Source: Thermoplasmata archaeon
GTDB lineage: Archaea > Thermoplasmatota > Thermoplasmata > Thermoplasmatales > GCA-001856825
Length of the DNA: 49,246 nucleotides
Assembly: GCA_021787125.1 (NCBI GenBank)
Contig: JAJYMI010000089.1
Location: 1 to 49,246 of the forward strand
Reading direction: 5' to 3'
Both the position numbers and the translations under genes were made by a program. The notes under the pieces are model-generated. The model worked only from the letters and a program-made list of their open reading frames with translations. It ran no database searches and was not told the origin of the DNA. This document shows positions 1 through 49,246 of the stretch, piece after piece (position 1 is the first letter of the stretch; every line of letters begins with the position of its first letter).

Positions 1-150
1 TTGTCCATCATCGACATAGTTCAGTCTGATCCCTCTGTCTATCGTAGCATTGATGACTGAGCCACCGTACATATCAGGAAATGGGGAGACATCTGTTCCC
101 CCCCCACTGAAGCTTATTCGATAGGGACACACAACGGAGATCTTCTTCAT
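1..150 (-). CDS. GHMP-family sugar kinase, N-terminal 50 aa only (runs off window start)
   Basis: Own translation of the reverse strand from ATG at 150: [50 protein letters not shown]. The [10 protein letters not shown]...GG.V.NATID pattern is typical of heptose/fucose-type GHMP kinases. Not in the ORF track. Confidence 0.8.
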
Positions 151-266
151 GCCGTACAATCATGAAGAAAACCAATCTTATTAATGGTGATGCAAGATCG
201 AAAGCCAAGGGAATGGCCTAGGTTCAAGAAGTTAAAATTAAAATCGGTCAATGAAATCCGTTCACT

Positions 267-1436
267 ATGAGAGTTCTGATACTTGGAGTCGACGGTTACA
301 TTGGCTGGACTCTGGCACAGAGGCTCGCTTCAAAGGGACACGACATTTATGGGGCAGATAACTTCTTCACGAGAAAAAGAGTCAAAGAGGTCGGATCTGA
401 ATCCGTCCTGCCAATACCTCCCATGGGCACGAGGCTCAAGAGGTTTGGCGACTTCTACCGGAAGGACATCAAGTTCTTCAGAGGGAACGTGGCAGACCCT
501 GATTTCATGTACCGCCTGTTTGAAGAGGTACGACCAGATGCAGTTTACCACCTGGCAGAACAGCGGTCCGCACCATACTCCATGATTGGTCTAAAACAGG
601 CCAACGAGACGATGGTCAGCAATCTGGTCAGCACAATCAATCTGGTATATGCAGCAAAGGACCTCAATCCCAATATCCACATAATAAAACTGGGCACCAT
701 GGGAGAATATGGGACTCCGAACATAGACATAACTGAGGGGTTCATGGAGATAGAGTTCCGGGGGAGGAAGGACACCGTGCCATTCCCGAGGAACGCAAGC
801 TCCTGGTATCACTGGACGAAGGTGCACGACTCCAACAACCTCATGTTTGCGAACAGGATTTGGAAACTGAAAATAACCGACGTTATGCAGGGGGTCGTGT
901 ATGGGACTGCAACAAAGGAAATTGAGAAATCACGACTCTACACCAGGTTCGATATAGATGAGGTGTGGGGGACGGCGCTGAATAGATTTGCAGCGCAGGC
1001 AGTGGCAGGTCTCCCTATTACTCCATATGGCAAAGGGAACCAGAAGAGGGGGTTCCTCTCGCTGGAAGACAGCATCACCTGTCTGAACTTGGCTCTGGAA
1101 AAACCGCCCAAAGATGGCGAATACAGGGTACTGAATCAGTTTGACCAGTACTATTCAGTGAACTTCCTGGCAGAAACTGTCAGCGAAGTGTTCAAGGACA
1201 TCTCCGGCAAGTCACCTGAGATCAAACATGTAGATAATCCCAGAGTGGAGGCGGAGGAACACTATTACAATCCAGACCACAAGAAACTGTACGATCTCGG
1301 TTACAGGCCATCTGGAGATTTGAGAAAGGATATCGGAAAAATAATCACTGACCTGCTGGATCACAAGGAGAAGTGCAAGGAACTGAAGAAGGTAATAATG
1401 CCCAGGACATTCTGGAGAAAGAGCTCAGGGCTCTGA
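267..1436 (+). CDS. UDP-sulfoquinovose synthase-like (SQD1/Agl3) NAD-dependent epimerase
   Basis: N-terminal GVDGYIGW Rossmann motif, TMGEYGTPNIDI, and SSWYHWTKVHDSNN (YxxxK) as in SQD1/SqdB/Agl3. Confidence 0.9.
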   Translation: MRVLILGVDGYIGWTLAQRLASKGHDIYGADNFFTRKRVKEVGSESVLPIPPMGTRLKRFGDFYRKDIKFFRGNVADPDFMYRLFEEVRPDAVYHLAEQRSAPYSMIGLKQANETMVSNLVSTINLVYAAKDLNPNIHIIKLGTMGEYGTPNIDITEGFMEIEFRGRKDTVPFPRNASSWYHWTKVHDSNNLMFANRIWKLKITDVMQGVVYGTATKEIEKSRLYTRFDIDEVWGTALNRFAAQAVAGLPITPYGKGNQKRGFLSLEDSITCLNLALEKPPKDGEYRVLNQFDQYYSVNFLAETVSEVFKDISGKSPEIKHVDNPRVEAEEHYYNPDHKKLYDLGYRPSGDLRKDIGKIITDLLDHKEKCKELKKVIMPRTFWRKSSGL

Positions 1437-2192
1437 ACCGCCACTTTGCCCTGACTCCTTGACCGCGTGTCTATAGGTCGCTTCGAGAACGAGTCTGTAA
1501 TCTTCTGCCCGACCGACGCTCACCCAGGAGCGGCTTGGCACTTCAATCGCTTCAAACTTTGTTCCTGATTTAATCGCTGCAGCTATTGCATCCGTCAACT
1601 CCGCCTTCCCGTCTTTGTAAGATATGAGGTCGAATATCTGGGGCGGCAGATAGTACAGAGCGCACAGCGCGTAATTGGATGGTGGATTCACTGGTTTTTC
1701 GACGACTGCTGTCACTTCCTTGAGGTCTCTTTCATCAGAAAGTACAGCAACACCGTACCTCCTCGGATTGTCCACTCTCATTACGAATAGCTTCCATTTT
1801 CCGTCGATCTCAGCACCTCTGAGTACCTCCCGGTATCTATCGATATCGAGAACCATTCCATCCCCTGCTGCCAGAAGAAATCCCTCACCCTCTGCGAACT
1901 CTCTCGCTGCAAGGACAGCATCTCCGAATCCCCTCCTCTCATTCTGGAAGTAGATTTTCACCGAGGGAAAGATTCTCCTCAGATAGTTTTGGGTTAGAGT
2001 ATCTGATGGGTCCAGAACGACTGCGATATCTTCGATTCCGATTTTCTCAAGTTTGGTCATGAGAACGTCGATTATCGGTCTCAATATGAGCGAGCCGCTC
2101 CTGAAATCATAGACGTTCAGGAGTTCCTTTCTTACCAGTCCATTCAGGCCCGACCTCTTTCCAAGACCCGCGGCCGTTATGATCGCCTTCAT
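1425..2192 (-). CDS. Sugar nucleotidyltransferase (NTP-hexose-1-phosphate nucleotidylyltransferase family)
   Basis: MKAIITAAGLGKRSG signature, LLAAGDGMV, EKPVNPPSNYA. Confidence 0.85.
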   Translation of the reverse strand: MKAIITAAGLGKRSGLNGLVRKELLNVYDFRSGSLILRPIIDVLMTKLEKIGIEDIAVVLDPSDTLTQNYLRRIFPSVKIYFQNERRGFGDAVLAAREFAEGEGFLLAAGDGMVLDIDRYREVLRGAEIDGKWKLFVMRVDNPRRYGVAVLSDERDLKEVTAVVEKPVNPPSNYALCALYYLPPQIFDLISYKDGKAELTDAIAAAIKSGTKFEAIEVPSRSWVSVGRAEDYRLVLEATYRHAVKESGQSGGSEP

Positions 2193-2323
2193 TTTCTAAA
2201 GAGGAAATGAGCAAATTGTATAAAACCTAAACTAGTCATTTCATAACGCGTGAGGTGAACACAACGAGCACCGTCATCTTTGATAATAGACTATATTTTA
2301 AACGGTGAAAGGATAGGGGTGAG

Positions 2324-3283
2324 GTGACATCATCATTCCTTCCCGTATCAGAGGTTGCCGGGGGAATTGTGATGCTGATTGTGAGTTCATTCATTCTCAC
2401 TCTCACGATAGAAGAAATTGGCAAGAGGGGGAAATTCACCGAAAGATTCACCGGAACTGTGATCAGCCCGATCTTCACTGCCATGCCAGAACTGGTCATA
2501 ATTATCATAGCCCTGGTACTGGTCGGAAAAGAGCCAGGCTCGGAGGTAGCCGCAGGGACGATAATAGGCGAACCGTTCATGGTTTCAGCAATAGGTTTTC
2601 CAGTAGTGGCCCTGACTCTTCTTTTGGTCAGAAGAAAGAGGAAGATAGAAGCCATCGACCCAATCCTGTCAAAGTCTCTCATATACTTCGGACTCGTCTT
2701 TCCGATAATGCTTATCCCGCTGTTCTTCGGTTTTGTGGCAGTAAGGATAACAGTTGCGGCCGTGTTAGTTCTTCTCTATTTGGTGTTCCTTCTGTTTGTG
2801 AAGGGAAAGGAGACGTTTGAAGAGGAAGCCACCTCTATCAGGATAAGGAATAGGGCGCTGTTATCATTGATTGTAGCATCCGGAGTCGTCCTCCTAATAG
2901 GCGGATCGACAATGCTCGTTCAAGGAATAGACAGTCTTTCTTTGCAGACCGGAATAAACCGGGAACTGATTACAATCCTGCTGGTCCCGATAGGCACAAT
3001 CGTTCCAGAAACAATGAATGCGATCATATGGGCCCTGAGGAGCAAGACGAGTCTCGCAATAGGAGCAATGGCTGGAGAGGAGATGTATTTTGCAACATTC
3101 TTCCCCGCACTAGGTATCCTGGCGAGCCAGTGGGTAGTAACTTTCAATGGTATCGTAGCCATACTGCTTACCTCTTCATTCTCTATAGCACTAGGTCTGA
3201 TCACTTATAGATTCAGGAATGCAGTTTATGTCTACGTAATCTATCTTGCATCTTTTCTGATATTTCTGTTGTTCATTTACTAA
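2324..3283 (+). CDS. Sodium/calcium exchanger (CaCA) family membrane protein, divergent
   Basis: About 10 hydrophobic segments; two alpha-repeat-like blocks (ISPIFTAMPELVIII...GTIIGEPF and IGTIVPETMNAII...GAMAGEEM). GTG start. Confidence 0.75.
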   Translation: MTSSFLPVSEVAGGIVMLIVSSFILTLTIEEIGKRGKFTERFTGTVISPIFTAMPELVIIIIALVLVGKEPGSEVAAGTIIGEPFMVSAIGFPVVALTLLLVRRKRKIEAIDPILSKSLIYFGLVFPIMLIPLFFGFVAVRITVAAVLVLLYLVFLLFVKGKETFEEEATSIRIRNRALLSLIVASGVVLLIGGSTMLVQGIDSLSLQTGINRELITILLVPIGTIVPETMNAIIWALRSKTSLAIGAMAGEEMYFATFFPALGILASQWVVTFNGIVAILLTSSFSIALGLITYRFRNAVYVYVIYLASFLIFLLFIY

Positions 3284-3343
3284 TTTTTGGGTAAATCCAA
3301 TAAAATAGGAAATGTTAAAATATTGTCCCTGACTAACGGAAAT

Positions 3344-4003
3344 ATGACCGACCTATCTGGATCATCGCTCTCGAATATAAAAGAGAGACTTCTGAATGGA
3401 TCCCCATTGATAGTTTACGATTTTGATGGCAGAGAAGAGGAGGCGGATATGGTATTTTACGCCGGGGCAGTGACCTGGAAATCGATCAACCAGCTGAGGA
3501 AGGATGCTGGAGGGCTCATATGTTACGTTACCGGAAGGGACGAAGCGGGCACGATCGGACTGAACTTCCTTACGGACGAGTGGAGGAAACATCCGGTTTA
3601 CCAGAACCTCATCAAGAAGCCCTCCTACGGTGACTACCCCTCGTTTATGATGTGGGTCAACCACGTTTCAGTCGGTACCGGAATCTCAGATTCTGACAGA
3701 GCAAACACGATAAGAGAACTTCACAATCTACTGACAGACCATGTACAAAACAAGGGAGAATACTTCCTGAAAAATTTCTATGCGCCAGGCCACGTTCCTG
3801 TGCTCGCGTCCAGAGGACTGGACGAGAGAAAAGGACACACAGAACTTGTATCACACATCGCAGATCTCGTGGGTCTTCCGAGGAGCATGGTCATAGCAGA
3901 AATGCTCGGAGACGGAAAGAGCCTGAAGAGAGCTGGAGCAGAAGAATACGCTTCTAGGAACAACCTGATATTTCTGGAAGGAAAAGAGATAATAAAGAGT
4001 TGA
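3344..4003 (+). CDS. ribB: 3,4-dihydroxy-2-butanone 4-phosphate synthase
   Basis: VYDFDGREEEADMVFYA, YVTGRDEAG, FYAPGHVPVLASRGLDERKGHTE. Track ORF starts at 3287 (TTG); ATG at 3344 is more plausible. Confidence 0.9.
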   Translation: MTDLSGSSLSNIKERLLNGSPLIVYDFDGREEEADMVFYAGAVTWKSINQLRKDAGGLICYVTGRDEAGTIGLNFLTDEWRKHPVYQNLIKKPSYGDYPSFMMWVNHVSVGTGISDSDRANTIRELHNLLTDHVQNKGEYFLKNFYAPGHVPVLASRGLDERKGHTELVSHIADLVGLPRSMVIAEMLGDGKSLKRAGAEEYASRNNLIFLEGKEIIKS

Positions 4004-4479
4004 GCAAGATGACGAAGTACGGAATCGTTGATACAACTTTCTCACGGGTGGATATGGGCAGGTTTGCATACGAAATTATACGGAAAGAAGACCCGGACGG
4101 AGAGATACTGCGATACACAGTTCCCGGCATAAAGGACATGCCCGTCGGAGCAACAAAGCTCTTTGAGCAGGGGTGTGAGGGTGTTATTACGCTTGGCTGG
4201 GTAGGGAAGACCAAGCTGGACAAGTACAGTTATCTCGCAACGAGCATCGGTCTGATTCAAGCACAATTGCTCGCCAAGAGGCACATAATGGACGTAACCA
4301 TACACGAGGATGAGGTGGAAGAATCCCAGCTGTTTGCGCTAGCAAAAGATAGGGCATCAAAGCACGCGGCAAACCTGGTGAAGCTGGTGAGAGATGGTGG
4401 GCGCTCTCTGTCGTCCATGGCCGGACAGGGATTGAGGCAAGGCTATAATAATGCAGGACAAATCCTGGGCGAGGATTAA
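4000..4479 (+). CDS. ribC: Archaeal riboflavin synthase
   Basis: [17 protein letters not shown]...[31 protein letters not shown]; followed directly by ribH. Confidence 0.88.
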
Positions 4480-4480
4480 C

Positions 4481-4891
4481 ATGCCAAGAATTGGACTAGT
4501 TGTTTCTGACTTCAACTACGACATAACGTCTCTAATGCACAAGAAGGCCGAGGAGCAATCCGAACTCCTGGGCTTTGAGCACGAGTCCATCAGGGTCCCA
4601 GGCGTCTTCGATATGCCGCTGGCGGTGAAGCTGCTTCTGAAGAAGAAGAGCATCGATGGAGTTGCTCTTATAGGGGCAGTGATAAAGGGGGAAACAAGGC
4701 ACGACGATCTTGTGATAAATCAATCGGTCAGAAAGATAGTCGACCTGTCCAACGAGTATGAGAAACCAGTCACGATAGGAATAATCGGACCCGGAGCTGA
4801 GCACGACCAGGCAGTGGCGAGGATTGAGGAATACTCTACAAGGGCTGTGGAATCTCTGGCAAAACTGCTAAAGGCATTCAAGAAGAACTGA
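4481..4891 (+). CDS. ribH: 6,7-dimethyl-8-ribityllumazine synthase
   Basis: [13 protein letters not shown]...[15 protein letters not shown]...[19 protein letters not shown]. Start taken at ATG 4481, after the ribC stop (track start 4451 overlaps). Confidence 0.92.
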
Positions 4892-5049
4892 CAAACAAGC
4901 CTAGTGCGGACGAACCCTCCTCAAACAGAAATATTCTAGGTCTCAAACCCGCCCACCAATCAGCAGCCTATCTAAGATAGTCCTGATGCAGAGGAAAGAG
5001 ATCGATCAAATCGATCAGAACTGGAAGACAAAATTAAGAAATAAAAAAA

Positions 5050-6666
5050 TTAAGTTGCGACAGCTTCTAGGTCATATACCGCTATGTTGAACTGCCCATT
5101 TCCACCGTTAATTGACATGGGAACGTTGTTCACGAGAGCGTTTAGAACAAGACTGTTCGAAGATCCGACAGGATTCTCAAGACTTACACTGCCTGCAAAT
5201 AAGAACTCGCTGTTGTTGGCTGAAGTTACTTGGCTCGTCAGTACTCCATATAGTGACGATTCAAGTCCTGCAATAGCTAATACGTCAGAGGCTAGATTTG
5301 CCCATCCAGATACGGGCGACCATCCATCAGCTGCAGCTATTACGCCTATAAATGAAAGAGCCATTCCAAAGAGTGAGTTTATGTAAGGCCAGACGTTGCT
5401 TGCTGATGAGGTCATAGTGTCTTCTATGGAAGACCATGACGAATTTTCTCCATTATACATTGAGTAATTGCTTGTTCCTATATAGGAAGACGAAATGAGA
5501 TATCTCTGAAGGTTGTGAGGCTCCATCAGAGACCACGTTGATCCTTGGGTCAGGTTCATTGAACCCATTTTAAACTGATTGTTACTTTGTACGTTAAGAG
5601 AAGAAATTTCGCTCATGTAATTGTAATCGTTGGACGGCTGGTAGCCTCCTGCGGTGTAAACATATAGCCTGAACTGGTCTAAAGTGACGGACCCAACAGC
5701 ATAAATCATAATTGCATGTGGAGGATTCTCGCTTAGAGGAAGGGCGTTAAAACCGATTATCCTATCTGCCCATATCCCGTTGACATAAGGAGAAGTATAA
5801 GAACTATTGGACAGTACTGAATAGGAAACAGAGCTACTGTTGTCGTTTACTTGGCCAGGATGGAAGAAGGTCTCTTGGGTCGTGGATCCCAAGAAAATAC
5901 TTAGATCGATTAACTCGTTGTTGTTGGAGAGGATAGAATTGTTTGCCCACGCTAAAGGAATGGTTTCATTGCTGATGGACGTCGACTTGATCAGAGACCA
6001 GAAATTGCTGTGGTTTCCTCCTCCGATTCCCAGAGGTAGGTCATTCGTTCCCACAATTGCCGGCGACGTTGTGGGAGAAATGTAAACGTATCCCTTCATT
6101 GATGAAAGAGACGGGTGATCTTGGAATGTCAGGTTGCTTAGATGGTGGTATCCGTATATCTTAGTCACATTAAGGAAATTGCCTGTAGGTAGAACGTAGA
6201 ATGCAGGGTCGAACGATACTACCACTGACTGATAGGAAATCACAGTCGTTGAATTTTCAGTGTAGTAGTAAGAGACCTCTGCTACGAAGGACGTCATCGC
6301 TCCCAAGTTTCCAGTGTGCATAAAGTAGGACGTCCAGTTATCCGCAATAGAATAGAAACCGTAGGACAGGTTTGAGATAAGATCTCCCGTTGAGTTGGTT
6401 GTTCCATTGAAGAGAGGTGTGATGTTTGCGTAAGATTGCAACCCGGTGCTTACTGTGGGCGAGGGGTTTACGTAGATCTGAACAGACGCATAGAGAAACT
6501 GTACAGAAGTTTCGTTGAGACTTGAGGAGGTAGGAGCGACGGACAGCACAAGTCCAGGTCCCAATTCCCTAGAGGGCTGACTTGAAGAGTGTTCGTAAAG
6601 TCCTATTCCCAAAGACAGGGATGCAACCACCAAAATTGCAACTACGACTACTACCGTTCTATTCAC
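5050..6666 (-). CDS. Secreted/cell-surface protein, N-terminal hydrophobic anchor, many N-glycosylation sequons
   Basis: N-terminal TM VVVVVAILVVASLSLGIG followed by a Ser/Thr/Asn/Tyr-rich extracellular-type sequence; about 20 NxS/T motifs. Confidence 0.75.
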   Translation of the reverse strand: MNRTVVVVVAILVVASLSLGIGLYEHSSSQPSRELGPGLVLSVAPTSSSLNETSVQFLYASVQIYVNPSPTVSTGLQSYANITPLFNGTTNSTGDLISNLSYGFYSIADNWTSYFMHTGNLGAMTSFVAEVSYYYTENSTTVISYQSVVVSFDPAFYVLPTGNFLNVTKIYGYHHLSNLTFQDHPSLSSMKGYVYISPTTSPAIVGTNDLPLGIGGGNHSNFWSLIKSTSISNETIPLAWANNSILSNNNELIDLSIFLGSTTQETFFHPGQVNDNSSSVSYSVLSNSSYTSPYVNGIWADRIIGFNALPLSENPPHAIMIYAVGSVTLDQFRLYVYTAGGYQPSNDYNYMSEISSLNVQSNNQFKMGSMNLTQGSTWSLMEPHNLQRYLISSSYIGTSNYSMYNGENSSWSSIEDTMTSSASNVWPYINSLFGMALSFIGVIAAADGWSPVSGWANLASDVLAIAGLESSLYGVLTSQVTSANNSEFLFAGSVSLENPVGSSNSLVLNALVNNVPMSINGGNGQFNIAVYDLEAVAT

Positions 6667-6831
6667 AAATCAACTCTTGAATTCCGTTTAAAATTGTTTC
6701 GTAGCAAAAAAAAAACAAAATCGGGAGAATATTTTAACTAGACTGGGTAAGTTTGACTGGACCATTGTCTTTACCACAGATTTTAAGAATTAAGAATAAC
6801 AACTCGCTGAAATGCTGCTCCAATCAGAGTC

Positions 6832-7041
6832 CTAGACAATAATCACAACAATCCACAAGACCAAAAGCAGGTAAAGGATAGTATACATTATCCAGTGCTC
6901 TCTTTGAAACTTCAGATTAGCCCTGAAGACGGTATCCATACTCGTATCAAGGTTGTCATTATATATTTTCCATACGATCCCATAGTAGATGATCAGAACG
7001 ACCGTAACGAAAATCGATAGGGCTAGATTCATCCGATTCAT
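6832..7041 (-). CDS. Small two-TM membrane protein, unknown function
   Basis: Two hydrophobic helices (LALSIFVTVVLIIYYGIV; YTILYLLLVLWIVVIIV); no competing ORF. Confidence 0.55.
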   Translation of the reverse strand: MNRMNLALSIFVTVVLIIYYGIVWKIYNDNLDTSMDTVFRANLKFQREHWIMYTILYLLLVLWIVVIIV

Positions 7042-7160
7042 CGAGTCAATTTAAGAAAGAGATATAACGTCTTCTTAATGCCCTGAGGAATTTTTCAAGA
7101 GTTCAAAAAGCACCAGAAGTGGATAAGAACATTTTTTTAATTCAAGGCTATCTGAACTAA

Positions 7161-9713
7161 ATGCCATACGACTTCAAAGAGAGCGAAAAGAAGTGGAGCA
7201 ACTTCTGGGACGAAGAGCGGATATTCCAGTACAACTTCAATTCCAGTAAACCCACATACAGCATCGACACACCCCCCAGGTACGCCTCTGGCAAGATGCA
7301 CATAGGGCACGCGTTCCACTATTCTCACATAGACATGGTTGCGAAGTATCACAGGATAAAAGGAGAAGAGGTATTCTTTCCCCTCTGTTTTGATGTCAAC
7401 GGTATGCCGATAGAAGTCAACGTGGAGAAGAAGTACGGCATAAAGATGAGGGAGTACGATAGACAGAAGTTTGTCAAACTGTGTGAAGAGTTTGCTGAGG
7501 CAAACATCAATACGATGATCGGTCAGTTCAGATCTCTCGGCATAACCGCAGATCCCTCGCTTTACTTCAAGACGGACTCGGAGATGTACAGAAAGTACAC
7601 TCAGATATCTTTCATTAGGATGTATGAGAAAGGCCTCGCCTACAAGGGGAAGCATCCAGTCAACTGGTGTCCTCGCTGCGAAACCGCGATAGCGGAATCC
7701 GAGATCGTATACGAGGAGAGGGACGTTTTCCTCAACGACATTAAGTTCAAGGGGGACGATGTGGAGCTCGTTATCTCCACCACAAGACCCGAACTGATCC
7801 CTGCCTGCGTTGCCATCGCAGTCAACCCCAGGGACGAGCGGTACGCCGGTTCTGTGGGTAAGAAAGTCAGACTGCCTATATTTGGCAAGACGGTATCGGT
7901 CATAACAGACGAAGACGTCCTGACTGACTTTGGAACGGGTGCAGAGATGGTGTGTTCAGTAGGCGATAAAGCAGATCTGAAGATGATCTACAAGCACTCG
8001 CTGCCATTTCTCAAGAGCATCGATGAGCAGGGAAGATTGACAGAGATAGCTGGAATCTACACCGGTATCCCTGTGAAGGAAGCCAAGAAGAAGATTGTCG
8101 AAGACCTGAAACTGTCAGGGAACTTCGTTTCCAATAAGCAGATCAAGCAAAATGTTGGGACCTGCTGGCGCTGCGGGACACCGTTAGAATTCTTGCAGAA
8201 AGAACAGTGGTTCATCAAATCTATAGATTTCAAGAATGACCTCAAGAAATGGTCAGAGAAATTGGACTGGCACCCGCTTTTCATGAAGAAGAGACTGGAT
8301 GACTGGATTGACTCACTTTCCTGGGACTGGGTGGTTTCCAGGCAGAGATACTTCGCAACTCCCATTCCGGTCTGGGAATGTGAGAATGGCCACCCAGTCG
8401 TAGCCAAGGAAGAACAGTGCTACGTTGACCCACTGATCGATCCTGCACCTACCGCGGAGTGTCCAGTGTGTCACCTGCCGCTGAAGGGATCGGAGGAGGT
8501 ATTTGACACATGGATGGATTCTTCAATCTCACCTCTTTTTAATTCCTTCTATGTCCGTGACGAGAAACTGTTCTCAAATCTCTATCCAATGTCACTTCGT
8601 CCTCAGGGACAGGACATCATAAGGACATGGGCATATTACAGTCTGCTCAGGGGAAATCTGCTGACTGGAGAGAATCCCTGGAAGAACATAATGATAGATG
8701 GAAACATTATGGCACCAGATGGAAGACCTATGCACGCTTCGTGGGGAAACGTGGTGGATCCGAACCTGCTTCTCGACAAGTACGGCGCAGATGCATTCAG
8801 ATATTTCACAGCATCTTGTTCGCTGGGTGAAGATACGGCATTCAGGGAAAGGGACCTGATAAGGGGCCAGAGACTAATGAACAAGATATTCAACCTCGTG
8901 AGTTTCTTGGAATTCTATAGGGGGAAACAAACAGAAAAAGATGAGCTGCGGCCCGCAGATCACTGGATTATGAGACAAATGAATAGCACGATAGAACAGG
9001 TCGGAGAAGCAATGAACAATTTCGAATTCGATCGGGCTATCAGATCTGTGGAATCATTCATCTGGCACGATGTAGCAGATAACTACGTCGAGATCGTAAA
9101 GCATAGAATTAGTGGTTTCAAGACATATGAAACGATCTACCGGGTTCTGCTCACATCCATCACTCTGATGGCTCCTATCTTCCCATTTATCTCCGAGGAT
9201 TCATACCAGAGAATGTTCAGGGTCACTGAAGGGGAAAAGAGCATCTTCGACCTTCAATTCCCCAACAAGGTCTCGTTCAGTGAGGAGGAAGCAGCGAAGG
9301 GAGAGACCACCGTGGAAGCAATCTCTATGATGAGAGACCTGAAGGTGAAGGACAAGATCTCTCTTTCAGAGGAGATCGGGTCAGCATCCATTCTGACCTC
9401 TTCTGAAATAAGGCTCGATGAGGAAGATTTGCGCAGTACAATAAGGGCAGTGAATCTCTCTTTTGAGAAGGGGTCTGTGGAGGAGAGAATAGTATCAATA
9501 AAACTCACCCCAGAGATCTACACACTGCTGAGGGAGAACGCAGAAGTCTTCATTGGGAAGCTTAAGGAAGACCCGTCGCTTCTCGAAGAGCCAAATGTGG
9601 AGTTTGAAGGAAGGAAGATCGAAACAAGCCAAGTGATAGTGACGAGATCGTATTCCATTCAGGGAAGGAACGTGAACTGTGGAAATGGCTTCTGTGTTTC
9701 TATCTCAAAATGA
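7161..9713 (+). CDS. valS: Valyl-tRNA synthetase
   Basis: HIGH motif (ASGKMHIGHAF), CP1 editing domain (STTRPELIPACVAIAVNP), zinc ribbons CWRCG and CPVCH, SWDWVVSRQRYFATPIPVW. KMSKS position reads RPMHASWGN. Confidence 0.93.
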   Translation: MPYDFKESEKKWSNFWDEERIFQYNFNSSKPTYSIDTPPRYASGKMHIGHAFHYSHIDMVAKYHRIKGEEVFFPLCFDVNGMPIEVNVEKKYGIKMREYDRQKFVKLCEEFAEANINTMIGQFRSLGITADPSLYFKTDSEMYRKYTQISFIRMYEKGLAYKGKHPVNWCPRCETAIAESEIVYEERDVFLNDIKFKGDDVELVISTTRPELIPACVAIAVNPRDERYAGSVGKKVRLPIFGKTVSVITDEDVLTDFGTGAEMVCSVGDKADLKMIYKHSLPFLKSIDEQGRLTEIAGIYTGIPVKEAKKKIVEDLKLSGNFVSNKQIKQNVGTCWRCGTPLEFLQKEQWFIKSIDFKNDLKKWSEKLDWHPLFMKKRLDDWIDSLSWDWVVSRQRYFATPIPVWECENGHPVVAKEEQCYVDPLIDPAPTAECPVCHLPLKGSEEVFDTWMDSSISPLFNSFYVRDEKLFSNLYPMSLRPQGQDIIRTWAYYSLLRGNLLTGENPWKNIMIDGNIMAPDGRPMHASWGNVVDPNLLLDKYGADAFRYFTASCSLGEDTAFRERDLIRGQRLMNKIFNLVSFLEFYRGKQTEKDELRPADHWIMRQMNSTIEQVGEAMNNFEFDRAIRSVESFIWHDVADNYVEIVKHRISGFKTYETIYRVLLTSITLMAPIFPFISEDSYQRMFRVTEGEKSIFDLQFPNKVSFSEEEAAKGETTVEAISMMRDLKVKDKISLSEEIGSASILTSSEIRLDEEDLRSTIRAVNLSFEKGSVEERIVSIKLTPEIYTLLRENAEVFIGKLKEDPSLLEEPNVEFEGRKIETSQVIVTRSYSIQGRNVNCGNGFCVSISK

Positions 9714-9747
9714 CAAATGATTTATTTGAATAAAGGGTACCCATTCA

Positions 9748-10122
9748 GTGGCAAAGAGACCCAGCGACGCCGAACTCATATTCAACATTCTCAACATCCT
9801 TGGGAAGAACGGTGAGATAGTCGGTGAATTAAAGTTCCTCGACTTCCTGAAGAACAGGAAAATTGGCGCATCTCCTAAGAGGTTCAGAAAGATCATTTAC
9901 GAGATTCCTGAAATCGAGGTCTCGGTGAAGTACTCAAGGAAGAAGTTCGAATCCTTGGACAAGTGCCCCGTCTGCAGTTCGAAACTTGCCACGATAAGGG
10001 GGCTCAACCTCGAGGGTAAGAGGAAGATAATCGGATACAGGTGCGAGATATGCGGATACAACTCCACCAGCCACGGGAAACCATATATATATGCGTTCAG
10101 GTTAAAGAATCATGATCTCTGA
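9748..10122 (+). CDS. Conserved archaeal protein with C-terminal zinc ribbon
   Basis: CPVCSSKL...CEICGYN four-Cys ribbon; GTG start. Confidence 0.65.
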   Translation: MAKRPSDAELIFNILNILGKNGEIVGELKFLDFLKNRKIGASPKRFRKIIYEIPEIEVSVKYSRKKFESLDKCPVCSSKLATIRGLNLEGKRKIIGYRCEICGYNSTSHGKPYIYAFRLKNHDL

Positions 10123-10528
10123 CATAGAAAAGAACTACATCGTAATCAAGCTCGAAAGAGGGGATGATGTTGGAGAATCGATCACTCAGGCACTGGACGA
10201 CTACGGAATATATTCCGGCCTCGTAGAATTTGGGATCGGAATGATCCGTGACCTCGAGATAGGCTACTGGAACGGTAAGGAGTACGAGCGAGTCAAGCTC
10301 CCCGTACCTGGGGAGGTCGTGTCATTTCACGGGAGCGTTTCGTCTAACGATCCGAGGCTTCACATTCACGTATCGGTGGCCCTCAAGGACCACTCAGTTA
10401 AGGGCGGTCACTTCTTTTCCGGTACCGCAGATCCACTGATGGAAGTACACATTCTTCGACTAGAAGAGATAGTCCTCAAGAGAGAACTGAACGCGAAATC
10501 CGGTCTCAATGAGCTGACGTTTGATTGA
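10112..10528 (+). CDS. PPC (DUF296) domain protein
   Basis: YIVIKLERGDDVGESITQAL...VSFHGSVSSNDPRLHIHVSVALKDHSVKGGHFFSG, the PPC/DUF296 hallmark. Confidence 0.85.
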   Translation: MISDIEKNYIVIKLERGDDVGESITQALDDYGIYSGLVEFGIGMIRDLEIGYWNGKEYERVKLPVPGEVVSFHGSVSSNDPRLHIHVSVALKDHSVKGGHFFSGTADPLMEVHILRLEEIVLKRELNAKSGLNELTFD

Positions 10529-10636
10529 AAGAAATGTATCGCTAGAGCTGCAAAGGATATTCCACAAAATCATATCCTTGTCTTCGGCTGTCCATTCCAG
10601 AATTAATTCGTTTGTGGCCTTGCAGAGTCCGTCAGC

Positions 10637-11212
10637 CTAGTTCGAGAACAGCTTCTTGACCCTGTCCGTGAGCAGGACAGTCCCTATCGAAAGCACTTTT
10701 TCATTCTCGACATCGATTGCCGTCATCGATGCCAACTTTATGTCGATCCCGTAGCTCTCGCGCTCGTTCAATCCGAGGAAGCTAGCCGTAAGGACTCTGA
10801 TGGGGAGGGCGTGACTGACGAGGAGGTAACAGCCATCATAATCATTGAGCGCACTCCTCATGCGTTCGAGCTGGGAATTCCACGTTTCCATTCCCAGGTC
10901 TTCCCTGTTGAGCTTTGGTACCTCGTCAACTCTGTATCCATTGTACGGACCAAGTCCAGACTCTCTTATCTTGTTGTTTTCTGCTACCTTCAATCCAATT
11001 ACTTCCCCGACCGTTCTTGCGGTCTGTTTAGTTCTTAGCAAAGGGCTACACACAATACCATCGAATTTCAGTCCCTTCAGCTGTTCCGCGGAAAAGAGGA
11101 TCTGTTCGACTCCTCTCTCGGTGAGGGGGTACTGATTCATGTCTTCGGAGATTATGCTGTTGACGTTAGCGAAACTCTCTCCATGTCTCATCAAGATCAA
11201 TTTTCTTATCAA
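10637..11212 (-). CDS. Histidine phosphatase (phosphoglycerate mutase-like) family protein
   Basis: LILMRHGESFAN, CSPLLRTKQTA, LLVSHALPIR. Confidence 0.88.
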   Translation of the reverse strand: MIRKLILMRHGESFANVNSIISEDMNQYPLTERGVEQILFSAEQLKGLKFDGIVCSPLLRTKQTARTVGEVIGLKVAENNKIRESGLGPYNGYRVDEVPKLNREDLGMETWNSQLERMRSALNDYDGCYLLVSHALPIRVLTASFLGLNERESYGIDIKLASMTAIDVENEKVLSIGTVLLTDRVKKLFSN

Positions 11213-11376
11213 CTAAATCTACCAATCTTTAATCTAACAATTTAATAAGATTTTCTGTACGGATCGAATGGTTCCAGAAAGGAAACCCGTAGAGAACCAA
11301 TTTTCAACAGTAACATTGTCCCATCCTTCTCTTCGGATGGCCGAACTCTCTGATGTTTTAACCTCTTTCTCTAAGT

Positions 11377-12285
11377 TCAGGGATTTTTGTGGAAGTGTTT
11401 CAGTTTAGACCTGAAGTGGTCATATCCGGAATAGTCAGGAGATTTGCCGTTCAGATCTACAACGCCCCTCCCCTTTATGACTCTCCCCACCAGATGATAG
11501 CGGCTGAGTTTGAGTGGAGACGTGAAAAACAGCTCGTATCCTCCGCCCATGGAATAGAGCAAGACTCTTTCTCTCTCGTTACTCGGGTTTTCGGATATGT
11601 CGTGTTCAATCTTGATTCTCACTCCGCTCAGTCGTGAGAGCAGACCTAGAGACTTGTAGACTCCGTCAGAATTGTCGATGCAGGATGTCACTCCAGATCT
11701 GCTAAGGGAGCCAAGCAAATCCAGTCTTGGATTGATATCAAGGATTTCTCGTGACTTTTCTTTCACTCCATCATAATATTCCAGAATTGCCCTCTCATTC
11801 TTTCCGATCTTGGAACTTGCGTAAACAAGATCTCCGGGTCTCGCACCACTTCTCCTGAATTCGCTGCCTTTTTTTGCGGTTCCTATGATCAACCCTGTGA
11901 GTGAGATGCGCTTGGCCTCTTTCAGATCCCCTCCAGAGAATTTCACGTTGTACTTGACCAGCTCATCCCTCATTCCCTTCACCAGTGACCTGACCCACTT
12001 CTCCTCGAGCGTTCTTGGAAAGGAGAATGAGACCATCATCTCCAGTGGTTTTCCATTCTTGGAAGCAATATCGCTTAGGTTGATGTCCACAAGGAATTTA
12101 CCAATGAGTTCTGGATTCCAAGACTTTTCAAAATGGAATCCCTCGTTAATCGTGTCAATTGCAAATAGCAGATAATTACTCCCTTGATCGTAGAAATGAA
12201 CATCCTCATCTTCGTTCCTTACCTTAAAAACGTCCCAGATGCTTTCGATGAGCCTTCTCTCTCCCACGTCCTTTATTTCCATCAC
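11377..12285 (-). CDS. thiL: Thiamine-monophosphate kinase (AIR synthase-related)
   Basis: LVDINLSDIASKNGKPLEM, SGGDLKEAKRISLTGLIIG, CIDNSDGVYKSL. Confidence 0.8.
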   Translation of the reverse strand: MMEIKDVGERRLIESIWDVFKVRNEDEDVHFYDQGSNYLLFAIDTINEGFHFEKSWNPELIGKFLVDINLSDIASKNGKPLEMMVSFSFPRTLEEKWVRSLVKGMRDELVKYNVKFSGGDLKEAKRISLTGLIIGTAKKGSEFRRSGARPGDLVYASSKIGKNERAILEYYDGVKEKSREILDINPRLDLLGSLSRSGVTSCIDNSDGVYKSLGLLSRLSGVRIKIEHDISENPSNERERVLLYSMGGGYELFFTSPLKLSRYHLVGRVIKGRGVVDLNGKSPDYSGYDHFRSKLKHFHKNP

Positions 12286-12322
12286 AAAGATAATTAGATG
12301 TAGTTAAATAAATTATCAACTA

Positions 12323-13033
12323 GTGGACGAGATAGAGGTCGAAAACAGCATATTCTTCACAAGATACGGAGCTGCTTTTCTTGAGGACATATCTGCTGTT
12401 GTCGTTTCCGATATTCACCTTGGTTATGAAGACGTTCTGGCAATGAACGGTATTTTTATCCCAAGAGTCCAGTCCCAAATGATCTATGAAACCGTCGACG
12501 TGATAATCGACAGGTACAAACCAGAGAAGTTCATTATAAATGGAGATCTGAAGCACGAATTTTCAAGAAACACCTCTCAAGAGTGGAATGATGTGTACGA
12601 GCTCCTGAAGAGGATAAAAGAGAAATCAGAACCGGTGGTGGTGAAGGGCAACCACGACAACTACGTAGCGAACATAGCCTCAAAGTTGAATCTGAAGACC
12701 TACGACATCTATCACGAAGGTAGATACACGTTCCACCACGGTCACAAGTTATTCGAGTGGGACGATATAGCGATAATAGGAAATGAGCATCCCGCCGTCG
12801 GTCTGCGAGACTCGGTCGATTCGGTTCTGAAGCTGCACTGTTTCCTTTACTTCAAGAAGGAGAGGCTGATAGTTTTGCCAGCCATGTCCATCTATGCCGG
12901 AGGTTCCGACATATTGAAGAACGAAATCTCATCTCCCGTTCTGAAGAAGGTGGAGATGAACGATGGAAGGGTCTATGGGCTGTGGGATGCGTACGGAACC
13001 ATCGATCTCGGAAACGTAGGTGGACTGTTTTGA
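12323..13033 (+). CDS. Archaeal metallophosphoesterase (YfcE/MJ0037-like)
   Basis: VVSDIHLGYEDVLA, INGDLKHEF, VVKGNHDNY, HHGHKLFEW metal-binding motifs. Confidence 0.88.
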   Translation: MDEIEVENSIFFTRYGAAFLEDISAVVVSDIHLGYEDVLAMNGIFIPRVQSQMIYETVDVIIDRYKPEKFIINGDLKHEFSRNTSQEWNDVYELLKRIKEKSEPVVVKGNHDNYVANIASKLNLKTYDIYHEGRYTFHHGHKLFEWDDIAIIGNEHPAVGLRDSVDSVLKLHCFLYFKKERLIVLPAMSIYAGGSDILKNEISSPVLKKVEMNDGRVYGLWDAYGTIDLGNVGGLF

Positions 13034-13755
13034 TAGGTTTCATATCTGCCGGTTTTAACCCACCGCTAAGTTTCACGAAAGAAGAGTTGGACTTCCTCGA
13101 AACGTCCGAACTGATCCTCGTCGATACCTACACATCACCTAATTACCTCAAGGAATTTGGGAACAGGAAACTGACTTTTGCTGACAGGGACAGTCTGGAA
13201 AACTACGAATGGATCATGAATGAAAGGAAGAATATTTCAATAGTGATCCCGGGAGACTCGTTTTCCGCTACTACTCACTATGCCATCTACAGAGAGGCCA
13301 TCTTGAGAGGATTAAAAGTAAAGGTATTCCACAACTCGTCCATTTTTCCAACCGCGGCAACTAGGATGGGCCTCCATCTTTACAAGATCGGCCCCGCGGT
13401 CTCCCTGCCCAGGTTCAAGCACAGATTCAGACCCATTTCACCGTACGACAAAATGCTTGAAAACTTCAAGAAGGGGCTCCACACCATTCTCCTTTTAGAC
13501 ACCGAGCCCCCCCTGGAACTAGGAGACGCTATCGATCAACTTCTCTGGATGGAGGAACAGACGAAAGGGGGTCTTTTTGATCGAAACAGGGAGATCGGAG
13601 TCGTATGCAGTCTTGGGACACCGAACGAAAAAATTATTTATGCCAAGATAGAAACTCTCAGAGGGTGGAAGGATGGGGAAGCACCCTTTACAATCGTTGT
13701 GCCCGGAGAGTTACATTTTCAGGAAAAGGAGGCCCTTGATTTATTCAAGCTCTAG
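13030..13755 (+). CDS. dphB: Diphthine synthase (Dph5)
   Basis: LVDTYTSPNYL, VIPGDSFSATTHYAIYREAILRGLKVKVFHNSSIF. TTG start at 13030 overlaps the upstream TGA (13031-13033); track start 12982 is probably too early. Confidence 0.88.
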   Translation: MIGFISAGFNPPLSFTKEELDFLETSELILVDTYTSPNYLKEFGNRKLTFADRDSLENYEWIMNERKNISIVIPGDSFSATTHYAIYREAILRGLKVKVFHNSSIFPTAATRMGLHLYKIGPAVSLPRFKHRFRPISPYDKMLENFKKGLHTILLLDTEPPLELGDAIDQLLWMEEQTKGGLFDRNREIGVVCSLGTPNEKIIYAKIETLRGWKDGEAPFTIVVPGELHFQEKEALDLFKL

Positions 13756-13801
13756 TCAGGTTTTGCTCACTCCAGTAGTCTCATAAAGGTTTATTACTGC
13801 G

Positions 13802-14542
13802 ATGCCATATACGGAGAAAGTAGGTGAAAAGATGCAATCAGCGCAAATGGCATATGATAGGGCTATCACAGTGTTCTCACCGGACGGAAGGTTGTTCCAG
13901 GTAGAGTACGCGAGGGAAGCCGTCAAGAGAGGTACGACTGCCATTGGTATTGTATTTGAGGACGGAGCCATCCTCATGGCAGACAAGAGAATAAAGAGCG
14001 GACTCATCGAGGAGAAGAGTATAGAAAAGATATTCACTATTGACGGCCACATCGGCGCAGCTTCATCTGGCCTGATAGGGGATGCTAGGATATTGATAGA
14101 CCACGCGAGACTCCAGGCCCAGTCTGAGAAGGTCACGTACGGACAAGACATCATAGTAGAGTCTTTGGTTAAGAAGGTCTGTGACCTGTTACAGCAGTAC
14201 ACCCAGTATGGTGGAGTTAGGCCCTTTGGAGCTTCACTCCTGATAACTGGAATAGACGAAACTGGAATAACGTTATACGAGACTGATCCCTCTGGTCTTT
14301 CCACAGGATACAAGGCCGATGCAATCGGATATGGAAGGGATGCAGCGGTTGAGATTCTTGAGAAGGAGTGGAAGAATGGAATGCAACTCAAGGACGCTGC
14401 AGAACTTGGCATTAAGGCACTCAAGGCAGGACTGGAACAGGGACAGGGACTCGGGATGGTCAGCATAGGAGTCATAACCAGGGGTCAAAAATTCAAGATT
14501 CTATCTCTGGAGGAAACTAACAAGTTGATCGGCAGCAAGTGA
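13802..14542 (+). CDS. psmA: Proteasome alpha subunit
   Basis: MAYDRAITVFSPDGRLFQVEYAREAVKRGTTAIG; QQYTQYGGVRPFG. Start could be ATG 13832. Confidence 0.96.
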   Translation: MPYTEKVGEKMQSAQMAYDRAITVFSPDGRLFQVEYAREAVKRGTTAIGIVFEDGAILMADKRIKSGLIEEKSIEKIFTIDGHIGAASSGLIGDARILIDHARLQAQSEKVTYGQDIIVESLVKKVCDLLQQYTQYGGVRPFGASLLITGIDETGITLYETDPSGLSTGYKADAIGYGRDAAVEILEKEWKNGMQLKDAAELGIKALKAGLEQGQGLGMVSIGVITRGQKFKILSLEETNKLIGSK

Positions 14543-14549
14543 AAGACTA

Positions 14550-15245
14550 ATGGTGAAAGTTGAGGACGCTCTTATAGCTAGGTACGAATCAAAGGGTCAC
14601 AGGTTCGAAGTGCTCATCGACCAAAAGTTAGTGGATCTTGTAAAATCTGGAAAGAACGTTAACGTCTCTGACTATATGGCTGCGGACATGATTTTCAAGG
14701 ACAGCAGCAAGGGTGACAGGGCATCAGAGGAAGTGATAAAGGAGGTATTCGGAACGGAAGATTTCCTCACGGTTGTCACTGAGATAGTGAAGAAGGGACA
14801 GGTACAGCTGACAACGGAGCAGAGAAGGAAGATGCTAGAAGAGAAGAGGAGACAGATCGTCGAGATAATCTCGAGGGAATCTATGAACCCCCAGTCTGGG
14901 ACTCCACACCCCCCACAGAGGATAGAGAAGGCAATGGAAGAGGCAAGGGTAAGGGTGGACCCATTCAAGAGTGCCGAGGAGCAGGTCAATGAAGTCCTGA
15001 AGGCGATAAGGGTAATTCTTCCCATTAGGTTCGAGCACGTGAAAATGGAGATAGAGGTCCCAGGGACCGAGTACGGAAAGATCTATGCAGAAATGGCTAA
15101 AATGGGACAGATCATAAAGGAGGATTGGAAGAACAACGGGAATTACAGTGCAGTGCTAGAGATTCCCGCTGGGGTTCAGGATCAACTATACGATTTCCTG
15201 AACAAGAGAACAAAGGGAAACGTGGACATTAAACTGATAAAGTAG
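14550..15245 (+). CDS. Ribosome maturation factor SBDS
   Basis: RYESKGHRFEVLIDQK...MIFKDSSKGDRAS...ILPIRFEHVKMEIEVPGTEYGK. Confidence 0.95.
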   Translation: MVKVEDALIARYESKGHRFEVLIDQKLVDLVKSGKNVNVSDYMAADMIFKDSSKGDRASEEVIKEVFGTEDFLTVVTEIVKKGQVQLTTEQRRKMLEEKRRQIVEIISRESMNPQSGTPHPPQRIEKAMEEARVRVDPFKSAEEQVNEVLKAIRVILPIRFEHVKMEIEVPGTEYGKIYAEMAKMGQIIKEDWKNNGNYSAVLEIPAGVQDQLYDFLNKRTKGNVDIKLIK

Positions 15246-15251
15246 AGGTGG

Positions 15252-15920
15252 ATGTATTTGGATATAGAGAGGAAGATTGTTTTACCAGGAGAAGAGATAA
15301 GCCTGGAAGGAATGAAGCAGGGTAACGGAATTTATCACGACAGCGGTAAGTTTTATTCCTACCAGATGGGTGTATTGCAGACTTACAACAGCTATGCGAA
15401 CGTCATACCACTGTCCGGAAAGTACTATCCTGTAAGAAACGACAGGATAATCGGGAAGGTCATAGACATAGCGCCTTCGTTCTGGATAATGGACATCAGG
15501 GGACCGTATCCGGGATTCCTGCACATAAATGACACGCCGTGGAAGAACCTGGATCAGGATCTCAACAAGATACTCGGAGTCGGCGATACGGTGTTTGCGA
15601 AGGTCAATGAGATTACCGAGTCTAGGCAGATATGGCTGTCCCTCAAGGATGCAGGCTTAAGGAAGCTCGAGGGCGGGCACATAATAATGGTTCAACCGAC
15701 CAAGGTATCAAGGATAATCGGAAAGGGCGGGTCGATGGTGAACACAATCAAGGAGGTTACTGGAGTCAAAATCCAGCTTGGACAGAACGGAGTTGTGTGG
15801 CTTGACGGGTCTGCAGAAAAGGTCATGAAAGTAAGGAACATACTGAAGTTCATAGAGAAGGAAGCTCACACTTCTGGACTGACCGATAGAGTGAAGAAGA
15901 TATTGGAAGAAAACAGGTGA
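15252..15920 (+). CDS. rrp4: Exosome complex RNA-binding protein Rrp4 (S1 and KH domains)
   Basis: [36 protein letters not shown] motif [20 protein letters not shown]. Confidence 0.94.
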
Positions 15921-16678
15921 TAGAGTTGGGAACAAAAAGCGATATGAAGTTGATCAACGAGGAGGGTCTAAGGATAGATGGAAGGAAATTCAACGAACTG
16001 AGGCCAATCAGGATAGAAGTTGGCGTCTTGAACAGAGCCGATGGCTCTGCCTACATTGAATGGGGAGGCAACAAGGTCCTGGTAGCAGTCTATGGACCGC
16101 GCGAGGCTTTCCCTAAGCACACTCAGAATCCATCGAGGGCGATAGTCAATGCAAGATACAACATGGCCGCATTCTCGGTCGACGAGAGAAAGAGACCGGG
16201 GCCCGACAGAAGGGCAGTTGAGATAAGCAAGGTGATTGGGGAGGCTCTGGAGTGTGCCGTTTTCACGGAGCAGTTTCCAAGGACGAGCATTGACGTCTAC
16301 ATAGAGGTTCTTCAGGCAGATGCGGGAACAAGAATAGCCGGCATCACGGCAGCGTCAGTGGCGCTGGTCGATGCTGGAATTCCCATGAAGGATATGGTCG
16401 TGGGTTGCGCGGCTGGGAAGATTGATGGAAAGGTCGTTCTGGACCTGAACAAGGAAGAGGACAATTTCGGTCAGGCCGATCTGCCAATGGCAATAATACC
16501 CAGAACGCAGGAGATAGTCCTGTTACAGATGGATGGAAACATGACGAGGGACGAACTCGAACAGGCAGTCGAGCTGTCAAAGAAGGCTGCTATGTACATT
16601 TCCGATCTGCAGAAGGAGGCATTACTGGCCAAGTACAAGAGTCAGGAACAGGAAAAGGAAGGTGAGCGCGGTGAGTAA
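15917..16678 (+). CDS. rrp41: Exosome complex exonuclease Rrp41
   Basis: [46 protein letters not shown]; RNase PH fold; GTG start overlaps rrp4 TGA. Confidence 0.96.
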
Positions 16679-17456
16679 GAGCGCTGATGAGATCGTTTAT
16701 GGTTTGAAGAGAGAATATCTTGAGAAGATATGCACAGAAGGGAGCAGGATTGATGGAAGAAAGTTCGATGAAATGAGGCCCGTAATAGTGAACACCAATT
16801 TTGTCCCAAGGGCCCAGGGTTCAGCGGAGGTCAGACTCGGAGACTCGAGGGTCTTGGTTGGAATTAAGATCGAGCAGGGGGAGCCGTTCCAGGACACTCC
16901 AAACAGCGGAATACTGACAACGAACGCGGAGCTGCTACCTATGGCATCGCCGACATTCGAATCCGGACCACCAAGCGAGGACGCTATAGAGCTCGCTAGG
17001 GTCGTAGACAGGGGAATAAGAGAATCAAAGATGATCGATCTGGACAAGCTGGTCATCAAAGAGGGCGAAAAGGTGTGGGTTGTCTTCATCGACATGCACA
17101 TACTTGACTATGACGGAAACCTGATTGATGCATGCTCTCTCGGTGCGGTCGCTGCTCTTCTAGAGGCAAAAGTACCTGCCTCAAAGATCGGTGCTGAGGA
17201 TTTCCCGCTTCCGATCAACCACGTCCCGATAACCACAACTTTCGCGAAGATAGGCTCCACCATGCTGGCAGATCCCAACCTGGAGGAAGAAGAGGTGGAA
17301 TCTGCAAGACTGTCAGTTGCCACCAACGAAAATGGAGACGTAGTAGCTATGCAGAAAGGAATGGGAGGGAGCATAACCAACGAGGAACTGTTCTCTGCAG
17401 TCGATACGTCCATAAAATTGGGAAAGGATATTAGGAAGAGAGTACTGGGGAAATGA
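16662..17456 (+). CDS. rrp42: Exosome complex component Rrp42
   Basis: [43 protein letters not shown]; follows rrp41. Confidence 0.95.
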
Positions 17457-17460
17457 GTCC

Positions 17461-17718
17461 ATGACGAAAAAGACGAGAAAGGTAGGAAGCTCTGGCAGAT
17501 TCGGCGCCAGATACGGTTCTACCGTCAAGAAGAGGTGGCTTGAGATGGAAAAACTCAGGAATACCACCTACGTATGCCCCAGGTGTCACCACGTCTCGGT
17601 CAAGAGAAAGGATGCAGGGATATGGGAGTGCAGGAAGTGCGGCCTAGAGTATGTGGGAGATGCTTACTCCCCTGAGCTGAACACGGAATTCAAAAAGGTG
17701 GACCTGGAAAATGTTTAA
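17461..17718 (+). CDS. rpl37ae: Ribosomal protein eL43 (L37Ae)
   Basis: KVGSSGRFGARYGSTVKKRW...YVCPRCHHVSVKRKDAGIWECRKCG. Confidence 0.95.
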   Translation: MTKKTRKVGSSGRFGARYGSTVKKRWLEMEKLRNTTYVCPRCHHVSVKRKDAGIWECRKCGLEYVGDAYSPELNTEFKKVDLENV

Positions 17719-17842
17719 GTGTATCAGGTGCGGGAGAGAGCTAAAGGACGAGGGAGACACTACACAGTTCGAGTGCGAGTGCGGATCGAAGGTATTCGTC
17801 AGGATTCCAGGGAACGTTATAAAAACAGTAGAAGTCAAGTAG
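17711..17842 (+). CDS. rpoP: DNA-directed RNA polymerase subunit P (Rpo12)
   Basis: Own translation: MFKCIRCGRELKDEGDTTQFECECGSKVFVRIPGNVIKTVEVK* (43 aa), Cys pattern CxxC...CxC; sits between eL43 and pus10. Missing from the ORF track because of length. Confidence 0.92.
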   Translation: MFKCIRCGRELKDEGDTTQFECECGSKVFVRIPGNVIKTVEVK

Positions 17843-18913
17843 ATGTTCCTCTGCAGCAAATGCAGGGAAAGGTTATCCTATAGCGACAATCCATCCACGA
17901 GGGATGGTGCCGTATGCGAAATCTGCGGCAACCTGCTGGAACACGTCGATGAATATTTTGGCATGTTCAAGGAAGAAGCGGGACAGTACGACTTCTCAAC
18001 ATTCCTGATAGGAATGAAAGTGCCCAAGGATAGCCTGACAAGAGACATTGAGGCTATCGAAAAGTCAGGTGTCAAGACCAGGAATTACAAGGAAGAATTC
18101 CAGTTCCAACTCGGATCGAGGATTGAAAGGGAACTTCCATACAGGGTCGATTTTGGGAAACCAGAATTCACGTTCACAATAGACCAGGAAAACATGGACT
18201 ACTCGGTATGGGTAAAGCCGATCTATCTAAAGGGGAGATACCTCAAGAAGAGGAGAGGCATTCCACAGTCCCCCTGGATAAAACCTGGAAGGGGGAAGGA
18301 AATGGAGAAGTCCGTTTCAGAATACATAGGCCAACCGGTCTGTGATGCGCTTGGAGGAAGGAACTACAATTTCTTTGCATCTGGCAGGGAGGACGTAGAC
18401 GCGCTGATGTTGGGGACGGGAAGGCCATTCTATGTTGAAGTGAAATCTCCAAGGAAGAGAAGCACGGACCTCTCAGCACTATCAGGTCAGGTCCTCGGTG
18501 GGTCCAGGGACGGAATCGAGGTTATTGATCTATCCATTGCAGACCCCTCAGTCATAGAAGGTATGAAAGGTCAGAAACCCGACAAGACATACGAGGTCGG
18601 TCTGACGGTGGATGGCGCTGGTGTAGTAAAAATAGCGGAGAAACTCGAGAAGTATTCGGATCTCATGATCAGTCAGAGAACTCCAACAAGAGTCCTGGGA
18701 ATCCGCAAGGACAAGGTGAGAGAGAGGATCGTAAGGTCCGTCGAGATCAAGCAGTTCGCCGACAGTAAGCTGGTACTGATTATAAGGGCGGAAGCAGGGA
18801 CATACATCAAGGAATTTGTCACGGGGGACAAGGGCAGAACAATCCCCAATCTCAGGGATGAGCTAGACATAAACGTTAAAATAGATTATCTTAATGTGCT
18901 CGAAGTCAAATAG
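17843..18913 (+). CDS. pus10: tRNA pseudouridine(54/55) synthase Pus10
   Basis: N-terminal CSKCRERL...CEICGN zinc motif; FFASGREDVDALMLGTGRPFYVEVKSPRKR catalytic Asp region; AEAGTYIKEFVTGDKGRTIPNL. Confidence 0.93.
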   Translation: MFLCSKCRERLSYSDNPSTRDGAVCEICGNLLEHVDEYFGMFKEEAGQYDFSTFLIGMKVPKDSLTRDIEAIEKSGVKTRNYKEEFQFQLGSRIERELPYRVDFGKPEFTFTIDQENMDYSVWVKPIYLKGRYLKKRRGIPQSPWIKPGRGKEMEKSVSEYIGQPVCDALGGRNYNFFASGREDVDALMLGTGRPFYVEVKSPRKRSTDLSALSGQVLGGSRDGIEVIDLSIADPSVIEGMKGQKPDKTYEVGLTVDGAGVVKIAEKLEKYSDLMISQRTPTRVLGIRKDKVRERIVRSVEIKQFADSKLVLIIRAEAGTYIKEFVTGDKGRTIPNLRDELDINVKIDYLNVLEVK

Positions 18914-18924
18914 GGGATATAAAA

Positions 18925-19215
18925 ATGGGAAAAATGTCTCACGGTCCCAGGTCGAAGACGAGATACAAGATGAAGAAGAAGCTAAAGGAGAGGGGACCCG
19001 TTACCGTCAACAGGATAGTTAAGAAGTTCGAGGTAGGAGACAGTGTGGCCATCGATATAGAACCAGCATTTCACAATGGGATGCCTTTCAAGAGATTCCA
19101 GGGCATGACAGGAGTAGTAGAGGGACAGCGAGGAGATGCATATCTGGTCAAGATCAGCGACCAGGGTAAATCCAAGATGGTCGTGGCATATCCAATTCAC
19201 CTGAAAAGGGCGTGA
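18925..19215 (+). CDS. rpl21e: Ribosomal protein eL21
   Basis: MSHGPRSKTRYKMKKK...FEVGDSVAIDIEPAFHNGMPFKRFQGMTGVVEGQRG. Confidence 0.95.
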   Translation: MGKMSHGPRSKTRYKMKKKLKERGPVTVNRIVKKFEVGDSVAIDIEPAFHNGMPFKRFQGMTGVVEGQRGDAYLVKISDQGKSKMVVAYPIHLKRA

Positions 19216-19224
19216 ATTCTGAGA

Positions 19225-19539
19225 ATGAAAATAACCTACATCCCTCTTGCCAAAGCAAAGGAGCTGCTCAACGACGCTTCAAAGGAACGAGAGCTAAACG
19301 AGGTTCAGGCATCCGCCCTGAAACACGTTGGCAAATTTTCGAAGGTAACGGCTGAAAAGGCCGCAAAGCTGCAGAAGGACCTCGTTTCCCTAGGACTCGA
19401 AGAGACGCTTGCGGTGAAGGTCATAGACATCATGCCTGCGAACCTGGATGAACTCAGATCTGTTCTTTATCCTCACGTGCAGAATCTGGAACAGGATCTA
19501 GGAAACAAGATCGTAGAAACTCTTCACAAAAGCAGGTGA
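19225..19539 (+). CDS. rpoF: DNA-directed RNA polymerase subunit F (Rpo4)
   Basis: Rpb4-like helical protein located between eL21 and DUF655, the conserved archaeal context. Confidence 0.85.
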   Translation: MKITYIPLAKAKELLNDASKERELNEVQASALKHVGKFSKVTAEKAAKLQKDLVSLGLEETLAVKVIDIMPANLDELRSVLYPHVQNLEQDLGNKIVETLHKSR

Positions 19540-20093
19540 TTTCTCTGGAAGAGTTTGCGTTTGTCCTAGATATTCTACCACAAGGAAGGATGGAGGAGAA
19601 GGCATTCAAACGGGTACCTCTCTCGCTCGCAATAGGCGAAGAGGAACTGAAACTGTTTGAGCTAATACCCAAACAGGGTGTTGTGATCACGATCGGAGAC
19701 AGAGTCTACATAGGCAAGGACATAGAGAAGAGGGACAAGATAGGCAGTGTGAGGAGAAGGATATCGTTCGAAGAGCTAACGCCAGCCGCACAGAACGAGA
19801 TAGAATTTGTCCTGAGACAGATAATAGAGGGTAACGAACAAAGGTTTGTCAATTTCTTCAACAATGCCCAGCCGGTAACCGCAAGACTGCATCAGTTGGA
19901 TCTCCTGTACGGAGTCGGCAGGAACCTGATGTGGGAGATACTGGACGAGCGAAAGAAGGGACCGTTCAAGAATTTTGCTGACCTCAAGACCAGGGTGAAG
20001 GGATTGAGAGATCCAGAAAAGATGATCACCGAACGAATAATAAGAGAACTGAAGAACAAGGACGAAAGGCACAGGTTGTTCGTTTCCGGATAA
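19536..20093 (+). CDS. DUF655 nucleic-acid-binding protein
   Basis: EFAFVLDILPQG...VYIGKDIEKRDKIGSVRRRISFEELT...LLYGVGRNLMWEILDERKKGPFKNFADL. Confidence 0.88.
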   Translation: MISLEEFAFVLDILPQGRMEEKAFKRVPLSLAIGEEELKLFELIPKQGVVITIGDRVYIGKDIEKRDKIGSVRRRISFEELTPAAQNEIEFVLRQIIEGNEQRFVNFFNNAQPVTARLHQLDLLYGVGRNLMWEILDERKKGPFKNFADLKTRVKGLRDPEKMITERIIRELKNKDERHRLFVSG

Positions 20094-20096
20094 GCG

Positions 20097-20798
20097 ATGC
20101 GAAGAACCAAGCAAGCGGGAATCAACTTCCTGAACGATGACAAGATAGCAGAAAGGATTGTCTCACTTGTGAGTTGTGTGAACAGAGATGTACTGGAAGT
20201 TGGTGCTGGGCTGGGACAGTTGACGGCCCACATAAGCAGCTACAGGTCCCTGACCCTTATTGAGCGAGAGTGGGAATTCGCAGAACGTTTAAAGTCTTCC
20301 TTTCAGAACGCCACAGTGATCAATGCTGATGCTCTCAAGGTCGAGTGGCCAAGATTCGATGTGTTTGTATCCAACATGCCTTACTCCATCTCCTCTCCCC
20401 TCCTTGAAAAACTGTGGAACAACAGGTTCGAGGAAGGGGTCGTCACGATCCAGAAGGAGGTTGCAGACAGAATCACGGCGGTACCCAAGACAAGGGATTA
20501 TTCCAGACTGTCTATAATGATGCAGTTAAAGTTCAAAGTTGACAGGGAGTTTGATATACCTCCATCAAAATTCACTCCCTCTCCGAAGGTGTTCAGCACC
20601 GTGCTAAGGCTAGAGCCGAGGAACGAGAAGATCCCTGCAGGCTTCGATGATTTCCTCAAGAGCATTTTCTCCCAAAGAAGGAAGAAGTTGAGGAACGTTG
20701 TGAATACTCGGTTGTATGGAGACATGAGACCAGAAGAGCTGACGACACTCGAGCTAATGAAAATTTTTGAGGATCTCAGCGAGCAGCGACAATCTTAA
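20097..20798 (+). CDS. ksgA: rRNA adenine dimethyltransferase (RsmA/KsgA/Dim1)
   Basis: FLNDDKIAERIV...VLEVGAGLGQLT...VSNMPYSISSPLLEKL; downstream of DUF655. Confidence 0.92.
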   Translation: MRRTKQAGINFLNDDKIAERIVSLVSCVNRDVLEVGAGLGQLTAHISSYRSLTLIEREWEFAERLKSSFQNATVINADALKVEWPRFDVFVSNMPYSISSPLLEKLWNNRFEEGVVTIQKEVADRITAVPKTRDYSRLSIMMQLKFKVDREFDIPPSKFTPSPKVFSTVLRLEPRNEKIPAGFDDFLKSIFSQRRKKLRNVVNTRLYGDMRPEELTTLELMKIFEDLSEQRQS

Positions 20799-21963
20799 TG
20801 ACGTCTCCGTCCTCGAGAACGTGATCTCTTCCAAGAATACGTTTGGTTCTACCATTGACTGCTCGAATGAACCTATCACCAAGATCAGAGTGCACTTTGT
20901 ATGCTAAGTCAATGGCGGTAGAGCCCTGTCTTAGGAGTATAGCATCTGGGAGGATATTCCCGTTCTTGTCCGTCCAGTGGTTCTCGTCCTCCACGGGGTA
21001 GACGACAATCATCCCTAGCACCTTGTATACTAGGTATTCTACGGCTTCCTGTGTTCTTGTGCCTCCGTTGTGGCTCATGAAGTCTTCTACTCGTTTGAGC
21101 GCATCCCTCTGTGCCTGGTTTAGCTTTGGCAGGTCGATGACGCTGAATGAAACATCTCCTGGAAAGTATGAGATAAGGCCCGCCTTCGAAGCCTTTCGGA
21201 GAACCAGCTCAAAATCTCCCGACACGACCTGGGCTCCTCTCTCCTTCAGTTTGGAAGCTTCGACCTGGTCTATTTTGTCTCCCTTTGTTGCCACTATTAT
21301 TCCTGGCTTGGATGTTCTTATGATCTCTTCAGCCAGTCTCACGGAGACCCCTTCGTCCCATTCTTTCAGATTGCTAGGAATCGCTGCACTTTTGACCGCA
21401 GCAGAGATGTCTTTGGGGTCTATCCCCAGTCCTGACACTTTTTCGTAAATAATGTTCTCAATCTTACCCCCCTCGCTCTCCAGCTTTCTTATATTCCTTA
21501 TGAGTCCGTCGGAAATGATGTTGGCCAACCAAAGGACGATTTCTCTGTGGACAAATTCAGCATCGTCCAGTGGATCAAACTTTCCCCTTCCGACGGAATT
21601 GCCGTTCTGATCAAGAGATCCAGTTGAGTCTATTACCTGTATGAACCCATCTGCTCTTCTCAGGTCGTCGAGGAACTTGTTGCCTAGTCCCTTACCTTCG
21701 TGGGCACCAGGCACTAGGCCCGCAACGTCAATTAACTCGACCGGAACCAACCTCGTGCCATTAGCGCATTTCCCAAAATTTGGCTTACACTTTTTTCCGA
21801 GATCGGTCTCAGGACATTTGGCCCTTATGTATGTAACCCCCTTGTTTGATTCGATGGTCGTGAAGGGATAATCGCCTATCTCCACTGCATTCTCAGTGAG
21901 AGCAGAAAAGAATGTACTTTTTCCAACATTTGGCTTTCCGATTATTCCAATCAGTAGGCTCAT
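20776..21963 (-). CDS. Archaeal YchF/OLA1-like GTPase with C-terminal TGS domain
   Basis: GIIGKPNVGKSTFFSAL (G1), DVAGLVPGAHEGKGLGNKFLDDLRRAD (G3), ATKGDKID (G4); C-terminal VHSDLGDRFIRAVNGRT TGS. Confidence 0.92.
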   Translation of the reverse strand: MSLLIGIIGKPNVGKSTFFSALTENAVEIGDYPFTTIESNKGVTYIRAKCPETDLGKKCKPNFGKCANGTRLVPVELIDVAGLVPGAHEGKGLGNKFLDDLRRADGFIQVIDSTGSLDQNGNSVGRGKFDPLDDAEFVHREIVLWLANIISDGLIRNIRKLESEGGKIENIIYEKVSGLGIDPKDISAAVKSAAIPSNLKEWDEGVSVRLAEEIIRTSKPGIIVATKGDKIDQVEASKLKERGAQVVSGDFELVLRKASKAGLISYFPGDVSFSVIDLPKLNQAQRDALKRVEDFMSHNGGTRTQEAVEYLVYKVLGMIVVYPVEDENHWTDKNGNILPDAILLRQGSTAIDLAYKVHSDLGDRFIRAVNGRTKRILGRDHVLEDGDVIKIVAAR

Positions 21964-22382
21964 TCTATCTTGGCTTCTACCAGATCGAAGCCGCTAGGGC
22001 ACTTTCCTTCAAGAACGTTGTTCACTTTTAACTTTGATTTATCCTTCATGTAGCTCAGAATGCAGATATCTGCATACTTGCAAGAATAGTCGTCGCAATC
22101 GGGCCGCTTGTAGGTCACTTTTGCTCCCTCCTTCGCGATTTTCTTGGGAATCATCAGACTTCTCTCCTCCTCTTCTACCTCCACGGTGTAGACCTTGTCT
22201 CCTTCGTGGATGAAACACTTGTGTTCCTTTTCCCTAAATTTTACCGTTCTGTAGTAGCTACCTGGCTTGAGGTTGTGACATACGTTCTTCAGATTGCAAA
22301 CGTTGCACTCCTGTGCAGGAGAAAAATACTGAAACACCGATCCTTCTTTGGTTAGATTCTTTGGAACCAATGTTATGACCAT
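21960..22382 (-). CDS. UPF0179 family protein (cysteine-rich)
   Basis: ECNVCNLKNVCHNLKPGSYYRTV, CDDYSCKYADICILS Cys clusters. Confidence 0.85.
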   Translation of the reverse strand: MVITLVPKNLTKEGSVFQYFSPAQECNVCNLKNVCHNLKPGSYYRTVKFREKEHKCFIHEGDKVYTVEVEEEERSLMIPKKIAKEGAKVTYKRPDCDDYSCKYADICILSYMKDKSKLKVNNVLEGKCPSGFDLVEAKIE

Positions 22383-23440
22383 TATGCAACTCCCGTTATG
22401 CGTAGTGCTTCCCTAGCAGCGCTCTCACTGAGTCCGCTCTCTCCCAGTATTGTGTACCTGTCTGGCCGAGTCTTGTGTGCCATCATCAGGGCCTGTATCG
22501 CATCATCCTCCGTCAATGAAACTTGATCTAGTGTTGTAGGGGCGCCTATGGTCTGTAGCGTACTCTTTATCATATTCCAGTCGGCACCGTGCAGATACAT
22601 CGCAATTATCGAGCCGATACCGCACAGCTCCCCGTGTAACGCATTCCCTTTCTTGATGGTATCTACGGCGTGGGCAAACATGTGCTCAGAGCCAGAGGCA
22701 GGTCTCGAACTCCCCGCAATGCTCATCGCAATTCCAGAGAATACTATCTGCTTTATAACGAGCCACACACTCTCTTCCACGTTCGGTTTGATCTGAGAGG
22801 CATTGTTGATTATCTCTCTGGCTGCGAATTCAGAAATCGCATACGCTGAACTGCTGACCCTCTCTCCCTTCAGTCTGTGTCCAAGATTCCAGTCCCTCAG
22901 TGCTGGCAGATTGGAAAGGACATCTGCTGCACCCGAGGCGAGTGTCCTGAACGGAGCCGTTACTATGATCTCTGTATCAGCAATAATAGCCGCTGGCATC
23001 ATTGCCTCAACTGATGAAGATAAGCCATTCTTGATGATCGACGCCCTTGGACTCGCTACTCCGTCGTGGCTCGCTGAAGTCGGAATTGAAACGAAGTCCA
23101 GGCCCAGGTCGAAAGCACTCTTCTTTGCGATGTCTATCTTTGTTCCTCCACCGATACCGATTATGACCTTTGCATCGAAATCCTTCGTCTTATCTTTGAC
23201 TCTCTCCACATTTTCCTCGGTTGCGAGATCCGTTATTATTATGCTCGTTTCAACTCCGGAAGTTTTGAGGAGCTCTTTTACCCGTTCGCCTGCAAGTTTC
23301 ACGGTAGTCTTACCGGTGACTATCACTCCCTTTCTCGAGCTAGTGAGTTTGTTAAAGACTTCGCCTATTTTTTCAATAGCACCATGGCCCCCGATTACTT
23401 CTCTTGGAAGTATCATCTCGGCCAATTTCTCGAACGGCAC
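22382..23440 (-). CDS. egsA: Glycerol-1-phosphate dehydrogenase [NAD(P)+]
   Basis: IGIGGGTKIDIAKKSAFDLGLDFVSIPTSASHDGVASPRASI; SSRPASGSEHMFAHA. Confidence 0.95.
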   Translation of the reverse strand: MPFEKLAEMILPREVIGGHGAIEKIGEVFNKLTSSRKGVIVTGKTTVKLAGERVKELLKTSGVETSIIITDLATEENVERVKDKTKDFDAKVIIGIGGGTKIDIAKKSAFDLGLDFVSIPTSASHDGVASPRASIIKNGLSSSVEAMMPAAIIADTEIIVTAPFRTLASGAADVLSNLPALRDWNLGHRLKGERVSSSAYAISEFAAREIINNASQIKPNVEESVWLVIKQIVFSGIAMSIAGSSRPASGSEHMFAHAVDTIKKGNALHGELCGIGSIIAMYLHGADWNMIKSTLQTIGAPTTLDQVSLTEDDAIQALMMAHKTRPDRYTILGESGLSESAAREALRITGVA

Positions 23441-23499
23441 ACCGCCATATCCACTATTGGATATTTATCGTTTGCCTGAATCTTTCTGTACCTACGGCG

Positions 23500-24720
23500 T
23501 CAGGTTCCTTCTTCCCAGGAATTGATGTATCGCAGTTGCTCCTTCGAGAGTTCATCAATCTCTATTCCGTACGAACTGAGGTACGTGTTTGCCACCCTGA
23601 GATCGATCTCACTTGGGACTGGATAGACCTTTGGTTCCTTTCTGGGATTTTCTGCTATGAACTGGGCCGTTAGGGCTTGTATGGAGAACGAAAGATCCAT
23701 TATCTCAGCGGGGTGGCCCTGACCAGATGCAAGATTGACGAGTCTGCCATCGGACAGTACGTAAGCCTTCTTTTTTCCAATCGAGTACTGAGTCACATTC
23801 TTCCTTACCGATTTGCCTTTGCCAAATTTCCTCTCCATGTCTTCCACTGCGACCTCGTTGTTGAAGTGTCCAGAATTGGCCAGAATGATGCCATCCCTGG
23901 CATCCTTGAGAAGTTCAGGTGTAACAATGTCCTTCACCCCCGTGGCCGTAATCACAAAATCAGCGTACCTAATTGCTTCCTTCATCGGCTTCACCAAGAA
24001 CCCATCCATGTGAGCCTCTATAGATTTGAACGGATCTATCTCGGTGACAGTCACGTTTGCACCTAGGCCCCTCATCTTGTTGGCAATCCCTCTGCCGCAC
24101 CACCCGTATCCTCCGACCACGACGTTCTTACCAGCGACCACCAGATTAGTGGCGGTCAGAATGCCGTCTATCGTGCTCTGGCCAGTGCCGTATCGGTTGT
24201 CGAAAAGGTGCTTCATCAGCGCGTCGTTTACGTCAAACATCGGGAACTTGAGTGCTCCAGCCTTTTCCATATTCCTGAGTCTCACGACCCCGGTGGTCGT
24301 CTCCTCATTCCCACCCTTGATGTTCTTATAGACGGCCTTATCATTCAGGGCTAGTGCGGTCAGATCTCCTCCATCATCGATTATTATGTCAGGCTCTATC
24401 TCGATGGTCTTTGCCAGATATTCGTAATATTCATCTCTGGTGAGTCCCCTCTTTGCGAACACGCTGACACCGAAGTCATCCTTAAGGGAAGCAGCAACCT
24501 CGTCATCTGTACTGAGAGGATTGCATCCAGATATCCTGACTCTGGCCCCGCCCTGTTTTAGGGTGTACGCAAGCACAGCGGTCTTAGCTTCTAGATGCAA
24601 AGCCATAGATATGTTCATACCCTTGAAGGGTTTATTTGAAATGAAATCCTTTCTTACGCTCTCCAGAACGGGCATCCATCTCATTCCCCATTCTATCTTC
24701 TTCTTTCCATCCATGATCAA
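23500..24720 (-). CDS. ahcY: Adenosylhomocysteinase
   Basis: ALHLEAKTAVL, DNRYGTGQSTIDGI, VVGGYGWCGRGIANKMRGLGANVTVTE, SGQGHPAEIMDLSF. Confidence 0.95.
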   Translation of the reverse strand: MIMDGKKKIEWGMRWMPVLESVRKDFISNKPFKGMNISMALHLEAKTAVLAYTLKQGGARVRISGCNPLSTDDEVAASLKDDFGVSVFAKRGLTRDEYYEYLAKTIEIEPDIIIDDGGDLTALALNDKAVYKNIKGGNEETTTGVVRLRNMEKAGALKFPMFDVNDALMKHLFDNRYGTGQSTIDGILTATNLVVAGKNVVVGGYGWCGRGIANKMRGLGANVTVTEIDPFKSIEAHMDGFLVKPMKEAIRYADFVITATGVKDIVTPELLKDARDGIILANSGHFNNEVAVEDMERKFGKGKSVRKNVTQYSIGKKKAYVLSDGRLVNLASGQGHPAEIMDLSFSIQALTAQFIAENPRKEPKVYPVPSEIDLRVANTYLSSYGIEIDELSKEQLRYINSWEEGT

Positions 24721-24734
24721 TGAAACCGATTTCG

Positions 24735-25373
24735 TTATAATGCTTTTTTGATTTTCATCAGGATGCCATCTCCCAACTCTTCTGTCTCTACGTGGCCTAA
24801 TCTCATCGGTTCTCTCAATGTTCCAAACATCGGAATTCCTTCGTCTCCAACGAGAATGGGAGAGTAGAATATTGAGATCTCGTCCCAGTTATTATCAGTT
24901 ATAAAGGAAGTGATTACAGATTTCCCTCCCTCTATCATTACACTTTTGTATCCCATATTCCCGAGTTCCTGGACCACGAAATCGGATCGGAGAACTTTGT
25001 CGGGACTGTTCTTTACCTCTACCCTCGATGCAACGCTTTGATCGAAGATATCTCCTTCAACCCCTCTTCTGCAAAAAATGACGACCCTTCTCGGATATGA
25101 GAATACTCTAGCATTCCTGTTTACTGTGAGATTGGAATCAAGGATTGCGACGTCAGGAATTCTATCCGATTTGTAGTACTTCTCATTTACAACGAGCTTT
25201 GGATCATCCAGGTTAATTGTATTCTTTCCGACTAGTATGATATCAGATTCTGACCTCATTCTATGAACTCTGGTCAGGTCTTCTAAATTAGAAAATCTGA
25301 ACGCTTTCCCTCCCTTCAGGGCGATCTTTCCATCTAAAGAGCACGCGAAATTTATCACTACTCGGGGTCTCAC
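24735..25373 (-). CDS. 2,5-diamino-6-(ribosylamino)pyrimidinone 5'-phosphate reductase (RibD C-terminal family)
   Basis: PRVVINFACSLDGKIAL...DIILVGKNTINLDDPKL...VMIEGGKSVITSFI. Confidence 0.85.
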   Translation of the reverse strand: MRPRVVINFACSLDGKIALKGGKAFRFSNLEDLTRVHRMRSESDIILVGKNTINLDDPKLVVNEKYYKSDRIPDVAILDSNLTVNRNARVFSYPRRVVIFCRRGVEGDIFDQSVASRVEVKNSPDKVLRSDFVVQELGNMGYKSVMIEGGKSVITSFITDNNWDEISIFYSPILVGDEGIPMFGTLREPMRLGHVETEELGDGILMKIKKAL

Positions 25374-25504
25374 TCTCTAATGAACCAGTAAGAAATATTA
25401 TAATTTGTGCTATAGAGCCCGTTGACACTATCTCCAATCCCGCACTGCCTCTTCCAAGAAATAGCGCGGGAAAATAGTTCAGTTCAAAGCTGAAGTAATG
25501 TTTA

Positions 25505-25520
25505 ATTAGGGTGACCTAAT
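25505..25520. promoter_or_regulatory. DtxR/MntR-type operator-like palindrome ATTAGG-GTGA-CCTAAT
   Basis: Perfect 6+6 bp inverted repeat with 4 bp centre, 8 bp upstream of the GTG start of a DtxR-family regulator gene. Confidence 0.7.
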
Positions 25521-25528
25521 CATGTTGA

Positions 25529-26248
25529 GTGAAACACAATAGTCAGGACTATCTCCTGGCCATTTGGGAGTTATGTGAAAGTTACGAACTTGCTAGTGAG
25601 AAAGGCGTTGCTGAAAGGTTAGGAATCTCTCTGCCATCAGCATGGGAGGGAATTCACAGGCTTGAAAGAGAAGGCATGCTCACACTGAACAAGCAGGGAC
25701 TCACGTTCACAACAGAAGGCTATTCAAGTGCAATGAAAATGGTGAGAGCGCACAGGATCACAGAATATTTTGTCTATTCCTATCTTGAAGTACCCTGGGA
25801 CGAAGTGCACAACTCGGTAATGGACCTCGAACACGATTTCAACGAACAGCTGCTTTCCAACCTGTACAGAAAGATGGACTCTCCCAGTTTCTGCCCTCAT
25901 GGTAATCCTGTCAAACCAGACCAAGCGATGATAGAGATCAGCGCAGATGAAGCTCCGGAAGGCAGGTATTACTTCGTAAGGCCAGTACTGGAAGAGTACG
26001 CATTCCTGAAGAAGCTCTTGAGTGCAGGGTCAACTCCCGGAAAGCTAATTGATATAGAAAAGGGAGGAACCAGCCTATACTTGATTGGCGAGAATGGAGA
26101 ATTCAAATTGCCTTCAAGTATGGAGAAAACGATCAGACTCAGACCAAAATCAGGTGCTCAAAAAAGGTTCTACAAGGGCTCAAAGTTTTCTCCTCATCAG
26201 TCGACTCGAGTCCCGTTTCCACTGAGTTTTAATGAATCCCACACTTAG
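25529..26248 (+). CDS. DtxR/MntR-family metal-dependent transcriptional regulator
   Basis: HNSQDYLLAIWELCE...VAERLGISLPSAWEGIHRLEREGML (wHTH), HRITEYFVYSYLEVPWDEVHNSVMDLEH metal-site region, CPHGNPV. Confidence 0.92.
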   Translation: MKHNSQDYLLAIWELCESYELASEKGVAERLGISLPSAWEGIHRLEREGMLTLNKQGLTFTTEGYSSAMKMVRAHRITEYFVYSYLEVPWDEVHNSVMDLEHDFNEQLLSNLYRKMDSPSFCPHGNPVKPDQAMIEISADEAPEGRYYFVRPVLEEYAFLKKLLSAGSTPGKLIDIEKGGTSLYLIGENGEFKLPSSMEKTIRLRPKSGAQKRFYKGSKFSPHQSTRVPFPLSFNESHT

Positions 26249-27434
26249 AAAGTTGTTGCCCGTCTTGGGTCCGGGTTGGGTAGTAATGCTCGCAGACCTG
26301 GATGCGCCGAGTGTCATCACGGCAATACAGTCTGGTATCGAATTCAGGGCTCATCTGATAATATTCTTGATCGTTCTGATTATTCCTCTCTACTTTGTTC
26401 AGGATACTTCCTCTAGGATAGGGGCCGTGACTGGTAAAACTCTGGGTCAAGTAATATCGGAATACTTTGGACACAGCTGGACGATCGTCGCAGTCTCCGG
26501 AAGCGCGATAATAGACTTCGCTGCTTATGTTGGAGAGCTCGCAGGAATTGCGGTCGCTGCTTCTCTGGTCGGAATTCCAGTCCTGGCAACAATAGTCTTT
26601 GTCATAATCATTCACACCATCGTTGTGACTACCGGGAAGTACAAGAAGATAGAAATCTTCCTGGTTGCAATTGGATTTCTTCTGTTCCTGTTTGTGATAC
26701 TAGATTTCTTGGTATATCCACACAACATACACCTGGCGGATTTCTTGCCATACGTTCCCAAGAACTCGTTCTACTTTCTAATCGCCGCAAACATCGGTGC
26801 GGTCATAATGCCGTGGATGTTGTTCTACCATCAGGCAGCGGATGTGGATAGTGGACTCAAGATATCGGGGATGAAGAAGGAGAGTTGGGGAACACTGCAA
26901 GGTGCGATAGCATCTGAGGTGCTTATGGTATCGATTGTGATATTCTCATGGAAGTTGGCACAGGATGGTTACACCAATGGTAATTCCATGCTTTATGTTG
27001 CGGCTGCACTGGGCCACGAAATTGGACCAATAGGGCCCATATTGTTTGCAATAGCGCTCGGCGTTGCCGGCCTCCTTGCCATGTTTGTCATCTCCATGAG
27101 TATGTCTTATTCCCTCTCAGATGTCTTCAAGATGAAGGGATCTTTCAACAAGAGTTTCAGAAGTCAGAAGAAATTTTACGCCATTTTCCTGCTAGAAATT
27201 ATACCAGCTGCTATCCTAACTCTAGCAATCAACAACCTGATCAGCCTAGCACTTGATGTGATGGTTCTCAGCTCAATTGCACTTGCCTTGCCTCTATTAG
27301 TAGTGATAAGAATTGGCTCGAACAGAAAGATCATGGGACAGCACACGATAGGAAGACCAAGAACGGTCTTTCTGTACGCATTCTTGATCTTGGCCGTCGG
27401 ATTAGGAATTTTCTCAATCTTTCAGGTAATCTAG
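26232..27434 (+). CDS. Nramp-family divalent metal transporter
   Basis: LPVLGPGWVVMLADLDAPSVITAIQSG (DPxx-like TM1 region), PWMLFYHQAADVD, multiple TM helices; overlaps the regulator gene. Confidence 0.88.
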   Translation: MNPTLRKLLPVLGPGWVVMLADLDAPSVITAIQSGIEFRAHLIIFLIVLIIPLYFVQDTSSRIGAVTGKTLGQVISEYFGHSWTIVAVSGSAIIDFAAYVGELAGIAVAASLVGIPVLATIVFVIIIHTIVVTTGKYKKIEIFLVAIGFLLFLFVILDFLVYPHNIHLADFLPYVPKNSFYFLIAANIGAVIMPWMLFYHQAADVDSGLKISGMKKESWGTLQGAIASEVLMVSIVIFSWKLAQDGYTNGNSMLYVAAALGHEIGPIGPILFAIALGVAGLLAMFVISMSMSYSLSDVFKMKGSFNKSFRSQKKFYAIFLLEIIPAAILTLAINNLISLALDVMVLSSIALALPLLVVIRIGSNRKIMGQHTIGRPRTVFLYAFLILAVGLGIFSIFQVI

Positions 27435-27674
27435 CTGAACAAGGTGGATGAAAGTAGATGGATTCCTGCTGTCTACCCCAGATTGAGCTGTAGGGCAAAG
27501 ATCTCCTCAAGAATTTCCAGATGTCCGAAGATAACCATTGTTGTGGATATGGAAGAAAGAGGAGAAAGCTAGATACATGGAGAGGGTAGCGACACTTCTT
27601 AAATCCTTTAAACTCACACAGCAGTGCGATCGATTGCAAGGAAATCTAGTTATTCTTAATCCCGATATTTCTCT

Positions 27675-29012
27675 ATGATTGTTTCTCCCCTTGATTATAG
27701 GTACGGTAGGGAAGAAGTGAAGTCAATTTTCTCCGAAGAGTCCAACCTGAAGTTAATGCTAGAAGTGGAAGCGGCTCTTGCAAGGGCCGAGGCAGAAGCA
27801 GGTATAGTACCTAGGGAAGCCGCAGAAGGAATTTCAAAGCATGCGAATCTCGAATCTGTAAAAATAGAGGAGGTCAAGAGGATCGAGAAAGAGATAGGAC
27901 ACAATGTAATGGCCATGGTAAAGGTGCTCACACTAGCCTCGGGAGAGAGTGGAAAATTTGTGCATCTTGGTGCGACTTCCAATGACATCACAGACACAGC
28001 AAATGCACTGCAGTTCAAGAAATTTTATTCTTTCTTGGTCGATGATCTCTTAAATCTGTCTGAAGTTCTGTACGACGTTTCAAAGACCAATTTGAACACA
28101 GTGATGATAGGAAGGACTCATGGACAGCATGCGCTACCGATAACTTTCGGACTAAAGACCTCCGTTTATCTCTCCGAGGTGATGCGTCATATAGAGAGAG
28201 TGGAGGAGTCCCGAAAGAGAGTGGTCGTAGGGAAGTTCATGGGTGCAGTTGGAACGGGTGCTGCCCTGGGAAAAGAAACAATGAAGGTCCAATCCATCCT
28301 GATGAAGAATCTGGGAATCGGTGAAGAAGAGGGTCCAACCCAGATAGTAGACCGGGACAGATATGTGGAATATGTTTCTATGATTGCGAACATTGCCACT
28401 TCTCTGGAAAAGTTTGCAACCGAAATAAGAAATCTCCAGAGGCCCGAGATAGGAGAAGTTCAGGAGCCCTTCAACGAAAAGAGGCAGGTTGGTTCAAGCA
28501 CTATGGCTCAGAAGATCAATCCCGTCACTTCCGAGAACATAGTCTCACTAGCGAGGATCATAAGGGGGTTTGTCGTCCCGATGCACGAGTCCGCAGTACT
28601 GTGGCATGAGAGGGACCTGACTAACAGTGCCTCTGAAAGGTTCATAATTCCCTATGTATCCATACTTATAGACGACATTCTCAACAAGGCAATTTCCGTT
28701 TTCAGTGGTCTCAAGGTAAACTCGGAAGTGATGCTGAAGAACGTCACGAACGATGATCTGGTACTCGGAGAGGCCTATCTGATGGCATTAGTCAATAAAG
28801 GGTATGGTAGACAAGAGGCACACGAGATAGTCAGAATGGCCTCAATGGAAGTCAGAGAGAAAGGAGGGGAGTTAAGGAAAAAAATAGAAGACATGACGGG
28901 AAAGAGTATCAAGAGGCTTTCTCCCCTAGACTATACAGGCAATGCAGTGGAAATAACAGAGAAGATTCTCAGGAATTACGAGATCGTCAGGGGAACTCGG
29001 AACACCCACTAG
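27675..29012 (+). CDS. purB: Adenylosuccinate lyase
   Basis: SPLDYRYGREEVKSIFS; HLGATSNDITDTA; GRTHGQHALPITFG; GSSTMAQKINPVTSE signature. Confidence 0.95.
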   Translation: MIVSPLDYRYGREEVKSIFSEESNLKLMLEVEAALARAEAEAGIVPREAAEGISKHANLESVKIEEVKRIEKEIGHNVMAMVKVLTLASGESGKFVHLGATSNDITDTANALQFKKFYSFLVDDLLNLSEVLYDVSKTNLNTVMIGRTHGQHALPITFGLKTSVYLSEVMRHIERVEESRKRVVVGKFMGAVGTGAALGKETMKVQSILMKNLGIGEEEGPTQIVDRDRYVEYVSMIANIATSLEKFATEIRNLQRPEIGEVQEPFNEKRQVGSSTMAQKINPVTSENIVSLARIIRGFVVPMHESAVLWHERDLTNSASERFIIPYVSILIDDILNKAISVFSGLKVNSEVMLKNVTNDDLVLGEAYLMALVNKGYGRQEAHEIVRMASMEVREKGGELRKKIEDMTGKSIKRLSPLDYTGNAVEITEKILRNYEIVRGTRNTH

Positions 29013-29085
29013 TACATTTCAAGATACTAGTGTCAATGGCACGACGGGGGTAAAAGTTATTTGCCATAGTTTGGCATAATACCCT

Positions 29086-29844
29086 ATGCCGAACTGGGAA
29101 CGCTTCTACAAGAAGTCGACGGATTACGAACTGTACAGACCTAGGTATCCAGCTGAACTTCTGGATCTGCTAGGAAGAGAAGCTGGCCTAAGCTCTTTCA
29201 CGTCCGTAGCAGACGTCGGTTCGGGTACCGGACTGCTTTCAGAACTTCTTCTCAGATCGAAGTGCAACCTGTACTGTGTAGAGCCCAATGAAGAAATGAG
29301 GAGGGTTTCTGTGGGAAAGTTTGCTCACGAAGAAAAGTGTAAAATCATTGAGGGAACTGCAGAGAACACTTCACTCCTCGACGACTCAATGGATATTGTA
29401 ACGGTTGGACAGGCGTTTCACTGGTTTGATCCTATAAGAGCAAGAATCGAATTCGGAAGAATCCTGAAGAGAGGTGGAAAGGTAGTTTTGATCTGGAACA
29501 CTATAACAGAATCGAAAGAGGGAATGAATTTTGAGTACGAGAAACTGGTAAGGCAGTACAGCAGGGACTTCCATGGAAGTGGTGTTAACTCGACCAGCCT
29601 GACAGCCCTGACAGATTTCTATGGTGGGAATTTCTGTCGCTTCAAGATCAAGAATTATCAGAGACTGAGCCTTGAGGGTATGCTTGGAAGATATCTCTCG
29701 GCTTCTTATTCAATTACCGAAGATGATCCCAGGTTCGAAGACATGAGACATGACTTCGAGAAGACCTTTAGAAAGTACCAAAGCAATGGAGAGATCGTCA
29801 TAGAGTACGAAACAGATGTATTCATAGGAACAATCAATAAGTGA
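29086..29844 (+). CDS. Class I SAM-dependent methyltransferase
   Basis: VADVGSGTGLLSELL motif I; VTVGQAFHWFDP; LKRGGKVVLIWN. Confidence 0.88.
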   Translation: MPNWERFYKKSTDYELYRPRYPAELLDLLGREAGLSSFTSVADVGSGTGLLSELLLRSKCNLYCVEPNEEMRRVSVGKFAHEEKCKIIEGTAENTSLLDDSMDIVTVGQAFHWFDPIRARIEFGRILKRGGKVVLIWNTITESKEGMNFEYEKLVRQYSRDFHGSGVNSTSLTALTDFYGGNFCRFKIKNYQRLSLEGMLGRYLSASYSITEDDPRFEDMRHDFEKTFRKYQSNGEIVIEYETDVFIGTINK

Positions 29845-29891
29845 TTCCAATTAATAACCAAAGTTTTTATTGAATCTCTGGTTCCATATCG

Positions 29892-30104
29892 GTGGAGTCA
29901 ATCGGAAGATTCTGTTTTTACAATTCTAACGGGACCTGCAATTTCCTGAGGAATGCTCCCACTGAGTGCAATCTGTGTCCAAATTTTGTGTCCTTTAGAA
30001 AGGAGGCACTTCCATTCTCCGAGGGCTCAAAGTTGCCCGTTACATACTTCGATCTCTCGATAAGTCGGGGATCTGGCGACCAATTTCAGATGAGCCTAGT
30101 CTAG
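29892..30104 (+). CDS. Small cysteine-containing protein, unknown function
   Basis: 70 aa with CFYNSNGTCNFLRNAPTECNLC (C-x7-C-x9-C-x2-C). Confidence 0.5.
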   Translation: MESIGRFCFYNSNGTCNFLRNAPTECNLCPNFVSFRKEALPFSEGSKLPVTYFDLSISRGSGDQFQMSLV

Positions 30105-31582
30105 ATTATGTGGGGGATAATGACCTCCCACAGTATCAAGAACAGCACGAACAAACTCACTGCCGCTACTATCGCGTCTCTCGCCTTCTTATTCTTCTGC
30201 AGTAATGGAGTGTTAAGGAAAACGTACCCACCGTCCAATGGCACGATCGGCAGAAGGTTCATCAACCCTAACGCGAAATTGAGCCAGAAGAGCCAATAGA
30301 ACAGATACTCAAGGTTGAGGGATACTGGGTTGGAATTGATGGATAATTGCAAGGAAGCAGGCAGAGGGAACTCCGAGTGGAACGGCAGACCAAGGTACTC
30401 GAAGAAACCCAGGGCACCACCAGAGGTAGGGTTCTTTAAGATACTCAGGTAGGAATACTGATCGAAGAGAATCAGGCCAAACACAGAGACGTCTACTCCC
30501 ATGAACGGGTAGTCTTTTGAGATCCCGGGGTTAGAAACTCCCGAGGACAAGAGGTAGGAGTACCTTGAGGCTAGAGTTACATTGTAAGAGTTGTAACTAG
30601 TCCCATTGAATGTCTCGACCGCGACGGTTTGACCAGCTACGTAACTGGACTCCGCCTTGGTAAAAGCAGTGTAGTTAGTGATGGTGTGATTGCCCATTGA
30701 GACGATCACGCTTCCTGGTGTGATTCCGGCGTCATATGCTGGATAATTCTTTAGAACATCGGTAACATAGATTCCATAAACAACACTCTCCGTTATAAGA
30801 TGGCCACTACGCAACAAGGTCACATTTACTTGGCTACCAGGGGTGAAGGAGAGATTTGTCAACACAGAATCGTTCGTAACCGAGACACCTCCCACAGATT
30901 GCAGTATGTCGCCAGGTTGAAATTCTGGAGTAGTTGATAGCGAAGACTGGACCGGTGATCCAGGTACTGGAGCAAATGAGTAGGCCATTAAGATTGCAAG
31001 AACCAAGAATATCACAGTTAGGGTGATGTTCATCCCGGGCCCTGCTGCGAATACCTTTGCTCTAGTTTTCGGTTCTACTTTCTTCATCTCTTCTTCGTCC
31101 GGTTCTACAAATGCACCTATTGGAATGATTAGCCATAACAGCCCAGTACTCCTAACAGGGATGCCAAACCTTCTGGCAGCTATACCGTGAGCAGCTTCGT
31201 GTAGGGCCACTGCAATTATCAGACCTATTATTCCCCATGTTATAGGTAGAGCTGGGTTGATACCCGGAAGGGCAAGATAGTACGAAAGCGAAGGAGCCGC
31301 TCCTTTGGGTATTGAAAGAACCAGAACTGCCTCCCAGATCAGTAAGGCAACGCCACCCGTCGCAAGGAACGGCATAGCGTAGTAGAAGAATGAAACAAAA
31401 TGATCCCAGAACTTGTGTTTCGAGACCCTTTCAATCGTTCTGACTCCTACCTGCGTCTTGATCAGGAGGGCTGGTCCGTAAGGAGCAAAATGGCTCTTGA
31501 ATCTGGTAATAGCAACGTAGAATACCGCTATCCATGCAACAATTAGGATAGCCAAAATAAGGAGCCAATTCACGGGTCGCAA
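30101..31582 (-). CDS. Site-2-protease-type M50 membrane metalloprotease with PDZ-like region
   Basis: ALHEAAHGIAARRFG (HExxH), NLLPIVPLDGGYVF, PDZ-like GVSVTNDSVLTN / YPAYDAGITPGSVIVSMGNH. Confidence 0.9.
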   Translation of the reverse strand: MRPVNWLLILAILIVAWIAVFYVAITRFKSHFAPYGPALLIKTQVGVRTIERVSKHKFWDHFVSFFYYAMPFLATGGVALLIWEAVLVLSIPKGAAPSLSYYLALPGINPALPITWGIIGLIIAVALHEAAHGIAARRFGIPVRSTGLLWLIIPIGAFVEPDEEEMKKVEPKTRAKVFAAGPGMNITLTVIFLVLAILMAYSFAPVPGSPVQSSLSTTPEFQPGDILQSVGGVSVTNDSVLTNLSFTPGSQVNVTLLRSGHLITESVVYGIYVTDVLKNYPAYDAGITPGSVIVSMGNHTITNYTAFTKAESSYVAGQTVAVETFNGTSYNSYNVTLASRYSYLLSSGVSNPGISKDYPFMGVDVSVFGLILFDQYSYLSILKNPTSGGALGFFEYLGLPFHSEFPLPASLQLSINSNPVSLNLEYLFYWLFWLNFALGLMNLLPIVPLDGGYVFLNTPLLQKNKKARDAIVAAVSLFVLFLILWEVIIPHII

Positions 31583-31678
31583 TCAGAAATGGTCTATTAA
31601 TCATTTCTTTTAACCGTCTCTCGACGTGAGATCCGTCTCAAGATTGATAGTTTCCATGCACTCAGATACCGATTTTGA

Positions 31679-31954
31679 ATAAAACTTACAAAAACTCCTG
31701 CTTCTACGGCTTTTGAGCGGCTCAATAATCTGAAGATGCCTATTCTAGTGATTCTTGGCAGTAGGGATCTGCCCGGGTCAGTCTTGCAAGGAAAGAGAAT
31801 TCACCTACAGATACCTAGATCCGAGCCAAACCTAATCGAAGGAGCCGATCACATTCTTGGCCTTTCCAGGGCGGTAGAGTTCAACACCAAGGTTATGGAT
31901 TTCCTGAATAAAGTGGGGCGTCTGAAGACAGCGTCAGATCGACGAATTGCCTAA
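31679..31954 (+). pseudogene. C-terminal remnant of an alpha/beta-hydrolase
   Basis: Frame reads IKLTKTPASTAFERLNNLKMPILVILGSRDLPG...NLIEGADHILGLSRAVEFNTKVMDFLNKV, i.e. the C-terminal acid/His blocks of an alpha/beta hydrolase. An in-frame TGA at 31676-31678 precedes it and no N-terminal half is visible. Confidence 0.6.
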
Positions 31955-32022
31955 CGACAACTCTCCTTCCAATAGCACAGAGTGAATCTATAAGGATAAA
32001 TACCATCCATCATTGAGAGAAC

Positions 32023-32463
32023 GTGCGAGCGAAGGTAGAATGGGTAGACAATTTGACTTTTCTATCCTCTGACGACTCGGGCCACTACGCAATACTTGAT
32101 CACTCAGAAAACAAAGATTTGCAGAAGGGAAGTTCTCCGACCAATATGCTGCTTCAGGCTCTGTGTGGGTGTACGGCAATGGATGTAATATCCATACTTC
32201 AGAAAAAGAAGGAACCAGTGACTGGTCTCGAGGTCAGCGCTGAGGGTACGAGAGCTGCTGATCATCCTAAGGTATTCACTGACGTCAAGCTTGAGTACGT
32301 TGCTTATGGAAATGTAAAGAAGGAGAGCCTGGATAGAGCAGTAGCTCTAAGTCAGGAAAAATATTGCAATATCTCAATCACACTAAAGAGAGCGGGAGTG
32401 AGAGTTACCTTTTCTGCGAGGATAGTCAACGATCAATCTTCATCTGTTAATGACGCTCCGTGA
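32023..32463 (+). CDS. OsmC/Ohr-family protein
   Basis: GSSPTNMLLQALCGCTAMDVISILQKKKEPVTGLEV; CNISITL second Cys. Confidence 0.92.
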   Translation: MRAKVEWVDNLTFLSSDDSGHYAILDHSENKDLQKGSSPTNMLLQALCGCTAMDVISILQKKKEPVTGLEVSAEGTRAADHPKVFTDVKLEYVAYGNVKKESLDRAVALSQEKYCNISITLKRAGVRVTFSARIVNDQSSSVNDAP

Positions 32464-32474
32464 AATTTCTGAAT

Positions 32475-32816
32475 TCAGAAGGAAATCACTGAATAGCCTT
32501 GCTCAAGGTAGTAAGAGATCCTATCTCTATAGTTCTCCAGGGTCACTCCTTTGTCCTGAATCTCCAGAACTATGTTTTTTCTCTTGGCAATTCCCACGCA
32601 TGCAGAATCAATCACACCCGCATCTATGAGTTTTTTCAAATTTTGAGCCCTGTCACCAGTTGCCTTGGCGAGTATAGACTCGCTCTCTCCAAAAAACAGT
32701 ATCTTCAGGCTCTCAAATCTCTTCTCCTCGTCAAGTTTCATTGCGGAATATACTGCCATATCAAATCTAGTGGGTGCCTCTTCTCCGCTCATTACCAGAT
32801 AAAGAACTTTAGTCAT
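32475..32816 (-). CDS. DsrE-family protein
   Basis: DsrE-like alpha/beta layout VLYLVMSG...LKILFFGESESIL...CVGIAKRKN. Confidence 0.65.
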   Translation of the reverse strand: MTKVLYLVMSGEEAPTRFDMAVYSAMKLDEEKRFESLKILFFGESESILAKATGDRAQNLKKLIDAGVIDSACVGIAKRKNIVLEIQDKGVTLENYRDRISYYLEQGYSVISF

Positions 32817-33050
32817 ATCTGTCCAGTGAAGGGTGAAATATAATGTTGTTCAAATGGTGATGACACATCATCTCTTTCCAATGGATCTAATGAGAGACTC
32901 TCTTAGCAAAACAAGACATCTGTCACTTGTTAAGGAGGGAAACTGAACGTGGCGTTTGCAAGATATATGTGTCATTCTCACCAATTGTTGCGGGGTGCTC
33001 CCTCACTAAACGAAAAAAGTCATAGCGCTTTCACACAAACTTCCAACAAG

Positions 33051-33060
33051 TCTATATAAA
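33051..33060 (+). promoter_or_regulatory. Archaeal TATA box candidate for aIF5A
   Basis: tctatataaa about 30 bp upstream of the ATG at 33087. Confidence 0.6.
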
Positions 33061-33086
33061 GCACTATCTTTAACCTGAGATAATAA

Positions 33087-33473
33087 ATGAGCTGGCAAGA
33101 TCAAGAGGTCAGAGAGTTAAAAGAAAATAAATACATACTGATAGACGAGGAGCCTTGCAAGATAGTTGAAATCACTACATCCAAGCCTGGAAAGCATGGT
33201 GAAGCTAAAGCCAGAATCGTAGCAATTGGAATTTTCGACAATCAGAAAAGGAGCGTTGTATATCCAACCAAGCACAAGGTAAAGGTACCTATCATAGAAA
33301 AGAAGACTGCCCAGATACTGAGCATTTCACAGAGTGAGGGACTATTCATGGACATGGAAACGTTCGAACAGTTCAACATTCCGATCCCCGACGAATTCAA
33401 GGATAGGGCTGCGAGCGGAGTCGAGGTAGAGTACTGGGAGTCAATGGGAAAGAGGAAACTAATGCGAGTCTAA
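33087..33473 (+). CDS. eif5a: Translation initiation factor aIF5A
   Basis: [24 protein letters not shown] hypusination loop; [17 protein letters not shown]. Confidence 0.96.
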
Positions 33474-34313
33474 ATGCCCTCCCCCCTCAAATTCTGTGAC
33501 TCTTCGGATAGTTACGAAGACTCCAAGTATGTTATATTTGGTGTTCCATTCGACTCGACAGTTTCCTTCAGGTCGGGTGAGAAATTTGCCCCCAATGAGA
33601 TCAGAAAGGCGTCCTACAACATGGAGAGTTATGCAGTATACAGGGGAATAGATCTCAAGAACTCTGGAATATTTGACATGGGGGATATAGAGGAGTATCA
33701 CAGATCAGACGAGATGATAGAGGAAGTCTATTCCATAGTGGATCGCATCGTATCTGATCGGAAGTTTCCAATAATGATGGGCGGCGAACACAGCGTAAGC
33801 AACGGCGCCATCAAGAGAATCAAAGGGAAGGTGATTTTCATAGACGCTCATACGGACTACAGAGACTCTTATCTGGGAGACAGGAACTCGCACGCATGCG
33901 TTGCTAGAAGGGCGGCAGAAGTCGTTGGCAAGGAGAATGTTGTTTCAATCGGTCCACGCTCAATCTCAAAGGAAGAAATGGATGACGGACCGCAGAAGTA
34001 TTTCACGAGCTTTGAGGTAAACGAGGACAAGACGAGATTGAAAGCATTCCTCAAGGGATTCTGCAATTCTCCAGTCTACCTCTCGATAGACTTCGATGGT
34101 TTCGATCCAGCTTATGCTCCAGGCGTAGGGACTCCCGAACCATTCGGTCTCAATCCAATGATCCTGATGGATATACTGGAAACCACTGGAGGGAATCTGG
34201 TTGGACTGGACGTGAACGAAATCACTCCCACGTTTGATAACGGAAACACTTCCATGCTAGCTGCTCGAATCATTCAAGAAGTGGTATCTTATCTAGAAAC
34301 GTCAAGAAAATGA
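33474..34313 (+). CDS. speB: Agmatinase (ureohydrolase)
   Basis: GGEHSVSNGAI, FIDAHTDYRDSY, SIDFDGFDPAYAPGVGTPEPFGL metal-binding motifs. Confidence 0.94.
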   Translation: MPSPLKFCDSSDSYEDSKYVIFGVPFDSTVSFRSGEKFAPNEIRKASYNMESYAVYRGIDLKNSGIFDMGDIEEYHRSDEMIEEVYSIVDRIVSDRKFPIMMGGEHSVSNGAIKRIKGKVIFIDAHTDYRDSYLGDRNSHACVARRAAEVVGKENVVSIGPRSISKEEMDDGPQKYFTSFEVNEDKTRLKAFLKGFCNSPVYLSIDFDGFDPAYAPGVGTPEPFGLNPMILMDILETTGGNLVGLDVNEITPTFDNGNTSMLAARIIQEVVSYLETSRK

Positions 34314-34909
34314 GTGAAAATAAGGTCTACAAGGAAGGGTACAAGGATGGAATCAAATTCGCTATTCTTGCAGCTAGGGCGTATGGTAACAACGAGGAAT
34401 TAATAAAACGCCTTGAAAGGGAATATTCCGGAGAGGACGGAGAGACCGCAGTCAAGCTGGTCTATGGAGAGACCTATCTCATCTATGAAAAACGAAACCA
34501 GAAGGGTATGGAGATAATTTTGGGGGTTGCCACCCAGGGGTTTCCAGCAATAGTGATGAGTAGGGACACCAAGAGCACTCTTACGTCAATGAAGAATATC
34601 AAGTTCGCTCCCATAACATACGACGAGTCGGTCGGTAGTTTCAACCCGACACAGCTCAGCCAGATGCAAGAATATGTCATAAGCAACCTGATCGAAAAGG
34701 GTGTCGTGTACATAGACTGCCTGGACTACATATTTTCTACCTCAAGTTCAGTTCAAAACGTGTTGAGATTTCTCACAGTTTTGAAGGACAAAGTACTCGA
34801 CAAGAATGGAATATTCATACTATCTTTGAACAAGGATGCCATAGGCAAGCCTGAACTTTCAATGATAGAAAAGGAATTCAAGAATACAATCAAAATTAAG
34901 TCGGATTAG
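34310..34909 (+). CDS. DUF835-domain protein
   Basis: YLIYEKRNQKGMEIILGVATQGFPAIVMSRD...VVYIDCLDYIFSTSSSVQNVLRFLTVLKDKVL; overlaps agmatinase stop. Confidence 0.75.
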   Translation: MSENKVYKEGYKDGIKFAILAARAYGNNEELIKRLEREYSGEDGETAVKLVYGETYLIYEKRNQKGMEIILGVATQGFPAIVMSRDTKSTLTSMKNIKFAPITYDESVGSFNPTQLSQMQEYVISNLIEKGVVYIDCLDYIFSTSSSVQNVLRFLTVLKDKVLDKNGIFILSLNKDAIGKPELSMIEKEFKNTIKIKSD

Positions 34910-35411
34910 TCAGACTTATTACGTCTACTCTGGACGGTGTGGGCAGCTTATGGGATGCCATTCTCAATGCTTCCTTTGCCTTATCTTCTCCAGTTTTTGG
35001 GATTCTCACTATCAGTATCGTAGAACCCCTCCTTACTCTGGCAGCAGTACCCACTGGTCTGCCGAATGACAGGCTCATTCCACTCGAAATTCTGTCCGCT
35101 CCGGCTCCTGTCGCCATTTTGTGCTCCCTTATGACGTGGTGAGGGAATGGTCTGACCCTCATGAAGTATCCCTTTTCGCCAAAGTCCCTTATCAGCAGTC
35201 TGTTCGACTTAATTCTTGCAGCCTCTAGAGCCGTGTGTCTAATCTGGCAGGATTCCTCCGCTACCAGTCTCAGCTCTATATCGTAATTTCCATTGACGTC
35301 CCCAGCCACGTACTGCTGTATTCTGGATGCTGGGACTCCTCCCATGTATTCCCGCTTCGTATAGGCGGGTCCTGTGATCTTCCTGTACATCCTACCTGGC
35401 TTTCTTACCAT
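34896..35411 (-). CDS. rpl10e: Ribosomal protein uL16 (archaeal L10e)
   Basis: PGRMYRKITGPAYTKREYMGGVPASRI...FMRVRPFPHHVIREHKMATGAGADRI. Confidence 0.96.
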   Translation of the reverse strand: MVRKPGRMYRKITGPAYTKREYMGGVPASRIQQYVAGDVNGNYDIELRLVAEESCQIRHTALEAARIKSNRLLIRDFGEKGYFMRVRPFPHHVIREHKMATGAGADRISSGMSLSFGRPVGTAARVRRGSTILIVRIPKTGEDKAKEALRMASHKLPTPSRVDVISLTNPT

Positions 35412-35508
35412 TTACTCTACCTTTCAGGAAAATGATTCAGAATATAAAATCCTTCTGAGTTAAATCCATGAAAGGTTATTTATTCGTATACTATGATTAC
35501 CAGAGGAA

Positions 35509-36462
35509 ATGGACGAAATCTGGATCGAGAAGTACAGACCGAAGAGACTTGATGAGGTCGTTGGGCAGAGTGTGGTTGTTGAGAGGCTAAGGAGCTACAC
35601 TCAACAAAAGAACATACCGCACCTCCTCTTTTCGGGACCTCCCGGTACAGGAAAGACGACAGCTGCAACCGTCCTGGCAAGGGAATTCTATGGAGAAGCA
35701 TGGAAAGAGAATTTTCTAGAACTGAATGCCTCGGATGACAGAGGGATAAAGATGGTGAGGGAAACTGTGAAGGATTATTCCAGGATTCTTCCTACAAATC
35801 CTCTAGGATTCAAGATTCTCTTCCTGGATGAAGCGGATTATATGACCGATGAAGCTCAAGCCGCTCTGAGAAGAACCATGGAGAATTTCACCAGAACCAC
35901 AAGATTCATTCTCTCTTGCAATTACTCGTCCAAGATCATTGAACCCATCCAGTCAAGAACTGCGATCTTCAGATTCAAAGCAATTCCGACGGAGTCATTA
36001 GTGGCCGCACTTGCGGAAATACTTAGGAAGGAGGGTATCGAGTACGAGAAGAAGTCACTAGATGTAATTGCTGAGTTGTCGTATGGAGACATGCGAAAGG
36101 CAATTAACACGCTACAGGTCGCTGCTACATACTCTCACAAGGTCACGGTGAACACCATTTACGAGGCTGCCGGACTGGTTCACAAGGAATGGGCGATTCA
36201 GGTCCTGTCACTGGCTCTCAAGGGCGACATCTCAAAAGCGAGAGGTTTGCTGGAAGACGCCGTGATCAAACAGGGGATATCTGGACAAGATGTTGTAGAA
36301 CAGTTCCACAGAGTGATCTACGATTTGCCAGTAGGTGACGCTCTTAAGGCGGATATACTCTTTGTGCTTGGGGATATAGACTTCAGGATATCAGAAGGAG
36401 CAAGAGAGATAATACAACTCGAAAGTTTTCTAGGTTATCTATACAGTAAGGGCTCGAAATGA
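35509..36462 (+). CDS. rfcS: Replication factor C small subunit
   Basis: IEKYRPKRLDEVVGQ, GPPGTGKTTAA, LFLDEADYMT, LSCNYSSKIIEPIQSR. Confidence 0.96.
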   Translation: MDEIWIEKYRPKRLDEVVGQSVVVERLRSYTQQKNIPHLLFSGPPGTGKTTAATVLAREFYGEAWKENFLELNASDDRGIKMVRETVKDYSRILPTNPLGFKILFLDEADYMTDEAQAALRRTMENFTRTTRFILSCNYSSKIIEPIQSRTAIFRFKAIPTESLVAALAEILRKEGIEYEKKSLDVIAELSYGDMRKAINTLQVAATYSHKVTVNTIYEAAGLVHKEWAIQVLSLALKGDISKARGLLEDAVIKQGISGQDVVEQFHRVIYDLPVGDALKADILFVLGDIDFRISEGAREIIQLESFLGYLYSKGSK

Positions 36463-36465
36463 GGG

Positions 36466-36972
36466 GTGGGTGCCGCGCCTAACGGATCTGTTTATGAAAG
36501 AGAACTAAAACTCATTCTTTCTGGAAACGAGGAAAAGTTGGGAAAGACCGGGTGGATAAGAGAGGAAGTTAAGGATAGAATAAAATCCAAACCATTCTTA
36601 GTTGTCAGGGCTGCAGGAAGTCATGGATTTGATATAATTATCCTCAGACACGACCTGAGCATCCCTATAGAGATTAAGAGTTCTAAAGAGAAGATTTTAA
36701 ACTTTTCATCCTCATCGAATAGGTCGCAAGAACAGGCTGAAGAATATGTGGAGATGATTTCCAAGACTAAGGTAATGCCTCTCTATGCATACAGACTGAA
36801 GAACGTCAATGGCGATCCATGGAGAATCTTTACTTTCGATTCTGAGTACGAAGGAAGGTACCGCATGTTTGCAAAAATAGTTCCAAAATTGGATGTCACG
36901 AAGGGAGGAGCCTTTTCGATGAAATGGGAAAAGGGTTTACAACTCACATCTCTGCTGGAGTATCTTTTCTAA
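36466..36972 (+). CDS. hjc: Holliday junction resolvase Hjc
   Basis: VRAAGSHGFDIIILRHDLSIPIEIKSSKE (E/D...ExK nuclease core). Confidence 0.85.
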   Translation: MGAAPNGSVYERELKLILSGNEEKLGKTGWIREEVKDRIKSKPFLVVRAAGSHGFDIIILRHDLSIPIEIKSSKEKILNFSSSSNRSQEQAEEYVEMISKTKVMPLYAYRLKNVNGDPWRIFTFDSEYEGRYRMFAKIVPKLDVTKGGAFSMKWEKGLQLTSLLEYLF

Positions 36973-36978
36973 TATAGT

Positions 36979-37368
36979 CTACGCAACTGCCTCAGCTAAT
37001 TTTTCCTTTTGGCTGCCCCTTGGAAATTCCAAACCTCTCTCTATCCTCTTGTACTCTATACTAGTCGGTGTGAGTTTTCCTAGTATGTACTCGAGTGCAG
37101 ACTCTGCGTTCTCTGACGGACCACAAGTGAAAATATCTAGCGCTACTAGTCCGTATTCTGGCCAGGTATGAAAGCTCAGATGAGATTCAGCAAGAAGAAT
37201 GATTCCGCTCACTCCGCCTGGAGTGAATTGATGGTAATATGATCTGATTTTAGTGAGTTTTCCGTACTTGACTGCCGACTCCATTATTTCCTGCATCGTA
37301 TCTGAATTTGAAATCTTCTCAGGTTCAATTCCCTTTAGATCCCCGACAAGATGAATCCCTATTGACAC
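36979..37368 (-). CDS. speD: S-adenosylmethionine decarboxylase proenzyme
   Basis: LLAESHLSFHTWPEYGLVALDIFTCG (autoprocessing Ser). Confidence 0.94.
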   Translation of the reverse strand: MSIGIHLVGDLKGIEPEKISNSDTMQEIMESAVKYGKLTKIRSYYHQFTPGGVSGIILLAESHLSFHTWPEYGLVALDIFTCGPSENAESALEYILGKLTPTSIEYKRIERGLEFPRGSQKEKLAEAVA

Positions 37369-37400
37369 CAGCTATTCACCGATTTCTCTCAAGAAATACC

Positions 37401-37410
37401 CCTATATAAA
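37401..37410 (-). promoter_or_regulatory. Archaeal TATA box candidate for speD
   Basis: Reverse strand TTTATATAGG about 35 nt upstream of the speD ATG. Confidence 0.55.
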
Positions 37411-37574
37411 GTTTAATTTTTCGACTCTAAAGAAAATACAATAAATCATACGGTTTTGCGAATGAAATTCTGAACGAAATACCCTTTAGAAATGTAAGGT
37501 TGAAATGGAGCCTTTTTCAGATTTGAGAATTGGTGTAAATTAAATGAATGTCATCCATGATGGAGTCCCTTTGA

Positions 37575-37639
37575 TTAACCAAATTCGTATTTACATAAAA
37601 AATAAGAGTGGGACTCTTAACTTTGGTTAAAGTACGAAT
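37575..37639. repeat. Two crossing inverted repeats enclosing a perfect hairpin
   Basis: TTAACCAAA(37575-37583)/TTTGGTTAA(37622-37630); ATTCGTA(37583-37589)/TACGAAT(37633-37639); hairpin TAAGAGT-GGG... stem 37603-37609 with 37613-37619. Confidence 0.75.
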
Positions 37640-37952
37640 GGCTTGGAAAGTTGTGCTGTTGGGTGGTTGTAATCTTGTCATATTCTATCCTGAAAACCGA
37701 TTTGGATCAGGTAAGCATGGTTTGAGTCAATAAGTTATAGATCTTACCTATGGCGTGTTAGGTCAGGTTTTTGTTGTAGATGCTCTGGTTGGGTATTACT
37801 GTACTAGTAATTTGTCTGAGAAGTTGTGACAGATTTCTCCAATTGTCTCTTTATTTCTTGAAGCTGACACGTTCTTCAATCGTTGCAATTGATTGTACCT
37901 TAAGCACTATACTCTTTCCAATTTTGATTTCGTAAAACAATATCCGGTTCAG

Positions 37953-37977
37953 ATTACTCTTGAATTATAAGAGTGAT
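37953..37977. repeat. Hairpin reusing the AAGAGT/ACTCTT arm sequences
   Basis: ATTACTCTT(37953-37961) gaattat AAGAGTGAT(37969-37977), 9 bp with one G-T pair. Confidence 0.65.
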
Positions 37978-38059
37978 GCTCATCGAAGTGTATTGTCGAT
38001 AAATAGACAACAAAACGGCAAAGCCAAATGGAACACAATTCTAAAGTACCAGACTCTGA

Positions 38060-38626
38060 TTGAAAATTATGGAAAAAAGAAGTCATTGGAGATCTATATT
38101 AGTAGTGGTTATTATCATTGTCATAATATCCTCAACTCTAGTGATTCTGTCCCAGCCAATCCAGGCAAAGGGGGTTGTATATGGACTTCTTGATTACAAT
38201 GCCAAAATAGGGCCGTCGAACAACAGCAGTTACAATTATATTGGAATGATAGTAATCACTAACTCCTCCGATGCAAATCTCTTTTCCGGTTCAGTGACAA
38301 GCAACAGCTCTCTTTTTTCTGTATATTTACTGACCAAGGATCAGTTTGTCATCTGGTCTGAAGGAAACCTCAATGTTTCTGCTAACTTGAAAGAAAACAA
38401 TCTAGGTGGAAACCTTTCAAATGGTACCTTAAGTGGAGCGTCCATCGTAACCTCAATAAACACCCTCCCTGTGGATTATTCGTACGGCATAACCGGCAAT
38501 GGTACGTTACACCTATCCTGGAGAATTTCGTCCGGAACTGAATATGCAATTGTCATACTTTCACACACAAGGCTATTCTCATATGAACCAAGATTGACAT
38601 TTTATTATCAATATCTTCAGATCTGA
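38060..38626 (+). CDS. Secreted or membrane-anchored protein, unknown function
   Basis: N-terminal TM ILVVVIIIVIISSTLVIL then a Ser/Asn-rich extracellular-like region with several NxS/T sequons. Start may be ATG 38069. Confidence 0.6.
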   Translation: MKIMEKRSHWRSILVVVIIIVIISSTLVILSQPIQAKGVVYGLLDYNAKIGPSNNSSYNYIGMIVITNSSDANLFSGSVTSNSSLFSVYLLTKDQFVIWSEGNLNVSANLKENNLGGNLSNGTLSGASIVTSINTLPVDYSYGITGNGTLHLSWRISSGTEYAIVILSHTRLFSYEPRLTFYYQYLQI

Positions 38627-38828
38627 CGATATTGGTGCCCTGAAACTGCGGCACTGAGTTCTGTAATACGCGCATTGCCTTCTCAATAGACGGCAGAATT
38701 TCTAAAAGCGACAAATCCTCCTCGAAGAAATCCTGCAGTTTTAAATCATCCATTGTTTGGAATATCACTTGTGGCTCTACACTAATGCACCTGAGAGTAG
38801 GACGGTTATAATACCCGTGATAGAACAA
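38553..38828 (-). CDS. Uncharacterised short ORF, possibly a remnant
   Basis: 91 aa; overlaps the 3' end of the + strand ORF by 74 bp; only ORF in the surrounding gap; no recognised domain. Confidence 0.2.
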   Translation of the reverse strand: MFYHGYYNRPTLRCISVEPQVIFQTMDDLKLQDFFEEDLSLLEILPSIEKAMRVLQNSVPQFQGTNIVRSEDIDNKMSILVHMRIALCVKV

Positions 38829-39040
38829 ATGTGGCGCTGTTGCTGCAAGTCCGGCATTAACTTAATTCATTCTTTAAGCGTGCACACTGGCACGTGACTG
38901 ACTTAGGATTACAATGCTTTATGAAATCGTACGGACACCAATTTCCAAGTGTCCCTTTATATACGCGAGTAGAAAAGGTTATTAAGCACGGTAGTCTGCA
39001 GATGCTGAGCAAATAGCTCTAGACAAAGGATTGGTAGTAT

Positions 39041-39463
39041 ATGGACGAATTTACAAAAGTGAAGGATCTCAACCAGGGATCCAAAAGAGTGACTGTTTTG
39101 GCAAAAGTTTTGAATGTTGGCGAAGCAAAAGACATACAGACAAGATACGGCGAACAGAAGAAAGTTACCGAGGCAGTCCTAGGCGACGAGACCGGAAAAG
39201 TGACTATGTCACTTTGGAATGAACAAGTGAGTCAGGTAGAGAACGGCGACAGTATTGTCGTAGAGAACGGGTACGTAAGCTTTGTTCGGGGACACATGAG
39301 ACTCAACGTCGGAAAATACGGAGCAATAAAGAAATCCGATTCCGCTGTTGATTCTGTCAATGAGTCTCTCGATATGAGCGAGAAAGAGTATCAGCCCGAC
39401 GAGGTCGACAGAAGACCTAGAAGAAGCTTTAACAACAACAGGAATTTTAGAAGCAGATTCTAA
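39041..39463 (+). CDS. ssb: Single-stranded DNA-binding protein, single OB fold (Sulfolobus SSB/RPA-like)
   Basis: VKDLNQGSKRVTVLAKVLNVGEAK...VLGDETGKVTMSLWNEQ...VENGYVSFVRGHMRLNVGKYG; acidic linker then basic Arg/Asn/Phe tail. Confidence 0.88.
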   Translation: MDEFTKVKDLNQGSKRVTVLAKVLNVGEAKDIQTRYGEQKKVTEAVLGDETGKVTMSLWNEQVSQVENGDSIVVENGYVSFVRGHMRLNVGKYGAIKKSDSAVDSVNESLDMSEKEYQPDEVDRRPRRSFNNNRNFRSRF

Positions 39464-40089
39464 AGGGAGTAATTTTTCTCAATTATTCCCACACAAAATT
39501 TTCTTTTTTTATCTTTAATTACTATTTCCTCAATGTCAAGTTCCATTTCGAAGATTATGTCATATATTCTCTTCAAGCTGGGGAAGTCGCAGATCTTACA
39601 GTCTAATGGCTCTTTTAACGCTATTTCATCATTTCCGTAATTGAATGAATTCAACTGATAGCGCTGGCAGTTGCTGCCGTACTTGAGTAACACGTTACTA
39701 TTTGTCAACACCTCTACCTTTTCATCGAGCCTTCTCGCTAAAGACGGCAATCCAGTATAATTGTTCTTGAACGTCTTGATGTGGCAGGTCTTGCAGAGTG
39801 TTATGAGGTTCCTGGTGGAATCCGAACCGCCGGCTATCCTTGGTAAGATGTGATGGACTTCAACTTCTACCCTCAGTCTATCGACTCCGTCTTTGTTTTC
39901 AGAAATCATCGGAGATTTCCCACAAATTCTACACTTGTACTCGTCTCTTTCTAGTACAATCAGCTTAGCGGTATTCCAGGGGATACTCGATTCCTCTGAA
40001 GATCCATCTTTATAGTAATCGTAGACTTCTCCGCGGTGAGAATACTTTCTATTCAGTCTCTCTAGTCTATCTCCAACGTCAATCTTCAT
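39460..40089 (-). CDS. HNH endonuclease-domain protein
   Basis: CRICGKSP...VEVHHILPRIAGGSDSTRNLITLCKTCHIKTF HNH plus CxxC pairs. Confidence 0.9.
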   Translation of the reverse strand: MKIDVGDRLERLNRKYSHRGEVYDYYKDGSSEESSIPWNTAKLIVLERDEYKCRICGKSPMISENKDGVDRLRVEVEVHHILPRIAGGSDSTRNLITLCKTCHIKTFKNNYTGLPSLARRLDEKVEVLTNSNVLLKYGSNCQRYQLNSFNYGNDEIALKEPLDCKICDFPSLKRIYDIIFEMELDIEEIVIKDKKRKFCVGIIEKNYSL

Positions 40090-40253
40090 CGTAATTCCTG
40101 AATTGTGATTGCATAGTTAACACAATAATAAGACATTTCATGCCTGATCAAGAAATATGGACACACGCAAGGATCGTCCCTATTTGCGCAAGCGTTAGTC
40201 TCAAATCTTAAAGCTAGATTTAATTACTAGTTTATATAACTGGTTGAAAAAGA

Positions 40254-40934
40254 GTGAGCTTCTCAATCTCCGGAATAATCGCGTACATACTTCAAGAATC
40301 CTACTCCATTATGGGTACTCTGGGGCCTACAGGAGTATTCCTATTGATGGTCCTTGAAGGAGTGGGGTTACCATTCCCTTCCGAAGTCATCATGGTTTTC
40401 GGGGGATTTCTGTCAACGGGTAATATCTCTCTGTTTGTGATTTTTGCCCTAGCTGGGTCAATTGGAGGGTTTGTAGGAAACGTGATACTGTTCTACATAG
40501 CTGTTTTCGGAGGAAGGCCATTAATACTTTATCTTGGCAGGTACGCGGGTCTCAAGGAGGAACACCTCATCAAGACAGAGAAATGGTTTGACGCTAGGGG
40601 AGAGTGGACTGTGTTCTTCGGCAGATTCGTTCCGGGTTTCAGATCGTACATGAGCATTCCCGCTGGTATCTCTAGGATGAACATCACGAAGTTTTCGATA
40701 TTCACATTCGCAGGTTCACTCATCTGGTCTACAGCCCTTGCCGCCGGAGGCTATGCTCTGGGGAAATCGTGGGACAGACTGGTTCCAATTGTGACCAATG
40801 TTGGACTCTATTTCTTAGCAATTTTCATCGTTGCTTTCGTCTCTTACTTCTTATATCGCTACTACACTAACAAGCGTGCGAATGAAAAAGGTACTTCATC
40901 AGATCCAACCGAAACGCCAAACAGCAAGAAGTGA
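40254..40934 (+). CDS. DedA/SNARE-associated (VTT domain) family membrane protein
   Basis: LEGVGLPFPSEVIMVFGGFL...GRFVPGFRSYMSIPAGISRMN. Start (GTG 40254) uncertain; ATG at 40311 is an alternative. Confidence 0.9.
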   Translation: MSFSISGIIAYILQESYSIMGTLGPTGVFLLMVLEGVGLPFPSEVIMVFGGFLSTGNISLFVIFALAGSIGGFVGNVILFYIAVFGGRPLILYLGRYAGLKEEHLIKTEKWFDARGEWTVFFGRFVPGFRSYMSIPAGISRMNITKFSIFTFAGSLIWSTALAAGGYALGKSWDRLVPIVTNVGLYFLAIFIVAFVSYFLYRYYTNKRANEKGTSSDPTETPNSKK

Positions 40935-40993
40935 CCCCATCACTCCAGTACCAATCTCGGATTAAACTGACCGCAGGTGGTGGCTATCTCTTC

Positions 40994-41638
40994 CTAGAGA
41001 ACTCCGAATGAAATGAAAAAGTAGGCGACAAGTACTGCCGCTATGCTGAACGTGATTCCCCAGTACATCTTGTTCCATGCGAAGACTTTGCTCCCGTCAA
41101 GTGGCGGTATAGGAACGAGATTGAACAGACCGAGCCAGAGATTTATGTAGACCAAGAAGAAGACGGCGGCGAAGACATTTATAGGCATCGAGACGAACAG
41201 CAAGATTGGAAGAAGTGCAATTCCCATCACCAGATTCGCTATCGGACCAGCAAGTGCAATCTTACCTTCCCTGATTGGGTTCCTATAGCTAGCAAAGTAA
41301 ACTGCACCCGGAAGTGCAAACAGAAAACCTATGAGGCCAGTGATTATAGTTAGAACCAATCCCATCGGCCACATTCGAAATTCAGACCAAGCACCATAGT
41401 GTATAGCAGTGAATTTGTGGCTCATCTCGTGTATAAGGAAGGCAGTTATGGTCATCAAGAAACCAATCGCTAGAGCGACCAATAATGCCGGGTGGACGGT
41501 GACTCCATTGACTCTGAAAGATGACCGGACTATAATCAGAAACAAGGCCACAGAAAGCGTGACAACCGAAATAGCAATATCTTGTAACTCCTTCTTCGAG
41601 AAGTTGCTTTTCTTGTAAGTAACTGTGTATGTGGCCAT
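40994..41638 (-). CDS. Site-2-protease-like M50 family membrane metalloprotease (short form)
   Basis: LIHEMSHKFTAIHYGA (HExxH), NLVPIPPLDGSKVFAW. Confidence 0.9.
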   Translation of the reverse strand: MATYTVTYKKSNFSKKELQDIAISVVTLSVALFLIIVRSSFRVNGVTVHPALLVALAIGFLMTITAFLIHEMSHKFTAIHYGAWSEFRMWPMGLVLTIITGLIGFLFALPGAVYFASYRNPIREGKIALAGPIANLVMGIALLPILLFVSMPINVFAAVFFLVYINLWLGLFNLVPIPPLDGSKVFAWNKMYWGITFSIAAVLVAYFFISFGVL

Positions 41639-41724
41639 CTGTCCTAGAGTAGAATTAGCATATTAAACCTGATTAGTCACATTGGGAAATACAGGGTCGT
41701 CCTCGCAAGATATTTATTAAATAA

Positions 41725-42618
41725 TTGAGTGAGTCATTCATGGAGAAAGCAGGAATGATCAGTAGGATATGGCCAATAGTCTTGACTGGATTGGTACTGA
41801 TCGCCATTGTTTTCTTCCTAACGAAAGTAGTTTCAATAATACCACTCACTTACAGGCCCTATACAGGCGACATTCAAGCTCTTCTCTTCGGAATCATTCT
41901 TTACATAGTACTGAGATTCATTCTCAAGACTCTTCAAGCTGCCCTTGAACGGAGAATTCAGAAGAAGTACGTGCGACCTTTGATATTCCTGGTATCAATC
42001 GTTGGGTACTTTGTAATTCTTCTCGCCATCCTTGCGCTGCTAGGAGTTGACCTAAGCTCGATAATTCTAGGCAGCGCATTTGCAGGTGCCATAATAGGAC
42101 TCGCAGCACAACAGATCCTTTCAAATTTCTTCAGCGGGATACTGCTGATCTGGTCAAGACCGTTTGTTCCAGGAGACTACATCGAGTTCAACTCGTGGCA
42201 GTATTCCTACATGCTTCCATCCTACCCTCCAAAATATCTGTCCAGAGACGAGTTCAGGTGGAAGATTTCAGGTAAAGTTGATGACATTTCGATGAACTTC
42301 ACAACCATTATCGAAGATGATGGGACCGTTCTTAAGCTACCAAACAGTATAATGATTCAGGGGGCAACCACAGTAAATCCAATAAGAAACAAGATACAAG
42401 TGAGGACCGAGCTGATGAAGAACGTTGACTATGAAGAACTTAAAAAGAATGTCGAATCCATAGCTTCTAAGATCAGGGAAATAACAGATTTCAGGACGAG
42501 CGTAGAGGAGATTGGAAGGGAGACCTACCTTGTGAAAATCACTCTTAGGGTCACCGGTGAAGATTCGGAAGGAATCAGGGCGAGGTTCATGGAAAGCCTG
42601 CTCGCTGCTGGAAGATGA
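41725..42618 (+). CDS. MscS-family mechanosensitive ion channel
   Basis: GSAFAGAIIGLAAQQILSNFFSGILLIWSRPFVPGDYIEF; LKLPNSIMIQGATTVNP. Confidence 0.93.
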   Translation: MSESFMEKAGMISRIWPIVLTGLVLIAIVFFLTKVVSIIPLTYRPYTGDIQALLFGIILYIVLRFILKTLQAALERRIQKKYVRPLIFLVSIVGYFVILLAILALLGVDLSSIILGSAFAGAIIGLAAQQILSNFFSGILLIWSRPFVPGDYIEFNSWQYSYMLPSYPPKYLSRDEFRWKISGKVDDISMNFTTIIEDDGTVLKLPNSIMIQGATTVNPIRNKIQVRTELMKNVDYEELKKNVESIASKIREITDFRTSVEEIGRETYLVKITLRVTGEDSEGIRARFMESLLAAGR

Positions 42619-42705
42619 CTATTCATTATTTGCTCTTCAATACTGTAAAAAACTAACAAAATCTTTTATCCAATATTGATAATCGGTTTAGGGAGTGGAA
42701 AATGT

Positions 42706-43365
42706 ATGGTTAAGTTAACGTGGTATGGACATGCCGCATGGCAGATAGACTTTCAAGAAACGGTCGTCCTGGTTGATCCCTTTCTGAGAAACAATCCAAA
42801 ATCACCAATAAAGCCCGAGGACCTAAAAAAAATCGACTTTGTTGTTGTTACCCACAATCACGATGATCACTTGGGTGATGCGTTTGAGATCACAAAGAAT
42901 AAGGGTGCTAAACTCGTTTCGATGTTTGAGAACGTACTGCCCGCCTCGAAGGAGAACATTCCAGACGAGAATCTGATGGGAATGAACATTGGAAACCAGG
43001 TTGATTTCGGGAAGGTAAAGATCGGCCTGGTCCCTGCTGTGCACAGCGGGAACTGTGCAGGTGCAGTAATAACTGCAGATGGAGTGACAATATATCACGC
43101 TGGTGACACCGGTCTCTTCGGGGACATGAAGCTGATCGGACAAATGTACAGGCCAAAAGTCTCACTGCTGCCAACAGGTGGTTTTTTCACAATGGGACCA
43201 AAAGAAGCAGCGATGGCCGCGAGGATGATTGGATCAGAGATAGTCATTCCAATGCACTATGGGACTTTCCCACCCATAGACTCGAATCCCAATGAGCTTC
43301 GGACTGCGTTAGGAGAGGAGTTCAAGGTGCCCATTCTCAAACCTGGCGAGTCGTTCATGGTTTAG
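42706..43365 (+). CDS. UPF0173 family metal-dependent hydrolase (metallo-beta-lactamase fold)
   Basis: WYGHAAWQIDF, VVTHNHDDHLGDA, IYHAGDTGLFGDMKLIG, PMHYGTFPPID. Start taken at ATG 42706. Confidence 0.93.
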   Translation: MVKLTWYGHAAWQIDFQETVVLVDPFLRNNPKSPIKPEDLKKIDFVVVTHNHDDHLGDAFEITKNKGAKLVSMFENVLPASKENIPDENLMGMNIGNQVDFGKVKIGLVPAVHSGNCAGAVITADGVTIYHAGDTGLFGDMKLIGQMYRPKVSLLPTGGFFTMGPKEAAMAARMIGSEIVIPMHYGTFPPIDSNPNELRTALGEEFKVPILKPGESFMV

Positions 43366-43399
43366 GCAAAGAATAAATTTCATAACATCCTATTCTGTC

Positions 43400-44341
43400 G
43401 TGTCCAGCGGATACTATCTTGGTTTCGACGTCGGGGGAACAAAGATCACTGCCGTTCTGGCGTCAAGAGAAGGAAAGATAAAGAAGAGGATCGAGGCCAA
43501 GACAAGAAAATTGAAGGGGGTCACTGACCTAATAAATCAAATTCATACTCTCGGCGAACAGTTCGATAACTTCGACGACATTGGGGTGATTTTTCCAGCT
43601 CCTATCTCAAGCAAGGGGATCTCGCTTTTCGCACCGAACCTGATGGGATGGAACGAAGTTAACGTCAAAGAAAGGCTTGAAAGAGCATTTCAGAGAGATG
43701 TCTTTGTTGACAACGACGCAACCGCTCAGGCAATTTCTGTAAAGTTGTTTGATAAAGGGAGGAAATACGGGAACTTTATCTATCTCGTAGTCGGAACTGG
43801 CATCGGTGGAGGGATATTCATCGACAACAAGATCTATAGAGGCGGTAATGGCTATGCCGGTGAACTCGGTCACACGGTAATTCTGACTAATGGTCCAGTG
43901 TGTGGCTGTGGAAGAAGAGGATGTATCGAATCTCTTGCTTCCGGGCGTGCCATGGCAAGGAGAGCAACAGAGAATTCCAAAGAGATTAGAAATTCTCCAT
44001 TCTTGTCATCAATACCACTAGAGAGATTGTCGGCTGAAGACCTCTTCAGCGGCAGGGAAATGGGAGACCCTTTTTGCACCTTGCTGGTAGATGAATCAAT
44101 TTATTATCTCTCAGTCGCAATTGCAAACTACATTAACGAGTTCGATCCAGAGGCAATATTTCTAGGAGGGGGGCTCATGAAGAACGATCCGTCGTTGATT
44201 TCGGAACTTAAAGAGTCAGTCGAAAATGAGTCAGGCAAATATTCAAGAAATGTACCGATCATAAAGGTAGCAGACCGTACGGTAGAACTTGCACCAATTG
44301 CTCTTTCTGTCTACGAGTCTACCAATCACACACCTGACTGA
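43400..44341 (+). CDS. ROK-family sugar kinase (glucokinase-like)
   Basis: YLGFDVGGTKITAVLA; VDNDATAQAI; VVGTGIGGGIFID; ELGHTVI; CGCGRRGCIESLASG zinc motif. Confidence 0.9.
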   Translation: MSSGYYLGFDVGGTKITAVLASREGKIKKRIEAKTRKLKGVTDLINQIHTLGEQFDNFDDIGVIFPAPISSKGISLFAPNLMGWNEVNVKERLERAFQRDVFVDNDATAQAISVKLFDKGRKYGNFIYLVVGTGIGGGIFIDNKIYRGGNGYAGELGHTVILTNGPVCGCGRRGCIESLASGRAMARRATENSKEIRNSPFLSSIPLERLSAEDLFSGREMGDPFCTLLVDESIYYLSVAIANYINEFDPEAIFLGGGLMKNDPSLISELKESVENESGKYSRNVPIIKVADRTVELAPIALSVYESTNHTPD

Positions 44342-44414
44342 GGCCAATTTTCGATATTCAGACTGACGGTTCTTACAGCTAGCTCGGTTGAGAAATGTTT
44401 TTAGACATAGTTCA

Positions 44415-45605
44415 ATGAATATCCATATGACACGAATTAAAGATATTGAAATTATGGAACTGGGGGAGGAGGGTGAAAAATCCAGTCCATGGAGTTCTAC
44501 AATACTAGTTCTGAAGTTGGTCACAAGCGATGGAGAAATAGGTTATGGGGAAGCGCCGACCACTCTGATGACTAGACCAGTTTATGAGGAGATGAGGGAG
44601 GTCGGAAGGGTATTCTTGAACAAAGAGATCGAGGAGATAAGAAGGAATTACCTAGAGTTCTACAAGCACTCCTTTTACCTTCCAGTTTCCATGGAATCTA
44701 CCGCAGCACTGAGTGCTTTTGAAATCGCTTCTTGGGACGCAGTAGGCAAGGAATATGGTGCTCCCATCTACGATTTGCTGGGGGGGAAAGTGAGAGACAA
44801 TGTGAGGGCTTATGCAAACGGCTGGTATGATAACTGCATCTCCCCTCAAGATTTTCTCACCAAGGCGAAAGAAGTGGAACGCCTCGGATTTACGGCTGCA
44901 AAGTTCGATCCATTTGGTCCCAATTATGATAAGATAAATGGGGAAGGGGTGGGTAAAGCAAGGAAAATAATAGAGGCTCTAAAGGACCGAACAAAGCTGG
45001 ACCTGATGGTCGAATGCCATGGCAGATTTTCTGCAAATTCTGCAATCCGCGTGGCGGAGGGCATCGAGGATCTCGAACCATTTTTTGTCGAGGAACCAGT
45101 TCATCCGGATCAGTTCTCCGGACTCAAGAGGTTAAGGGAACGAACGGACGTAAGGATAGCTCTCGGTGAAAGAGTACTAAACAAGAATCTCTTTTTGCCC
45201 TATTTGACGGCAGATTTGGTCGATGTGATTCAGCCAGATGTAACGAACGTTGGAGGTATAATTCAGGGGAGAGAGTCTGCCTCACTCGCTGATTCATTTG
45301 GAGTGGAAGTGGCATATCATAATGCCTTTGGGCCCATCCAAACCGCGGCCACCCTACATCTGGACTACAACATTCCAAACTTCCTGATTCAGGAGAGTTT
45401 TGAAAAGTTTTGGCCTAAATGGAAGAAGAGTCTCGTGAAATCAGGTTACAAATTGGAGGGTGGTAATTTTACTTTGAGTGGAAAACCGGGTCTGGGTATA
45501 GAGATTGACGAAAAGGTCCTAAAAGAATACAAGACGGATAGAATTGAGCCCTTCAACCCAGATGAGCCACCGTGGGTAGTCAAAGGCACGTTCACGAAGG
45601 GATGA
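44415..45605 (+). CDS. Enolase-superfamily sugar acid dehydratase (gluconate/galactonate dehydratase-like)
   Basis: AFEIASWDAVGKEYGAPIYDLLGGKVRDNVRAYANGWY; VECHGRF; VEEPVHPDQ; ALGERV; AYHNAFGPIQTAATLHLD. Start taken at ATG 44415. Confidence 0.9.
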   Translation: MNIHMTRIKDIEIMELGEEGEKSSPWSSTILVLKLVTSDGEIGYGEAPTTLMTRPVYEEMREVGRVFLNKEIEEIRRNYLEFYKHSFYLPVSMESTAALSAFEIASWDAVGKEYGAPIYDLLGGKVRDNVRAYANGWYDNCISPQDFLTKAKEVERLGFTAAKFDPFGPNYDKINGEGVGKARKIIEALKDRTKLDLMVECHGRFSANSAIRVAEGIEDLEPFFVEEPVHPDQFSGLKRLRERTDVRIALGERVLNKNLFLPYLTADLVDVIQPDVTNVGGIIQGRESASLADSFGVEVAYHNAFGPIQTAATLHLDYNIPNFLIQESFEKFWPKWKKSLVKSGYKLEGGNFTLSGKPGLGIEIDEKVLKEYKTDRIEPFNPDEPPWVVKGTFTKG

Positions 45606-46225
45606 ATTCTTTGAAGTTTTACGACCTTTCAGTTCCAATCGCGGATGGTATGCCATATTTCAAGGGGGATCCTGTTCCTGAGATAAGGCAGTTCAGGAGA
45701 ATAGATGTTGACGGATACAACGTAAAAGAAATGAAAATTGGAACACACACAGGGACGCACCTGGATGCTCCTGCGCACTTCATTAAGAATGGGAAAACGA
45801 TAGATCGACTCGAACTGGGAGACCTGCAAGGAAGCGCTACGTGTGTTCCATATGACCCAAAGAAGGGGTTGCGACTCCCAGAGGAGCACTACGATGTCAT
45901 TTTTCTTTATACGGGATACAATAATGGATGGGGCAAGATCAAGATTTTCGAAAATTTCAGCTACATAGACAAGGAGGATGCAGAACTCCTCAAGAGCTAC
46001 GGACCAAAGCTCGTTGGAATAGACTCCCCGTCCGCTGAAGTGCAGAATTCGAAGGGGTTCGAAACACACCACATCCTGCTGGGCAGCTCAATACCCATCG
46101 TCGAAAATCTAAACTCTTTGACACTATCCTATCTGGTAAACCGTAAATTTTCAGTCCAGGTCATTCCCATTCTTGTCCAGGATGGAGATGGGGCTCCAGC
46201 CAGGGTCATTGCAATGGAGGGATAG
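45602..46225 (+). CDS. Cyclase-family (kynurenine formamidase-like) metal-dependent hydrolase
   Basis: IGTHTGTHLDAPAHFIKNGKTIDRL (HxGTHxDxPxH motif), LVGIDSPSAEV. ATG 45602 overlaps the dehydratase TGA. Confidence 0.9.
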   Translation: MNSLKFYDLSVPIADGMPYFKGDPVPEIRQFRRIDVDGYNVKEMKIGTHTGTHLDAPAHFIKNGKTIDRLELGDLQGSATCVPYDPKKGLRLPEEHYDVIFLYTGYNNGWGKIKIFENFSYIDKEDAELLKSYGPKLVGIDSPSAEVQNSKGFETHHILLGSSIPIVENLNSLTLSYLVNRKFSVQVIPILVQDGDGAPARVIAMEG

Positions 46226-46227
46226 AT

Positions 46228-47295
46228 TTGAAAGCGATCACTACTATTCCGCCGGGAGGCGGTGTCAAACTCTCTCAAGTAAGTCTAGAAAATACAAAGG
46301 GGGTCAGAGTCAAGACATACCGCACAGGCATATGCGGGACGGATAAGGAAATAGCACAGGGAAAATTGACCTTTGCGAGGCCAGAAATTGGGAGCTCTCT
46401 TGTCATGGGACACGAAGCTGTTGGAATCATAGCCGAATCTGTCGAAGATTCCACTTTCAAGGAGGGAGACATTGTGGTACCTATGGTCAGGCGACCAGGA
46501 GGGTGTAGAATGTGCAGATTAGGACGACAGGACTACTGTGAGGACGGTGACTTCGTTGAAGCCGGAATAAGAGGCAAGAATGGTTTCATGAGAGAGGAGT
46601 TCATCGATGATCCTAGATTCCTGGTGAAGGTAGATAACCCCTCGATCCGAGACCTGGCAGTCCTAACCGAGCCGTTAAAAAACGTAATGAAGATGGAAGA
46701 GACTTTCCAGTTCCTCAGAACTAGAATACCTTGGTACTGCGAAGATTCGACGCTTTCGTGTAAGAATATGTATGTTTTTGGAACCGGAACGGAGGGTCTG
46801 TTGATATCGATCGTCTTCAAGTCACTGGGTATGAATGTCGTTGCGGTCAACAGGCATCCTCTTAGTGAGAACGTAATGGATTTCCTTGATAGGAACAGGA
46901 TAGATTATCTCGATACCTCATCAGAGAAACTCGACGCCAAGGTCAAAGACCTACCAATGGATGCAGCCATCGATGCAGTGGGAGCGATGGATGTTTTGAA
47001 AGAGATAACGGACAACGTAAGTAACAACGGGATTGCGATAATGTTCGGTACGAGTGGCCAGCTTCCTTCTCACAACTTTGACGTGTTGGAACGAATAGTT
47101 GATAGAAATATAGTAGTGGTCGGTAGCGTCGATGGTGCTAAGAACCACTATGCAGAGGCAATTGATTTCATAGAGACTCACGGAAAGGCAATGCAGATGG
47201 ACAGGATCATCACAGGAAAATATCAACCGGAGGAGCTGAATATATTTACAGAGAAGGAAAAAGGGGAGATAAAAAAAGTAATAGCTTGGTCGTGA
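46228..47295 (+). CDS. gdh: Glucose 1-dehydrogenase (zinc-dependent MDR family, archaeal)
   Basis: YRTGICGTDKEIAQGKL, VMGHEAVGII, GGCRMCRLGRQDYC, LTEPLKNVMKM, VVAVNRHPL. Confidence 0.9.
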   Translation: MKAITTIPPGGGVKLSQVSLENTKGVRVKTYRTGICGTDKEIAQGKLTFARPEIGSSLVMGHEAVGIIAESVEDSTFKEGDIVVPMVRRPGGCRMCRLGRQDYCEDGDFVEAGIRGKNGFMREEFIDDPRFLVKVDNPSIRDLAVLTEPLKNVMKMEETFQFLRTRIPWYCEDSTLSCKNMYVFGTGTEGLLISIVFKSLGMNVVAVNRHPLSENVMDFLDRNRIDYLDTSSEKLDAKVKDLPMDAAIDAVGAMDVLKEITDNVSNNGIAIMFGTSGQLPSHNFDVLERIVDRNIVVVGSVDGAKNHYAEAIDFIETHGKAMQMDRIITGKYQPEELNIFTEKEKGEIKKVIAWS

Positions 47296-47317
47296 TTCAC
47301 TCTCCAGGAGCTAAAGC

Positions 47318-48496
47318 TTGAAGAGTGGTCTTCGAAACATCTACATCTACACTTTCTTTTACTCATTTCTCCTCCTAAATCCAATCTGGGTATTGTACCT
47401 CTTAAATTTGGGGTATAGCATTTTTTATGTGACCATACTAGACGTGGTATTCTATATCACAATCGTCTTGGCCAGCATTCCTATGGGTAGAATCACCGAC
47501 TCCATAGGAAGAAGAAATGCACTCTTCATATCCTCAATTCTGACGGGCATCGGGATAATATTCTTCGGCCTGTTTCAGTCGTTTCTTGGCATTGCCATCA
47601 GCTATGCGGTCTGGGGAATAGGTGTGGCGATAAACAACAGTGCTCTAGAGAGTGTCAGTTTCGAATACTCCAAGTCCCACGATTTGAGATACCTCCAGCT
47701 CATCGGTATGGTCAATTTTATTTCTGCAGTATCAGTTGCGGTGGCGTCGCTTCTTGGGGGGTACATGGGGGAATACACGGGACTTCGGATCGTGGTATTT
47801 GCCACAGGAGTGATGGTCCTGCTTTCCTCTTTCTATACACTCAAACTGAGAGAGAGAAAGAGGGAAAATGCCCATGGTACCTTGGTTCTAAAACTCGGAA
47901 ATTATGTAAGAGATAGGAGGATCATGAGCATAATTCTGCTTCGAGTTGCACTCTTACTGAACTTCAACATGATGATCATATTCAAACAGCCCTACTACAA
48001 AGAAATGGGGATAGGGACCGGGTTGATAGGAGTGATTTTCTTCGCAGATGTTCTCCTGAGGGGACTGGCGTCGCTCAGCACACAAAGGCTCGCATTCATC
48101 GCAAAGAACAGGTTTTTTGCTATGCTTCTTTTCACTTCCCTTACCTTCTTCACGATATACATCCCGGGTTTAGTTGAGAATCTCGCATCGTTGGCTTTCC
48201 TGATACTCAATTCGATAATATTTGGTTTCTATTCGAACATCCTGAGCGAGGAGGTAAACGTCATGGTTCCCTCAGAAGTGAGGGCTACGGTGCTATCCGT
48301 AATTTTCCTCGTCAGCGCACTCTTTACTGCCCTTGCAGAGCCTTTTCTGGGTTATTCGGCTTCAGTTATAGGCTTGGAAAAGACTCTCCTGATCTTCAGT
48401 GCAATATTTCTGATAATCTCAACGGCAGCAATATTTATTCATATACTTGGCAGGGAGAACAGTAACTTCAAGCTGGTCTCGACCAATGATAGATAG
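47318..48496 (+). CDS. MFS transporter
   Basis: About 12 TM segments; loop 2-3 motif PMGRITDSIGRRNALFIS. Confidence 0.9.
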   Translation: MKSGLRNIYIYTFFYSFLLLNPIWVLYLLNLGYSIFYVTILDVVFYITIVLASIPMGRITDSIGRRNALFISSILTGIGIIFFGLFQSFLGIAISYAVWGIGVAINNSALESVSFEYSKSHDLRYLQLIGMVNFISAVSVAVASLLGGYMGEYTGLRIVVFATGVMVLLSSFYTLKLRERKRENAHGTLVLKLGNYVRDRRIMSIILLRVALLLNFNMMIIFKQPYYKEMGIGTGLIGVIFFADVLLRGLASLSTQRLAFIAKNRFFAMLLFTSLTFFTIYIPGLVENLASLAFLILNSIIFGFYSNILSEEVNVMVPSEVRATVLSVIFLVSALFTALAEPFLGYSASVIGLEKTLLIFSAIFLIISTAAIFIHILGRENSNFKLVSTNDR

Positions 48497-48507
48497 GTTC
48501 GAACCTA
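48494..48507. repeat. 14-bp perfect palindrome TAGGTTCGAACCTA containing both convergent stop codons
   Basis: TAG (48494-48496) is the MFS stop; CTA (48505-48507) is the complement of the DUF309 stop. Confidence 0.75.
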
Positions 48508-49044
48508 GGCCAGTGAATGAGAAATTTCCCGGAGTTCGTTCAAGATAGAGGAGCTAAGTGGATAGGAGAATTTCCAACTCAGCGCACCATCCACGAAATG
48601 TGCGATTTCCCTTCTTGCATCCCCGAATATTCTCTCCGCATTCGCTTGATGGTCCATTTGAAAGTGAACCATCGATACGCAGAGCAAGACGATTCCGTGA
48701 AAGAATTTACTCCTGTCGTCCTTGTAGTGTTTCCAGTAATCTTCGAATATCTCATGCCCGATCCAGTACTTCTCTTCGCTCATAGAGTGGAATCCTTCAT
48801 TGATGCCCTTCATTATTTCCTCTGTGCTATTCAGCGGGAGGGGTTCTCCCCGATTGAATATGCACAACTCACCAATGTCGCAGACTTCGGAGATGTACTC
48901 TAAACCAGAATCCAAGTCCGTAAATCTAAGGTCCACCTCCAGAGTGCTGACTCCACATCTAAAGATCTTGAACCGGTTTGGCTTAAACCTGTCTTTATCA
49001 AGGTTGTTGGTGAATAGAAGAATTCTGACTCTCCAGTCGAGCAC
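48505..49044 (-). CDS. DUF309-domain protein
   Basis: INEGFHSMSEEKYWIGHEIFEDYWKHYKDDRSKFFHGIVLLCVSMVHFQMDHQANAERIF matches the DUF309 H-E-x-W-E pattern. Confidence 0.75.
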   Translation of the reverse strand: MLDWRVRILLFTNNLDKDRFKPNRFKIFRCGVSTLEVDLRFTDLDSGLEYISEVCDIGELCIFNRGEPLPLNSTEEIMKGINEGFHSMSEEKYWIGHEIFEDYWKHYKDDRSKFFHGIVLLCVSMVHFQMDHQANAERIFGDARREIAHFVDGALSWKFSYPLSSSILNELREISHSLA

Positions 49045-49079
49045 TACAGATAGATAAGGGCACTCGGCTTAATACTATC

Positions 49080-49246
49080 ATGTCTGAGGGAATGCAAAAA
49101 GGTCTCTCAGCTTCCGGAGCTAATAGTTTGGAACAAAGTAGAATAGTGGGATTTCCAATTACGGTATCACAGATGAAGAAATCGATCTCCGGAGATGATA
49201 GGGTGAGGATAACATCTCTCCCGCCAAATAGGTGGGAGGAGTTCAG
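49080..49246 (+). CDS. Partial CDS running off window end, unknown product
   Basis: Open from ATG 49080: MSEGMQKGLSASGANSLEQSRIVGFPITVSQMKKSISGDDRVRITSLPPNRWEEF; no stop before window end. Confidence 0.4.
   Translation, partial: MSEGMQKGLSASGANSLEQSRIVGFPITVSQMKKSISGDDRVRITSLPPNRWEEF

Follow-up and report, generated by a model that had tools for sequence, protein, structure and literature searches.

A PF04199 cyclase-family hydrolase as a candidate aldonolactonase of the non-phosphorylative Entner-Doudoroff pathway in Thermoplasmata

Lactone opening, the PF04199 family and the composition of the locus

In descriptions of archaeal sugar oxidation, the lactone step is often taken as spontaneous or left unassigned. 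For instance, the pentose cluster of Sulfolobus solfataricus is described in a review without an aldonolactonase (PMC9795676). The PF04199 family of metal-dependent hydrolases includes the trans-dienelactone hydrolase of Pseudomonas reinekei MT1 and the esterase MGS0169, which hydrolyzes pNP-acetate at least a thousandfold better than isatin (PMC5341072). Since members of this family hydrolyze esters and a lactone, opening of the ester bond in glucono-1,5-lactone lies within its known chemistry. In another member, the kynurenine formamidase KynB, the residues H50, H54, D56, H60, H161 and E173 form a two-zinc site and activate water (PMC4243253). No earlier report of a PF04199 sugar lactonase was found in the open-licence literature.

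The DNA stretch analyzed here (the window; 49,246 nucleotides) is contig C2 of a Thermoplasmata genome that is 83% complete (G000). Five genes at positions 43400-48496 are co-directional, all on the plus strand, as the earlier note had described. The first gene (43400..44341) encodes a ROK-family sugar kinase (PF00480, E 2e-61) with the zinc signature CGCGRRGCIES, and a metallo-beta-lactamase-fold (MBL) protein of the UPF0173/UlaG-like type is encoded upstream of it (42676-43365). The second gene, DHT (44427..45605), encodes an enolase-superfamily gluconate/galactonate dehydratase that is 48-88% identical to its syntenic relatives; its best NCBIfam match is the gluconate/galactonate dehydratase model NF040790 (E 3.5e-173), with a score of 576 bits that is below the 750-bit cut-off, and it also matches PF13378 (E 3e-57). 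The longest open reading frame of DHT begins at an upstream in-frame TTG (44388); however, ATG 44427 is the more likely start, because most relatives begin the gene there. The third gene, CYC (45602..46225), encodes a 207-aa cyclase-family hydrolase that matches PF04199 (E 1.4e-19, 71.2 bits against a cut-off of 23.1) and no other family. The stop of DHT and the start of CYC share an ATGA overlap of exactly 4 nt (45602..45605), also as noted earlier. Only 2 nt separate the CYC stop from the TTG start of the fourth gene, GDH (46228..47295), which encodes a glucose 1-dehydrogenase of the medium-chain zinc type (PF16912, E 7.1e-21); its best PDB match is the glucose dehydrogenase of Thermoplasma volcanium (3wic, E 1.2e-76), and the Sulfolobus enzyme 2cd9 is matched with E 2.2e-67. 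The fifth gene (47318..48496) encodes an MFS transporter (PF07690, E 6.1e-25), possibly a sugar permease.

Judged from sequence and fold matching, CYC retains the complete metal site of the family. Residues H49, H53, D55, H59, H156 and E168 are invariant in 15 CYC orthologues and correspond to the six KynB residues listed above, and the motif H49-T-G-T-H53-L-D55-A-P-A-H59 fits the PF04199 pattern HxGTHxDxPxH. The AlphaFold2 model of CYC (pLDDT 93.5) has the KynB-type beta-barrel fold. Its best PDB matches are KynB structures (TM 0.79-0.82), followed by MJ0783, a manganese hydrolase, and isatin hydrolase, and all 34 matches at E <= 0.001 are, from their descriptions or family membership, hydrolases of the PF04199 type. 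CYC gave no match to the beta-propeller profile of the SMP-30 lactonase family, PF04199 being the only family detected.

Conservation of the cluster and its homologues in other lineages

The earlier note had proposed a check of whether the adjacency of DHT, CYC and GDH is conserved across Thermoplasmata. A search of 121 genomes found this order kept in 13 relatives from four genera and two families. Nine of these share the genus of the window's genome, g2 contributes one and g3 two, and the last belongs to family f3. The identity of CYC across these relatives is 43-75%, the lowest value being that of the f3 member. The arrangement exceeds chance, because the order is kept in 13 genomes at this level of cyclase divergence. 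In a further f3 genome, the CYC-GDH pair is inverted relative to DHT and is still adjacent to it (L017/L147). Outside family f6, a CYC orthologue is present in the 121 genomes if and only if DHT and GDH orthologues are present: all three genes were found in 15 genomes, and all three are missing from G013, G015, G018, G023, G026, G029 and the f4 genomes. The single exception from this all-or-none pattern is G004, where the cluster is cut within DHT by a contig end. The large family f6 has no CYC orthologue, and its DHT and GDH genes mostly lie apart.

The surroundings of these three genes are more variable. The MBL and ROK genes upstream and the MFS gene downstream, after GDH, are a feature of genera g1-g3 of the nearer family f1, and ROK and MBL are not found in the f3 loci. 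Thus DHT-CYC-GDH is the conserved core, since ROK, MBL and MFS accompany it only within f1. In family f3, a DHDPS-family aldolase adjoins the cluster in place of the f1 neighbors. Locus L147 additionally contains an aldehyde dehydrogenase, two GH15 enzymes, a glycogen debranching enzyme, a GH57 enzyme and a glycosyltransferase around the cluster, and the glycosidases among these neighbors point to a glucan as the probable source of glucose.

The alignment of CYC orthologues, used to search GTDB species genomes, retrieved 80 cyclase loci, four of which belong to Thermoplasmata with the DHT-CYC-GDH cluster. Five archaeal loci (L040, L046, L051, L053 and L079, the last from Nitrososphaerota) combine CYC with a DHDPS-family aldolase, a DHT that is 48-50% identical to that of the window, a glycerate kinase on the opposite strand, an aldehyde dehydrogenase and a PF16912 GDH; the best NCBIfam model for the aldehyde dehydrogenase, from model scans on L079, is D-glyceraldehyde dehydrogenase. 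The order CYC-aldolase-DHT, with a putative 2-keto-3-deoxygluconate (KDG) aldolase in the middle, is kept in 13 Nitrososphaerota-type genomes. In L151, CYC stands among DHT, glycerate kinase, glyceraldehyde dehydrogenase, pyruvate kinase and enolase. The fully read clusters fill every other step from glucose, and thus the lactone step is the one left for CYC. Locus L153 has the order GH15-GDH-dehydratase-CYC, where the dehydratase is of the IlvD/Edd type and unrelated to the DHT family; CYC therefore appears to track the reaction and not one dehydratase family.

In four Chloroflexi loci, GDH is followed by a glycogen debranching enzyme and then by CYC; L078 shows a 4-nt overlap within this series, and the loci have no detected dehydratase. 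These loci come from metagenome-assembled genomes whose apparent origin is a soil core sampled by depth, not an acidic site. A GDH-like gene is convergent on CYC in L050. The remaining loci of the 80 contain no convincing GDH, the one match being weak (51 bits, L109). The recurrence of this gene context in Nitrososphaerota-type archaea and Chloroflexi, once beside a non-homologous dehydratase, was not foreseen in the earlier note and agrees with its lactonase proposal.

In a tree of 135 cyclase rows, rooted at the midpoint only, the sugar-linked proteins fall into separate clades, namely Thermoplasmata with two Marsarchaeota (SH-aLRT 99), Nitrososphaerota (99) and Chloroflexi (100), plus single rows. 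The sugar label requires 7 changes on the tree; shuffling gave a mean of 34 for the complementary 'other' group, whose sole difference is that one Marsarchaeota row is counted apart. The tree is compatible with one ancient sugar association as well as with several, and does not discriminate between them. A KynB-like paralogue on another contig of the window's genome (G000:C51) was considered as the same gene as CYC and rejected, as it belongs to a separate starred clade with f6 cyclases.

Candidate function of CYC and alternative explanations

We propose that CYC is probably an aldono-1,5-lactonase of the non-phosphorylative Entner-Doudoroff pathway, non-homologous to SMP-30. This assignment rests on the PF04199 match, the conserved residues, the structural model and the gene context. 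In the proposed pathway, GDH would oxidize D-glucose, and possibly D-galactose, to the 1,5-lactone, the HxxxHxDxxxH...H...E metal site of CYC would activate water for hydrolysis of the lactone ester, DHT would convert the resulting aldonate to KDG, and a DHDPS-family aldolase would yield pyruvate and glyceraldehyde. We infer the substrate, the metal and the activity of CYC, as well as co-transcription of the cluster. The suggestion of the earlier note that the hydrolase encoded between the dehydratase and the dehydrogenase opens gluconolactone or a related aldonolactone is supported by synteny and co-occurrence. In particular, it is favored because the CYC-GDH pair stays beside DHT even when inverted, and because the sugar context recurs in separate, well-supported cyclase clades.

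Two pathway enzymes, GDH and gluconate dehydratase, are encoded at the locus itself. A DHDPS-family aldolase is encoded elsewhere in the window's genome (G000:C84:9469-10296) and is 45% identical (E 5.5e-76) to the putative KDG aldolase neighboring the L146 cluster. The 83%-complete G000 yielded no clear gene for glyceraldehyde dehydrogenase or for glycerate kinase; the glyceraldehyde dehydrogenase search with NF040792 gave matches over the cut-off in G001, G003, G004, G007, G011 and G016, and glycerate kinase matches were found in most congeners. The lactonase assignment is weakened by these two gaps in G000 and by the DHT score below the NF040790 cut-off. It is also weakened by the two Marsarchaeota homologues of the window's cyclase clade, where GDH does not adjoin CYC, and by L046, where an SMP-30 protein is present elsewhere in a genome that has the cluster.

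The standard lactonase family SMP-30 (PF08450) has no match in G000 or in any carrier of DHT-CYC-GDH among the 121 genomes, and the same search rejects an SMP-30 protein concealed elsewhere in the window's genome. Among the 121 genomes, PF08450 was found only in family f6, with E < 1e-50 in 26 genomes. Many other f6 genomes contain DHT and GDH and neither a CYC orthologue nor SMP-30. A dedicated lactonase is thus not strictly required, which weighs against the strongest form of our claim; in some lineages it appears dispensable, and the lactone may open there spontaneously or with the help of another enzyme. The same genomes bear on the rationale offered in the earlier note, that a lactonase matters in acidophiles where lactones hydrolyze slowly. 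This rationale is plausible and gains no specific support, given these Thermoplasmata and the apparent soil origin of the Chloroflexi carriers.

Alternatively, CYC could be a passenger in an inherited neighborhood, with the lactone opening spontaneously or through another enzyme, for example the MBL protein encoded upstream. Spontaneous lactone hydrolysis is known and is faster at high temperature (PMC9795676), f6 genomes manage without a CYC orthologue, and the upstream protein is UPF0173/UlaG-like. We regard this explanation as very unlikely, since CYC is associated with glucose oxidation in several separate clades, once beside a non-homologous dehydratase, and the association survives rearrangement. 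The MBL protein was rejected as a dedicated lactonase, because 45 of 46 genomes contain a match to it, among them genomes that lack the pathway, and because it is not part of the f3 clusters. A different role within glucose oxidation, either interconversion of sugar anomers for GDH or hydrolysis of a damaged or side-product sugar ester, would also agree with synteny, which fixes the pathway and not the single step, and with the Chloroflexi loci, where CYC accompanies GDH and the debranching enzyme without a detected dehydratase. Such a role is nonetheless unlikely: the metal-hydrolase site of CYC is kept complete, the full clusters already have an enzyme for each remaining step, and hydrolysis is the known chemistry of PF04199 (PMC5341072, PMC4243253).

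A third possible role is that CYC acts as a formamidase or cyclic amide hydrolase, resembling kynurenine formamidase or isatin hydrolase, and that its physiological substrate is an unrelated one. The best NCBIfam match of CYC is the arylformamidase model TIGR03035 (E 4.6e-23), the closest folds are those of KynB, and the six metal and catalytic residues are common to both. However, the score of 82.3 bits is far below the 223-bit equivalog cut-off, tryptophan 2,3-dioxygenase (PF03301) was found above its cut-off in 0 of the 121 genomes, and glucose oxidation genes are repeatedly located near CYC where no tryptophan genes were seen. The amide hydrolase role is therefore highly improbable. The low score and the missing dioxygenase reject the identification of CYC as a kynurenine formamidase and disfavor N-formylkynurenine, the rival substrate that the earlier note had named. 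The lactonase assignment remains the one that we favor.

Comparison with known systems

Extended beyond the window, this assignment suggests that a group of PF04199 hydrolases forms a gluconolactonase family without homology to SMP-30, which would serve the non-phosphorylative Entner-Doudoroff pathway in Thermoplasmata and Nitrososphaerota-type archaea and, in Chloroflexi, gene clusters for glucan-to-gluconate conversion. We consider this broader proposal likely, with somewhat less confidence than the assignment of CYC itself; sugar-lactone specificity would then either have several origins within PF04199 or date far back in this part of the family. If true, a lactonase from a family automatically annotated as arylformamidase or cyclase would fill the lactone gap in several archaeal and bacterial lineages, correct misleading kynurenine formamidase annotations in organisms without tryptophan dioxygenase, and provide a clear example of one reaction catalyzed by non-homologous enzymes.

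Among described enzymes, the SMP-30 family, for example the Xanthomonas gluconolactonase and the Caulobacter xylonolactonase, catalyzes the same reaction as is proposed for CYC, metal-dependent opening of an aldonolactone after an aldose dehydrogenase, whereas its fold and sequence are unrelated. KynB (PDB 4co9, 4cog, 4cob) has the fold, the length and the six metal and catalytic residues in common with CYC; it is only 22-25% identical in the fold comparison, and CYC has no tryptophan dioxygenase partner. The pocket residue Trp20 of KynB is replaced by Phe20 in CYC, with Phe in all orthologues but one, which has Tyr, and the position of KynB Asp151 is occupied by Glu146, invariant in CYC orthologues. 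Phe at the Trp20 position is an allowed substitution in the KynB survey (PMC4243253). The trans-dienelactone hydrolase and MGS0169 belong to the same family as CYC, are metal-dependent and act on a lactone or an oxygen ester; however, their substrates are not sugar lactones, and their motif is Q-x3-Q-x-D-x3-H, in contrast to H-x3-H-x-D-x3-H in CYC. Thermoplasma and Picrophilus, which we take to belong to a family like f6, have a non-phosphorylative Entner-Doudoroff pathway with a GDH and a gluconate dehydratase from the families that are also encoded here. In the f6 relatives, the two genes are mostly unlinked and have no CYC orthologue, whereas in the window the three genes form one cluster with a candidate lactonase.

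Genes flanking the sugar-oxidation cluster

The gene directly upstream of the ROK sugar kinase gene encodes a UPF0173/UlaG-like protein of the metallo-beta-lactamase fold (42676-43365); since this protein is matched in 45 of the 46 genomes searched, it looks like a housekeeping gene product. At the other end of the cluster, a DUF309 protein gene (48505-49044) lies on the strand opposite to the MFS transporter gene and converges on it. Near the start of the window, a putative epimerase of the sulfoquinovose synthase (SQD1/Agl3) type (267-1436), named by resemblance from its translation read by eye, is convergent with a sugar nucleotidyltransferase gene (1425-2192). Neither 31583-33473 nor 36973-38059 contains an ORF of at least 150 aa, a tRNA, or an Rfam match.

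Lactonase and cyclase genes in related genomes

SMP-30, the standard gluconolactonase family, is represented in 26 relatives from the large family f6, and many other f6 relatives that have both the gluconate/galactonate dehydratase and glucose dehydrogenase possess neither an SMP-30 protein nor a cyclase of the type found in the window. The second PF04199 protein of the window's genome (L001; G000:C51:16496-17125) groups with the f6 cyclases in a separate clade.

Cyclase loci in other gene contexts

In Chloroflexi (L078:2935-6633, L044, L052, and L055), genes for glucose dehydrogenase, an archaeal-type glycogen debranching enzyme, and a cyclase occur in this order, with a 4-nt overlap in L078, forming an apparent glycogen-to-gluconate cluster; no dehydratase was seen within this locus. 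Locus L151 (1862-9820) encodes the enolase-superfamily dehydratase, pyruvate kinase, glycerate kinase, a cyclase, glyceraldehyde dehydrogenase, and enolase, and thus assembles a nearly complete route from gluconate to pyruvate at one site. In the Nitrososphaerota-type locus L153 (1708-7165), the cyclase is accompanied by GH15, glucose dehydrogenase, and a sugar acid dehydratase of the IlvD/Edd type, which replaces the non-homologous enolase-superfamily enzyme.
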